52,046 nucleotides of DNA from Acidobacteriota bacterium (lineage in GTDB: Bacteria > Acidobacteriota > Vicinamibacteria > Vicinamibacterales > CAVVIG01), in NCBI GenBank assembly GCA_003222535.1, contig QHWJ01000360.1, positions 1 through 52,046 on the forward strand, given 5' to 3'. The first letter of the stretch is position 1; each line of letters starts with the position of its first letter. The notes beneath the pieces are model-generated. The model did not search any database and had not been told where the DNA came from. It saw only the letters and a program-made list of their open reading frames with translations. Positions 1-52,046 of the stretch are shown piece after piece. The position numbers and the translations under genes were made by a program.

Positions 1-765
1 GGCCGCACCGTCGAGACGCTCGATCGGCAGGCGCTCGAACGGGTTGTGCGCAACCAGAGGACGCGCGGCCTCTCGCCCCGGTCGACGGCGCGCCTGGTCG
101 CCTCGGTGCGCGGCTTCTATCGGTTCCTGGTGCTCGACCGGCGCCTCGACAAGAACCCGGCCGATGATCTGCGCTCGCCGCGCGCGTGGCCTGCGTTGCC
201 CAAGTTCCTCTCCCTCGACGAAGTGGACACGCTCATCGCACAGCCTGACGTCTCGACGCCGCTCGGCCTCCGGGATCGCGCGATGATCGAGCTGCTCTAC
301 GCCACGGGCCTCCGCGTCACCGAGCTGGTCGGCGTACGGGTGGCCGATCTGCATCTCGAGGAGCACTACCTGACCTGCATCGGCAAGGGCCGCAAGGAGC
401 GGCTGGTGCCGATCGGCGACCAGGCGAGCGTCTGGATCCGGAGGTATCAGTCGGACGCACGCCGCGGGCTGCTGAGCGGGCGGGCGTCGCCGCGTCTGTT
501 CCTCAACGCGCGCGGCGGTCCGCTCAGCCGCGTCGGCTTCTGGAAGATTCTCAAGCGGCACGCGCGGCGGGCGAACCTGCCGCGCACGGTCAGCCCACAC
601 GTCCTCCGCCATTCGTTTGCGACCCACCTGCTCGAGCGGGGCGCCGACCTGCGCTCGATTCAACTGATGCTCGGCCACGCCGATCTGTCGACGACGCAGA
701 TTTACACGCATGTGTTGGCGGCCCGGCTCCGAACCATCTACGATCGCTTCCACCCCCGGGGCTGA
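1..765 (+). CDS. xerD: Tyrosine recombinase XerD (5' end outside window)
   Basis: Site-specific recombinase that, with XerC, resolves chromosome dimers at dif. The reading frame is open from base 1, so the N-terminus lies upstream; 254 codons are visible. The N-terminal part is the SAM-like core-binding domain. The catalytic domain shows the family residues: Arg in ATGLRVTEL, Lys in [10 protein letters not shown], His-x-x-Arg in [10 protein letters not shown], His in [10 protein letters not shown] and the nucleophile Tyr in IYTHV. The C-terminal ending YDRFHPRG resembles XerD more than XerC. It is followed 58 bases later by metK on the same strand. Family assignment is firm; XerD rather than XerC is an inference from the C-terminus. 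Confidence 0.9.
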
Positions 766-823
766 CTCTGCTACAGTAATGTGTTTGGCTGTCTCGAATC
801 CTCCAGACTCCGAAGGAGCCGGC

Positions 824-1975
824 ATGAGCCGTAAGGGACGACACCTGTTCACGTCTGAATCGGTCACGGAAGGGCATCCGGACAAGATCGCCGATCAGAT
901 CTCGGACGCGATCCTCGACGCGATCCTCACGCAGGATCCGGTCAGCCGCGTCGCGTGCGAAACGCTCGTCACCACGGGCCTCGCGGTGGTCGCCGGCGAA
1001 ATCACGACGAGCGCGTACGTGGACTTTCAGGAAGTCGTGCGGTCGACGATCAACGAGATCGGCTACAACCGCGGGAAATACGGCTTCGACGGCGGGACCT
1101 GCGCCGTGCTGTCGTCGATCCACAGCCAGTCGCCCGACATCGCGATGGGCGTCGACACCGGCGGTGCGGGCGACCAGGGCCTGATGTTCGGCTTCGCGTG
1201 CACCGAGACCGAAGAGCTGATGCCAATGCCCATCATGCTGGCGCACAAGCTCGCCAAGGGCCTGTCGTGCGCCCGGCGCGACGGCGTGCTCGAGTACCTG
1301 CGGCCCGACGGCAAGTCGCAGGTCACCGTCGAGTACGACGGAAACCGGCCCGTGCGCGTCGACGCCGTCGTCGTGTCCAGCCAGCACAGCCCGCTCGTCA
1401 CGCAGGAGACGATGAAGGAAGACATCGTCGAGAAGATCGTCAACCGCGTGATTCCCGGCGAGCTGATGGACAACAACACCAAGATCTACGTCAACCCGAC
1501 GGGACGGTTCGTGGTCGGCGGCCCGCACGGCGACGCCGGCGTCACCGGCCGCAAGATCATCGTCGACACCTACGGCGGCGCGGCCCCGCACGGCGGCGGC
1601 GCGTTCTCGGGCAAGGATCCCACGAAGGTCGACCGATCGGCGTGTTACATGGCGCGCTACATCGCGAAGAACGTCGTCGCGGCCGGCATCGCCGAGCGGG
1701 CGCTCGTCCAGCTCGCCTACGCGATCGGCGTCGCGGACCCGGTGTCGGTGATGGTGCATACCGAGGGCACCGGCCGGATTCCCGAGGAAAAGATCACGAA
1801 GCTCGCGCGGGAGCACTTCAAGCTGACGCCGCGCGGCATCATGGAGGAGCTCGACCTCCGCCGTCCGATCTACAAGAAGACGGCCGCCTTCGGGCACTTC
1901 GGCCGCACCGAGCCGGAGTTCACCTGGGAGCGCACCGATAAGGCCGCCGTCCTCAAATCGCATGCGGGCCTGTAG
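824..1975 (+). CDS. metK: S-adenosylmethionine synthetase
   Basis: Cytosolic enzyme making S-adenosylmethionine from methionine and ATP; 383 residues, the usual length. The N-terminus carries the ATP-binding signature [19 protein letters not shown]. The middle has [13 protein letters not shown], and the glycine-rich loop with phosphate-binding lysine appears as [17 protein letters not shown]. The ATG at 824 is chosen because an AAGGAG Shine-Dalgarno at 813-818 stands five bases before it and the protein then begins [14 protein letters not shown], as in the family. The frame stays open upstream into xerD but without homology. The 58-base leader is too short for a SAM riboswitch and none is seen. 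Confidence 0.97.
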
Positions 1976-2016
1976 CGGTCGATAGTCAGCAGCCCGTAGC
2001 CGATCATCCTGGTCAG

Positions 2017-3768
2017 GTGAAGAAGTTTCTGCTGGTGACGGCGGCCATCGTGGCCGCCGTCGCCGTCCTGGTCGGCGTCACCCTCCCGCCGCGCCGGCTC
2101 GCGCTGGCCGCGCCCACCGACGGCACGATTCCCGGCATCGTCCACGTTCACACGAATCGATCCGACGGTCTCAGCCCGCCCGACGAGATTGCGGCGGCCG
2201 CCGCGCGCGCCGGATTGAAGTTCGTCGTCTTCACCGATCACGGCGATGCAACGCGCAGACCCGATCCGCCGGTGTATCGCTCGGGCGTCCTCTGTCTCGA
2301 CGGCGTGGAGATCAGCACGACCGGCGGTCATTACGTCGCGCTCGACATGCCGGCCTCGCCCTATCCGCTCCACGGAGAGGCGCGCGACGTCGTGGAGGAC
2401 GTTCGCCGGCTCGGGGGGTTCGGCATCGCAGCGCATCCGGATTCTCCGAAGCCGCAGCTGCGCTGGCAGGAATGGACCGCCCCGTTCGATGGGATCGAGC
2501 TGCTGAATCCGGACACCAGCTGGCGTCTCTGGACACAACAGGCGACGGCGGCGATTCGATCGCCGAAGTCGAGCACACCGGGCTCCACGTGGCATGCGCG
2601 ACGGCGCCTCGCCGCCGCGCTTCTGGACTATCCGTTCCGACCCGCGGAAACCATCGCCGGATTGATTCAGGCGAGCGATGCGCTGGCCTACAGGTGGGCC
2701 GCGCTCGCGACGCGGCGCCGCGTTGTCACGCTGGCTGGCATCGACGCGCACGCCCGCCTCGACCTGCGGGACGATCCGAGTAACAGCCGATACGCGTTGC
2801 CGCTCCCGGGCTACGAGCCGTCGTTCCGCGTCATGTCGATCCACGTGCGGCCCGACCGCGCGCTTTCAGGCATCGCATCGGTGGACGCCGCCATTGTCAT
2901 GCGCGCGATTCGCGGCGGGCATTCGTACACGGCGATCGACGGCATTGCCACCCCGGCGTCGTTCGCGCTCACCGCGACCAATGAGCACGGCACCGTCCAC
3001 GAAGGCGATGAGCTCGGCGCCGGCGGCCCGGTGCGCTTACGCGTCCGCAGCAATGCGCCGCCGGGCTTCACGACGAAGGTCTGGAATGGCGCCACAGAGC
3101 TCAGCGGCGATCACCACGAGCAGGATTTCACGGTGCCGGCGTCCGGCGAGCCGGCCGTCTATTGGGTCGAAATCCTTTCGACCGACCGCCCGAGCCCGGT
3201 GGTCTGGATCAGGAGCAACGCGATCTACGTACGCGGCAGCGAGCCACCGGCGAGGCCGCCGACGCGCTCCCCGGCGGCCGCCAGCCTGCCGATCTTCGAC
3301 GGCAGATCGGCCGCGGGCTGGCGCGTCGAGCACGACCCGACGTCTCTCGCCGCGGTCGAGACGGCGCCGACCGTCGGCGGCGCCGAGCTGCGGTTCCGGT
3401 ACGGGCTGTCCGGCGGCGCCTCGGTCGGCCAGGTTGCCGCACTGGCGTTCGACACGCCGCGCGGGACGCCCTACGACCGCCTGACGTTCTCGATTCGCGC
3501 GGAGCACCCGATGCGGATCTCGGTCCAGTTGCGTGGAGGAGAAGGGCAGCCGGCCGGCGACCGCTGGCAGCGGGCCGTCTACGTCGATACCGTCGAGCAG
3601 CAACGGACGGTCTACTTCGACGACCTGACCCCGGTGGGTGAGACCCATGCGTCCACGCCTGCGCTCGAGAGCATCCGCAGCCTCTTGTTCGTCGTGGACG
3701 CGACGCACACCAAGATGGGTGATTCGGGACGAATCTGGATCAAGCGAGCCGAACTGCAGCGGCAATAG
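2017..3768 (+). CDS. Exported PHP-domain phosphoesterase-like protein
   Basis: 583 residues. A hydrophobic N-terminal segment (about residues 3-22) suggests a signal peptide or membrane anchor. The PHP metal-binding motifs follow: HVHTNRSDG (about 49-57), FTDHGD (about 74-79), a GVEIS segment and an AAHPDSP segment, as in PolX/YciV-like and CehA/McbA-type phosphoesterases. The C-terminal 250 residues look like beta-sandwich domains and end near WIKRAEL. The start is GTG with a weak ribosome site; no better start precedes the signal sequence. The substrate cannot be told from sequence. It follows metK by 41 bases, and its stop codon is the first bases of a palindromic repeat array. Confidence 0.75.
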   Translation: MKKFLLVTAAIVAAVAVLVGVTLPPRRLALAAPTDGTIPGIVHVHTNRSDGLSPPDEIAAAAARAGLKFVVFTDHGDATRRPDPPVYRSGVLCLDGVEISTTGGHYVALDMPASPYPLHGEARDVVEDVRRLGGFGIAAHPDSPKPQLRWQEWTAPFDGIELLNPDTSWRLWTQQATAAIRSPKSSTPGSTWHARRRLAAALLDYPFRPAETIAGLIQASDALAYRWAALATRRRVVTLAGIDAHARLDLRDDPSNSRYALPLPGYEPSFRVMSIHVRPDRALSGIASVDAAIVMRAIRGGHSYTAIDGIATPASFALTATNEHGTVHEGDELGAGGPVRLRVRSNAPPGFTTKVWNGATELSGDHHEQDFTVPASGEPAVYWVEILSTDRPSPVVWIRSNAIYVRGSEPPARPPTRSPAAASLPIFDGRSAAGWRVEHDPTSLAAVETAPTVGGAELRFRYGLSGGASVGQVAALAFDTPRGTPYDRLTFSIRAEHPMRISVQLRGGEGQPAGDRWQRAVYVDTVEQQRTVYFDDLTPVGETHASTPALESIRSLLFVVDATHTKMGDSGRIWIKRAELQRQ

Positions 3769-3845
3769 GAATTTGGAATTTGGAATTTGGAATTTGGAAT
3801 GCCGGCCACGAATTCCAAATTCCAAATTCTTAATTCCGAATTCCT
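3767..3845. repeat. Foldback array of 7-bp units between convergent genes
   Basis: Four tandem copies of GGAATTT fill 3768-3795, with a partial fifth. After GCCGGCCACG the complementary unit AATTCCA repeats to about 3844. The two halves can pair into a long AT-rich hairpin. The array fits exactly between the TAG of the PHP gene (3766-3768) and the TAG of lptFG (3844-3846), and contributes bases to both. It could act as a bidirectional terminator. It shares its design, but not its sequence, with arrays elsewhere in the window. Confidence 0.85.
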
Positions 3846-6201
3846 AAGTGCGGACCGTCAGCAGCATGTAGACCGCGGCGGCGCCGAAGATGATGTTCGG
3901 CGCCCAGGCCGCGAGGATGGGTGACAGGGATCCTCCCGCACCGAGCGCGCCGAAGACGATGACCGCCATCCTGTACACGAGCGCGAGCACGAGGCCGACC
4001 CCGATACCGTAGAGGGCGCCGCTGCGGCCGATCGCCGCCGCAAACGGCACCGCGAGGAGCGTCATGATCAGCGTGACGACCGGGAAGGCGACCTTCTGAT
4101 GGAGCTGCACCAGATAGGGCACGGCGTGGTATCCGCTGGCCTGAAGCCCGGCGACGTACGTCTTGAGCTGTCCGTACGTCATGCGATCGGCGTCGGGCTC
4201 CTCGGTCTTGAAGTACGCCGGCGGCTCCAGCGAGAGCGCCCGCTCGGTGAACGGCTTGTAGTTGACCACCGGCCGGGACGCGTTGCGACGGGTGGCGGTC
4301 GTGAACTCCCGCGTCCAACCGCCGCGCGCCATCCACGCCGGTGCCGGCTCCTCGTCCGTGCCCGCCTGTTTCGCCGGCCACGCATCGGCGGCGTAGGTCA
4401 GCGTCTCGAGCGTCCAGCCGTTCTCGTTCAGATGGAACATCGACAGCTTGCTGAAGTGGTTCGTCCGGGGATCGAAGATCTCGTAGTGATAGATGTCCCC
4501 GCCCCTGCCGACGATCCATTGCCGGCTGAGCAGACCGAACGCGGCGACCGGATAGCCGCGGATGATGCCGTTCAGCCGCGCGGCTTCCCGGTTCGACTCG
4601 GCCAGCACCTGCTCCTGGAGCGCGAACAGGGCACCGCTGAACGCGACTCCGAACAAGAGAAGCGCCATGGCTGATCGGTACAGGCTGATGCCACAGGCGC
4701 GCATGACGACCAGCTCGCTGTTCTTCGTGAGGCCGGCGACCGTCACGAGCGTCGCGACCAGCGCCGCCATCGGGATGATGTAGTACACGTACTGAGGCGT
4801 CGCGAAATAGAAATACCGCAACAGCATGCCCGTCGTGGCGACGCCGCCGAACAGTTTGTCGGCCAGATCGATGAGCGTCGAGATGTAGAAGATCCCGACG
4901 AGCGCCACGAACGCGAGCACGAAGATCGACAGATACTGCTTCGCGATGTAGATGTCGAGCAGGCGTGGACGCGGCCAGTCGACGCGGGGAATCCGGATGA
5001 CGAGCACGACCGGGCGGCGGCCGGCGGCGCCGGCCGCACCTCCCGGGGCCACCGGCGCGCGCGTCCGCCAGGCCGTCGGGATGCTGAACCGAATCGGCTG
5101 GTCGGCAGACCTCGCGCGCCACAGGACGAGTGCGACGCCCGCCGCGCCGAGCACGACGTTGACGAGCCATGGCGCGAGCCCGGGAGGCAGCCGTCCCGCC
5201 AGCGCGATCCCGCGCGACGAGTAGAGCAGGACGTAGTACACGAAGACGACGCCGGTGCCGACGGCGAAGCTGCCGACCCTGCCCTCCTTGCTGTTGCTCG
5301 CGCCGAGCGCGACCCCGATCAGCCCCAGCACCAGACACGCGGCCGGGAGGGAAAACTTCTGCTGAATTGTATAGAGCTGGCTGTAATTCGGCGTCCCGTT
5401 CCGCGCGTTCGCGGCGGCGGTCCGCCTCAGCTCGGCGATGGTCTTTTCGTTGTCGCCCTTCACAATCTGCGTGCGACGGAAGACGGTGGTCGCGTCCATG
5501 TCGAGCACGAGGCGATCGAACGAGCCGCCGTCATACTTCCCGGGCTGGTGCGGAAACGTCGTGTGCACCGTACCGTCGTCCAGGACGAGCTCCACCGTCT
5601 TCTTCGCACGGTCGATCACCAGACGTCCCTGCCTCGCCACATACACCATCGTCCGATCGGGCTGCGTGGAGTCGGCCAGGAACACGTCCCGCCAGAGGGT
5701 CGCCCGCTGGATGTCACGCACGTAGAGGACCCGGTTCGGGAAGCTCGTGAAGAACACGCGGGGCTTGATGTCGCTTTCCGCGCCCGACGCGACGATGTCG
5801 AATGTGATCTCGCGAAAGGACTGGTTGGCGTCGGGCAGCGCGATGATCGTCTCATAGGCCGTGGCCGCCGAGGCGAGCCCGGCGAGGAGGGCAATCGGCC
5901 GCAGCACGTGGAAGATGGAGACGCCGCACGCCTGCAGCGCCACGAATTCGCGGTCCGCCGAGAGCCGCCCGAGGCCGAAGAGGACGCCGTAGAGGAGCGC
6001 CATCGGGATCGTGACGCTCAGCGCCTGGGGCGTGAGCGTCATCAGCACCCGGAGCACGACCGCCCACGGAACGCCCTTCTCGATCAGCGCCGCGGCATTC
6101 TGGAGCATTGGCGGCATCATGAGGACGAAGGTGAGCGGGAGCAGTGCCAGCAGCAGAGGTGGCACGACCTCCCGCACGATGTATCGCTCCAGAATCTTCA
6201 C
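3844..6201 (-). CDS. Fused LptF-LptG LPS export permease
   Basis: Inner-membrane permease of the LptB2FG transporter that extracts lipopolysaccharide. Two YjgP/YjgQ-family modules lie in one 785-residue chain. The first starts KILERYIVREVVPP and has its TM bundle, a periplasmic beta-jellyroll stretch (about 150-260) and closing helices to about 360. A proline/arginine-rich linker follows, then a second module starting LLDIYIAKQYLSIFVLAF with the same plan. LptF and LptG are normally separate proteins of about 360 residues. The GTG at 6201 is chosen because KILERYIVRE matches family N-termini; an in-frame ATG at 6237 would overlap the divergent GH57 gene. Confidence 0.85.
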   Translation of the reverse strand: MKILERYIVREVVPPLLLALLPLTFVLMMPPMLQNAAALIEKGVPWAVVLRVLMTLTPQALSVTIPMALLYGVLFGLGRLSADREFVALQACGVSIFHVLRPIALLAGLASAATAYETIIALPDANQSFREITFDIVASGAESDIKPRVFFTSFPNRVLYVRDIQRATLWRDVFLADSTQPDRTMVYVARQGRLVIDRAKKTVELVLDDGTVHTTFPHQPGKYDGGSFDRLVLDMDATTVFRRTQIVKGDNEKTIAELRRTAAANARNGTPNYSQLYTIQQKFSLPAACLVLGLIGVALGASNSKEGRVGSFAVGTGVVFVYYVLLYSSRGIALAGRLPPGLAPWLVNVVLGAAGVALVLWRARSADQPIRFSIPTAWRTRAPVAPGGAAGAAGRRPVVLVIRIPRVDWPRPRLLDIYIAKQYLSIFVLAFVALVGIFYISTLIDLADKLFGGVATTGMLLRYFYFATPQYVYYIIPMAALVATLVTVAGLTKNSELVVMRACGISLYRSAMALLLFGVAFSGALFALQEQVLAESNREAARLNGIIRGYPVAAFGLLSRQWIVGRGGDIYHYEIFDPRTNHFSKLSMFHLNENGWTLETLTYAADAWPAKQAGTDEEPAPAWMARGGWTREFTTATRRNASRPVVNYKPFTERALSLEPPAYFKTEEPDADRMTYGQLKTYVAGLQASGYHAVPYLVQLHQKVAFPVVTLIMTLLAVPFAAAIGRSGALYGIGVGLVLALVYRMAVIVFGALGAGGSLSPILAAWAPNIIFGAAAVYMLLTVRT

Positions 6202-6220
6202 CAGCACTAGACTACAACGT

Positions 6221-8440
6221 ATGACCCGTGTCGCCATCCTGTGGCATATGCACCAGCCGTATTACGAGGACCTCGCGACCCACGAGCACATCCTGCCGTG
6301 GGTCCGGCTGCACGCCCTCAAGGACTATTACGGCATGGTGGCCATCCTGCGCGAGTGTCCCGACGTCAAGATGACGTTCAACCTCGTCCCGTCGCTGCTC
6401 GTGCAGCTCGAGGCGTTTGCCGAGGACCGCGCCCGTGACCGGTATCTCGAGCTGAGTCTCAAGCCGGCCGCGGCGCTCGATCACCACGACATCGATTTCG
6501 TCCTGGAGAACTTCTTCCACGCCCAGCGCCAGCACATGATCGACATCTACCCCCGCTACGGGGAGCTTCTCGCGCGGCGCGGCGGCTCGGAGCCGACGCC
6601 AGCCGACCGGCGCACGGCGGCCGCGCGCTTCAGCCCGGACGATCTGCGCGACCTGCAGGTGTGGCAGAAGCTGGCCTGGATCGACCCGCTGTATCTGGAC
6701 AACGACGCTCGCGTTCGCGCGCTCGTCGCCAAGGGCCGCGGCTTCTCGGAAGAGGACAAGGCCGTGCTGCGCCGCGTCGAGCTCGAGTTGCTGAACAAGG
6801 TGATCCCCGAGTATCGGGACGCGGCGGCGCGCGGACAGATCGAGCTGTCCGCGTCCCCGTTCTACCATCCGATCCTGCCGCTCCTGTGCGACACGGACAT
6901 TTACCTCCGGACCCATCCCGATTCGCGCATGCCGCGCCTGCGATTCCAGCATCCGGAAGACGCCGCCGAGCAGCTCGAGCGCGCATCGGCGTCCCACAGG
7001 CGGCTCTTCGGTCGCCGGCCCGTCGGGTTGTGGCCATCCGAGGGTTCGGTGTCCGACGCAATGGTGCCCCTGGTGGCGCGAGCCGGTTTTCGGTGGATGG
7101 CCACCGACGAGCTGATCCTGGCGCGCACGCTCGGCGTCACCTTTTCGCGTGACGACTACGGCCACGTGGAGCTGCCCGAGCGCCTCTATACGCCATACAT
7201 CATTCGCGCAGGCGGCGCGACGGTCGCGTGCACCTTTCGTGATCACGTGCTGTCGGATCTCATCGGCTTCACCTATTCAGGCTGGCCGGCGGAAACCGCC
7301 GCGGACGATTTCGTCTCCCGGCTGGTCGAGGCGGGCCGCCGCTATCGGGACAGGACCGGCGGGGGAGACGCGCTCATCCCGATCATCCTGGACGGCGAGA
7401 ACGCCTGGGAACACTTCGAGGGCGGCGGACGGCCGTTCCTCCGGGCGCTCTATCGTCGCCTGTCCGGTCATCCGGAGGTGCGAACCGTGACGATGGCGGA
7501 GGCGTGCAAGGGAGCGAAACAGGAACTGGCGGGGATCTTCCCCGGGTCCTGGATCGACGCGAACTTCTACATCTGGATCGGCCACGCGGACGACCAGAAG
7601 GCGTGGACTCAGCTGGCCGATGCTCACGCGGCGCTCGACGGCGCGACCAGGACGGCTGGCGTCGATAAAGCCACGCTGGCCGAGGCGCACGAGGAGCTGC
7701 TGATCGCGGAAGGCAGTGATTGGTTCTGGTGGTACGGCGACGATCACTCGTCCGCGCACGATCTGGAGTTCGACGATCTGTTCCGCCGCCACGTGCGGAA
7801 CGCCTACGGCCGACTCAAGGCGCCCGTCCCCGACGAGCTCTTCGTCAGCAACATCTCGACGGGGGCTTCGGCCGGCACCCAGACCGAGCCGACGGCGCTG
7901 CTGGCGCCGGCGCTCGACGGTGAGGAGACGAGCTACTTCGAATGGCTCGGCGCCGGCACGTTGGAGATCCGCGAGGTGGCGGGCGCCATGCACCAGACGG
8001 ACCGTCGGCCGGCCGTGGTGACGCTCGTGCATTTCGGCTTCGACGATGAGCGGATGTTCGTCCGGGTGGACGCGACCCAGCGCGTGCTGGACCTTCTGGC
8101 GGACGGGCGCGAGTTCTCCCTGAAGTTCTTTTCGCCCGCGGGCCTTCGCTTCTCGGTCCGCCAGGTCGCCGGCCGGCCGGCCGGGACGTTCTGGGATCGG
8201 CAGCCCGCCGAACCGTTCTGGCTGGAGCGGGGTCCGGGAGGCGCGACGGTTGCCGCCGGCACGGTGCTCGAGCTGGCCTTACCGCTGGCCGACCTCAGGC
8301 TGGGGCCCGGCGAGGCGGTGGCGTTCTTCGTCGCCGTGTTCGACGAGCGTGCAGTCGAAGTCGAGCGCCATCCGCCGCATCGGCCGATCGAGCTGGCGGT
8401 GCCGGACTCGTTGTTCGCCGCGCAGCACTGGCGGGCGTAG
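6221..8440 (+). CDS. Glycoside hydrolase family 57 (alpha-amylase/alpha-mannosidase type)
   Basis: 739 residues, starting MTRVAILWHMHQPYYEDL, the GH57 motif 1 that follows the initiator. Later motifs are LWPSEGSVSD, with the probable nucleophile Glu274, and ILDGENAWEHFE, with the probable acid Asp391. The C-terminal 250 residues form a beta-rich domain seen in the COG1449 branch. No signal peptide is visible, so it is probably cytoplasmic and acts on storage or maltodextrin-like alpha-glucans, although specificity in GH57 is hard to predict. The start lies only 19 bases from the likely start of the divergent lptFG, so the promoters must sit inside each other's coding DNA. Confidence 0.88.
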   Translation: MTRVAILWHMHQPYYEDLATHEHILPWVRLHALKDYYGMVAILRECPDVKMTFNLVPSLLVQLEAFAEDRARDRYLELSLKPAAALDHHDIDFVLENFFHAQRQHMIDIYPRYGELLARRGGSEPTPADRRTAAARFSPDDLRDLQVWQKLAWIDPLYLDNDARVRALVAKGRGFSEEDKAVLRRVELELLNKVIPEYRDAAARGQIELSASPFYHPILPLLCDTDIYLRTHPDSRMPRLRFQHPEDAAEQLERASASHRRLFGRRPVGLWPSEGSVSDAMVPLVARAGFRWMATDELILARTLGVTFSRDDYGHVELPERLYTPYIIRAGGATVACTFRDHVLSDLIGFTYSGWPAETAADDFVSRLVEAGRRYRDRTGGGDALIPIILDGENAWEHFEGGGRPFLRALYRRLSGHPEVRTVTMAEACKGAKQELAGIFPGSWIDANFYIWIGHADDQKAWTQLADAHAALDGATRTAGVDKATLAEAHEELLIAEGSDWFWWYGDDHSSAHDLEFDDLFRRHVRNAYGRLKAPVPDELFVSNISTGASAGTQTEPTALLAPALDGEETSYFEWLGAGTLEIREVAGAMHQTDRRPAVVTLVHFGFDDERMFVRVDATQRVLDLLADGREFSLKFFSPAGLRFSVRQVAGRPAGTFWDRQPAEPFWLERGPGGATVAAGTVLELALPLADLRLGPGEAVAFFVAVFDERAVEVERHPPHRPIELAVPDSLFAAQHWRA

Positions 8441-8560
8441 TTTGGGGCCGGGCGTGGGCGCGTCCTTGCCCGTGCGTCAGAGTCTGATAATAGATGTTAT
8501 GTTAACCTAAAAGCTCGCGTGTTCCGAGGCAACCCGCCCTGGCGTTCCCCAGTGGACGCC

Positions 8561-9382
8561 TTACTTGCTTTTGCGCAGGTCGCGCAGGATCGTTTCGAGC
8601 GCGTCGATCACCTCGTCGCGTGACGCACGGCTCTTGTTGAAGCTCAACTTCAGGTTGAAGGCCTTGCTCGGCGGCCGGAAGGCAAAGACGTAATGCTTCG
8701 GACGTCCGGCTTTCGGCTTCGCCGCCGCCTCGCGCAGTTGCTGGCGCGTGGCCCCGCCGCGACTGGTGATCGTTTCGATGAGCGCCGTCATTTTCTCGGG
8801 AGTGTTCTGCCTAACCACCTGCAGCAGCAACGACTTGGACGAAATGTCGGCCAGCCGACACAGATCCCGCACGCTGTCGGGGATCGCCGTGAGCGCGAGC
8901 GATTCGGTCACCGAGGTCCGCGATTTGCCCAGCCGGCCGGCCAGATCCTCATGCGTGTAGCCGCAGCGCTCGGCCAGGCTGTGCAGCGCCTCCGCCTCCT
9001 CGAACGGCGTCAGGTCCTTGCGCTGGAGGTTCTCGATGAGGGCCAGCTCCACCATCTCGGTCTCGTCGACGTCCCGGATGACGACGGGCAGGTCCCGCAG
9101 ATTGGCCTGCACCGCCGCCTGATACCGGCGCTCGCCGGCGACGATCTGGAACCGATCGCCCCGCGGGCGGACGACCAGCGGCTCGAGAATGCCCTGCTCG
9201 CTGATCGACGCGATGAGCTCGGTCAGGTCGCCCATGACCTGCCGCGGCTGGTTCGGGTTCGGATCGATCCGATCGATCGGGATCAGCCGCCCGATCGGCG
9301 CGCCGGCCGACGAGGCCAGCGCCTCCACGTAGTGCTCGTCGTGGCGCATCGCCACACGCGCGGGCAGCCCTCGTCTAGGCAC
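8561..9382 (-). CDS. parB: Chromosome-partitioning protein ParB/Spo0J
   Basis: DNA-binding CTPase partner of ParA in origin segregation; 273 residues. The N-terminus has the PRRGL motif. The ParB/Srx domain shows IDPNPNQPRQ and the CTP/nucleotide box VAGERRYQAA, and ENLQRKDLTPFEEAEAL is the hallmark of the family. The helix-turn-helix lies around LAGRLGKSRTSVTESLAL, and a dimerisation tail follows. The GTG at 9382 overlaps the parA stop by eight bases, and the preceding open frame shows no homology. It is the last gene of recN-miaB-bfn-parA-parB. No parS palindrome was found in the window. Confidence 0.95.
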   Translation of the reverse strand: MPRRGLPARVAMRHDEHYVEALASSAGAPIGRLIPIDRIDPNPNQPRQVMGDLTELIASISEQGILEPLVVRPRGDRFQIVAGERRYQAAVQANLRDLPVVIRDVDETEMVELALIENLQRKDLTPFEEAEALHSLAERCGYTHEDLAGRLGKSRTSVTESLALTAIPDSVRDLCRLADISSKSLLLQVVRQNTPEKMTALIETITSRGGATRQQLREAAAKPKAGRPKHYVFAFRPPSKAFNLKLSFNKSRASRDEVIDALETILRDLRKSK

Positions 9383-10130
9383 GGTCGATGACCTCCTCGC
9401 ACAGGCTGTAGTACTCGGTCGCCCCGGTCGAGTCCGGCGCAAAGGTGAAGATCGACTCCTTGTACGCCGGGCTCTCTTCCAGGCGCACACTCTTGGTGAT
9501 GACCGTCTTGAACACCTTGCCCCCGAACACCTTCTGAATCTGCGCACGGATGTCGCGCGCCAGCGACGTCCGCTTGTCGTGCATCGTGATGACGACCCCC
9601 AGAATCCGCAGCGCCGGGTTCGGCCGGGCGCGCACTTTCTCGATCGTCTCGAGCAGATCGTCGGTCCCCTCGAGCGCGAAATACGACGACTGAATCGGAA
9701 TCAGCAGGTGCGTCGCGGCCACCAGCGCGTTCACCGTCAGCAGCCCCAGCGTCGGCGGGCAGTCGATGACGATGTGCGGATAGCGCGTCCGGATCGGCTC
9801 GATCTCGTCCTTGAGCCGGAAATGCGCGTCCATCTCCCCCACCAGCTTCGCCTCGAGCTTGGCGAGCGCGATGCGCGACGGCGCAATCGACAGGTTCGGC
9901 ATCGCCGACGGCAGGATGACGTCCGCGAGCGCCACCCCGGGGTCGGTGATCGCGTCGTACACGCTCCGCGACACCAGCGGCATCTCGAGAAACGACAGCG
10001 TGCTGTTGGCCTGCGGATCGAGGTCGACCAGGAGCGTCGGCGTGCCGCGAAGGGCCAGCGCCGCCGCCAGGTTGATGGCCGTCGTGGTCTTCCCGACGCC
10101 CCCTTTTTGATTCGCAATCGCTACGATCAT
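9375..10130 (-). CDS. parA: Chromosome-partitioning ATPase ParA/Soj
   Basis: Deviant Walker-type ATPase that positions the origin with ParB; 251 residues, the standard length. The chain opens MIVAIANQKGGVGKTTTAIN with the KGGVGKTT P-loop and signature lysine. The Walker A' aspartate is in LLVDLDPQANST and Walker B is in IVIDCPPTLG. The start ATG at 10130 gives the canonical N-terminus, whereas the longer open frame upstream runs into bfn. The 3' end overlaps parB, implying translational coupling. Confidence 0.96.
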   Translation of the reverse strand: MIVAIANQKGGVGKTTTAINLAAALALRGTPTLLVDLDPQANSTLSFLEMPLVSRSVYDAITDPGVALADVILPSAMPNLSIAPSRIALAKLEAKLVGEMDAHFRLKDEIEPIRTRYPHIVIDCPPTLGLLTVNALVAATHLLIPIQSSYFALEGTDDLLETIEKVRARPNPALRILGVVITMHDKRTSLARDIRAQIQKVFGGKVFKTVITKSVRLEESPAYKESIFTFAPDSTGATEYYSLCEEVIDRA

Positions 10131-10176
10131 CGAGTGGCCGCGCCCTCGGAAGAACCCGGTGATGATTCTAACAGAC

Positions 10177-10662
10177 CTACATCTTGTACTTGCCGAGGTC
10201 GTCCGGGTCGAGGCTCTCCAGCCACTTGTGCAACCGATCGGCATCGGCCTTCTCGGTCGTGAAATCGACCGTCTTGGCGTGGTCGATGACCGTGTCTTCG
10301 ACGAAGATCGGCGCCCGCGTCCGCAGCGCCAGCGCGATCGCGTCGCTCGGCCGCGCGTCGATCGCCACCGTGTCACCGTTCAACGCGAGATAGATGAGCG
10401 CGTAGAACGTGTTCTCCTGCAGATCGCAGACGACGATCTTCTGGACCGAGGCCTTGAGATCGTGGATGACGTTGCGCAGCAGATCGTGCGTCATCGGTCG
10501 CGGCGTCGAGATGTTCTCGATCTGCAGCGCGATGGCGTTCGCCTCGAAGATGCCGACCCAGATGGGCAGCACCTTCTGCCCCTCCTTGTCCCGCAGGACG
10601 ACGATCGGCGTGTTGGTGATCGGATCGACCATCAACCCCTTGATGCTCATCTCGATTTGCAT
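10177..10662 (-). CDS. Bifunctional nuclease family protein (DUF151)
   Basis: 161 residues of the BFN/DUF151 family, starting MQIEMSIKGLMVDPITNTPI and containing LRDKEGQKVLPIWVGIFEA, the family hallmark, and AIDARPSDAIALALR. Plant homologues have nuclease activity; bacterial roles are poorly known. The C-terminal tail is a short UVR-like/charged segment. It starts five bases after the miaB stop, with a GTAGGG ribosome site overlapping that stop, so it belongs to the recN-miaB-bfn-parA-parB transcription unit. Confidence 0.88.
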   Translation of the reverse strand: MQIEMSIKGLMVDPITNTPIVVLRDKEGQKVLPIWVGIFEANAIALQIENISTPRPMTHDLLRNVIHDLKASVQKIVVCDLQENTFYALIYLALNGDTVAIDARPSDAIALALRTRAPIFVEDTVIDHAKTVDFTTEKADADRLHKWLESLDPDDLGKYKM

Positions 10663-10667
10663 AGGCC

Positions 10668-12047
10668 CTACAACCTAGGCACGGCAGGTGCCCCTGTCAA
10701 TCCATCCCGGCCGATCGCGGGATCGCCACGCGCCCTGCCCCACACGCTGTGAGGGCCGGCGCGCTCCACGCGGACGGGCAGCGTCCGACCGATCCAGTCG
10801 GGCGGGCCCGGCAGGTTGACGACGACGTTCGTGCTCGTGCGCCCGGACAATTCGGTCTCGCGCCGGCGGCTGCCCGCATCGACCAGGACGTCCACAATCC
10901 GGCCCACCAGACGCTGGTTCAGTCCGGTCTGGATGTCCCGCTGCAGCGACTGCAGCGCCACAATCCGCCGCGTCTTCTCTTCCCCGGGCACATCGTCGGC
11001 CAGCCGCTTGTCCGCGAGCGTGTTCGGGCGGGGGGAGTACTTGAACGAGAACATGCTGTGATAGCCGACCTCCGCCGTGAGCGTCAGCGTCTCGTCGAAA
11101 TCCGCCTCGGTTTCCCCCGGGAAACCGACGATCATGTCGGTCGACAGCGCCACCTCCGGCAGCGAGGCGCGGATCCGCCCGATCAGATCGAGGTAGCTCT
11201 CGCGCGTATACCGCCGCCGCATCGCCTCGAGCACGCGTGTCGAACCGGACTGCACCGGCAGATGCAGGTGGCGGCAGACCTTGGGCAGCCGCGCCATCGT
11301 GTCGAGGAATCGCGGCGTGACGTGGCGCGGATGCGGGCTGGCAAAACGGATGCGCTCGACTCCGTCGACGGCGTGCACCGCTTCGAGCAGCCTGCTGAAG
11401 TCGCACGACGGATCATCCGGCGCCGCATAGTGGTTCACGATCTGTCCGAGCAGCTGCACCTCCCGGTGCCCCGTGTCCGCCGCCTCGCGCACCTCAGCCA
11501 GGATGTCCGCCCTCGGGCGCATCCGCTCGTTCCCGCGCGTGTAGGGCACGACGCAGAAGCTGCAGAACTCGTTGCAGCCTTCGATGATGGTCACGTAGGC
11601 CTTCACCGGATCCGCGCGTCGCGCGACCCCGAGCGGAAAGGTGACGTCGTCGTACGGGTCGATGTCGACGACCGGACGGCGCTCGACCCGTGCCTCCTCG
11701 ACGAGCATCGGCAGGCGGCGGATGGCCCGAGTGCCGAGGATCACGTCCGCAACGCCGGGTGACCGTTCCAGGATGGCGCCGCCCTCCTGCTGCGCCACGC
11801 ACCCGGCGACGGCGACGATCGGGTCGTGGCCGTGATCGAGCGCGAGCCGCCGGAGCTCGCCGAGGCGCGTGTAGAGCTTCTCCTCGGCGCGCTCGCGGAC
11901 GCTGCAGGTGTTGATCACGACGAGGTCGGCGTCGGCCGCCTCGTCGGTCGCCTCGAACCCGGCCTGCTCCAGGAGCCCCGCCATGCGCTCCGAGTCGTGG
12001 ACGTTCATCTGGCAGCCGAAGGTTTCAATGAGGTATTTAGGCGCCAC
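10668..12047 (-). CDS. miaB: tRNA-2-methylthio-N6-dimethylallyladenosine synthase MiaB
   Basis: Radical-SAM methylthiotransferase modifying A37 of tRNAs that read UNN codons. The N-terminal UPF0004 domain begins KYLIETFGCQMNVHDSE, with cluster cysteines at GCQMN, INTCSV and VAGCVAQ. The radical SAM site CNEFCSFCVVPYTRG gives CxxxCxxC. A TRAM domain follows near the C-terminus (about residues 375-440). The GTG at 12047 is chosen: it gives the family N-terminus and has an AAAGGGAAG ribosome site. The alternative ATG at 12101 would add a tail encoded purely by a short tandem repeat. The start overlaps the recN stop by 11 bases. Confidence 0.94.
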   Translation of the reverse strand: MAPKYLIETFGCQMNVHDSERMAGLLEQAGFEATDEAADADLVVINTCSVRERAEEKLYTRLGELRRLALDHGHDPIVAVAGCVAQQEGGAILERSPGVADVILGTRAIRRLPMLVEEARVERRPVVDIDPYDDVTFPLGVARRADPVKAYVTIIEGCNEFCSFCVVPYTRGNERMRPRADILAEVREAADTGHREVQLLGQIVNHYAAPDDPSCDFSRLLEAVHAVDGVERIRFASPHPRHVTPRFLDTMARLPKVCRHLHLPVQSGSTRVLEAMRRRYTRESYLDLIGRIRASLPEVALSTDMIVGFPGETEADFDETLTLTAEVGYHSMFSFKYSPRPNTLADKRLADDVPGEEKTRRIVALQSLQRDIQTGLNQRLVGRIVDVLVDAGSRRRETELSGRTSTNVVVNLPGPPDWIGRTLPVRVERAGPHSVWGRARGDPAIGRDGLTGAPAVPRL

Positions 12048-13845
12048 CGTGGCTTCCCTTTGTGTCCTTTGTCCCCTCTGTGTCCTTGACGCTCCTGACA
12101 CCTTTCGGTTTCGCTCTTTCGCTTTCGCCTTTCGACTTCGATTCGCCCGTTCCGGCCCCGGACGTTCTCGACGCCGACCGGTCCATCAGCATCTCATGCG
12201 CCGACCGCCGAATGCCATCGGTGATTGCCTCTCCGCCGAGCATTCGTGCAAGCTCGTCGACGCGCGCGCCGTCGCCGAGACGCGAGACCGAGGTGCGCGT
12301 CCGCCCGCCGTCGACCCGCTTCCGGATTTCAAAGTGCGTGTCGGCGTACGCGGCAATCTGCGGCAGATGCGTGATGCAGAGCACCTGAAACGCCGACCCG
12401 AGGGCGCGAAGCTTGCGCCCGACGACGTCGGCGACGCGCCCGCCGATGCCGGCGTCGACTTCGTCGAAGATCAGACCGGGCGCCGACGCGCTCGGCCGAC
12501 GGTCGGTGGCGTCGCTGAAACCGTGGCGCGACGAGGCGACCAGCGTCTTGATCGCAAGCATGATGCGCGACAGCTCGCCGCCCGAGACGATGCGCGCGAG
12601 CGGCCTGAGGTCCTCGCCCGGATTCGGCGAGACGAAGAACTCCCCCGCGTCGATTCCCCGCGCGCTCCAGCCGGCCTCGGGCTGCGGCCCGTCGCCAAAC
12701 CGCACCTCGAAGCGCGTGCGCTCCATGGCCAGCTCCGCGAGGACGGCCTCGACCTGCCGGCCGAAGGTGACGGCAATCCGCCGCCGCTGTTTCGAGAGGG
12801 CCTCGGCAGCACTGACGAAGGCCGTCCGCGCGGCGGCGAGCTCGCGCTCGAGCTCCAGGATCCGGTCGTCGCCGCGCTCGAGGTCGGCCAGTTCCCGCCT
12901 GAGCGCGTCCCGCCGCTCGATGACATCGGCCAGCGCGGGGCCGTATTTCCGCTTCAGGCGTTCGAGCAGGGCCAGGCGCTCTTCCACCTGCTGCTGGCGG
13001 GCGGGCGATGCTTCGATCCCGGACGCGTACTGCCGGAGAAATCCGGCGAGGTCCTCGAGCTGCGACTTGATGCCGTCTCGCGCGTCGAGATACGGCTTGA
13101 ACCGCGGATCGAGGGTCGCGAGCTCCGCCACGCGACGCCAGACGTTCGCAAGGCCCGCCAGAATGGCATCGTCGCTCTCGTAGAGCGACGCGTAGCTGTC
13201 GGTGCAGAGCCGCTCAACCCGGTCGGCACTCGCGAGCACCTGGCGCAGGGCGGCGAGCTCGACATCTTCCCCCGGATCGCCCGCCTTCAGCCCGGCGCGA
13301 TCGATCTCGCCCAACTGAAAGGCCATCAGATCCTGGCGGCCGGCGCGGTCCCTGGCCGCACTGTGCATCCGGGCGAGCTCGCCCTGCAACGCGCGCATCG
13401 CGTCGAACGCCGCCGCCGTCGGCGCGGTCATCCCGTCGAGTCCTCCGAAGGTATCGATGACGCCCAGATGCGTGGCCGGATCGAGCAAGGTCTGGTGTTC
13501 GTGCTGGCCGTGCAGCTCGATCAGGCGGGACGACAAATCCTTCAGCGCACCGGCGTTCACCAGCGCGCCGTTGATGAACGCGCGGCTCCGGCCTTGCGAC
13601 GTGATCTCACGCCGCACCAGCAGCTCTTCTCCAGCGCTTTCGAAGATGGCTTCGATGGCGGCGGCATCCTCGCCCGTCCGCACGAGGTCGCCGGAGGCAC
13701 GGCCCCCAAGCAGCAGCCCGACCGCCTCCACCAGGATCGACTTGCCTGCGCCGGTTTCGCCGGTCAGGACGTTGAGGCCCGGATCGAACTCGACTTCGAC
13801 AGAGTCGATCACGGCGAGGTGTTTGATGCGAAGGAAAGAGAGCAT
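12037..13845 (-). CDS. recN: DNA repair protein RecN
   Basis: SMC-like ATPase acting in double-strand-break repair; about 602 residues. The N-terminus MLSFLRIKHLAVIDSVEVEF precedes the Walker A loop GETGAGKSILVEA. A long coiled coil occupies about residues 150-370. The C-terminal ATPase half has the signature VSGGELSRIMLAIK and Walker B GLIFDEVDAGIGG, with CITHLPQIAAYAD after it. The ATG at 13845 matches the family start; an ATG ten codons upstream (13875) is possible. The last 40 residues are low-complexity, and the extreme end is encoded by the period-9 repeat that also lies before miaB. Confidence 0.95.
   Translation of the reverse strand: MLSFLRIKHLAVIDSVEVEFDPGLNVLTGETGAGKSILVEAVGLLLGGRASGDLVRTGEDAAAIEAIFESAGEELLVRREITSQGRSRAFINGALVNAGALKDLSSRLIELHGQHEHQTLLDPATHLGVIDTFGGLDGMTAPTAAAFDAMRALQGELARMHSAARDRAGRQDLMAFQLGEIDRAGLKAGDPGEDVELAALRQVLASADRVERLCTDSYASLYESDDAILAGLANVWRRVAELATLDPRFKPYLDARDGIKSQLEDLAGFLRQYASGIEASPARQQQVEERLALLERLKRKYGPALADVIERRDALRRELADLERGDDRILELERELAAARTAFVSAAEALSKQRRRIAVTFGRQVEAVLAELAMERTRFEVRFGDGPQPEAGWSARGIDAGEFFVSPNPGEDLRPLARIVSGGELSRIMLAIKTLVASSRHGFSDATDRRPSASAPGLIFDEVDAGIGGRVADVVGRKLRALGSAFQVLCITHLPQIAAYADTHFEIRKRVDGGRTRTSVSRLGDGARVDELARMLGGEAITDGIRRSAHEMLMDRSASRTSGAGTGESKSKGESERAKPKGVRSVKDTEGTKDTKGSHGGA
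12054..12090. repeat. Period-9 array at the recN/miaB junction
   Basis: Imperfect nine-base units (TTTGTGTCC and variants) run along the plus strand immediately upstream of the miaB start on the minus strand. The array lies inside the recN reading frame, where it encodes the terminal residues KDTEGTKDTKG. It also supplies the purine-rich ribosome site of miaB. The same nine-base motif recurs around the GxxExxY gene at 31976-31999 and 32428-32489. Confidence 0.75.
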
Positions 13846-13879
13846 GTCAGGAAGCGGGAACTCCAATCCTAGCATAGGT

Positions 13880-13907
13880 TTGACAGCTGTTTCATGCCCG
13901 TGATACA
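13880..13907 (+). promoter_or_regulatory. Predicted housekeeping promoter of the tol operon
   Basis: A perfect -35 hexamer TTGACA at 13880-13885 is followed after 16 bases by GATACA at 13902-13907 as a -10. It lies just upstream of tolQ in the gap from the divergent recN. Transcription would begin near 13914 and give a leader of roughly 45 bases ending in the GGAGGG ribosome site at 13951-13956. The prediction rests on consensus match only. Confidence 0.55.
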
Positions 13908-13960
13908 GTCGTGTGTTATCGCGCTGTCCAGAGCGGCGCTGCTATGTCTCGGAGGGCCGT

Positions 13961-14734
13961 TTGCGCACGCTTGGAAGCCCGCTGGTCGCCGTGCTCGTGC
14001 AGGCGGCGGCTGGTACCGCGCCCGAAAGCTCCGCTACCGGCATCGTCAGTTTAATCGCCCGCTCGACCGCGACGACGGTCTTGGTGCTCGCCGGCCTTGG
14101 ATTCTGTTCCGTCTGGTCCTGGGGCATCTTCCTTTACAAGTGGTGGACGTTCCGTCGCGCCGCGAAGCACAGTGGGCAGTTCCTCGAGGTGTTTCGCCGC
14201 AGCGGCAAATTCTCCGAAGTGCAGGCGGTGTGCCCGTCGCTGGGCGACAGCCCGCTGGTGGGGCTGTTTCAGACCGGCTACGCGGAGCTGACCGCGCAGC
14301 TTCGTCAGCACGCGCCGCCCGACATTCAGAACGGGCCCAATCCGCGCGCGCCCGCGGGACGTCCTACCTTGAGGAGCCTGAGCGCGGTGGATCGGGCGCT
14401 GCTCCGCGCCGCCGCCGTCGAGGTGAACAAGCTCGAAAGCCGCGTCTCCTTTCTGGCAACGGTCGCCAGCATGGCGCCGTTCATCGGGCTGTTCGGCACC
14501 GTCTGGGGAATCATGAGCGCGTTTGAGCAGATCGGTGTCACCGGCTCGACCAGCCTCCAGGCGGTCGGCACCCCCATCGCCGAGGCGCTCGTCGCCACGG
14601 CTGCAGGCCTCGCGGCGGCGATCCCCGCGGTGTTGTTTTACAACTATCTGTCGCAGCGCGTGAAGCTGTTCGCGTCCGAGATGGACGACTTCGCCATGGA
14701 GTTTCTGAACATCTGCGAAAGGAACTTCACCTGA
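13961..14734 (+). CDS. tolQ: TolQ/ExbB-type proton channel subunit
   Basis: Inner-membrane motor subunit that with TolR uses the proton gradient to energise TolA and outer-membrane constriction. About 257 residues with three membrane segments: about 26-50, about 160-185 (SMAPFIGLFGTVWGIM) and about 205-230. A charged cytoplasmic loop of about 100 residues lies between the first two. The TTG at 13961 is preferred because GGAGGG at 13951-13956 is ideally spaced and the start lies downstream of the predicted promoter. The GTG at 13913 would sit on the transcription start itself. The stop overlaps the tolR start by one base. Confidence 0.88.
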   Translation: MRTLGSPLVAVLVQAAAGTAPESSATGIVSLIARSTATTVLVLAGLGFCSVWSWGIFLYKWWTFRRAAKHSGQFLEVFRRSGKFSEVQAVCPSLGDSPLVGLFQTGYAELTAQLRQHAPPDIQNGPNPRAPAGRPTLRSLSAVDRALLRAAAVEVNKLESRVSFLATVASMAPFIGLFGTVWGIMSAFEQIGVTGSTSLQAVGTPIAEALVATAAGLAAAIPAVLFYNYLSQRVKLFASEMDDFAMEFLNICERNFT

Positions 14735-15195
14735 TGGCGAAGATCGGTCCCGCCGCCGGTGCGTCGTCCGGGCGATCGGGACGTGGGCGCCGCGTGGCCA
14801 CCTCGCTCGCCGAGATCAACGTCGTGCCGCTGGTGGACGTCATGCTCGTGCTGCTCATCATCTTCATGGTGACCGCGCCGCTGATCCAGCGTGGCATCGA
14901 CGTGAAGCTGCCGGTGGCGCGGCGTGCCGCGCAGGTCGCGGGCGAGCGCGTCGAGCTCACGATTCCCGATTCGTATCGGACGTCGCGCTTCGTGTACCTC
15001 GGCAAGGAGCGGGTTCGCGCGGACGTGCTGCAGGAGCGCCTCCGGCAGCAGATGGAGGGGCGCACGGACAAAGAGGTCTTCCTCCGGGGCGACGCGACGG
15101 TGCAGTATCAGGATCTGATGGATATCATCGACATGCTGAAAGGCGCCGGCGTCCAGAACATCGGCATGGTCGCCAGGATGCCGGGCGCACGCTGA
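14734..15195 (+). CDS. tolR: TolR/ExbD-family biopolymer transport protein
   Basis: 153 residues; one N-terminal membrane helix in INVVPLVDVMLVLLIIFMVT carries the conserved proton-path aspartate of the family (PLVDVMLVLL). The periplasmic domain continues to KGAGVQNIGMVAR, matching the usual ExbD/TolR ending. A basic, serine/glycine-rich cytoplasmic tail of about 25 residues precedes the helix. Start and stop each overlap the neighbours by one base (TGATG), indicating coupled translation with tolQ and the next gene. Confidence 0.93.
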   Translation: MAKIGPAAGASSGRSGRGRRVATSLAEINVVPLVDVMLVLLIIFMVTAPLIQRGIDVKLPVARRAAQVAGERVELTIPDSYRTSRFVYLGKERVRADVLQERLRQQMEGRTDKEVFLRGDATVQYQDLMDIIDMLKGAGVQNIGMVARMPGAR

Positions 15196-15983
15196 TGGAT
15201 GTCAGCGACGTGCTGCGCGATCGGATGGGGACGCCGGCGGGGCTGCAGCGCATGCTGACCGTCTCGGTTGCCGTGCATCTGGCCCTCGCGGCCGCCCTGC
15301 TGTCCGCGTCAGGCGGTCTGCTGAAAGGCGCCGTCAGGCCCGCGCCGATCGTGATGACCATCTCGCTCAGCGGCACCGTCGGCCCGGAGACCGGCGGCAT
15401 GACGCCGATGGGCGGACGACCGGTCCAGGCCGAGACGCCGCCGGCCGATCTCGTGAAGCGCGAAGCGATTCGGCGGCCGGCGGCGAAGGCGCCCGAGATG
15501 ACCGTGCCGCTGCCGAACGCGAAAAGCGTGAAGGCCCGGCCGAGCCCGCCGGTCAAGCAGGCGCCGGAGGACGCGGCTGGCCGTACGCCGACGCGCGGTG
15601 CGCAAACGAGCCCCGGCAGCACCGCAGCCGACACCGGTGTGCGGGGTCAAGGGTTCGGACTCTCGACCGGAGGCGGCCCTGGCTCCGGATCGTCGCTCGA
15701 AATCACCGGCGACTTCTGCTGTCCGGAGTACCTGGCGACCATGATCGCGCGCATCCGCTCGGCGTGGAACCAGGACCAGGGCGCCAGAGGCACGAGCCTC
15801 ATCCGGTTCACCATCAAGCGCGACGGATCAATCACCGACGCATCGATCTTCAAACCGAGCGGTACGGTGACGCTCGACACCGCGGCGCTTCGCGCGGTCC
15901 GTGCCACGCGAACGCTGCCGCCGCTACCCGACGCGTTTCCGAACCCGACGCTGACCATGCGTCTCAGTTTCGAATATCAATGA
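15195..15983 (+). CDS. TolA/TonB-like energy-transducing protein
   Basis: 262 residues. A single membrane helix (about 22-42) is followed by a proline-, alanine- and lysine-rich spacer (about 60-165) and a TonB/TolA C-terminal domain (about 170-262) with YLATMIARIRSAWNQ and VRFTIK-type strands (here IRFTIKRDGSITDASIF). Its place between tolR and tolB makes TolA the likely role: it would connect the TolQR motor to TolB/Pal. The spacer is far shorter than the long helix of E. coli TolA, so the chain may be read as TonB by profile. Its stop overlaps the tolB ATG by four bases. Confidence 0.85.
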   Translation: MDVSDVLRDRMGTPAGLQRMLTVSVAVHLALAAALLSASGGLLKGAVRPAPIVMTISLSGTVGPETGGMTPMGGRPVQAETPPADLVKREAIRRPAAKAPEMTVPLPNAKSVKARPSPPVKQAPEDAAGRTPTRGAQTSPGSTAADTGVRGQGFGLSTGGGPGSGSSLEITGDFCCPEYLATMIARIRSAWNQDQGARGTSLIRFTIKRDGSITDASIFKPSGTVTLDTAALRAVRATRTLPPLPDAFPNPTLTMRLSFEYQ

Positions 15984-17353
15984 CCAAATCCATCATCCCC
16001 GGAGTGCTCGCGATCGCGCTGCTGGCCGCGTGGCCGCACGCCGAGCAGCCGCCGCAACCGCCGCCGCCGGCTGCCACGCAGCAGCCGAGCGAGGTCGAGG
16101 TCACGATTAGCGGCGACGGGGGCGCGGCGCCGCGGCTGGCCGTTCCCGAATTCATCGCGCTGTCACCGGACGCCGAAACCGCCGCCATCGCGAGAACCGT
16201 CACGCAGGTGCTGTGGGACGACCTGAACTTCGAGCGCGAGTTCCTCTTCATCCCGCGGGACACCTACGCGACGATTCCGCGGGCGACGTCGTTTGCGGAC
16301 GTGCCGTTCGACCGCTGGCGCGAGCTGAACGCCGACGGCCTCATCGTCGGGACCGTGCAGAAAGCCGGCACGACCGTGAAGGTCGAGATGCGGCTCTTCA
16401 ACGTCCGGTCGCGCCAGTCGGCGTTCGCCCGCCAGTACGACGGCACGGCTGCCAATCCCCGGCTGTTCGCGCACACCATTTCAGATGAAATCCACAAGAC
16501 GCAGCGTGCGCTGAACGGCGTGGCGCGCTCGAAGCTCACGTTCGATTCCGACCGCGACGGCGAGCGCATGGGCGGCACGGTGCAGAACCGCAGCATCAAG
16601 GAAATCTACATCTCCGACTACGACGGCGAGAACCAGCGGCGCGTCACGGTGGGCAAGACGCTGAACATCGCGCCGCGCTGGTCGCCCGACGGCCGCTCGA
16701 TCGCGTATACGTCGTATCGGCGCGGCGGCGCGAACATTTTCATCTCGAACATCTTCCAGGGAACGCTCGATGAAGTGACCAAGGGCGACAAGGTCGGCGA
16801 GAACTGGCTGCCCGCGTGGTCTCCCGACGGCACTCGCGTCGCCTTCAGCTCGACACGCGACGGCAACCCCGAGATCTACGTGGCGAACCGCGACGGCTCG
16901 AACGTGCGGCGGATCACGAATCATCCCGGCATCGACATCACGCCCACCTGGTCGCCGTCGGGCACCCAGATCGCGTTCACCTCCGATCGCGGCGGCACGC
17001 CGCAGATTTACGTCGTCGGCGCCGACGGCCTGAACCTCTCGAAGAAGACGTCCGAGGGGTACTGCGACCGGCCGTCCTGGTCGGCGGCGCCGTTCAACGA
17101 GATCGCGTTCGCGTCGCGCAGCGGACCCGGCTTCGACATCAAGGTGCTCGACCTCACGACCGGCACGACGCATGTGCTCACCTTCGGCGAAGGGACGAAC
17201 GAAAGCCCCGCGTTCTCCCCCAACGGCCGCCACCTCGTGTTCACGTCGACGCGCTCGGGCAAGGTGCAGGTGTTCACGATGGCCCGCGACGGCAAGAACG
17301 TGCGGCAGATTACCAGGAGCGGCAACAACGAGAAGCCGGACTGGTCCAGATGA
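15980..17353 (+). CDS. tolB: Tol-Pal system beta-propeller protein TolB
   Basis: Periplasmic protein of 457 residues. The signal peptide covers about residues 1-23, then a proline-rich stretch. The TolB N-terminal domain (about 45-190) contains LNADGLIVGTVQKAG. A six-bladed WD40-like propeller (about 200-457) shows repeated WSPDGRSIAYTS, WSPDGTRVAFSSTRDG, WSPSGTQIAFTSDRGG and FSPNGRHLVFTS units. It binds Pal and TolA during envelope constriction. The ATG overlaps the previous stop (ATGA). The normal partner pal follows but appears disrupted. Confidence 0.95.
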   Translation: MTKSIIPGVLAIALLAAWPHAEQPPQPPPPAATQQPSEVEVTISGDGGAAPRLAVPEFIALSPDAETAAIARTVTQVLWDDLNFEREFLFIPRDTYATIPRATSFADVPFDRWRELNADGLIVGTVQKAGTTVKVEMRLFNVRSRQSAFARQYDGTAANPRLFAHTISDEIHKTQRALNGVARSKLTFDSDRDGERMGGTVQNRSIKEIYISDYDGENQRRVTVGKTLNIAPRWSPDGRSIAYTSYRRGGANIFISNIFQGTLDEVTKGDKVGENWLPAWSPDGTRVAFSSTRDGNPEIYVANRDGSNVRRITNHPGIDITPTWSPSGTQIAFTSDRGGTPQIYVVGADGLNLSKKTSEGYCDRPSWSAAPFNEIAFASRSGPGFDIKVLDLTTGTTHVLTFGEGTNESPAFSPNGRHLVFTSTRSGKVQVFTMARDGKNVRQITRSGNNEKPDWSR

Positions 17354-17367
17354 GTGGAGAATCGACG

Positions 17368-17851
17368 ATGAGAGCGGCCCGAGGAATGAAGGTGTTGATC
17401 GCACTCCTGTCGTTGACGGCGGCGGCCGCCTGCGGCGCCAAGAAGCCGCCGATCGCCCGGCCGACGCCGCCTCCGGTCCCACCGACGAGCACGGCGCCAT
17501 CGCGCGTTGTCCCGGCGCCGCCCGAGCCGGTCGTCGAACCGACCATCGTTCCGCCCGAGCCGGTCAGAGACGATGCGATCTCCGCAGCGTCGCTCGACGC
17601 TCCTCAAGCGGTATCCCACCTGGACCGTGACGGTGGAGGGCCACTGCGATGAACGCGGGACGGCTGAGTACAATCTGGCGTTGGGCGAGCGGCGCGCGAT
17701 TACAGCCCGCGCCTACCTCGTGTCGCTGGGCATTCCGGCCGATCGGTTGCGGACGGTCAGCTACGGCAAGGAGTTCCCCTTCGATCCGGGCCATGACGAG
17801 GCGGCGTTCGCGAAGAACCGGCGCGCGCATTTCGTCATCACCGCGAAATGA
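17368..17851 (+). pseudogene. pal: Pal peptidoglycan-associated lipoprotein, frame-disrupted
   Basis: The ATG at 17368 (ribosome site GTGGAGA) opens a lipoprotein leader ending in LTAAAAC, with Cys22 as the lipidation site. A proline-rich linker runs to [10 protein letters not shown]. The OmpA-like domain then continues in a different frame: [20 protein letters not shown] to [11 protein letters not shown], ending at 17851. At the junction, about 17590-17600, the first part of the OmpA domain is missing; related Pal proteins carry about 30 residues with the FDYDS-type strand there. This looks like a roughly 90-100 base deletion that also shifts the frame. It is either a real lesion or an assembly error; upstream and downstream tol genes are intact. 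Confidence 0.75.
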
Positions 17852-17855
17852 GCTT

Positions 17856-18707
17856 ATGACACCGAAATCCTCCGTCGCTTTCGTCGCCATCCTCGCCGTC
17901 ATCGCGACGGCGTCTCCCGCGCACGCCGCCAACAAGGAGCACCAGCAGTTGATGGCGGACCTCCGCATGTTGCAGGAACAGTCCCAGCTGCTGCAGAACC
18001 TGATCGGGACCGTCACCGACGCGCTGAAGGCGGTGAACACCCGCCTCGATCAGCAGGCCGAGACCAACCGCAGGTCGTTCGCCGATCAGAAGCTGGTGAT
18101 CGACAACCTCACGAGCGACGTCCGCGTGATCCGCGAGAAGCTGGACGACAACAACGTGCGCATCGGCTCGCTCACGCAGGAAGTCGACTCGCTCCGCCAG
18201 TCGATGCAGCAGCTCAGCGTCCGTCCGGCCGGCACGCCCGATCCGGACGGCGCGGCCGGAGTCTCGACGCCGGCGCCGGGCGGAGGGTCGCCGGGCGGCG
18301 GACCGCCGGCCGGCCCGGCTGTCGGCGTGTCACCACAGAAGTTGCTGGAGACCGCCAAGTCCGACTATTCGATCGGCCAATACGATCTGGCCATCATCGG
18401 GTTCAGCGAGTACATCAGGAGCTTTCCGAAGTCCGACATGGCTGACGACGCGCAGGTGAATATCTGCAACGCGTATTATCAGGACGCCAAGTACCAGCAG
18501 GCGGTCGATGCGTGCGACCTGGCCATCCGCCTGTATCCGACCGGCGACAAGCTTCCCGAAGCGTATTATCGAAAAGGCCTCGCGTTGAGCCAGCTCAAGG
18601 ACGTGAACGCCGCACGCGCCATGTGGGAAGAGCTCGTGAAGAGATTTCCGAACAGCCAGGAAGCCACTCTCGCGGCGCAGGGCCTCGAACGTCTGAAGCG
18701 GCCCTGA
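17856..18707 (+). CDS. cpoB: CpoB/YbgF-like TPR coordinator of cell division
   Basis: 283 residues. The signal peptide MTPKSSVAFVAILAVIATAS is followed by AHA as a cleavage site. A trimerising coiled coil (about 30-115) is rich in Gln and heptads, and a glycine/proline linker (about 118-155) follows. Three TPR units (about 160-283) appear, including YSIGQYDLAIIGFSEYIRSF and YYRKGLALSQLKDVNAA. In E. coli this periplasmic protein links Tol-Pal with PBP1b. The start lies five bases after the end of the pal frame. The gene closes the tol operon and is followed by the repeat-rich gap. Confidence 0.92.
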   Translation: MTPKSSVAFVAILAVIATASPAHAANKEHQQLMADLRMLQEQSQLLQNLIGTVTDALKAVNTRLDQQAETNRRSFADQKLVIDNLTSDVRVIREKLDDNNVRIGSLTQEVDSLRQSMQQLSVRPAGTPDPDGAAGVSTPAPGGGSPGGGPPAGPAVGVSPQKLLETAKSDYSIGQYDLAIIGFSEYIRSFPKSDMADDAQVNICNAYYQDAKYQQAVDACDLAIRLYPTGDKLPEAYYRKGLALSQLKDVNAARAMWEELVKRFPNSQEATLAAQGLERLKRP

Positions 18708-18863
18708 CGGGAGGCGCGACGTCCGTCGAACCGCGATCAGGCCGCACGCAGCTCTCTTCGGGTTGCCGCCGTCTTCAGCAGGCCCGAGATAACAGAGCAG
18801 ACGGAGTTAACGGCCAAACACGGAGAAACGAAGAAACGGAGGCCCAAAGACGCGGTTCAGCGG

Positions 18864-18886
18864 GCCGGCCTGCGTAGCAGGCCGGC
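18864..18886. repeat. Perfect 10-bp hairpin with three-base loop
   Basis: GCCGGCCTGC, then GTA, then GCAGGCCGGC. The stem is perfect and very GC-rich, and it lies in the loop of the larger inverted repeat of this gap. No T-run follows on either strand, so it does not look like a classical intrinsic terminator. A REP-like dispersed element is possible. Confidence 0.75.
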
Positions 18887-19030
18887 TGACACTGCCGAAT
18901 CGCTTCGCGACGCCCGTCGAACCCGTGTGCCTCGGCGCGTCTCCGTTCCTCTGCGCCTCCGTGTTTGGCCGTTGCCTCAATATCCTCCGTGTCCTCGCGC
19001 GGTGGCTACGCCAAAGTGAAAATCGCAGTG

Positions 19031-19142
19031 GAAGTCGGAAGTGTGAAGTACCAAGTCCGAAGTTCGAGCGGCGACGATGTAGAATGCTTTGCTCAACTTC
19101 AGACTTCAGACTTCAGACTTCAGACTTCAAACTTCTGACTTC
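19031..19142. repeat. Foldback array of 7-bp units upstream of ssb
   Basis: Left arm 19031-19065 is five imperfect GAAGTNN heptamers. Right arm 19101-19142 is six AGACTTC-type heptamers, four of them exact. The two arms are mutually complementary around a spacer of about 35 bases. The array ends directly before the GAAGGGA ribosome site of ssb, so it lies within the probable ssb leader or promoter region. Confidence 0.8.
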
Positions 19143-19156
19143 CCGAAGGGACTCCC

Positions 19157-19690
19157 ATGGGCAGCGTGAACAAAGTGATTCTGGTCGGCAATCTGGGGCG
19201 CGACGCCGAGAAGCGCTACACGCCGGGCGGCGCCGCCGTCGCAAAATTCAGCGTGGCCACGACGGAAGTCTGGACCGATAAGGCCGGCCAGCGGCAGGAA
19301 CGAACCGAGTGGCACACCATCAATCTGTGGGGCAAACAAGCGGAATCGCTGTCCGAGTATCTGACCAAGGGCCGGCAGGTATACATCGAAGGCCGGTTGC
19401 AGACCCGGAAAGCACCGCGTTGCAGAAGTTGCGATGCCTTCCTGCCGGACCGGGACTGGAACGCGAGAGACGCTCAAAAGATTCGGTGTCAGAAGTGTGA
19501 CAGCGAGGCGAAGCCGTACGCCGAAACGATGGTCGACATTCGCGCGGACCGCATATCCCTTCTCGGCAGCGGAAGTGGCGGCCGGGGCGCAGGCGTGTCG
19601 CGCATCGGCGAGGACACGATGGTCGGCCATGCTCCCGCACCGAGCCACGATTCGCCGGAACCGCTGACCGACGACGACATCCCTTTCTGA
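19157..19690 (+). CDS. ssb: Single-stranded DNA-binding protein with four-cysteine insertion
   Basis: 177 residues. The OB fold begins [20 protein letters not shown] and includes [23 protein letters not shown] and [11 protein letters not shown], and resumes at [10 protein letters not shown]. Between these two strands, where SSB normally has a short turn, there is an insert with Cys89-x2-Cys92-x18-Cys111-x2-Cys114. This resembles a zinc ribbon inside loop L45. A glycine-rich linker then leads to the acidic partner-binding tip ending DDDIPF, intact. The ribosome site GAAGGGA sits a few bases before the ATG. The core is certain; zinc binding is inferred from cysteine spacing. Confidence 0.93.
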
Positions 19691-19697
19691 CGCTCGT

Positions 19698-19782
19698 CAT
19701 GGCTGAGGGCTGAGGGCTATGGTGAATGGCTTCGTCCATCTACCTGAAGCCATCAGCCATCAGCCATCAGCCATTAGCCATG
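19698..19782. repeat. Foldback array of 7-bp units between ssb and the cupin gene
   Basis: Left arm 19700-19720 holds TGGCTGA, GGGCTGA and GGGCTAT. Right arm 19748-19782 holds five AGCCATC-type heptamers. The arms are complementary. The array lies between convergent genes; its right end supplies the stop codon and last residues (Ser-His-Gly) of the cupin protein on the minus strand. Confidence 0.8.
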
Positions 19783-20145
19783 TGAGGGTTTCTCCTCCTC
19801 CCGCCCGTATCTGTCCTCGAGGCGGACGACGTCGTGCAACTCCGGAGTCGACACCTCGAAGATGTCGCTGTCTTCGATCGCCGTCATCCGGTGCACCGTC
19901 TTCGGCGTGATGTGCACGCGCTCGCCCGGAAGCATCTCGCGCCGCGTCAGCGCTCCGTCTACTTGAATCTCGAACAGCAGCCTGCCCGAGTGCAGGTAGA
20001 TCGTCTCGTCCTTCACGTTGTGGTACTGCAGGCTCAACGCGTGGCCGGCGTTGACATGAATCAGCTTGCCCACGTACCGGTCGGTCTTCGCCCAGTGCAG
20101 CTCGAAGCCCCAGGGTTTGTTCACTCGCGTGATGTCACCGCTCAC
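19774..20145 (-). CDS. Cupin protein, mannose-6-phosphate isomerase-like
   Basis: 123 residues, one cupin barrel resembling the C-terminal domain of type II phosphomannose isomerases: RVNKPWGFELHW, then the cupin motif region LSLQYHNVKDETIYLHSG and a second motif PGERVHITPKTVHRMTA. It could bind a sugar phosphate or act as a small isomerase or sensor. The initiating GTG overlaps the ptsI stop by four bases (GTGA), so it is translationally coupled to the PTS genes and is the last gene of that unit. The C-terminus is encoded by a repeat array. Confidence 0.78.
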   Translation of the reverse strand: MSGDITRVNKPWGFELHWAKTDRYVGKLIHVNAGHALSLQYHNVKDETIYLHSGRLLFEIQVDGALTRREMLPGERVHITPKTVHRMTAIEDSDIFEVSTPELHDVVRLEDRYGREEEKPSHG

Positions 20146-21917
20146 GACGTCACCCCCTTGATCAGCGTGAGCCGGCCGAGGGCGGCCAGCAGCACGCGTT
20201 CGATTTCGTCGACGGTGGCCAGCCGCAGGATCCGGCGCGCCAGCGCCCGCAGTTCGTCGCTCCGGAGCTCCGCCAGCACCTGCTTGGCGGCCGGGATGGC
20301 CCCCGGCGTCATGCTGAACTCCGTCAACCCCAGTCCGACGAGCAGCGTGAGCAGGGCCGGGTCCGACGCCATTTCACCGCAGAGCGACACCGGAATGCGC
20401 CGGCGTGTCGCCGCCCGGCGGACCATGAGGATCATGCGCAGGATCGCCGGATGCACCGGCTCGTACAACCGCGAGACGCGCTCGTCGGCGCGATCGACGG
20501 CCAGGCAGTACTGAATAAGATCGTTGGTCCCGATGGTGAAGAAATCGACTTCGCGCGCCAGCAGATCCGCGGTGTACGCGGCCGCCGGGATTTCGATCAT
20601 CACGCCGATCGGCACGTGCGGCACGTGTTCGCCCCGCCCCCCCAGATCGGCCGCGGCCTCGACAATCATGGCCCGCGCCCGGCGGACCTGCTCGACGCTC
20701 GAGACGAACGGAAACATGATGCGGAGGTTGCCGTAGCGCGCGGCGCGCAGCAGCGCGCGGACCTGGACCCGAAACAGCTCCGGCCGCGTGAGGCTGAGCC
20801 GCAGGCCGCGCAACCCCTGGCGGCTCGCGCGCTCCTCGTCCGGCTCCCAGCCGGCGGCCAGCGGACGCTGCGAGAGCCGCGACGCGAGCTGTTCCTCGTC
20901 GACGTCGAACGTACGCACGGTCACCGAGCCGGGCGCCATGCCCTCCAGCATCCGGCGGTAGATCTCGTACTGCCGATCCTCATCGCGGATGTCGTCCACC
21001 CCGCTCGTCACGAGAAACTCGGATCGATAGAGGCCGATCCCCTCGGCCCCCGCGTATCGCGCGGCGGCGAGGTCGTCGGGGAACTCGATGTTCGCGTCGA
21101 GCCGGATGGGAACACCGTCGGCGGTCGACGCCGGCCGGCGCCGTTCGGCCTCGACCATCGCAGCCGGCCGGTGATCGTCGGCGTGCCGCGCGGCGCGCGC
21201 GAGCTCCTCGGGCGTCGGATCGAGGAGCACATCGCCCGCCGTCCCGTCGATCACGACGAGCTGTCCCGCCTGAACGCGCTCGCTCGCGTTGTGCAGGCCG
21301 ACGACAGCGGGAACGTCGAGGGAACGGGCGAGGATCGCCGTGTGGTACGTCCGGCTGCCGGCGTCGGTCCCGAAGCCGCGGACCTTGGACCAGTCCACCT
21401 GTGCCGCGATCGAGGGCGTCAGCTCGTCGGCTATGAGCACGGACGCCTCGTCGAGCTCGCGCAGCAGATCACGAGGGGTCGCGACGCCCTGCCGCAGGTT
21501 CATCCGGAGACGGCCGACCAGGTCCGCCACGTCGCCCTTGCGCTCGCGCAGGTACGGATCGGCGACGTCGTCGAACACCGCGCTGAACTCCTGGAACACC
21601 TGCTGCACGGCCCATTCGGCGTTGACCCGCTGCTCCCCCACGATGTCCGCGGCACGCGGCAGCAGCATGGGGTCGTCGAGCATCAGCAGCTGTGCGTCGA
21701 AGAGCGACGAGAGCTCCGGACGCCGCTGTGCGACGCGCGCCTGGATGTCGACGAGCTGCTCGCGCGTCCGCCCGCGGCTTTCGTCGAGCCGCCGCAACTC
21801 GTGAGCGAGCCGGGCCGCCGGAATCTGATACCGCAGCACCTGCGCGCGATGGATCAGGACGACGGCGCGACCGGCGACGACGCCCGGCGAGACGCCGATG
21901 CCCTTCACGCGTTGCAT
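20142..21917 (-). CDS. ptsI: PTS enzyme I (phosphoenolpyruvate-protein phosphotransferase)
   Basis: 591 residues. It transfers phosphate from PEP to HPr. The HPr-binding domain is N-terminal. The phosphohistidine is His192 in GSRTYHTAILARS, in which serine replaces the second glycine and tyrosine the serine of the usual GGxTSH. The PEP-binding barrel follows, with YRSEFL, MFPFVSSVEQ, the signature IGTNDLIQYCLAVDR and the proton donor region SLCGEMASDP. The ATG at 21917 overlaps the HPr gene by 13 bases. No sugar permease gene accompanies it in the window. Confidence 0.96.
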   Translation of the reverse strand: MQRVKGIGVSPGVVAGRAVVLIHRAQVLRYQIPAARLAHELRRLDESRGRTREQLVDIQARVAQRRPELSSLFDAQLLMLDDPMLLPRAADIVGEQRVNAEWAVQQVFQEFSAVFDDVADPYLRERKGDVADLVGRLRMNLRQGVATPRDLLRELDEASVLIADELTPSIAAQVDWSKVRGFGTDAGSRTYHTAILARSLDVPAVVGLHNASERVQAGQLVVIDGTAGDVLLDPTPEELARAARHADDHRPAAMVEAERRRPASTADGVPIRLDANIEFPDDLAAARYAGAEGIGLYRSEFLVTSGVDDIRDEDRQYEIYRRMLEGMAPGSVTVRTFDVDEEQLASRLSQRPLAAGWEPDEERASRQGLRGLRLSLTRPELFRVQVRALLRAARYGNLRIMFPFVSSVEQVRRARAMIVEAAADLGGRGEHVPHVPIGVMIEIPAAAYTADLLAREVDFFTIGTNDLIQYCLAVDRADERVSRLYEPVHPAILRMILMVRRAATRRRIPVSLCGEMASDPALLTLLVGLGLTEFSMTPGAIPAAKQVLAELRSDELRALARRILRLATVDEIERVLLAALGRLTLIKGVTS

Positions 21918-22183
21918 GCGTCCTCGCCGAACCCGCCCTGGACCAGCGCGACGAGCGCGTCGACGGCGTCGCGCTCGTCGCTGCCTTCGGCGGAGATCGT
22001 GATCGTCGATCCGCGCGCCGCCGCCAGCAGGAGGATGCCCATGATACTCTTCCCGTCCATCTCACGCCGATCACTGGCCACACGGACCCGCGCTTCATAC
22101 CGCGTCGCGAGGTGCACGAACTTGGCCGCGGCGCGGGCGTGCATGCCCAGTTGATTCACGACGGTGACCGCCTGAGAAGTCAT
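21905..22183 (-). CDS. ptsH: Phosphocarrier protein HPr
   Basis: 92 residues. It has the active-site His15 in LGMHARAAAKF and the regulatory Ser46 in DGKSIMGILLLAA. Ser46 is the site used by HPr kinase, and hprK lies a few genes upstream in the same block, so both phosphorylations are likely. The ATG overlaps the EIIA stop by four bases and the 3' end overlaps ptsI, indicating tight co-translation. The C-terminal residues after GGFGED are slightly longer than usual because of the overlap. Confidence 0.96.
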   Translation of the reverse strand: MTSQAVTVVNQLGMHARAAAKFVHLATRYEARVRVASDRREMDGKSIMGILLLAAARGSTITISAEGSDERDAVDALVALVQGGFGEDACNA

Positions 22184-22593
22184 GCGGGGCTCTTCTCGCC
22201 GCGAAGGAGATCGGACGCGACCCAGATGGCGTTGCGGCCATGGTCGCGCATCTCCCGGGCCACGGCGAGCAGGTCCGACGATCGGCGCAGGCTCGCCAGC
22301 TTGATCAGCATCGGCAGGTTGACGCCGGTAATCACCTCGAGACGGTCGGTCTCGAGAAAGGTCATCCCGAGGTTCGACGGCGTGCCGCCGAACATGTCCG
22401 TCAGCAGCAGCACGCCTTCTTCGCCACGAACGCGTTCGATGGCCTGGGAAATGTCCTCGCGCGCGTCGTTCACCTCGTCGTGCCAGCCGATCGAAACCGC
22501 CGTGAACTGCGGCAGATCGCCGACGATCATCTCGGCCGCATTCACGAGCTCCGTCGCGAGCTGTCCGTGCGTGACGACGACCACGCCAATCAC
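22180..22593 (-). CDS. PTS EIIA component, mannose family
   Basis: 137 residues with the EIIA-Man fold: IGVVVVTHGQLA, with the phosphorylated His9, and LLLTDMFGGTPSN. The expected EIIB, EIIC and EIID partners are absent nearby, so it probably works in a regulatory relay with HPr and EI rather than in transport. It begins after a period-9 repeat that separates it from rapZ and heads the tightly overlapping group EIIA-HPr-EI-cupin. Confidence 0.92.
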   Translation of the reverse strand: MIGVVVVTHGQLATELVNAAEMIVGDLPQFTAVSIGWHDEVNDAREDISQAIERVRGEEGVLLLTDMFGGTPSNLGMTFLETDRLEVITGVNLPMLIKLASLRRSSDLLAVAREMRDHGRNAIWVASDLLRGEKSPA

Positions 22594-22604
22594 AACTGCT
22601 TATA

Positions 22605-22689
22605 GTAGGCCAGGTAGGTCACGCAGGTCAGCTAGGGCAGGCAGGTCACGTAGGACCCGACCCACGCGACCCACCCGACCGACGAGACC
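22605..22689. repeat. Period-9 array between rapZ and the EIIA gene
   Basis: Nine-base units fill the gap. The left half has forms such as GTAGGTCAC, GCAGGTCAG and GCAGGTCAC. From about 22653 the right half has GACCCGACC, CACGCGACC, CACCCGACC and GACGAGACC. The two halves are partly complementary (GGTC against GACC). The array interrupts an otherwise nearly gapless operon and ends two bases before the rapZ stop codon. Confidence 0.75.
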
Positions 22690-22690
22690 T

Positions 22691-23839
22691 CTATGCGTGG
22701 GCCAGGTCGCGGTGGCGCACCCGCACGCGGGCGACGTCCAGACCGGCGAGGGGGCGTCGCAGCCGCTCGGCGATCATGACCGATCGGTGACGGCCGCCGG
22801 TGCAGCCGATCCCGACCGTCAGGTAGCTCTTTCCTTCCGCGATGTAGAACGGCACCACATACCGCAGATACTCCTCCAGGCGATCCATGAACTCGCGCGC
22901 GGCGGGATCGCGCTCCATGAATTCCGACACGGCCCGGTCGCGGCCGGTCCGGCGCCGCAGCGTCGGCACGAAATGGGGGTTCGGCAGACACCGGACGTCG
23001 AACACGAGGTCCGCATCCACCGGCACGCCGTGCTTGTAGCCGAAGCTGAGGAGCGTGATGACGAGCCGCGCCCTCGCGCGGTCGCGCGACAGGCTCATGA
23101 AGAACTGCCGGAGCTCGTGGACCGTCATGTCCGACGTGTCCACGATTTCGTCCGCCATCTCGCGGATCACGTTCAGGCGGGAACGCTCGTCGCGAATGCC
23201 TTCGCTGACCGATCGGTCGGGCGCCAGGGGATGGGGCCGCCGCGTTTCGCTGAAGCGGCGCACCAGCGCCGCGTGGCTCGCCTCCAGAAAGATCAGGATG
23301 GGCGTGAGCCGGGGCATCTTCCGCAGCTTGCGAAAGATCTTCGGAAATGACGACAGGAACCCGCCTTCGCGCACGTCCACGACGATCGCGACTTTCTCAA
23401 TGTCGCCGCCGGCACGCAGCGAGAGCTTGGCGAGCGTCGGAATCAGCGTGGTCGGCAGGTTGTCGACGCAGAAGTAGCCGAGATCCTCGAGCGCCCGGAT
23501 CGCCTGCGACTTCCCCGAGCCCGACAGCCCCGTCAGCACGATGAACGGGGTGCCGCCCCGGCGGCTCTTGGACTCTTTGCCCCGCGCCCCCAGCCCTTTG
23601 CCCTGAGCCGCGAGCTCCTGGCGGTGCGTCTTGAGCCCCTCGCCCTCCTCGCGGCGCGCCTGCCGCTCGTCGGCGTCGGGCCCTTTGCGCTCCGCCCGGT
23701 GCATTTGGTGTTCGGTTGCGTTGAGCCCTTTGCCCTCTGCCCGGCGCGCCTGGCGCTGGTCGGCGTTGGGCCCTTTGCGCTCCGCACGGCTCATCTGGTG
23801 CTCGATCGCGTTGAGTTCTCCGCCCCTTCGCGGTCTCAC
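22691..23839 (-). CDS. rapZ: RapZ-family RNase adapter / nucleotide-binding protein with repeat N-terminus
   Basis: 382 residues against about 285 usual. The conserved part starts at TPFIVLTGLSGSGKSQAIRA (P-loop about residues 102-109), then LEDLGYFCVDNLPTTLIP, VVDVREGGFL, FLEASHAALVRRFSETRRPH, LLSFGYKHGVPVDADLVFDV and VGIGCTGGRHRSV near the C-terminus. In enterobacteria RapZ targets small RNAs to RNase E; in other phyla the role is open. The GTG at 23839 overlaps the hprK stop (GTGA), which favours translation of the extra N-terminal 90 residues. Those form a 15-residue tandem repeat described separately. A start nearer the P-loop cannot be excluded. Confidence 0.9.
   Translation of the reverse strand: MRPRRGGELNAIEHQMSRAERKGPNADQRQARRAEGKGLNATEHQMHRAERKGPDADERQARREEGEGLKTHRQELAAQGKGLGARGKESKSRRGGTPFIVLTGLSGSGKSQAIRALEDLGYFCVDNLPTTLIPTLAKLSLRAGGDIEKVAIVVDVREGGFLSSFPKIFRKLRKMPRLTPILIFLEASHAALVRRFSETRRPHPLAPDRSVSEGIRDERSRLNVIREMADEIVDTSDMTVHELRQFFMSLSRDRARARLVITLLSFGYKHGVPVDADLVFDVRCLPNPHFVPTLRRRTGRDRAVSEFMERDPAAREFMDRLEEYLRYVVPFYIAEGKSYLTVGIGCTGGRHRSVMIAERLRRPLAGLDVARVRVRHRDLAHA
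23594..23815 (-). repeat. 15-residue (45-base) tandem repeat inside the rapZ frame
   Basis: Residues 9-82 of the rapZ frame consist of five units: LNAIEHQMSRAERKG, PNADQRQARRAEGKG, LNATEHQMHRAERKG, PDADERQARREEGEG and a shorter LKTHRQELAAQGKG. Units 1 and 3, and 2 and 4, are most alike, giving a 90-base higher-order period. At DNA level a CAAAGGGC-like motif marks unit ends. The peptide would be charged and helical. Confidence 0.85.
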
Positions 23840-24837
23840 TCATTCCCCCCCGGCTCGAGCTCGTCCTCCTCCTCGTCCGGCGACGGCGGCGCCGCCTGAC
23901 GCAGCGTCTGGTCGAGCCGCTCGGCCAGCGCCCGCGCCGCGTGATGGCCGCGCGAGCGAAGGAGCTGATTGCGCGCGGCGACCTCCACGAGGATCGCGAT
24001 GTTGCGGCCCGGTGCGACCGGCATGCGGATGAGCGGCACGCGAAGCCCAAGAATCTCATAGAACACGTCGTCGAGCCCGAGGCGTTCGTATTCGCGCGTC
24101 GGGGCCCAGCGTTCGAGCTGCACGACGACTTCGATACGCTTGGCCGATCGGGTCGAGGCAATGCCGAATAGATCCTTGACGTTGATCACGCCGAGGCCGC
24201 GCAGCTCCATGTGGTGACGCGTGAGCTCGGGGCACATGCCGATGAGAATCGTTTCCTGCCGGCGGCGGACCTCGACCGTATCGTCGGCCACGAGCCTGTG
24301 GCCGCGGACGATCAGGTCGAGCGCGCACTCGCTCTTCCCGATGCCGCTTTCGCCGGCGATGAGCACGCCGAGACCGAGCACGTCCATCAGCACGGCGTGC
24401 ATCATCGTGCGATCGGCCAGCGAATCTTCGAGAATCGACGACAGCTTCGCGATCGCCGTTGGCGTCGCGATCGGGGTCCTGATGAGCGGCAGACGCGCGT
24501 GCTCGGCTTCGGCCATGAGCTCGGCCGGCGGAGCGAACCCCCCGGTGATGACGACGCACGGAAAATCGAGCGTGAGCGCCAGACGGAGCGACGCGATGCG
24601 CGCCGCCGTGTCCAGCCCTTCGAGGTAGCGGATCTCGCTCTCCCCGAAAATCAGGACGCGTCCGGGCCTGAGGTATTCGTGGAAGCCCGCGAGTGCGAGG
24701 CCCGTCTTCTGGATGTGCGGGCTCGTGATGCCGCGGTCGAGGCCGGCGGCGCCGGCCAGCAGCTCGAGCGGCAGCCCGAACGCCTCGGGGTGTGAGCCCA
24801 GCAACGTTGACACGGTGACGCAGTGGGTCACGGGCAT
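23836..24837 (-). CDS. hprK: HPr kinase/phosphorylase
   Basis: 333 residues. It phosphorylates HPr at the regulatory serine and reverses this. The N-terminal domain (about 1-130) precedes the Walker A loop GESGIGKS (162-169), the conserved His147 in MMHAVLMDV, LVADDTVEV with the catalytic aspartate, and the family signature ELRGLGVINVKDLFG. A glutamate-rich tail ends the chain. It follows hpf by 37 bases and its stop overlaps the rapZ start. Together with Ser46 in the nearby HPr this supports an active regulatory circuit. Confidence 0.96.
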   Translation of the reverse strand: MPVTHCVTVSTLLGSHPEAFGLPLELLAGAAGLDRGITSPHIQKTGLALAGFHEYLRPGRVLIFGESEIRYLEGLDTAARIASLRLALTLDFPCVVITGGFAPPAELMAEAEHARLPLIRTPIATPTAIAKLSSILEDSLADRTMMHAVLMDVLGLGVLIAGESGIGKSECALDLIVRGHRLVADDTVEVRRRQETILIGMCPELTRHHMELRGLGVINVKDLFGIASTRSAKRIEVVVQLERWAPTREYERLGLDDVFYEILGLRVPLIRMPVAPGRNIAILVEVAARNQLLRSRGHHAARALAERLDQTLRQAAPPSPDEEEDELEPGGNE

Positions 24838-24874
24838 GGGCAGCCGGTCGTCGAAAGACTCTCGCCCCGCCGGT

Positions 24875-25465
24875 CTACGCGTCTGTCTCGACCAGCGTCA
24901 TCTCGCCGTTCTGGTGCCTGAACAGCACGCTGACCGCCTCGGTCTCGACGTCGCGGAAGATGACGACGCCGTCGTCGCCGGCGTCCATCTGGCGAGCAGC
25001 GTCGGCCACCGACATCGGCCTGATCGTCTGCCGGGACGACCGCAGGATGCGGGGCATCCGCAGGCGCTCGCGGCCGGCTCGCGCGGGCGTGGCCGGCTTC
25101 ACCGGCGCCGGGCGCTCGGCGCTCTCGCCATTCTCGCGCGCGGCGACGATTCCGGCTTTCGGCGAGTGGCGCTTGCTCGCCTTCCGCTTGCTTTTGACCT
25201 TCTGCGCCTGCTGCGAGATCTTGTCGATCGCGCTCGTCAGCGACGTGTCCCAGTTGTCCGTGTCGCCCAGGCCATGGAGGAACTTCTCGCCGCGCGCGTG
25301 GAGCGTGATGTCCGCGCGATGCCGGTGCTTCTCGCGCGTCAAGATCGCCTGCGCCGAGACGGCGCTGTCGTTCAGCAGGCGTTCGAGCTTCGACAGCTTG
25401 GTGCCGACCAGCCGGCGAAGAGCGGGCGTGATGTCGACGTGATGACCGCGCAGTTCGAGTCGCAT
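24875..25465 (-). CDS. hpf: Long-form ribosome hibernation promoting factor
   Basis: 196 residues. The N-terminal S30AE domain (about 1-100) begins MRLELRGHHVDITPALRR. A basic, low-complexity linker (about 95-135) follows, then the C-terminal dimerisation domain with FRDVETEAVSVLFRHQNGEM. This two-domain long form normally joins 70S ribosomes into 100S dimers in stationary phase. The ATG at 25465 fits the family; a GTG three codons upstream (25474) is an alternative. It lies directly downstream of rpoN, the common arrangement. Confidence 0.93.
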   Translation of the reverse strand: MRLELRGHHVDITPALRRLVGTKLSKLERLLNDSAVSAQAILTREKHRHRADITLHARGEKFLHGLGDTDNWDTSLTSAIDKISQQAQKVKSKRKASKRHSPKAGIVAARENGESAERPAPVKPATPARAGRERLRMPRILRSSRQTIRPMSVADAARQMDAGDDGVVIFRDVETEAVSVLFRHQNGEMTLVETDA

Positions 25466-25524
25466 ACGGTTCACTCGGCTGAAGAGTTTCGGGCTCTAGG
25501 TGTAGGCGGTCCTTTCAGGGCCGC

Positions 25525-26955
25525 CTAGTACAGAACCTTTCTCTGGTTCGATGTCGGGATCTTCAGCTCCTCCCGGTATTTCGCGATCGTGCGCCGCGCG
25601 AGGACGAGCCCTTCGCGCTGGAGGATGCTGACGATCTTCGAGTCGCTGAGCGGTTTGCGGGGGTCCTCGTTCTCGATGATCTTCCGGATCCGTTGCTTGA
25701 TCGTCACCGACGAGACGCTCTCGCCGTACGAGCTGCTGATGCCGCTGTGGAAGAAGTACTTCATCTCGAACACACCCTGCGGCGTGTGCATGTACTTGTT
25801 GGTGACCACGCGGCTCACCGTCGACTCGTGCATGCCGATATCGTTGGCCACGTCACGCAGCACCAGCGGCCGCAGGTGCTCGATGCCGTGATCGAGGAAG
25901 TCCTTCTGAAAATTGATGATGCTCTTGGCGACCTTGAAGATCGTCTTCTGCCGCTGCTCCACCGACTTGATGAGCCACAGCGCCGACCGGAACTTGTCCT
26001 TGACGTACGCCCGCGTTTCGTCCGTGTTGTCCGACGTGCTCTTGTCCAGCAGCCGGCGGTAGACCGGGCTGATCCGCATCTGCGGCAGGCCGTCCTCGTT
26101 CAGCACCACGACGTACTCGTCCTCCACTTTCATGACGTACACGTCGGGAATGACGTACTGCGACTGGGTGGGGTTGTAGCGGCTGCCCGGCTTCGGATCG
26201 AGATGGCGAATCACCTCGATGTGCTCCCTGAGGTCGTCGATCGTCATCCCGAGCTTTCGGGCAATTTCGGGGACCTGATGGTTCTGCAGCAGACGCAGGT
26301 GGTCGGTGACGACCTTTTCCGTCGGCGTGCCTTCGAGTCCCAGATGCCGGAGCTGCAACAACAGACACTCCTGCAGGTCGCGCGCCGCGACACCGGTCGG
26401 GTCAAAGCCCTGCACGAGCTTCAGCGCGCGCTCCACTTCGTCGACCCGCCACGACCCCATGGCCGCCAGCTCGTCAAACGACGCGACCAGATACCCGTCG
26501 TCGTCCAGGTTGCCGATGATCGCCGACCCGATATCGCGGAGAACCGAATCCTCGCTCTGCATCGACAACTGCCACATCAGGTGATCGGAGAGCGAACTGG
26601 CCGTCGAGAGCGTGTTCTCAATGGGCGGCAGCTCCTTCACCTCCTGCGGCGCCCGCGGGCGGTAACCGTCGTCGAGATAGTCGCCGAAGAAGTACTCGTA
26701 GTCCTGATCGTCCCAGGTGTCGGTTTTGTTCGGCTGCTGATCGGCCTCCGATTTTTCCTGGGTCTGCGCGGTTTCGGCCGCCTGGAGATCCTCGGTCGGA
26801 ACCTCTTCGAGCATCGGGTTCTCGACCATCTCCTGATTGAGAAGGTCCGAGAGCTCCAGCGTCGACATCGGCAACAGCTTGATCGCCTGCTGCAGCGACG
26901 GCGTGAGGATTAGTTTCTGTACGAGTTTTGTGTGGAGTTTCTGCTGAATGCCCAT
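25525..26955 (-). CDS. rpoN: RNA polymerase sigma-54 factor
   Basis: 476 residues. Region I is glutamine/leucine-rich (GIQQKLHTKLVQKLILTPSL), followed by an acidic region II (about 50-110). The core-binding domain follows, then the helix-turn-helix (LRDVANDIGMHESTVSRVV), and the RpoN box ARRTIAKYREEL sits close to the C-terminus. It directs transcription that needs AAA+ activators; none is encoded in the window, although the large NtrY-like kinase at 41341-45219 is of a type that often feeds such activators. It lies between lptB and hpf as in many proteobacteria-like clusters. Confidence 0.97.
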   Translation of the reverse strand: MGIQQKLHTKLVQKLILTPSLQQAIKLLPMSTLELSDLLNQEMVENPMLEEVPTEDLQAAETAQTQEKSEADQQPNKTDTWDDQDYEYFFGDYLDDGYRPRAPQEVKELPPIENTLSTASSLSDHLMWQLSMQSEDSVLRDIGSAIIGNLDDDGYLVASFDELAAMGSWRVDEVERALKLVQGFDPTGVAARDLQECLLLQLRHLGLEGTPTEKVVTDHLRLLQNHQVPEIARKLGMTIDDLREHIEVIRHLDPKPGSRYNPTQSQYVIPDVYVMKVEDEYVVVLNEDGLPQMRISPVYRRLLDKSTSDNTDETRAYVKDKFRSALWLIKSVEQRQKTIFKVAKSIINFQKDFLDHGIEHLRPLVLRDVANDIGMHESTVSRVVTNKYMHTPQGVFEMKYFFHSGISSSYGESVSSVTIKQRIRKIIENEDPRKPLSDSKIVSILQREGLVLARRTIAKYREELKIPTSNQRKVLY

Positions 26956-27071
26956 GAAGACGCGCGTCAGCTAAGTCATTGCCGCGTTTACCACTTGCAA
27001 GGATACTCCAGACCGCAATCAGGTGGAGAGCTGTATGCGGCGCTCCTGGAGATGCAAATCTCAGGCCCATT

Positions 27072-27797
27072 CTAGTCCAATCGGAACTCCGTCCCCAGAT
27101 AAATCCGTCGGACCTCTTCGTCGGCCGCCAGGCTGTCCGGGGTGCCGCTCTTGAAGATCACGCCCCCGTGCACGATGTACGCCCGGTCGGTGATCCGCAG
27201 CGTCTCGCGCACATTGTGATCGGTGACGAGGACGCCGATGCCGCGCGCCTTGAGGTGAAAGATGATCGTCTGGATGTCGCTGACGGCGATCGGATCGATG
27301 CCCGCAAACGGCTCGTCGAGCAGGATGAATTTCGGCGAGATCACCAGAGCGCGGGTAATTTCCACCCGGCGCCGCTCGCCCCCCGACAGCGTGTGGGCGG
27401 GCGCCCGCGCCAGCGGCGTCAGATTCAGCTCGGCGAGCAGCTCGCCGAGCCGCGCGCGCCGCGTCGCCCCATCGAGGTCCATCGTCTCGAGAATCGCGAG
27501 CAGGTTCTGCTCGACTGTCAGGCCGCGGAAGATCGACGGCTCCTGCGGGAGGTAGCCGATGCCCTTGCGCGCGCGGATGTACATCGGATCGTCGGTGACG
27601 TCGTGGCCATCGAGCTCGACGCGTCCCGAGTCGGGCGCCGCGAGCCCGACCGTCATGTAGAACGTGGTCGTTTTGCCGGCGCCGTTGGGACCGAGGAGGC
27701 CGACGATCTCGCCGGACGCGACGTCGAGGTTCACTCCTCGCACGACGGTACGGCCGCCATAGGACTTCGTCAGGTCGTGCGTGCGCAAAGTCGCCAT
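27072..27797 (-). CDS. lptB: LPS export ABC ATPase LptB
   Basis: 241 residues; the cytoplasmic ATPase of the LptB2FG(C) complex. It shows Walker [10 protein letters not shown], the Q-loop in [15 protein letters not shown], signature [11 protein letters not shown], Walker [16 protein letters not shown] and the H-loop [10 protein letters not shown], all typical of LptB rather than of amino-acid ABC ATPases. The ATG gives [16 protein letters not shown]. It sits 62 bases after lptCA and 116 bases before rpoN. The LptF/LptG partner is encoded separately at 3844-6201. Confidence 0.95.
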
Positions 27798-27859
27798 CGA
27801 GACACGCTGTCCAAATCAAGATGTCGGCGTAATGACGAAATGCGGTACTTGGCGGCGGG

Positions 27860-29974
27860 TCAGCCTGGGCATCTGACGTTGCCGCCCTTGGTCTGCGTGC
27901 GGATCTGCGCGTTGCCGTCGACGACGACGCTGTCGGCGCCCTTGTTGAAGGTCAACGTCTTGCCGATGGTCTCGCGCCGGCACTCGTCGAGGATTTTGAC
28001 CGGCGCGCCCGTGACGACGTACGTCTCGTTGGCGGTCGTATAGATCATCTTCGAGCCCTTGGTCTCGCGGTTCTGCTCGCGCAGCGTGAGGTTCTCGTAC
28101 GCTTCGGCGCGATCGAGCTCGTCGCCGGACGGCTTGAGATACAGCTCGATCCGCGCCGCGGTCATGTCGCCTTCCGGCCCGTTCATGTGGGCGTTGGTCG
28201 TGTACGTGAGGCGTCGCGTCGCGTCGTCGTACTTGAGATCGTTCGACGTCGCGATCGAGGGCACGCGCGCCTTCTTCTTGTCCTTCCCCGCCTCATCCAG
28301 GACGGTCGTCGTGACCACGCCGCCCGACGCGCTGAGGTTTCCGGCCTTGTTGTCGATGACGATTGTCTCGCCCTTGATCGACGTGTCGCCCTGAAAGAGC
28401 CGCGCGGCGCCGGTGTAGGTGCCCAGGGCCACGCTGCCGTCGTAGTCCAGTCCGTTCCCCACCACGATGACCGGCTGATCCTGCTTCAGCATGGATGGCA
28501 TCCTGACGTCGTTCGCGGAGTCGCCCGGCATGATGCCTTTGGACGCGGGCTTGAGCTGGCTTCTGACATTCCCGGAGGCTTTCACCTTCGGGCCGACGAG
28601 CGTGACGTCGATCGTCGCCGCATCCACCGCAATCTGTTCGGTGACGACGTGCGGGACCGTGGCGCCGGGCTCGGAGCCGCTCAGAGCAAGCGTGCCGCGG
28701 TCGAGGTCGTACCGGGCGGCCGCCGCCTGCGCGCTCATCCTGCCCTCTTCGAAGCGCACGCCGCGGGCGAACTTCGCCTCCTCGATCGAGCTCATGCCCG
28801 GCTTGAGAGTGACGTCGAGCGTCGCGGCCGATGCGGCGCGACTCACGTCACCGCCAAGTTCGCGGTACTGGACGTTTCCGGAGAACTGCGCGCGCGTCAG
28901 CCCGCGTCCCGGCTCGCCGCGGGCGGCGAGATCCGACGCCCGGATGGTCCGTCCCGGCGTTGCAGTCTCCGGCGGGAACGTCAGCTGGACCGCCTCGCGG
29001 CCGACCAGCGCCGTTGGCGACATGCCGTCCGGCGCCAGCGTCATGTCGATCATGTTCGCCGCGATCTGCCGGCCCGCCGTGCCCGGCTCGCCCGCGAGCT
29101 GGATCATGGCGTCGCCGGAGATGAGCGCGTGCTCGAGCGACTCGCCGTCCGCCGCATACTTCAGGTTCATGTCCCGGCCGCTCAGCGTCTGCAAGCCACC
29201 GGCGCTCGGATGCGACGTCGACAGGTGGGAGCGATCGTGCAGCTCCACCGTCTCGATCCGGTTCTCGTCCGGGCTGAGGTAGGCCATCGCGGTCTCCGCC
29301 TCGATGACGTGGCCACCGCGCTGGATCCGCACGGTTCGTTCGAACCGGATGTATTTGTCGCGTCGTGCGAATGCGGCCGCGCCCGACGTGACGTCGGCGG
29401 CATTGGCGCCCTTCTCGTCCGGGACGATGTGCACGACCGCCTGATCGAGGATGGTGAGCAGATCGCGCGTCTGCTCCCACGTCATCCCGGTGCCGGTGCC
29501 GCGCACGCGGCCGCGCGTGAACGTCACCGGGCCCGGGGCGCGCACCGTGCCGTCGCTGTCCGCGTACGTCGCGTGTTCCGTGAGCACGGTCATGCCGTCG
29601 GATCCGGCGAGCTGCACGTCGCCGTCGAGCGCGATCGACGACTCGTTCTTGCCCACCAGGCCTTCTTTCGCGGTGATGGTGAAGGTGCGGTCGCCGTTCC
29701 GTTCGTCGGTGATGATCGTGACGCCCAGGAGCCTGCTGGAGCCGTCGGCGTAGGTGAGCTGCTTCTGGAACGTGACGCCGGCGGCTTCGCGCGAGCCGTT
29801 GAATTTCCACCCCCTGCCGCCGGTCGTTTCGACGACCGCTCCAGGATCCTTGCCGGCCGTGGCCGGCACGGGGGGCGGGTTTTCGCGGCGCTTGAATTCA
29901 CGTGCGACGAACACCGCGAACGCCACGCCGAACACGGCAATCAACAGGCGCGCTCCACGCTGCCGGCGGGTCAT
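27860..29974 (-). CDS. LptC-LptA (OstA-like) fusion for LPS transport
   Basis: 704 residues from the ATG at 29974. An N-terminal membrane helix (about 9-25, LLIAVFGVAFAVFVAREF) is followed by an LptC-like periplasmic segment (about 55-200, GVTFQKQLTYADG to PGPVTFTRG). Long OstA/LptA-type beta-jellyroll repeats follow, with repeated patterns such as LTEHATYADSDGTV, EAETAMAYLSPDENRIE, LSGRDMNLKYAADG, AARYDLDRGTL and TSNDLKYDDATRRLTYT. LptC and LptA are usually separate and much shorter, so this chain may span the periplasm alone. The 27 residues upstream of the chosen start are encoded by a foldback array and are probably not translated. Confidence 0.8.
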   Translation of the reverse strand: MTRRQRGARLLIAVFGVAFAVFVAREFKRRENPPPVPATAGKDPGAVVETTGGRGWKFNGSREAAGVTFQKQLTYADGSSRLLGVTIITDERNGDRTFTITAKEGLVGKNESSIALDGDVQLAGSDGMTVLTEHATYADSDGTVRAPGPVTFTRGRVRGTGTGMTWEQTRDLLTILDQAVVHIVPDEKGANAADVTSGAAAFARRDKYIRFERTVRIQRGGHVIEAETAMAYLSPDENRIETVELHDRSHLSTSHPSAGGLQTLSGRDMNLKYAADGESLEHALISGDAMIQLAGEPGTAGRQIAANMIDMTLAPDGMSPTALVGREAVQLTFPPETATPGRTIRASDLAARGEPGRGLTRAQFSGNVQYRELGGDVSRAASAATLDVTLKPGMSSIEEAKFARGVRFEEGRMSAQAAAARYDLDRGTLALSGSEPGATVPHVVTEQIAVDAATIDVTLVGPKVKASGNVRSQLKPASKGIMPGDSANDVRMPSMLKQDQPVIVVGNGLDYDGSVALGTYTGAARLFQGDTSIKGETIVIDNKAGNLSASGGVVTTTVLDEAGKDKKKARVPSIATSNDLKYDDATRRLTYTTNAHMNGPEGDMTAARIELYLKPSGDELDRAEAYENLTLREQNRETKGSKMIYTTANETYVVTGAPVKILDECRRETIGKTLTFNKGADSVVVDGNAQIRTQTKGGNVRCPG

Positions 29975-29985
29975 GGGAGGGTCGG

Positions 29986-30128
29986 TGAATTGCGGATCTC
30001 GGATTGCGGATTGCGGATTCGGATTGCGGACACCCAATCCGCAATCAATCCGCAATCAATGCGCAGTCCACAATCCAATCCGCAATAAAATCCGCATTCC
30101 GCAATCCGCATTCCGCATTCCGCAATGC
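29986..30128. repeat. Foldback array of 7-bp units between recJ and lptCA
   Basis: The left part carries GGATTGC heptamers (about 30000-30029). After ACACCC the right part carries ATCCGCA and TTCCGCA heptamers to 30126. The array abuts the recJ stop codon (30129-30131) and reaches to within about 12 bases of the lptCA start, so it forms essentially the whole intergenic region. It may act as a terminator or processing site between the two genes. Confidence 0.82.
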
Positions 30129-31853
30129 TCAACTCCCAGAGCTTTTCAGATCGGCAAGGGTCAGCTCCACGTACGTCTCTCCATTGTACTGGTTCTGTTC
30201 GAGCGAGAAGGCGACGTCGAGCGCGGCCTTGTGCTCGGTGAGGTAGTCGTGGCGCTCGGCCGCGCGCCACGCGACGGCTCGGAAGACCCGGCCATCCTGC
30301 CTGAGCGCCATCTTGAGGTGACGCTCCTTCAGTTTCCGCGGGCCGTCGACGATCTCGACGCCACGGGCGGCAAAGACCGGACGCGGGTTCCCGGCACCGA
30401 ACGGCGCAAGCGCCGCCACGCCCGCCGCCACCCCGCCGGTAATCGCGCGGAATGTCAGGTCCCCGTCGATGGCGAGGCGCGGCATCAGGTCCCCGGGGCC
30501 CAGCGTCTCGTCTGCGACGGCGTTGATTGCGAGACGCAGCTCCCTGATGCGGCGCGCGTCGAGCGTGAGACCCGCTGCCTGCCTGTGGCCGCCAAACCGT
30601 GTGAGCAGGCCGGCACACCGCTCGAGTGCGCCCAGCATGTCGAACCGCGGGATGCTGCGGCACGAGCCATGCGCCATGTCCTCCTCGACCGAGAGCACGA
30701 CGGCCGGCCGATGGAACGCGTCCACGAGCTTCGACGCGACGATCCCGATGACGCCGCGATGCCACCCGTCGCCCGCGACGACGAGGATCGAGCGCGCGCC
30801 GATGTCCGGATCGGTCTGAACGATTCTCTTCGCCGCGGCGAGCATCTCGGCTTCTTCCTCCTGGCGCTTGACGTTCTCGCCGTCGAGCTGCAGCGCCAGT
30901 TGCCGTGCGTCCCCGGCGAGCGACTCGTCCTGCGCCAGCAGCAGGCGCGTCGCGATATCGGGTGTGCTCATGCGGCCGGCCGCGTTCAGGCGCGGGGCCA
31001 GCATGAAGCCGATGTGATAGCTGTCGATCGTCTTCCCGGTCAGCCCGCACACGTCCAGCAGCGATCGCAGGCCGACCTTGTGCGGCCCGCGCGTCAGCAG
31101 ATCGAGGCCAAGCTTCGCGATCACCCGGTTCTCTCCGACGAGTGGCACCACGTCGGCGAGCGTTCCGATCGCGGCGACCTTGATGAATCCCGGCAGGAGG
31201 CGATCGCGCCCGGCGCGCCGGCAGAGCGCCTGCACCAGCTTCAGCGCGACGCCGACGCCCGCCAGGTACTTGTCCGGGTAGCGGCAATCCGTCCGCTTCG
31301 GGTTGATGACGGCGAGCGCCGGCGGCAGCTGCGTCTCAGGCTCGTGATGGTCCGTAATGATCAGGTCGACGCCGAGCTCGCGCGCGCGCCGCGCCGCCTC
31401 GCCGCTGCGGATGCCGCAGTCCACCGAAATCACGAGGGCGACGCCGTCCGCCTGCAGCCGCTCGATCGCTGTCGGCTGAAGCCCGTAGCCGTCCCGCAGC
31501 CGCTCCGGAATGAAGTGGACGACATCGCCGCCGAGGAGCTCCAGCGCGCGGCGCAGCATGACCGTCGACGTGACCCCGTCGACGTCGTAGTCGCCGTGAA
31601 TCGCGATGCGCTCCTTGCGCGCGATCGCCATCATGATGCGATCGATGGCGACACTCATGTCGGCGAGCAGCATCGGGTCGTGCAGGTGATCGAGCACGGG
31701 GTTCAGAAAGCGCCCCGCGAGCTCCGGGTCGGAAAGGCCGCGCTGACACAGCAGCCGCGCCACCACGGCAGCAATCCCGAGCGCCGCGGCCAGCCTCTCC
31801 GCCGCGGCGTCGTCACAGGGCAAAGCATCCCACCGCGGCCCTATTGCGGGCAT
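30129..31853 (-). CDS. recJ: Single-strand-specific 5'-3' exonuclease RecJ
   Basis: 574 residues. DHH motifs are present: AIHGDYDVDGVTST, SVDCGI, IITDHHEPE and the downstream GFMLAPRLNAAGRM. The DHHA1 domain shows RFGGHRQAAGL, and the C-terminal OB-like domain ends TYVELTLADLKSSGS. The start ATG at 31853 is chosen because AAAGGAAAGG precedes it and the longer frame upstream only adds eight-residue CRERRCPL repeats from the 24-base array. It acts in recombination and mismatch repair. Confidence 0.95.
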   Translation of the reverse strand: MPAIGPRWDALPCDDAAAERLAAALGIAAVVARLLCQRGLSDPELAGRFLNPVLDHLHDPMLLADMSVAIDRIMMAIARKERIAIHGDYDVDGVTSTVMLRRALELLGGDVVHFIPERLRDGYGLQPTAIERLQADGVALVISVDCGIRSGEAARRARELGVDLIITDHHEPETQLPPALAVINPKRTDCRYPDKYLAGVGVALKLVQALCRRAGRDRLLPGFIKVAAIGTLADVVPLVGENRVIAKLGLDLLTRGPHKVGLRSLLDVCGLTGKTIDSYHIGFMLAPRLNAAGRMSTPDIATRLLLAQDESLAGDARQLALQLDGENVKRQEEEAEMLAAAKRIVQTDPDIGARSILVVAGDGWHRGVIGIVASKLVDAFHRPAVVLSVEEDMAHGSCRSIPRFDMLGALERCAGLLTRFGGHRQAAGLTLDARRIRELRLAINAVADETLGPGDLMPRLAIDGDLTFRAITGGVAAGVAALAPFGAGNPRPVFAARGVEIVDGPRKLKERHLKMALRQDGRVFRAVAWRAAERHDYLTEHKAALDVAFSLEQNQYNGETYVELTLADLKSSGS

Positions 31854-31879
31854 GTCGCGTGGCCTTTCCTTTGCTCCAC

Positions 31880-31999
31880 GCCGCTCGCGGCACAGAGGAC
31901 ACCGCCGCTCGCGGCACAGACGACACCGCCGCTCGCGGCACAGAGGACACCGCCGCTCGCGGCACAGAGGACACAAAGGCTACAAAGGACACAGAGGGA
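31880..31999. repeat. Four 24-bp tandem copies followed by period-9 units
   Basis: The unit GCCGCTCGCGGCACAGAGGA plus four more bases (CACC) occurs at 31880-31903, 31904-31927, 31928-31951 and 31952-31975 with only one or two differences. It is followed by nine-base units AAAGGCTAC, AAAGGACAC and AGAGGGAAG. The array lies between the divergent recJ and GxxExxY genes. Read as protein in either direction it gives eight-residue repeats (GTEDTAAR or CRERRCPL). Confidence 0.9.
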
Positions 32000-32008
32000 A
32001 GGCTCGCG

Positions 32009-32398
32009 GTGCGTCCTAATGAAATGAGCTACAAGGTGATCGGTGCAGCGATGAAGGTTCATAGCGCGTTAGGTTCCGGACTCCTCGAGAGCGCATACGA
32101 CAAATGTCTCAGTCTCGAACTCAGGCGGATCGGTCTGCAGTTTCAACACCAGGTCCGTTTACCTATGAATTACGAAGGCGTGAAGCTATCAGCCGCGTAT
32201 TGCGTCGACTTCATCGTTGAAGAATGCATCGTTGTCGAGATTAAATGTGTTGAAAAACTGCTCCCCGTCCACAAGGCGCAACTACTTTCGTATCTAAAAC
32301 TCAGCGGGCACAAGCTCGGGCTCCTGCTCAATTTCAAAGTCCCTCATATGCGCGACGGCATTCATCGAATCATCAACGGGCCGGAGTCCGAGTTGTGA
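32009..32398 (+). CDS. GxxExxY protein (PD-(D/E)XK nuclease-like)
   Basis: 129 residues. The naming motif is Gly24-Leu-Leu-Glu27-Ser-Ala-Tyr30. A nuclease-like core follows: Asp67 in YCVDFIVEE, then Glu77-Ile-Lys79 in VVEIKCVEK, and QLLSYLKLSGHKLGLLLNF, as in PDDEXK_3. Function is unknown in the family. The GTG at 32009 has a GAGGGAAGG ribosome site formed by the repeat; ATG 32024 is the alternative. The gene is visibly poorer in G+C, with more A/T-ending codons, than its neighbours, and lies between repeat arrays of opposite orientation, suggesting acquisition. Confidence 0.88.
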   Translation: MRPNEMSYKVIGAAMKVHSALGSGLLESAYDKCLSLELRRIGLQFQHQVRLPMNYEGVKLSAAYCVDFIVEECIVVEIKCVEKLLPVHKAQLLSYLKLSGHKLGLLLNFKVPHMRDGIHRIINGPESEL

Positions 32399-32427
32399 GC
32401 AAGTGCTTCCCGGCGGTGTCGTGACTA

Positions 32428-32489
32428 CCCTCTGTTTCCCCTCTGTGTCCCCCTCTGTGTCCTCTGTCCCCTTTGTGTCCTTTGTGCGG
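32428..32489. repeat. Period-9 array downstream of the GxxExxY gene
   Basis: Imperfect units such as CCTCTGTGTCC, CCCTCTGTG and CCTTTGTGT run along the plus strand. They are the reverse complement of the AAAGGACACAGAGGG stretch at 31985-31999, so the GxxExxY gene is enclosed by inverted copies. The array lies between two convergent genes (GxxExxY and accA). Confidence 0.8.
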
Positions 32490-32498
32490 CGCCGAGTC

Positions 32499-33470
32499 TC
32501 ATGATGATCGAGTATCGATAAAATCGATCCCGAGGCGCCCCATGTTCCTGAATTTGTCGTAGCGCGCCGCCAGTCTGGCCCCGCTGCCGAGGGCGCTGAC
32601 CTCCGCGAGCGTCTGGGCCAATGCCTCGTCGACGATCTCCGCCGCGGCCGCGGGATCCGTGTGGGCGCCCCCGATGGGCTCGCGTACGATCCCGTCGATG
32701 ATCCCGGCCTTCATGAGATCGGGCGCCGTCAGCTTCAGCGCTTCTGCCGCCTCAACTTTCTTCGCCGGATCGCGCCAGAGGATCGCCGCGCACCCTTCGG
32801 GAGGAATCACGCTGTAGATCGCGAACTCCTGCATCAGCACCCGGTCGCCCACCGCGATGCCGAGTGCGCCGCCGCTGCCGCCTTCGCCGCTGATGATGAC
32901 GATGATCGGCGTGTCGAGCATCATCATGTCGCGCAGGTTGACGGCAATCGCTTCCGCAACGCCGCGTTCCTCCGATTCGATGCCGGGGTATGCGGCAGGC
33001 GTGTCGACGAACACGATGATGGGGCGGCTGAACTTCTCGGCGATGCGCATGGCGCGTAACGCCTTCCGGTAGCCTTCGGGCCGCGCGTACCCGAAGTTCC
33101 TGAAGATCTTCTCCTTCGTGTCGCCGCCCTTGACGTGACCGACGAGGAGCACCGGCTGCCCCTTGTAGTTGGCGAAGCCGGTCATGATCGCGTGGTCGTC
33201 GGCGAAGCGGCGGTCGCCGTGGATCTCGCTGAAGCCGGTGAACAGGCGCTGGATGAAATCCTCGAGCCCGGGGCGGCTGGGATGGCGCGCGACCAGCACC
33301 CGTTGCCACGGCGTGAGCGATCGATACAGCTCGCCGCGCACCGATTCGATGCGCCGCCGCAGCCCGTCGATCTCGCGATCCCGCGCGTCGGTGCGCGGCA
33401 TGGCCGCCAGCGCGTCGATCTCCTTCAGGAAGACCGCGATCGGTTCCTCGAATTCGAGCGTCTCAGCCAT
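32499..33470 (-). CDS. accA: Acetyl-CoA carboxylase carboxyltransferase subunit alpha
   Basis: 323 residues. With AccD it transfers carboxyl from biotin to acetyl-CoA, the first step of fatty-acid synthesis. Characteristic segments are FTGFSEIHGDRRFADDHAI, GHVKGGDTKEKIFRNFGYA, FVDTPAAYPGIESEERG, the oxyanion-type loop SGEGGSGGALGIAVGD and YSVIPPEGCAAILWRD. accD is not in the window. It lies 132 bases downstream of dnaE, from which it is separated by a foldback array. Confidence 0.97.
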   Translation of the reverse strand: MAETLEFEEPIAVFLKEIDALAAMPRTDARDREIDGLRRRIESVRGELYRSLTPWQRVLVARHPSRPGLEDFIQRLFTGFSEIHGDRRFADDHAIMTGFANYKGQPVLLVGHVKGGDTKEKIFRNFGYARPEGYRKALRAMRIAEKFSRPIIVFVDTPAAYPGIESEERGVAEAIAVNLRDMMMLDTPIIVIISGEGGSGGALGIAVGDRVLMQEFAIYSVIPPEGCAAILWRDPAKKVEAAEALKLTAPDLMKAGIIDGIVREPIGGAHTDPAAAAEIVDEALAQTLAEVSALGSGARLAARYDKFRNMGRLGIDFIDTRSS

Positions 33471-33488
33471 TCAACACCAGACCGTTGG

Positions 33489-33601
33489 CCACGAAACCAC
33501 AAAACACACGAAACCAACGACACTCTTCTTTCGTGTCTTTCGTGTCTTTCGTGTCTTTTGTGTGTTTCGCGGCCTTTGTTCTTTCGTGCTTTTCGTGGTT
33601 G
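33489..33601. repeat. Foldback array of 9-bp units between dnaE and accA
   Basis: The left arm (33489-33523) holds CACGAAACC-like units. The right arm (33526-33601) holds TTTCGTGTC units, three exact in a row, then degraded copies. The arms are complementary. The array ends at the dnaE stop codon (33603-33605) and starts about 18 bases before the accA ATG, so it occupies nearly the whole spacer. Confidence 0.85.
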
Positions 33602-33602
33602 A

Positions 33603-36600
33603 TCATCGAAGCTCCACGGCTCCCGCGCCGACGACTTCTTCGACCTCCGAGATCAGCGCCGGCGATGGCCGCACGCGAATCTGCGAGCCGACATCGACCC
33701 TGACGCGCAGGCGGTTCGGCCCCTCCTCTGTTTCGACCTCGAACGAGACTCTACGGTCCCCACGGTGGCGGGAGAAAATCTCTCCGAGCGTCCGGAGCGT
33801 CATGCGATCGGCCGGCTTCGTGAGGTGAATCGCCACCTCGCGGGCGAGCCGTTCGCGGACGCTCTCGAGCGGCGCGATCTCCGATGCCAGGATGCGCACC
33901 GACTCCTCGTCGCGCTCCAGCTTACCCCGCACCAGGACCATCCTGCCGGTCTCGATCAGACCGGCGCTGCGCTGGAACGCGTCGGGAAACACGATGACTT
34001 CGACGCCGCCCCGCGCGTCCTCCAGCGTGAAGACCGCCATCCGATCGCCCTTCCGCGTCTTGAGCTGGCGCACCGCGGCGACGATGCCGCCGACGCTGGT
34101 GTCGGGCTCGATTGGCTTGGGCCCCCCGGGGGACCGGCCGTTGTCGCGTGGGGCGCTCGACGGCGCATCAGCGAGATCACCGATGGTCCTGGCGCCCAGG
34201 TCCCGGAGGGTGCCGGCATACCGATCGACCGGGTGGCCGCTCCAGTAAAGGCCGAGCGTTTCCTTCTCGTATCCGAGCTGCTCGGTCTCGGTCCACGGCG
34301 CCGCGTCGGGGAGTGGCGCGGCGCTGCCGCGTCCGCCGACGGCCGCCTGCTGGACATGGTCGAACCCGCCGAACAGATGCGCCTGCCCTTCGTCGCGGTC
34401 ACGCTGCAGGCGGGCGCCGTACTCGCACGCGGCGTCCACCGACGCGAGCAGGCGCGGGCGCAGGGCGGCGGACGGCATCGCCGCTCCGCCGGCAAGCGAG
34501 TCGCACGCGCCCGCCTTGATGAGGCTCTCGAAGACGCGCTTGTTGACGAGCCGAAGATCGAGATCCTCGCACAGGGTCGCGAGCGACCGGATTCCGCCCT
34601 GTTTCTTCCGGACCTCGACGAGCGATTCGATGGCGCCTGCGCCGACGTTCTTGATCGCGGTCAGGCCGAAACGGACGCCCTGCGGCGTCACCGTGAAGCG
34701 GAGCTGGCTTTCGTTGATGTCCGGCGCCAGCACCGGAATCTGGCGATCCCGGCACTCGCCGAGATAGAGCGCCAGTTTGTCGGTGTTCTGCGCTTCGATC
34801 GTCAGCAGCGCGGCCGCGAAGTGCCATGGGTAGTTCGCCTTCAGATACGCCGTCTGGTACGCCAGCAGGGCGTAAGCGGTCGAGTGCGCCTTCGGGAACC
34901 CGTACCCGGCGAAGTGCTCCATCAAGTCGAAGATCGGCCCGGCCTTCTTTTCGTGAATGCCGTTCTTCTTTGCCCCTTCGACGAACTTGCCGCGCTGTTT
35001 CGCCATCACCTCGGGATTCTTCTTCCCCATGGCCCTGCGGAGAATGTCGGCTTCACCGAGCGTGAAGCCGCCGAGCTCCCGGGCGATCCCCATCACCTGC
35101 TCCTGGTACGCGATGACGCCGTAGGTGGGCTCGAGAATCGGCTCGAGCTCGGGCAGCTCGTACTTAATCTCCGTCTTTCCCTGCCTGCGCGCGATGTAGT
35201 CGTCCACCATCCCGCTGCGCAGCGGGCCGGGCCGATAGAGCGCGTTCAAGGCGATCAGATCGTCGAGGCGCTGCGGCCTGGCCTTGCGCAGAATGTCGCG
35301 CATGCCGCTGCTCTCGAACTGGAAGATGCCGTAGGTCTGGCCCTCCTGAAAAATCTGATACGTCTTCGCATCGTCGAGCGGGATGTTATCGATGTCGAGG
35401 GTCACACCCGTCGTCTGCCTGATCTCCTGAATCGCGTCGAAGATGAGCGTCAGCGTGCTCAAGCCCAGGAAGTCCATCTTCAGGAGGCCGACGCGCTCGA
35501 TCTCTTTCATCGACCATTGCGTGACGATCTCATCGTGCGCGCCCTTGTAGAGCGGCGCGTATTCCGTGATCGCCCTGGGCGCGATGACGACCCCCGCGGC
35601 GTGCACCGATGCATGACGGGTCATCCCCTCGAGGCGCCTGGCGACGTTGAGGAGCTCCTTGACCTTCGGATCGTTCTGCTCCATCTGACGGAGCGGCTCG
35701 CTCTCCTCGAGCGCCTTCGCGAGCGTCATGTCGAGCGTCGGCGGGATCTGTCTGGCCACCTTGTCCACGTCGGCGAAGGTCATCTCGAGCACGCGCCCGA
35801 CGTCGCGCACGACCGCCTTCGCCTTCATCGTCCCGAACGTGATGATCTGCGCGACGTTCTCGCGGCCGTATTTCCTGGTGACGTACTCGATCACTTCGCC
35901 GCGGCGCCGCTCACAGAAATCGATGTCGATGTCGGGCAGCGACACGCGCTCCGGATTCAGAAAGCGTTCGAAGATGAGGTCGAAGTCGATCGGGTCGACG
36001 TCGGTGATCCGCATGCAGTATGCGACGAGGCTGCCGGCGGCCGACCCGCGCCCGGGACCGACCGGGATACCCTGCTCGCGCGCGTAGCGGATGAAGTCCC
36101 AGACGATCAGGAAGTACCCCGCGTACTTCATCTTCTTGATCATGTCGAGCTCGTACGAGAGCCGCAGCTCGTATTCCTCGATCGTGTGCCGCATCCCGCC
36201 GGACGCCGCAATCTGCTTCAAACGCGGCAGCCGCTGCCTGAACCCCTCGCGCGCGACGTGCTCGAAGTATTCGTCGAGCGTGAAGCCGGGCGGCACGTCG
36301 AAATTCGGCAGGTAGCTCTCGCCTTCGCCGATCATCACGTTGCAGCGCTCGGCGATGCCGATCGTGCTCGCCAGCGCGTCGGGAAACTCCTTGAAGACTT
36401 CCGCCATCTCCTCCGCGGTCTTGAGAAAGAACTGCCTGGCGTCGTACCGGAGCCGTTTCGGATCGTTGAACCCCTTGCCGGTACCGATGCACAACAGGAC
36501 GTCGTGCGGGTGCGCGTCGCTCTCGCGCAGGTAGTGCACGTCGTTCGTGCACACCAACGGCAGATTCAGATCCCGCGCGATCGCCGGAATCCCGCTGTTG

Positions 36601-37157
36601 ACGAGCCGCTGCTCCTCGATGCCGTGCCACTGCATCTCGAGGAAGAAATTGTTCGGGCCCAGGATGTCGCGGTACGCCGCCGCCGCTTCCACGGCCTTGC
36701 GCGCCTGCGAGTGCGAGAGCCCTTCGGCCACTTCGCCTTTCAGGCAGCTGCTCAAGCCGATGAGCCCTTTGGAATGCCGCGCGAGCAGCTCCTTGTCGAT
36801 CCGCGGCTTGTAGTAGAAGCCGTCCGTATAGCCGGCCGACACCAGCTTGATCAGGTTGTGGTAGCCCTCCAGATCTTCAGCCAGCAGCACCAGATGGTTC
36901 TGCGTCGCGCCGGGGTTGCCGCTCTTCTCGAGCCGGCTGCCGGGCGCGACGTACACCTCGCATCCGAGAATCGGGTTGAGGCCCCGCTGCCGCGCGTGAT
37001 CGTGGAAGATCACCGACGAGAACAGGTTCCCGTGCTCGGTGACCGCGATCGCCGGCATCCCGAGCGCGACCGCCTCGTCGAGCACCTCGTCGATGCGGCA
37101 CGCGCCGTCGAGCAGCGAAAACTCGGTGTGGAGGTGCAGGTGTACGAACTCAGACAT
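33603..37157 (-). CDS. dnaE: DNA polymerase III subunit alpha
   Basis: 1184 residues, the replicative polymerase. The PHP domain opens MSEFVHLHLHTEFSLLDGA and continues with AVTEHGNLF, GCEVYVAPGSR and LIGLSSCLKGEV. The palm carries PGRGSAAGSLVAYCM and the catalytic PDIDIDFCERRRGEVIEY. The finger and beta-clamp regions follow, then an OB domain (about 1010-1090, MAVFTLEDARGGVEVIVFP). The PHP motif reads Thr-Glu-His where many have Thr-Asp-His. The ATG at 37157 is chosen over an upstream frame that runs through a repeat. Confidence 0.97.
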   Translation of the reverse strand: MSEFVHLHLHTEFSLLDGACRIDEVLDEAVALGMPAIAVTEHGNLFSSVIFHDHARQRGLNPILGCEVYVAPGSRLEKSGNPGATQNHLVLLAEDLEGYHNLIKLVSAGYTDGFYYKPRIDKELLARHSKGLIGLSSCLKGEVAEGLSHSQARKAVEAAAAYRDILGPNNFFLEMQWHGIEEQRLVNSGIPAIARDLNLPLVCTNDVHYLRESDAHPHDVLLCIGTGKGFNDPKRLRYDARQFFLKTAEEMAEVFKEFPDALASTIGIAERCNVMIGEGESYLPNFDVPPGFTLDEYFEHVAREGFRQRLPRLKQIAASGGMRHTIEEYELRLSYELDMIKKMKYAGYFLIVWDFIRYAREQGIPVGPGRGSAAGSLVAYCMRITDVDPIDFDLIFERFLNPERVSLPDIDIDFCERRRGEVIEYVTRKYGRENVAQIITFGTMKAKAVVRDVGRVLEMTFADVDKVARQIPPTLDMTLAKALEESEPLRQMEQNDPKVKELLNVARRLEGMTRHASVHAAGVVIAPRAITEYAPLYKGAHDEIVTQWSMKEIERVGLLKMDFLGLSTLTLIFDAIQEIRQTTGVTLDIDNIPLDDAKTYQIFQEGQTYGIFQFESSGMRDILRKARPQRLDDLIALNALYRPGPLRSGMVDDYIARRQGKTEIKYELPELEPILEPTYGVIAYQEQVMGIARELGGFTLGEADILRRAMGKKNPEVMAKQRGKFVEGAKKNGIHEKKAGPIFDLMEHFAGYGFPKAHSTAYALLAYQTAYLKANYPWHFAAALLTIEAQNTDKLALYLGECRDRQIPVLAPDINESQLRFTVTPQGVRFGLTAIKNVGAGAIESLVEVRKKQGGIRSLATLCEDLDLRLVNKRVFESLIKAGACDSLAGGAAMPSAALRPRLLASVDAACEYGARLQRDRDEGQAHLFGGFDHVQQAAVGGRGSAAPLPDAAPWTETEQLGYEKETLGLYWSGHPVDRYAGTLRDLGARTIGDLADAPSSAPRDNGRSPGGPKPIEPDTSVGGIVAAVRQLKTRKGDRMAVFTLEDARGGVEVIVFPDAFQRSAGLIETGRMVLVRGKLERDEESVRILASEIAPLESVRERLAREVAIHLTKPADRMTLRTLGEIFSRHRGDRRVSFEVETEEGPNRLRVRVDVGSQIRVRPSPALISEVEEVVGAGAVELR

Positions 37158-37168
37158 GGGTATCCGTG

Positions 37169-37270
37169 AGATTGCAGGATGACGGGATTGCAGAATTGCA
37201 GGAAGTAAAGGCAGAAGGCCCTCGATCCTTCCCTTCCTGCAATCCTGCAATTCTGCAATTCTGCAATTGC
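37169..37270. repeat. Foldback array of about 8-bp units between guaA and dnaE
   Basis: The left arm (37169-37203) has GATTGCAG-like units. The right arm (37236-37270) has CTGCAATC, then three CTGCAATT. The arms are complementary, and the spacer itself contains GGAAG and CTTCC. The array ends next to the guaA stop codon (37272-37274) and reaches to about 12 bases before the dnaE ATG. Confidence 0.83.
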
Positions 37271-37271
37271 G

Positions 37272-38870
37272 TCATTCCCATTCAATCGTCGACGGTGGCT
37301 TGGACGAAATGTCGTACACGACCCGGTTGATGCCTTTGACTTCGTTGACGATGCGCGAAGACATGCGCGCGAGCAGATCGTGCGGCAACCGCGCCCAGTC
37401 CGCCGTCATGCCGTCGCGGCTCTCGACTGCACGGATCGCGACCGTGTATTCATAGGTCCGCTCGTCGCCCATCACGCCCACGCTCTGCACCGGCAGCAGC
37501 ACCGCGAAGCTTTGCCACAGCCGCGTGTACCACCCCTCGCGCTTCACTTCTTCCGAGACGATCGCGTCGGCGCGCCGCAACAGCGCCAGGCGTGACGGTG
37601 TCACCTCGCCCAGGATCCTGACGGCGAGCCCCGGCCCGGGAAACGGCTGGCGGACGACGAACTCCTCCTCCAGTCCCAGCTTGCGGCCGACCGCGCGCAC
37701 TTCGTCCTTGAACAGCTCGCGCAGCGGCTCGACCAGCTTCAGTCGCATCCGGTCCGGCAAGCCGCCGACGTTGTGATGGCTCTTGATCATCGACGACTGA
37801 CCGACGATCGCGATCGATTCGATCACGTCGGGGTACAACGTGCCCTGCGCGAGGAAATCCACCCGACCCAGCTTCGCCGCCTGCGTGTCGAACACCTCGA
37901 TGAACGTCGCGCCGATGACCTTGCGCTTCCTTTCGGGATCCGTCACGCCGGCCAGCCGATCGAGAAACAGCCCCGAGGCGTCGACGAACACGAGCGGGAG
38001 CTGCAGCCGCTCGAGCCGCGTGCGAATCTGGATCGCTTCGTCGAGCCGCAGGACGCCGTTGTCGACGAAAATGCACGTCAGCCTGTCGCCGACCGCGCGG
38101 TGAATGATGACGGCCGCCACGGTCGAGTCGACACCGCCGCTCAGGGCGCACACCACGCGGCCGCCGCCGACCTGTGCGCGGATGCGCGCCGTGGCTTCTT
38201 CGACGAACGACGCCATCGTCCAGTCGCCGGTGCAGCCGCAGATGCCGAAGGCGAAGTTCCGGAGGATCTCGAGGCCGCGCTCCGTGTGGACGACTTCCGG
38301 GTGAAACAGAATGGCATACAACGCCCGGCCGGGATCCGACATCGCGGCGATCGGCGCGTTCGCGCTCGTCGCGACCACGGAGAATCCATCGGGCGCCGCA
38401 GCCACCAGGTCGCCATGGCTCGCCCACACGCGGATTTCGTCGGGGACATCGGCAAACAGCGCCGCCGGATCGGCGACCGCAACGGCACCGCGGGCGCCAG
38501 AAGTGGCGGCGGATTCACGGATACCCGCCCGGCCCGTGATCGTGACCGTGGCGTGGCCGAACTCGCGCTGAGGGGCCGCGGCGACGCGTCCGCCCAGCGC
38601 ATCCGCCATCAACTGCATGCCGTAGCAGATGCCGAGCACGGGACAGCCGAGCCGATACACCGCGGCGTCGCACTTCGGCGCGCCGGCCTGGGAGACGCTC
38701 TTCGGGCCACCCGACAAGATGATGCCGACCGGGCGACGATCCCGAATCTCCTCGATCGGCGCGTCCGGTGCCCAGACTTCCGAGTACACGGACAGCTCCC
38801 GCAGGCGCCGCGCAATCAATTGCGTGTACTGCGACCCGAAATCCAGAACGATGATGGTTTGATGCGCCAC
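37272..38870 (-). CDS. guaA: GMP synthase (glutamine-hydrolysing)
   Basis: 532 residues. The class I amidotransferase domain (about 1-200) has [17 protein letters not shown], the nucleophile cysteine in [12 protein letters not shown] and [11 protein letters not shown]. The ATP-pyrophosphatase domain has the P-loop [13 protein letters not shown], and the dimerisation domain shows [18 protein letters not shown] and ends [13 protein letters not shown]. It converts XMP to GMP. The GTG at 38870 is chosen because the family N-terminus starts just before IIVLDFGSQ. The gene is divergent from the propeller gene at 38906. Confidence 0.96.
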
Positions 38871-38893
38871 GGGGGGAACCGAAGGATAAACGC

Positions 38894-38899
38894 TATTAT
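38894..38899 (+). promoter_or_regulatory. Possible -10 element giving a leaderless transcript
   Basis: TATTAT at 38894-38899 (overlapped by TATAAC at 38897-38902) is the only AT-rich block in the short gap between guaA and the propeller gene. Transcription about six bases downstream would begin at the GTG start codon itself at 38906. No clear -35 or ribosome site is visible. Confidence 0.3.
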
Positions 38900-38905
38900 A
38901 ACGGT

Positions 38906-40327
38906 GTGGGCCGTTGGCCAACCACAAGATGTTGTATTGCAGTTGCCCTGATCGCGGCCTGCTGTGCCGCGATCGGCGCGCAGGCGCCCGCCCCGCGACC
39001 ACACCCGAACAAGATGCCGCCCCTCTCGAAAATCGATCTCCGCACGCCGGCGCCTCTGGTGCCGGTCGCGCCGGTCTGGACGCTCGCCTTCAACAACCAG
39101 TTGACGGTGCCCCCCGCCTACGACGAGACGCGCGCCTATATTTCGATCGAGGGGGATCGCATCGTCGCGTACGATCTGGTCTCCGGCATCCGGGAATGGA
39201 TCGTCTCCGCGCAACCCCAGATGGAGCCGGTCGCCGGTGGCGGTCTGCTCTTCTTGATCGAGCCCGGCACATTGACGGCGCTCCACACCGCTGACGGCTC
39301 GATCGCCTGGCAGGTGCCCTTCACCGAAAGGCTCGTGGTACGGCCCGTGTGGGACAACGGCTGGTTGATCATGGCAAGCGAACGCGGCGAGATCGGCGCG
39401 ATTCGCGCGTCCGACGGCAAGCTCATCTGGCGTCGCGACATCAATTCCCCGGCGCATGCCGCTCCCGCGCTGGCATCGGACCGTCTGTACGTGCCGACCA
39501 GCGACCGCCGCATCGTCGCGCTGCAGGTCGAAACCGGTGAGCCCGTATGGGAGCGCCGCGTCGGCGGCACGCCGAACGACGTTCTCGCCCTCGACGAGCG
39601 CCTCTACGTCGGCGCGAACGACAATTTCTTCTATTGTCTGACGACGAAGGACGGCCGGGTCGACTGGAAATGGCGAACCGGCGGCGATGCGATCGGGCTG
39701 CCGATCGTCGACGACCATCGCGTGTATTTCGTGGCGCTCGACAACATCCTGCGCGCGCTCGATCTGAACAGCGGCGTCCAGCATTGGATGCGGCCGCTGT
39801 CGATACGGCCGGCCTGGGGACCGGTGCGCGCGGGATCGACGCTCGTTGTCGCCGGACAGGCGGCGGCCCTGCGCGCCTTCAACGTCAAAGACGGCGCCGT
39901 GACCGGCACGATCACGCCGGGCCTTCCGGCGTCGACCGCGGCCCCGAGCGTCGGCGGTTTCGGAAACAAGGAATTGGGGACCACGGCCGCTCCGGTGACG
40001 GCAGCCCCGCCGGGCCCGGAACCGCCGACGACACCAGCGCCTGTCACCGCTCCATCCAGTACCGGCCCCCGCAGCGAAACACCGGTGACTGCCGCCCCGG
40101 CGAAGAGCCCGGCCGTCGCCATGGCCGCCGACACCGAGTCCGCCGCACCGCCGCACGTGTTCGTGGATCCGTCGACTGGTCTGCCACTGCTGTTGATGAT
40201 GACTCGTGACATCGCACGAGGCGCAGCCGCGACGCTGGTGACGCGCAGCTTCGAGCCGGCGATCACGCCGCTTGTGGCGTTGCCCAACCTGACTATGCTC
40301 GCGCCGACGCCCCAACCGTCGAAGTGA
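38906..40327 (+). CDS. PQQ-like beta-propeller lipoprotein, BamB-like
   Basis: 473 residues. The N-terminal signal [19 protein letters not shown] contains a plausible lipobox (IAAC), so the protein may be lipid-anchored. Propeller blades of the PQQ/BamB type follow, with repeated [61 protein letters not shown] and [12 protein letters not shown]. The last 150 residues are Pro/Ala/Thr-rich and low-complexity, with a short hydrophobic segment near LPLLLMM. The role is unknown; outer-membrane assembly is a possibility. The 3' end overlaps the convergent membrane-protein gene by 35 bases. Confidence 0.75.
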
Positions 40328-41297
40328 CGGGCGAGGGACGGATCGCTTCCGCGCGGCGCGACGCGAATCCCTGATAAAGCGCGAGGTACGCGCCGAGCGC
40401 GGTCAGCCCCAGATACTCGAACGCGAGACCTCGAAACAGCAGCGCGGCGACCTGGAGCGGGAACACCGCGAGCCCGACGAGCGGCACGAACGCGATCAGC
40501 CCGACGCCGGACCACGCGAGCGCCGACGCCAGCGTCGCGGCGACGACGAGGGCGACCACCACCAGAAACACACCGGCGAGGTCGCGGAACTCCGCCCGGA
40601 TGAACCTCGCGCAGGCGCGGGGGGCCTGGCCGAGGCCGACGCCTTCGACGGCCATCGCAATCTGCAACAGGAGATAGAGACAGTTGATCACCGTGAACCA
40701 TGCGACGAGCAGCGCCGCCGCGAGCGCGGCGATGAACGCCCACCCGATGATCAGGACACGTCCTTCCGCGGCGCGGTAGCCGTACACGACAAACGCGAGA
40801 TACGCGGCGATGGAGACGGCGTACACCACCATCAACGCGAGACCCAGCGCCAGATACGGTCGAAACAGGCGCGCACACCCTTCGATGAACCGTTGTAGCG
40901 TGAACCGTGAAGCGCTGCGCAGCCGATCGAGCGTCAGCGGCTGGCGCTCGATCGGCCCGGCCCCGGCGTTGGCCGCTGTCATGACCTCCACGGTCCCTCC
41001 CTTGACGGCGAACATCAGCACCGACCCGCCGAGGAGCACGAGCGTGAAAGCGGTCGCAAAGGCGACGAGCGCCACCGGCTCGGACAGGAGCGCGCTGGCA
41101 ATCGTCGTGAAGATTTCGCGGAGGCTTCCCTGCAACAGGTCCGCGAGGTCGGCGCCGAGCAGGACCGCCACGAGGATCGCCGCGCCGACGATGGGCACCG
41201 CGAGCAGCATCTGAAACGTCGTCTCGGCGATGAACTGAATGGCCACCGTCGGCCAGTTCGCCGCCGCCAGGAGCGCGCCGCGCTTGAGGAGATGCAT
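40293..41297 (-). CDS. Polytopic membrane protein of unknown function
   Basis: 334 residues, not recognised. About six to seven hydrophobic stretches are visible, including MLLAVPIVGAAILVAVLLGA, VALVAFATAFTLVLLGGSVL, a pair near YLALGLALMVVYAVSIAAYL and FIAALAAALLVAWF, and VFLVVVALVVAATLASAL near the C-terminus. A charged cytoplasmic region with QPLTLDRLRSASRFTLQRFI lies between. The plan resembles DUF-type integral membrane proteins with buried polar turns; no transporter motif is seen. A TATAGT at 41316-41321 (minus strand) may be its -10. The ATG at 41297 is chosen as the first start at the hydrophobic domain. Confidence 0.65.
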   Translation of the reverse strand: MHLLKRGALLAAANWPTVAIQFIAETTFQMLLAVPIVGAAILVAVLLGADLADLLQGSLREIFTTIASALLSEPVALVAFATAFTLVLLGGSVLMFAVKGGTVEVMTAANAGAGPIERQPLTLDRLRSASRFTLQRFIEGCARLFRPYLALGLALMVVYAVSIAAYLAFVVYGYRAAEGRVLIIGWAFIAALAAALLVAWFTVINCLYLLLQIAMAVEGVGLGQAPRACARFIRAEFRDLAGVFLVVVALVVAATLASALAWSGVGLIAFVPLVGLAVFPLQVAALLFRGLAFEYLGLTALGAYLALYQGFASRRAEAIRPSPVTSTVGASARA

Positions 41298-41340
41298 CAG
41301 GTCCAAATCGATTTCACTATAGCACCCGTGTATCCTGTGC

Positions 41341-44300
41341 TTGACGGTGTCCTTCATCCTGCGCATCGTGCGCGTCGGCGTCCCAGCCGCGCTCGTCGTT
41401 GGTCTGACCGGGTGGGGCCTCGAGCGGGCTCGTTTCGGCCCATCCGACGAGTCCGCGCTGAGCCGGGTGGAGGCCGAGCTCCGGGACCGGCTCGACACCG
41501 ACGCCGCCACGCTCGGGACGATCGCGATGCGCATCGCCGGCGAGCCGGAAACGGTGCGCACCACGTCGCGGGATCAGGCGGCCGTCAAACGGCTCTTCGA
41601 CATCGTCGCCGCAGCCATGCCGGCCGACGAGCCGGGGCGCACCGGCATCACCGTGTATGACGCGATCGGGGAACCAATTGCGTGGGCGGGCCGCGTATCC
41701 GATCTGCTGAAGGAACGCGTTCAGGGACCCGCCACGCTGCTGATTGCGCCAGGCACGCTCGGCCCCCACCTCATTCGCATCGATCCGGTGTCCAGTGAGG
41801 GCGTCCGCAGAGCCGTTGTCGTCGTCGAACGGACGCTTGGCACGGTACAGGGCGCTCCGGGGCTGAGCGACACGTTCGCGCTGCCGACGTCGCTCGCGCC
41901 GGTGACGTTGCGGGCGCGCGCGAGCGTCGCCCCGGCGCCACCTCGCGCGTTCACCTTCGTCGTCGCCGCACGCGACGGCGGGTTCGTGCTCGAAGCCGAG
42001 GTGCCGCCGGCCGCTCTCGCCGCCGCCCGGGCGCATTGGCGGCAGGTGACGCGGGCCGCCATGCTGGGCGTCGTGGCCGGTACCTTGCTGTTGTGCACCG
42101 GTCCCATCATCGATCGCCGCCGTCAGACGCGCGAGGTGAGCCGATTCCTCGCGACGACCGCGCTGCTGATCGTGGTGCTGGTCGGTGTCCGGGTCATGCT
42201 GTATTTCGCACTGACGCCGATTGCTCCCACGTCCGCGCCGACCCCGTTCGATCTGTTGCTCACGACGCTCACGATGGCGACCGTCGTGTGGCTGGTGCTG
42301 GACCTGACCGAGCGGCGCCGGTTCGCGCGGCCACGGCCGCGCATGCTCGCGTCGACCGCGGGCGCCGCGACGGCCGTCGCGGCCGGCTATTTCGCGGCGG
42401 GCCTGGCGAACCTCTGGCTGCTCTGGGGCTACGAACGCGTGCTGCGGCGCGTGGTGGCCGACACGAACCTGGACCTGCTCCATTTTTCCCTGCATCCGGT
42501 GAGCGCCAGCCGCCTCGCCGTGGAGTTCGCGCTCGTGCTGTTGCACGCCGCGGTGATCTGGGGTGCAGCCGCGATCATTCGTGTGCCGGCGGCGGCGTGG
42601 CGCGCGCCACGCGTGCCGTCGTGGCGTGTCACGGCCGCGAGCGCCTGGCTCGCCGGCGCACTGGCCGCCACGACGGTTGGTCGCTTCGTCGGGCCGCCTG
42701 TCCCGCTCGGCCCGCTGTGGGTGGCGCTCATCGTCGCGGGCGCGTCGGCAAGCGCGCTCGCTCGCGTGGGCGGGCGGATGCGCCGCGTCTCGCAATCCGC
42801 GCGCCTCGCGGTCTTCTTCCTGGCGCTCCTTGCGCCGGCGTTCGCCATGTATCCGTCGCTGCTGGCCCACGCCACGGAGGCCAAAGAGCGGCTCGTGGCG
42901 ACGGAGTTCGGACCGCAGGCGGCGAACCTGCGTGAGGATCTGCAGCGGCGGCTGACGCGAGCGGTCGAGCAGATCGACGCGATTCCGTCGTTGGACGACC
43001 TGCTGCGGTTCGATGTTCCGGCGCCGACCAGGGACCCCACGCGCGCCTTCGTCGTCTGGTCGCGCACCGATCTCGCCACGTTTCGTCTGACGTCAGCCGT
43101 CGAGCTCTACGGCCCGGACGGACGGCTCGTGAGCCGCTTCGCCAGCCTGCCGGAATACGCCACGACACCGTTTCGAGCGCCCGGATGCACCTGGGATCAA
43201 CTGTTCGAGGAGGTGTCGCCGTTCGGGTCGAGCGAGCGCCACGTGCTCCGTACCGGCCGGGGCGTCTGCGTGCGCGGGCGCCTTGTCGGCAGCATCGTCG
43301 TGCGCGTGATGCTCGACTACCGCACGCTGCCGTTCATCTCGTCCCAGAGCCCGTATCTCGAGTCGCTGCGGCCGAACCGGGAGGCGCCGCCGGAAGGCGT
43401 GTCGGGCCGCGACGTCGAGTTCGTGGTGTACGGATGGAGCCGCGCGCCGATTTTTGAATCCGGGACGCGTGTCTGGACGCTGCCCGATGCCGTCTTCCAG
43501 CGCCTGATCGAATCGCGGGCGCAGTTCTGGGCGACCCTCGATCGCGACGACGAGGCGTTTCGCGTGTATTTCCAGAGCGACCGCGGCGGGATTTACGCGC
43601 TTGGGTATCCGGTCATCAGCTGGACCGGCCATCTGATCAACCTGGCGGAGCTGGTCATGCTGGCGGCGGCCTTGTACGTCGCGCTGCTCGCCGCCTGGAC
43701 GCTTGCCGGCGCGCTCACGCTGCGCACGGCGCCCAGCGGCGGCGCGCTGCTCCGCGAAGTGCGGTCCAGCTTCTATCACAAGCTGTTTCTCGCGTTCCTT
43801 GCGGGCGCCGTCGTTCCGGTGTTCATCCTGGCGATCTTCACGCGGACCTACGTCGCGACGCAGCTCCTCGCGGGCGCCGAGGAGGCCGCGGCGCGAACCG
43901 TCACGACGGCGCAGCGGCTCGTCGAGGACTACGCGGGGCTGCAGCAGCGCCGCGCGGCCGCGCTCGGCGCGATCGACGATCAGCTCATGGTGCTGGTTCG
44001 TCGTGCCATCGACGAGGACGTCAATCTCTTCGATCGGTCGCACCTGCAGGCCACGAGCGCGCGCGACCTGTTCGCCTCGCAGCTGCTCTCGATGCGGACG
44101 CCGGCCGCCGTGTACCGGGCCATCCTCCTCGAACGGTTGCCGGCGTTTGTCGGCGAGGAGCGGGTGGGCGATTTTCCGTACCGGGTGGCTGCGGCTCCCG
44201 TGAGGGCCAGCGGCCGCCAGGGAATCGTCACCGTGGCGCTGACGAACCGCCAGCAGGAAATCGAGCAGCAGATCGACGAGCTCGATCGCCGGGTGCTCTC

Positions 44301-45219
44301 CGGCTTCGTGCTGTTCAGCCTGCTGGGTGCGGCGCTCGGCTACTGGATGGCGGAGCGGATCGCGGATCCCGTGAACCGGCTCACACGCGCCACACGGCGC
44401 ATCGCGCGCGGCGACCTCGACGCGCGGATCGCCGCGACGTCCTCCGACGAGCTCGGCCGGCTGGTCGGGGACTTCAACCGGATGGCGGAGGACCTGAAGC
44501 GGCAGCGCACCGAGCTCGAACGGACGCAACGGCTCGAGGCGTGGGCCGACATGGCGCGACAGGTGGCGCATGACATCAAGAATCCGCTCACGCCCATTCA
44601 GCTCTCGGCCGAGCACGCGCTGCGCGTGAACAGCGACCGCGGCCGCCCGTTGTCGCCGGTGCTCGACGACTGCGTCAATGCCATCCTCTCGCAGGTGAAG
44701 CTGCTCCGCCAGATCGCCGCGGAGTTCTCGAGCTTCGCGTCATCACCGACTCCGCGGCCGGAGTCGTCGTCGGTGTCGGCGTTGATCGAAGAGGTCGTCG
44801 AGCCGTACCGGAGCGGGCTTGCCAGTCGCGTGGCGATCGACGTGCAGGCGCCGGCGGACCTGCCCGCACTGACCATCGACCGCACGCTCTTCGCTCGCGC
44901 GCTGACCAATGTGATCGAGAACGCATTGCACGCGATGCCGGGCCTGGGACATTTGACGATCGCGGTACGGCCCGGCGCGGCCGTCCTCGCCGGCTCCAGA
45001 CGGGCGGTGCTCGTCGTCGAGATCACGGACACCGGCGTGGGCATGGATCAGGAAGCGCTCGACCGGATCTTCGAGCCGTACTTCTCCACGAAGGCGACCG
45101 GCACCGGCCTGGGACTCACGATCGCCAGGCGCAACGTGGAGTTGAACGGCGGCACGATCGACGTCCGCAGCGGGCGCGGGATCGGGACGACGGTGACCAT
45201 CACGCTTCCCGTGACGTAA
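41341..45219 (+). CDS. Very large NtrY-like sensor histidine kinase
   Basis: 1292 residues. An N-terminal helix and periplasmic domain (about 1-235) precede a block of about eight membrane helices (about 237-515). A second extracytoplasmic domain (about 520-765) and further helices (about 765-840) follow, then another sensor segment (about 840-985) and a last helix. The HAMP domain lies at about 1000-1056. The kinase core has the phospho-His in RQVAHDIKNPLTPIQLS (about residue 1077), the N box NVIENALHAM, G1 DTGVGM, F box EPYFSTK and G2 GTGLGLTIAR. No response regulator is adjacent. The start is TTG 41341 or GTG 41347; neither has a good ribosome site. Confidence 0.88.
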   Translation: MTVSFILRIVRVGVPAALVVGLTGWGLERARFGPSDESALSRVEAELRDRLDTDAATLGTIAMRIAGEPETVRTTSRDQAAVKRLFDIVAAAMPADEPGRTGITVYDAIGEPIAWAGRVSDLLKERVQGPATLLIAPGTLGPHLIRIDPVSSEGVRRAVVVVERTLGTVQGAPGLSDTFALPTSLAPVTLRARASVAPAPPRAFTFVVAARDGGFVLEAEVPPAALAAARAHWRQVTRAAMLGVVAGTLLLCTGPIIDRRRQTREVSRFLATTALLIVVLVGVRVMLYFALTPIAPTSAPTPFDLLLTTLTMATVVWLVLDLTERRRFARPRPRMLASTAGAATAVAAGYFAAGLANLWLLWGYERVLRRVVADTNLDLLHFSLHPVSASRLAVEFALVLLHAAVIWGAAAIIRVPAAAWRAPRVPSWRVTAASAWLAGALAATTVGRFVGPPVPLGPLWVALIVAGASASALARVGGRMRRVSQSARLAVFFLALLAPAFAMYPSLLAHATEAKERLVATEFGPQAANLREDLQRRLTRAVEQIDAIPSLDDLLRFDVPAPTRDPTRAFVVWSRTDLATFRLTSAVELYGPDGRLVSRFASLPEYATTPFRAPGCTWDQLFEEVSPFGSSERHVLRTGRGVCVRGRLVGSIVVRVMLDYRTLPFISSQSPYLESLRPNREAPPEGVSGRDVEFVVYGWSRAPIFESGTRVWTLPDAVFQRLIESRAQFWATLDRDDEAFRVYFQSDRGGIYALGYPVISWTGHLINLAELVMLAAALYVALLAAWTLAGALTLRTAPSGGALLREVRSSFYHKLFLAFLAGAVVPVFILAIFTRTYVATQLLAGAEEAAARTVTTAQRLVEDYAGLQQRRAAALGAIDDQLMVLVRRAIDEDVNLFDRSHLQATSARDLFASQLLSMRTPAAVYRAILLERLPAFVGEERVGDFPYRVAAAPVRASGRQGIVTVALTNRQQEIEQQIDELDRRVLSGFVLFSLLGAALGYWMAERIADPVNRLTRATRRIARGDLDARIAATSSDELGRLVGDFNRMAEDLKRQRTELERTQRLEAWADMARQVAHDIKNPLTPIQLSAEHALRVNSDRGRPLSPVLDDCVNAILSQVKLLRQIAAEFSSFASSPTPRPESSSVSALIEEVVEPYRSGLASRVAIDVQAPADLPALTIDRTLFARALTNVIENALHAMPGLGHLTIAVRPGAAVLAGSRRAVLVVEITDTGVGMDQEALDRIFEPYFSTKATGTGLGLTIARRNVELNGGTIDVRSGRGIGTTVTITLPVT

Positions 45220-45242
45220 ACACGTTGGTCTGCAAACGTGCA

Positions 45243-45285
45243 GGTCGGTTGTGGGGCGACGTTTTTCAGGGTCGGTTGTGGGGCG
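45243..45285. repeat. Short direct repeat after the kinase gene
   Basis: GGTCGGTTGTGGGGCG occurs at 45243-45258 and again at 45270-45285, separated by ACGTTTTTCAG. The pair lies between the convergent kinase and pssA genes. No inverted partner is visible; the T-run may help termination on the plus strand. Confidence 0.6.
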
Positions 45286-45308
45286 GCTCGCGCGACGCGA
45301 ACCTTCTG

Positions 45309-46142
45309 TCAGCCCGCGGCGCTGTCGCGCTGGTTGGAGGCCGCGAGCGGATCCACGTCCACGGCGGCGCGTCCGTCGCGGCGCTTGAGGCGAGAGATCG
45401 CCAGACCGATGAACGCGGACGCGAGATAGCCGTACGCGATCACGACGAGCATGACCTGTGGATGCGTGGCAATCAGGATGATGCCGGCGGCAATGAAGAG
45501 GAGAACCGTGTACGGCCGGCGCTTCTGCGAGTCGAGCGTCTTGAAGCTGCGGAATCTGATCGTGCTGACCATCAGCACCGCCGGCACCAGGACCATGGCG
45601 AGCGCCGGCAGCGCCGCGCGGTAGTCGTACAGTCCCGCGGGGTACGCGAACACGGTCGCGGCCGGGATGGCGGCCGCCGCCGGGCTGGGCATCCCGACGA
45701 AGTACCGCTTGTCGCCGCCACCCGCGCTTTGCACGTTGAAGCGCGCGAGCCGCATCGCGGCGGCCGCGACGAACAGAAAGCCGGCGGCCCACCCCAGGCG
45801 CCCCAGCGACGAGAGCCCCCAGGCAAACGACAGGAGTGCCGGCGCCATGCCGAACGAGATGATGTCGGCCAGCGAATCGAATTCCAGGCCGAACGCGCTG
45901 GTGGTGCCGGTGAGCCGCGCGATGCGGCCGTCCAGCATGTCGAGCACGACGGCGATCCCGATGAACGGCGCCGCGGTCTCGTACGCCCCGCGCATGGCGT
46001 ACACGACGCATGCGTATCCGCAAAACATGTTGCCCATCGTCAACAGGCTGGGCAGCAGGTAAACGCCCCGGCGGAATCGGTGGCGGGGACGGTCGGCCGC
46101 CCTCCGCAGAAACCTCAACCTGCCTTCAGTGTGATCGAGCAT
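45309..46142 (-). CDS. pssA: CDP-diacylglycerol-serine O-phosphatidyltransferase
   Basis: 277 residues, an integral membrane enzyme with about eight helices. The CDP-alcohol phosphotransferase motif DG-x2-AR-x8-G-x3-D-x3-D is complete in DMLDGRIARLTGTT through FGLEFDSLADIISFG. It makes phosphatidylserine, the substrate of Psd, whose gene is 34 bases upstream on the same strand. Together they give phosphatidylethanolamine. Type II enzymes of this size are typical outside enterobacteria. The C-terminal 25 residues are a charged cytoplasmic tail. Confidence 0.93.
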   Translation of the reverse strand: MLDHTEGRLRFLRRAADRPRHRFRRGVYLLPSLLTMGNMFCGYACVVYAMRGAYETAAPFIGIAVVLDMLDGRIARLTGTTSAFGLEFDSLADIISFGMAPALLSFAWGLSSLGRLGWAAGFLFVAAAAMRLARFNVQSAGGGDKRYFVGMPSPAAAAIPAATVFAYPAGLYDYRAALPALAMVLVPAVLMVSTIRFRSFKTLDSQKRRPYTVLLFIAAGIILIATHPQVMLVVIAYGYLASAFIGLAISRLKRRDGRAAVDVDPLAASNQRDSAAG

Positions 46143-46176
46143 GGTTCAGCGGGCACGTCCTCGAGGCCTGCCCCCG

Positions 46177-46806
46177 TCAGTCTAGCATCGCGACGACGGT
46201 TTCGCCGCCGCGGACCATCTGCCCGACCTCGACCTTGACGATCGCGGTCGGCGGCACGAACACGTCCATCCGCGAGCCGAATTTCATGATCCCGAACCGC
46301 TCGCCCGCGCGCACATCGGCGCCGGCCTTCACGCGACACACGACGCGGCGCGCGAGGACGCCGACAATCTGGCGCGCGACGATCGGCTGACCGTGATGAT
46401 CGATCCAGACCTCGCTGCGCTCGTTGGCCGTCGCGGCGTCGTCGCGGTATGCGGGGAGAAACCGGCCGGGCCGGTAGACGACACGCGTCACGCGGCCGGA
46501 TGCCGGTATGCGATTCACGTGCACGTCCATCGGCGAGAGAAAAATGCTGATCTGCAGCCACGCGCCCGGGGGCGCCGCGTCGGCCAGCGCCGGACCGGCC
46601 ACGAGCACCCGGCCATCCGCCGGCGACAGCACGTTGTGCTCGTCGACTGGAGACACGCGCTCTGGGTCCCGAAAGAAAAAGGCGAAGAACAGACCGAACA
46701 CGACCAGGGGGATCGCCCACGCCGACGACACCGTCGAGCCGGCGATCAACGCGAGCAACAAGGCGCCGCCGATAAACGGCAGACCATCGGGATCGAGGCG
46801 CATCAC
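46177..46806 (-). CDS. psd: Phosphatidylserine decarboxylase, short form
   Basis: 209 residues of the short, archaeal-type class. A membrane segment (about 12-46) precedes FRDPER and the conserved VLSPADGRVLVAG, the SPMDVHVNRIPASG motif, and the self-cleavage site Gly177-Ser178 in IMKFGSRMDVF, where serine becomes the pyruvoyl group. It decarboxylates phosphatidylserine to phosphatidylethanolamine. It is encoded just upstream of pssA in the same direction. The ATG at 46806 fits the family length. Confidence 0.93.
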   Translation of the reverse strand: MMRLDPDGLPFIGGALLLALIAGSTVSSAWAIPLVVFGLFFAFFFRDPERVSPVDEHNVLSPADGRVLVAGPALADAAPPGAWLQISIFLSPMDVHVNRIPASGRVTRVVYRPGRFLPAYRDDAATANERSEVWIDHHGQPIVARQIVGVLARRVVCRVKAGADVRAGERFGIMKFGSRMDVFVPPTAIVKVEVGQMVRGGETVVAMLD

Positions 46807-46828
46807 CGCATCACCGATGAGATGGAAA

Positions 46829-46855
46829 GCGGGCGCGGCTGCGAGGCGCGCCCGC
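46829..46855 (-). terminator. Possible terminator downstream of the DUF465 gene
   Basis: A nine-base GC stem, GCGGGCGCG at 46829-46837 and CGCGCCCGC at 46847-46855, with a nine-base loop. On the minus strand it is followed by TTTCC, a weak U-tract. It stands between the DUF465 stop (46871) and the psd start (46806), and could separate the two. Confidence 0.35.
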
Positions 46856-46870
46856 GGAGGATGCGCCGCG

Positions 46871-47107
46871 TTACCCGTGCAAGTGGTCCTGACGATGACG
46901 CCGCAGGATGTTCTCCATACGGTCCTTGAGCTGGAGCTTTTTCTTCTTGAGGGTGACTTCTTCGAGCTGTTCGAATTCGGAGAGGTAATGCTTGACGGTC
47001 AGTTCGTGCAGGCGATCTTCGAGCTCGTGGTGCTTCGCCGCAAGTTGATGGAACTCCTCGTCGGTCCTCAGCAACTCATCCTTGGGATCATGCGGCTGTG
47101 CATTCAT
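46871..47107 (-). CDS. DUF465 family small coiled-coil protein (YdcH-like)
   Basis: 78 residues, mostly helical and charged: DEEFHQLAAKHHELEDRLHE, then a lysine-rich run near TLKKKKLQLKDRMENIL. This matches the DUF465/YdcH family of unknown function. The ATG at 47107 is chosen because AAGGAGG (47113-47119) stands five bases before it, the strongest ribosome site in the window. It is transcribed in the same direction as psd-pssA and rimI. Confidence 0.85.
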   Translation of the reverse strand: MNAQPHDPKDELLRTDEEFHQLAAKHHELEDRLHELTVKHYLSEFEQLEEVTLKKKKLQLKDRMENILRRHRQDHLHG

Positions 47108-47219
47108 CGTCGCCTCCTTGGACATCGATTAAACGGGGGATTCTCGAGCGGTGCGTAGGCCCGTGGGGCAGCATGTTACGCGGCGTGTCCACCGAACGTA
47201 CCACAACCTCCACGCCGTT

Positions 47220-47696
47220 TCAAGGTGGCTGATGGGCGTGTCCCAGATTCTCGCGGCACAGGATCAGCGCGTCCTCGACCGGCTTCGTGTAGTAAGCACG
47301 CCGGACGCTGGCGATCGAGAACCCGAAGCGCTCGTAGAGCAGCCGGGCGGCGTCGTTGGACCGCCTTACCTCGAGTGTGGCGCGCTGCGCGCCGAGCGCG
47401 GTGCCTTCCTTGATGACCCGCCCCAGGAGGGACGCGGCGACGCCGGCGCGGCGGAACTCCGGCAAGACCGCCAGATTGTTGATGTGCAGCTCGTCGAGCA
47501 CGAGCCAGAACGAGCAGAACCCGGCCACGCGGCCGTTGTCGTCTTTCGCGACAAAACAGAACGAGATGCCCTTGTTCTCGAGCTCCGCGAGATACATCTC
47601 ACGCGACCACGGATTGCTGAACGACGCTTCCTCGACGACGAGAACCGCGTTGATCTCCTCGGGGGACGATAACGGTTCGATAACCCACGGTTTCAT
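47220..47696 (-). CDS. rimI: Ribosomal-protein-alanine N-acetyltransferase RimI
   Basis: 158 residues, GNAT fold. The conserved stretch EEASFSNPWSREMYLAEL, the strand FWLVLDELHINNLAVLP and the acetyl-CoA loop RRAGVAASLLGRVI, followed by LEVRRSNDAARLLYERFGF, match RimI. It acetylates the N-terminus of ribosomal protein S18 in E. coli. It directly follows tsaB, the common pairing. The ATG at 47696 is preferred; the upstream frame adds a repeat-like RDTEGKTPSA. Confidence 0.92.
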   Translation of the reverse strand: MKPWVIEPLSSPEEINAVLVVEEASFSNPWSREMYLAELENKGISFCFVAKDDNGRVAGFCSFWLVLDELHINNLAVLPEFRRAGVAASLLGRVIKEGTALGAQRATLEVRRSNDAARLLYERFGFSIASVRRAYYTKPVEDALILCRENLGHAHQPP

Positions 47697-47741
47697 CGCT
47701 GACGGTGTCTTTCCTTCAGTGTCTCTCGCGTCCATCTGTCG

Positions 47742-48458
47742 CTACCGTGGTTTTTGGTCTCTGGCAATCTCCGCATCGGGACGTCGCACATACAAGGGTC
47801 GCACACCGCCGGGCTCGACCGATTCCGACTGTCGCGCGATCGCCAGCCGTCCAATCGCCCCTGCCAGAGGTGGCGGCGGGATGATGCGCGCCCTGGTGAC
47901 GGCTCCGACCACAACGGCCGCGTACATGACCGCGCCGTCGCCGATGAACACGGTCGGCAGCCGGTCGAGCTCGGCGACCCACCGCGCCATCGTCGCGGCC
48001 GCGTCGCCGACGGTTGGCGCCTCAACGTGGACGAGCCGTTCCCTGCTGAACGCCGGCGCACCCGTCACCCGGTACACCGCAGAGAACACGTCCCGGCGGT
48101 GCGCGTCCATCCAGGCCGCGACGAGCGTCCCGGGCAACACGTCGAGGCTTCCGAGCTCGGCCAGCGCGTCGAGCGCAGAAACACCGACGATTCGACGATG
48201 GTGCACGAACGCGAGCCCCTGGACGGTCGCAATGCCGATCCGCAGCCCCGTGAACGACCCGGGACCGGAAGCCACTCCGTAGAGATCGACCTCTGACAGC
48301 GCGAGCCGGTTGCCGTCGGCGATCGACGTGATCTCGCCGGGCAGCCGCTCCGCGTGCGTGCGCGCGGCATCGCCGCCCCGCTCGTCGACGACTCGATTGT
48401 CTTCGACCAGCGCGACGCTTCCGGCGCGCGTCGTCGTGTCCAGCGCAAGCACGCGCAT
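47742..48458 (-). CDS. tsaB: tRNA threonylcarbamoyladenosine biosynthesis protein TsaB
   Basis: 238 residues. The ASKHA-type N-terminus MRVLALDTTTRAGSVAL is followed by HAERLPGEI and the family signature VASGPGSFTGLRIGIATVQG. TsaB scaffolds TsaD and TsaE in making t6A at tRNA position 37. The ATG at 48458 gives the canonical start; the longer frame to 48494 adds an unrelated tail. It is divergent from mutS, with a structured 150-base gap between them. Confidence 0.93.
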   Translation of the reverse strand: MRVLALDTTTRAGSVALVEDNRVVDERGGDAARTHAERLPGEITSIADGNRLALSEVDLYGVASGPGSFTGLRIGIATVQGLAFVHHRRIVGVSALDALAELGSLDVLPGTLVAAWMDAHRRDVFSAVYRVTGAPAFSRERLVHVEAPTVGDAAATMARWVAELDRLPTVFIGDGAVMYAAVVVGAVTRARIIPPPPLAGAIGRLAIARQSESVEPGGVRPLYVRRPDAEIARDQKPR

Positions 48459-48528
48459 CGCAGCAGTGTCCCGTCCCCGTGGGTCGATGCGCAACTCCCG
48501 GGCGCGGCGCCCGGATGGCAGGGCGCTG

Positions 48529-48592
48529 GTAACGAAGATTCGCGTACCGAGGGCTCGGCATGACTCGGCGGTTTGAGGCGAAGCTTCGTTAC
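48529..48592. repeat. Near-perfect 15-bp inverted repeat upstream of mutS
   Basis: GTAACGAAGATTCGC (48529-48543) pairs with GCGAAGCTTCGTTAC (48578-48592), 14 of 15 positions complementary. The loop of 34 bases contains a second small stem CCGAG-GG-CTCGG. It lies 16 bases before the mutS ATG and within the divergent tsaB/mutS promoter region. A further GC palindrome is at 48498-48514. It could be an operator or an mRNA leader hairpin. Confidence 0.75.
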
Positions 48593-48608
48593 ATTAGACT
48601 TTAAGTGT

Positions 48609-51257
48609 ATGTCAGCGCCGGTGACACCCGCGATGCGGCAGTACCTGGACGTCAAGCAGCTGCATCGCGATGCCATCCTCCTCTTCCGGATGGGCGACTT
48701 CTACGAGATGTTCTACGAAGACGCCCTCGTCGCCGCGCGCGCGCTCGAGATCACGCTCACCTCGCGATCGAAGGATGCGAATGGCGGCGGGATCCCGATG
48801 TGCGGCGTCCCGTTTCACGCCGTCGATGGCTACATCGGACGGCTGGTGAAAAAGGGGTTCCGCGTCGCGATCTGCGATCAGGTCGAGGACCCGCGCAAGG
48901 CGAAGGGCCTCGTCAGACGCGAAGTCGTCCGCGTCGTCTCGCCCGGCACGTTGACCGATGCCAGCTATCTCGACGCGCGCGAGCCGGCATTTCTGATGTC
49001 GATCGCGCCGGCAGGTGTCGCGCGAGGCGCTCAGACGGGCGATACCATCGGCGTCGCGCTCCTCGATTTGTCCACGGGAGAATTCAGCGCGGCCGAGTAC
49101 ACGGGCGTGGACGGCATGCAGGCGCTCGCGGACGAGATCGCCGTCCTCAAACCCCGCGAGATTGTCGTCCCCGCGCTCGATCGCCGCCGAGCGGCCGCCG
49201 CGATTCCTCCGATCGCGGCGTCCGGTCTGCAGACGACGCCGGTGGACGGCTGGACGTTCGAGCCGGAGTCCGCGCGGCGGACGCTCCTCGATCAGCTCCG
49301 CGCGGGAGCTCTCGAAGGGTTCGGCCTCGACGGCCACCCGGCCGCCGTCGCCGCCGCCGGCGCGCTGGTCCACCACCTCCGAGTGACGCAAAAAGTCGAC
49401 CTCGCGCACGTCCGCTCGATCGCGTACCGCCAGCGCGCCGACTCGCTCCTCGTCGATCCGACGACGCTGAAGCATCTGGAGATCCTCGAGGGGTCCGACG
49501 GCGGGCGCGACGGATCGCTGCTCGACGAGCTGGACCGCACGATCACGGCCGTGGCCAGCCGTCTGCTGCGGTCGTGGCTGCTCCGCCCGCTCGTGGCGCT
49601 GGAGGCGATTCGGGATCGGCTCGACGCCGTGGAGGAGCTGGCGTTCCGGACGACCGAGCGCGGCAGGTTTCGCGACGCGATCAAGGCCGTGCAGGATCTC
49701 GAGCGGCTCGTGGCGCGGGCCGCGCTCGGCACGGCGGGGCCCCGCGATCTCGCCGGCCTGCAGCGTTCGCTGGCGGCGATCCCCCGCGTCCGCACCGTGC
49801 TCTCCGAGCTTCAGGCGCCGCTGGTCTGCTCGCTCGTCGCCGGGCTCGACGACCTGTCGGACATTCGCGCCACGATCGAATCCACCCTGATCGACGAGCC
49901 GCCGGTCCTGGCGCGGGACGGCGGCTTCGCCCGGCAAGGCGTGGACCGGGAGCTCGACGACCTGCGCGCGATCAGCCGATCGGGCAAGCAGGTGATCGCC
50001 GAAATGGAAGAGCGCGAGCGCGCGCGCACCGGCATCGGTTCGCTGAAGGTCCGCTACAACCGCGTCTTCGGCTACTACATCGAGATCTCGAAATCGCATC
50101 TGCACGCCGTGCCGGCGGATTACCAGCGCAAGCAGACGATCGCCGGCGGCGAACGGTTCATCATGCCGGCGCTCAAGGACTACGAAGAGAAAGTGCTCGG
50201 CGCCGACGAGCGCATCCTCGAGCGCGAGCTGGAGATCTTCGAGCGGCTGCGGGCCACCGTCGCCGCGGAAGCGCCACGGATCCAGGCGACGGCGCGCGCG
50301 CTCGCGTCACTCGACGTGCTGGCCGCGCTCGCGGAAGACGCCGCGGTCAACAACTACACCAAGCCGCACGTCCACGACGGCGACGAGCTCGTCGCGGTCG
50401 ACGCGCGCCACCCGGTGGTCGAACGCCGGACCTCCCCGGGCGGCGGGTTCGTGCCGAACGACATCACGCTGAACGGCACCAGCTGTCAGCTCGTGGTCCT
50501 GACGGGGCCGAACATGGGCGGCAAGTCCACGTATCTCCGCCAGACGGCGCTGCTCTGCGTGATGGCGCAGATCGGGTCGTTCGTGCCGGCGCGCGAGGCC
50601 AAAGTGCCGCTCATCGACCGCATCTTCGCGCGCGTCGGCGCATCCGACAACATCGCGCGCGGCCATTCGACGTTCATGGTCGAGATGCAGGAAACCGCCA
50701 ATATCCTTCACACGGCGACGTCGCGCAGCCTCGTCGTGCTCGACGAGATCGGCCGTGGCACGGCCACCTTCGACGGCCTCAGCATCGCGTGGGCCGTGGC
50801 GGAGTTTCTCGCCTCCAACCCGAAGATGCGCCCGAAGACGCTCTTCGCGACCCACTATCACGAGCTGACCGACCTCGCCGACGCCACGCCCGGCGTGGTG
50901 AACTGCCACGTCGCCGCCCGCGAGTGGAAGGACGACATCATCTTTCTGCACAAGATCGTCGCGGGACGGTCGGACCGGAGTTACGGCATCCAGGTCGCCC
51001 GGCTGGCCGGTCTGCCACGCGCCGTCATCGAGCGGGCGCGCGAGATCCTCGGCGCGCTCGAGCGCGACGAGCTCACGCGCGGCGGCCGGCCGTCGGTCAG
51101 CGGGACGCCGTCCGATCCACAGCGCCAGCTGGGGTTGTTTCAGGCGCCCGGCGGCCACGACGATCGGCTGCGCGACAGGCTCGCCGCGGTCGATGTCGAT
51201 CACATGACGCCGATGGAAGCGCTCGCGCTGCTCGCCGAGCTCAAACAGACGTTATGA
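48609..51257 (+). CDS. mutS: DNA mismatch repair protein MutS
   Basis: 882 residues. The mismatch-recognition motif is LLFRMGDFYEMFYEDA (Phe-x-Glu), and the connector, core and clamp domains follow. The ATPase has Walker A GPNMGGKSTYLRQ, RVGASDNIARGHSTFMVEM, Walker B LVVLDEIGRGTATFDG and FATHYHELT. The C-terminal QLGLFQ is a beta-clamp-binding motif. The ATG at 48609 fits MSAPVTPAMRQYLDVK, the usual family opening. The stop overlaps the next start by four bases (ATGA). Confidence 0.97.
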   Translation: MSAPVTPAMRQYLDVKQLHRDAILLFRMGDFYEMFYEDALVAARALEITLTSRSKDANGGGIPMCGVPFHAVDGYIGRLVKKGFRVAICDQVEDPRKAKGLVRREVVRVVSPGTLTDASYLDAREPAFLMSIAPAGVARGAQTGDTIGVALLDLSTGEFSAAEYTGVDGMQALADEIAVLKPREIVVPALDRRRAAAAIPPIAASGLQTTPVDGWTFEPESARRTLLDQLRAGALEGFGLDGHPAAVAAAGALVHHLRVTQKVDLAHVRSIAYRQRADSLLVDPTTLKHLEILEGSDGGRDGSLLDELDRTITAVASRLLRSWLLRPLVALEAIRDRLDAVEELAFRTTERGRFRDAIKAVQDLERLVARAALGTAGPRDLAGLQRSLAAIPRVRTVLSELQAPLVCSLVAGLDDLSDIRATIESTLIDEPPVLARDGGFARQGVDRELDDLRAISRSGKQVIAEMEERERARTGIGSLKVRYNRVFGYYIEISKSHLHAVPADYQRKQTIAGGERFIMPALKDYEEKVLGADERILERELEIFERLRATVAAEAPRIQATARALASLDVLAALAEDAAVNNYTKPHVHDGDELVAVDARHPVVERRTSPGGGFVPNDITLNGTSCQLVVLTGPNMGGKSTYLRQTALLCVMAQIGSFVPAREAKVPLIDRIFARVGASDNIARGHSTFMVEMQETANILHTATSRSLVVLDEIGRGTATFDGLSIAWAVAEFLASNPKMRPKTLFATHYHELTDLADATPGVVNCHVAAREWKDDIIFLHKIVAGRSDRSYGIQVARLAGLPRAVIERAREILGALERDELTRGGRPSVSGTPSDPQRQLGLFQAPGGHDDRLRDRLAAVDVDHMTPMEALALLAELKQTL

Positions 51258-52046
51258 GCGCCAAGCCCGCCGTTCGCAGGCGCGACGTCCTGACGTCGCT
51301 GGGCCAGCCGAAGGTGGCGGTGATGCTCATGCTCGGCTTCTCGTCGGGCCTGCCGTTCTTTCTGAGCGGCAACACGCTCGGCTACTGGCTGCGCGACGCC
51401 GGCACCACTCTGGCGGCGATCGGCTTCCTGTCGTGGGTCGGGCTCGCCTATTCGCTGAAGTTCCTGTGGGCGCCGATCGTCGATCGGGTCGACGCGCCGC
51501 TGTTCGGCCGCCTCGGGCGCCGGCGCGGCTGGATGATGGTCAGCCAGATCTTCGTCGCGCTCGGATTGACGGCCCTCTCCGTGATTGGGCTCAGCGCCGG
51601 TCTGGCCACGGTCGGCACCTTCGCGCTCGTCGTCGCCTTCTCGTCTTCTACGCAGGACATCGTCGTGGACGCGTGGCGAATCGAAGCCGCGAGCGACTCG
51701 GACGAGCTCGGGCTGCTGTCCTCGGCCTATCAGCTTGGCTACCGCGCCGCGATCATCGTCACCGACGCGTTCATTCTGATCTCGGCGAGCCACTTCGGCT
51801 GGCGGATCTCGTACGCGGCGATGGCTGTGCTCATGGGGCTCGGGGTCTGCGCCAGCATGGTGGCGATTGAGCCGGCGCGCGCGACGCGCGCCTTCGCATC
51901 GAAGGCCGAAACGCCGCTCTGGAGCGGGCGCGGGTTCTTCGACGCCGTGATCGGCCCGTTCACGGAATTCTTCCGGATGTACGGTTGGCTCGCGCTGCTG
52001 ATGCTCGCGATGATCAGCTTCTACCAGCTGCCGGAGTTCGTGATGG
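51254..52046 (+). CDS. AmpG-like MFS permease (3' end outside window)
   Basis: 264 codons are visible and the frame is open to the last base. Membrane helices alternate with short loops. LGFSSGLPFFLSGNTLGYWL and SSTQDIVVDAWRIEA correspond to the first helix and the QDIV-D-A-R motif of AmpG, the importer of anhydromuropeptides used in peptidoglycan recycling. GRRRGWM in the loop after helix three is the MFS motif region. The ATG overlaps the mutS stop. Only the N-terminal half is present, so the assignment rests on that. Confidence 0.85.
   Translation, partial: MSAKPAVRRRDVLTSLGQPKVAVMLMLGFSSGLPFFLSGNTLGYWLRDAGTTLAAIGFLSWVGLAYSLKFLWAPIVDRVDAPLFGRLGRRRGWMMVSQIFVALGLTALSVIGLSAGLATVGTFALVVAFSSSTQDIVVDAWRIEAASDSDELGLLSSAYQLGYRAAIIVTDAFILISASHFGWRISYAAMAVLMGLGVCASMVAIEPARATRAFASKAETPLWSGRGFFDAVIGPFTEFFRMYGWLALLMLAMISFYQLPEFVM

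Follow-up and report, generated by a model that had tools for sequence, protein, structure and literature searches.

The ssb gene in the window, the 52,046-nucleotide stretch of acidobacterial DNA analyzed here, encodes a single-stranded DNA-binding protein (SSB) in which a four-cysteine module replaces the normal L45 loop together with the aromatic residue equivalent to E. coli Trp88. Judged from sequence and a predicted model, the module probably binds zinc and adopts a C4 ribbon fold. On balance, we lean towards a housekeeping SSB whose L45 tip has given way to a structural zinc ribbon that takes over the ssDNA path of Trp88; the zinc and its effect on DNA are both what we infer. SSB is an essential, highly conserved protein, and the lineage that carries the module (hereafter Zn-type) offers a natural experiment on the roles of L45 and Trp88 in wrapping and cooperativity.

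The protein is a member of the bacterial SSB family by profile, predicted fold, acidic tip and locus. It scores 108.7 bits against PF00436 (cut-off 26; aligned residues 4-85) and 129.3 bits against TIGR00621 (cut-off 53.95), and both alignments end at residue 85, the start of the atypical part of the protein (Table 1). Downstream of the insert, an SSB beta5 strand is followed by a glycine-rich tail and the DDDIPF tip. In structure comparison, the full-length AlphaFold2 model is closest among PDB SSBs to 5odp_A (Z 15.6, rmsd 1.6, 99 aligned residues), indicating an SSB-type OB fold, and the matches to the model among viral proteins are phage SSBs. The window SSB is the only PF00436 match in its genome, an 8.06 Mb assembly that is 95.5% complete. 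An earlier note on this DNA had described an intact frame with a preserved tip, and both are borne out by the 177-aa ORF and its residues 172-177. The functional protein that the note expected is supported, at the level of sequence, by the sole-match status, synteny and purifying selection described below.

Table 1. Features of the ssb locus in window coordinates.
Feature	Position	Strand	Basis
ssb, single-stranded DNA-binding protein, 177 aa	19157..19690 (including stop)	+	ORF with ATG start; PF00436, TIGR00621
N-terminal OB-fold part, residues 1-84, beta1 to beta4	19157..19408	+	PF00436 alignment, residues 4-85; model pLDDT 93-97 per block
Zinc-ribbon-like insert, residues 85-121, replacing loop L45	19409..19519	+	Net +29 residues; 20/38 columns invariant; pLDDT 85, 82, 92
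Ala86, equivalent to E. coli Trp88	19412..19414	+	phmmer alignment TRKA/TRKW
First knuckle, Cys89-x2-Cys92	19421..19432	+	Codons 19421-19423 and 19430-19432
Second knuckle, Cys111-x2-Cys114	19487..19498	+	Codons 19487-19489 and 19496-19498
beta5, residues 121-136	19517..19564	+	AlphaFold2 model
Acidic C-terminal tip DDDIPF, residues 172-177	19670..19687	+	ORF translation; invariant in four Zn-type SSBs
pal-like and cpoB/ybgF-like genes, upstream of ssb, starts provisional	17507..18707	+	ORFs; conserved neighbors
Cupin-like gene, downstream, convergent	19774..20145	-	ORF; conserved neighbor
ptsI-like gene (PEP-protein phosphotransferase)	20142..21917	-	ORF; conserved neighbor

The defining feature of the module is the pattern Cys89-x2-Cys92-x18-Cys111-x2-Cys114 within the window SSB (residues 1-177), whose exact span (19421-19498) and spacing are confirmed as the earlier note had read them. 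Among 60 genomes compared, the window's own (G000) included, 56 match the window SSB, of which three besides the window's own carry the insert (G014, G009 and G010). The four insert-bearing SSBs represent four genera of one family. The full-length relatives are 69 and 71% identical to the window SSB, while the G010 protein is without its first 26 residues at a contig end. The four proteins agree in every one of the four cysteines and in the spacing between them, each has the two conserved CxxC knuckles of a candidate C4 zinc ribbon, and 20 of the 38 columns covering residues 84-121 are invariant. Measured from GRLQ to ADRI, this stretch is 47 residues long in Zn-type SSBs versus 18 in canonical relatives, a net gain of 29.

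The divergence pattern suggests that the insert is under purifying selection, less constrained than the core. In pairwise comparisons of the four Zn-type SSBs, dN of the insert is 0.15-0.42 with dS mostly saturated, core residues 27-83 have a dN of 0.09-0.18, and protein identity is 55-82% in the insert versus 77-88% in the same core. Third positions differ in 34-66% of codons between pairs over residues 84-121. This divergence, the same four cysteines in three genomes of other genera, and the lack of any CxxC in 157 of 161 distinct SSBs show that the insert is neither chance nor an assembly error. The 161 proteins were drawn from 217 loci, 80 of these from virus contigs. The only CxxC-bearing proteins in this set are the four Zn-type SSBs. 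A scan of genome contigs covered 80 of 564 relatives, too few to establish that the insert is absent there.

The distribution of the insert is narrow. The 27 genomes of the family divide into four with the insert (single-sequence search, own genome counted), 18 with a short loop, one whose sequence ends before the loop and four with no SSB match. The insert occurs in four of 162 genomes of the order (profile search, own genome counted) and in two of 396 genomes of an even sample of the phylum (G000 and G010), in which up to 16 candidates per genome were scored, so that a weak relative could be missed. The cysteines, on whose conservation in orthologues the earlier note had let its reading depend, are kept in all four SSBs in which the insert is found, and most of the family has a short loop instead. 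Exactly one SSB match is found in 23 of the 27 family genomes. In G025, the ssb contig (L074) ends at residue 76. The genomes with no match are G002, G003, G006 and G011, three of which are 96-100% complete by estimate, and their missing SSBs are taken as gaps, not losses. A direct sign of a gap comes from G002 alone, where the contig stops 49 bases beyond the cupin match, on the expected ssb side; in G003, G006 and G011 neither ssb nor the cupin gene is found. The window ssb is flanked by 7-base tandem arrays (ACTTCAG x6.7 at 19096-19142 and AGCCATC x4.9 at 19748-19781), and in G002 the contig breaks off in a similar repeat next to the cupin gene, suggesting that such repeats may break assemblies at the ssb locus.

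Seven records reached via other loci match in the SSB core or tail only, without the insert. In the phylum of a genome titled Lysobacteraceae (G516), 41 of 368 genomes have insert matches at E values up to 0.1; of the eight places inspected, seven again give a weak match and none has an SSB core, and the remaining matches were judged by ranges and frames alone. One 41-residue frame (L256) also matches the SSB over its full query (E 2.5e-4 in a tiny set), presumably via the same insert-like stretch. Viral contigs contain 26 stretches that match a search pattern, none of them a relative of the insert, and phage records yield four weak matches at a best E of 0.05, not one of which has an SSB annotation. 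No insert match is found in plasmids. Among the open-licence titles and abstract openings that were listed, none describes a zinc-containing bacterial SSB, and such a description might exist elsewhere. In excerpt, PMC4652220 has no passage on L45, PMC11137577 names zinc in a reference only, and PMC10122647 concerns archaeal RPA.

The insert coincides with the loss of a DNA-stacking residue. Trp40, Trp54, Phe60 and Trp88 of E. coli SSB stack on ssDNA, and most SSBs have Phe, Tyr or Trp at these positions (PMC5531588, in excerpt). The window SSB retains the first three (as W39, W52 and W58), and the phmmer alignment places its TRKA opposite TRKW of E. coli, putting Ala86 at the position of Trp88. 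This residue could be read by pattern in 158 of the 161 distinct SSBs: it is Val (three) or Ala (one) in the Zn-type proteins and Trp (122), Tyr (30) or Phe (two) in the other 154. Two further proteins were read by eye (L110, Tyr; L183, Trp), and L074 ends before the position. The aromatic is therefore kept in all 156 readable SSBs without the insert and lost wherever the insert is present, a pattern that connects the module with the path of the DNA. L45 changes when DNA is bound and has been associated with both quaternary association and cooperativity; the same source calls the functional importance of its movement unclear (PMC3983218, in excerpt).

The predicted structure places the module at L45. 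AlphaFold2 was run on the full-length window SSB with a 131-row alignment, only four rows of which contain the insert. Mean pLDDT is 85.6, with 93-97 per block for residues 1-90 and 85, 82 and 92 for the insert blocks (residues 91-120) of the monomer. Strands 74-88 and 121-136, which correspond to beta4 and beta5, bracket the insert, so the module replaces L45, at the position that the earlier note had given and that the short L45 occupies in canonical relatives. Within the insert, DSSP assigns short pieces at residue 95, 109-110 and 117-118 and a turn at 103-105. For the putative ribbon structure itself the models differ: the insert is modeled at pLDDT 82-92 in the full-length protein, but reaches only 69.4, a low confidence, when folded alone from the four sequences.

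Comparisons of the isolated insert with known folds are weak throughout. Foldseek returns no match at E <= 0.001, and the VIA structure search gives a best Z of 3.9, with Z >= 2 in 34 of 596 chains and an NZF domain, LysW and rubredoxins in the top rows. Sequence searches likewise return weak zinc-ribbon matches, the best (E 0.00016) from one Zn-type member. Seven Pfam families are weakly matched by three of the four insert stretches, among them zf-ChsH2 (PF12172; best E 0.0021), and the window insert's own seven Pfam matches all fall below cut-off. The missing strong fold match says nothing against a ribbon, and the zinc-ribbon reading draws on the conservation of all four cysteines and on the model of the complete protein rather than on a fold match. 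When a profile of the insert (window 19418-19528, residues 88-124) is compared with PDB sequences, the archaeal PolD DP2 zinc finger ranks first (6knb_B, E 0.048). Matches of the NMD3, PolD and thioredoxin types are too weak to name any one as the source of the insert.

The order pal-cpoB-ssb-cupin-ptsI surrounds Zn-type and canonical ssb alike in most family loci with contigs long enough, while the G010 contig covers the cupin and ptsI side only. The names pal, cpoB/ybgF, cupin and ptsI are presumptive. An identical locus with and without the insert, together with one SSB match per genome, marks the Zn-type ssb as the housekeeping gene. None of the 80 viral loci contains the pal, cpoB, cupin or ptsI neighbors. 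The same acidobacterial locus also appears in records titled Bifidobacterium breve (L040, CALQBJ020000166.1), Acidimicrobiia (L049, L087) and Cyanobacteria (L101), titles that look wrong for this reason. Two kinds of ssb allele occupy the one locus (L003-L028; window 17507-21917), an HRVVLW-like kind with QTRQW and an H[NT][IV][DN]LW kind with either TDEY or the zinc module.

Trees of ssb and of its neighbors disagree. Neighbor genes were used for the species tree because rpoB is found in only 19 of the 27 family genomes, often in pieces; the resulting tree comprises four proteins, 24 rows and 800 columns and includes the three Zn-type genomes with enough data. These three fall with five canonical genomes in a group of eight (support 100/99). 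The neighbor data reject holding the three Zn-type genomes together (p-AU 0.00017) and disfavor uniting Zn-type genomes with the short-loop TDEY genomes (p-AU 0.017). The ssb core tree, built from about 100 columns with the insert left out, instead unites the four Zn-type rows (support 83/87), and 96% of 200 bootstrap trees keep them as one group against the other labeled rows. A group of ten (98/84) contains the Zn-type rows, four of TDEY type, a truncated SSB of the family and L121, which comes from a virus contig; the virus-contig SSBs L119 and L120 lie next to this group (94/91). The ssb data reject the neighbor-gene group of eight (p-AU 2.7e-67) and two further neighbor-gene groupings (p-AU 0.00019 and 0.00018). 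A tree in which L121 and the truncated member fall outside the eight Zn-type and TDEY rows is not rejected (p-AU 0.27), so the position of the phage copy in the tree is provisional.

This conflict suggests that the ssb gene alone was replaced in place. Going by these sequences, an older ssb allele was likely replaced in several lineages of the family, a grading short of proof because the clades were defined with trees already at hand and the alignment of the ssb core provides only about 100 columns. At core positions 30, 49, 54 and 56, the lineage that includes the Zn-type (seven rows, G010 not counted) has no residue in common with the canonical proteins (20 rows), and the module probably arose once, inside the SSB lineage that these positions set apart. 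In the L121 record (IMG/VR 3300037515_000645), a segment of about 165 additional bases (L121:2845-3009) sits in frame close to the start of the ssb ORF, is bounded by GC-rich inverted pieces and leaves the frame open. This segment, which we take to resemble a small element of the IS200/IS605 type, is not listed by the repeat search.

The zinc ribbon that we favor would prolong strands beta4 and beta5, and its rigidity would stiffen L45, while new contacts with DNA would substitute for the one lost with Trp88. The basic residues that are invariant in Zn-type SSBs (R84, K85, R88, R90, R99, R110 and K113) might lie on the DNA backbone, with the aromatics conserved in the insert region (F95, F/W101 and Y121) near the bases. 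Net charge over residues 86-121 is +2 in all four Zn-type proteins versus a mean of +0.16 (range -1 to 1) in 77 short loops, which are much shorter; over 36 residues this is a modest charge because conserved acids (D93, D98, D100 and E117) are present as well. A tetramer like that of E. coli SSB would display four ribbons. Wrapping mode, site size or cooperativity might then be altered, and full binding might depend on zinc, as zinc loss weakens RPA, while recruitment of partners via the acidic tip would stay ordinary. A more ambitious reading, which we hold tentatively and with some doubt, is that an RPA-like zinc ribbon evolved independently in L45 of the sole replication SSB, replaced the Trp88 contact, conferred a zinc-dependent binding mode and spread by in-place replacement of ssb, in a lineage shared with phages. 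With a zinc ribbon at L45, the Zn-type SSB would also parallel DBD-C of RPA by convergence and could provide an SSB whose binding mode depends on metal.

The main rival holds that the ribbon is a module for protein docking or for contacts between tetramers, affecting cooperativity or partner binding without touching DNA. The ties of L45 in E. coli SSB to quaternary association and cooperativity speak for such a role (PMC3983218, in excerpt), as does a crystal in which PriB dimers sandwich DNA through their L45 loops (PMC4129139, in excerpt). Docking alone, however, leaves the loss of the stacking aromatic in all four proteins unexplained, and no linked partner gene is evident, since the immediate neighbors do not differ between loci that have the insert and loci that lack it; we regard this rival as rather unlikely. 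The ribbon might also act as a zinc or redox switch, its CxxC pairs losing zinc or forming disulfides under stress and thereby tuning ssDNA binding. C4 sites can undergo oxidation, which counts in favor of a switch, but the sequence bears no sign of one over a structural site. RPA requires its zinc (PMC8329085, in excerpt), a further point for a switch, which on the whole seems improbable.

Restriction of the insert to four of 27 family genomes and its faster evolution relative to the core would suit a tolerated, functionally neutral loop insertion stabilized by zinc. Yet the same 20 of 38 columns and all four cysteines are kept across four genera in the sole SSB match of each genome, and a neutral change would not be expected to remove the Trp88 aromatic, making neutrality decidedly improbable. 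The four insert genomes are fragmented, with about 120 to 920 contigs, and one could ask whether the module reflects a frameshift, a chimeric assembly or a second, non-housekeeping SSB. Such an artefact deserves almost no credence: the same frame in four genomes, the same locus and the sole PF00436 match led to the rejection of the artefact, frameshift and second-copy readings.

A putative zinc ribbon on the DNA path of a housekeeping SSB can be compared with several known systems. Like E. coli SSB and the PF00436 and TIGR00621 families, the window SSB has the OB fold, three of the four stacking aromatics, the DDDIPF tip and a single match in its genome; unlike E. coli SSB, it has a C4 module in L45, a net 29 additional residues and a non-aromatic residue at the Trp88 position. 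The IMG/VR proteins L119, L120 and L121 belong to the same lineage in the core tree (94/91 and 98/84), but have an ordinary short L45 with Tyr and no CxxC. Proteins of the DUF35 family (PF01796; SSO2064) and zf-ChsH2 (PF12172) also combine a zinc ribbon and an OB fold in one chain, although in SSO2064-type proteins an N-terminal ribbon precedes the OB fold and the suggested role is acyl-CoA binding (PMC2954200, in excerpt). The PolD DP2 zinc finger (6knb_B) shares CxxC, RCxKCDxE and PY with the insert, but PolD DP2 is an unrelated enzyme and the match (E 0.048) is not significant, reflecting a common ribbon type or chance.

A functional parallel might be RPA. Eukaryotic RPA1 DBD-C and the archaeal DBD-C-like domain likewise carry a C4 finger within a loop of an ssDNA-binding OB fold; in DBD-C the finger comprises three short strands between beta1 and beta2 and contacts the DNA backbone, and RPA that loses its zinc binds ssDNA less well (PMC8329085, in excerpt). 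In the window SSB, a bacterial protein, the insert instead joins beta4 to beta5, and the sequence searches made return no relation of the insert to RPA. The window SSB is thus not an RPA member, but by analogy it may work like DBD-C.
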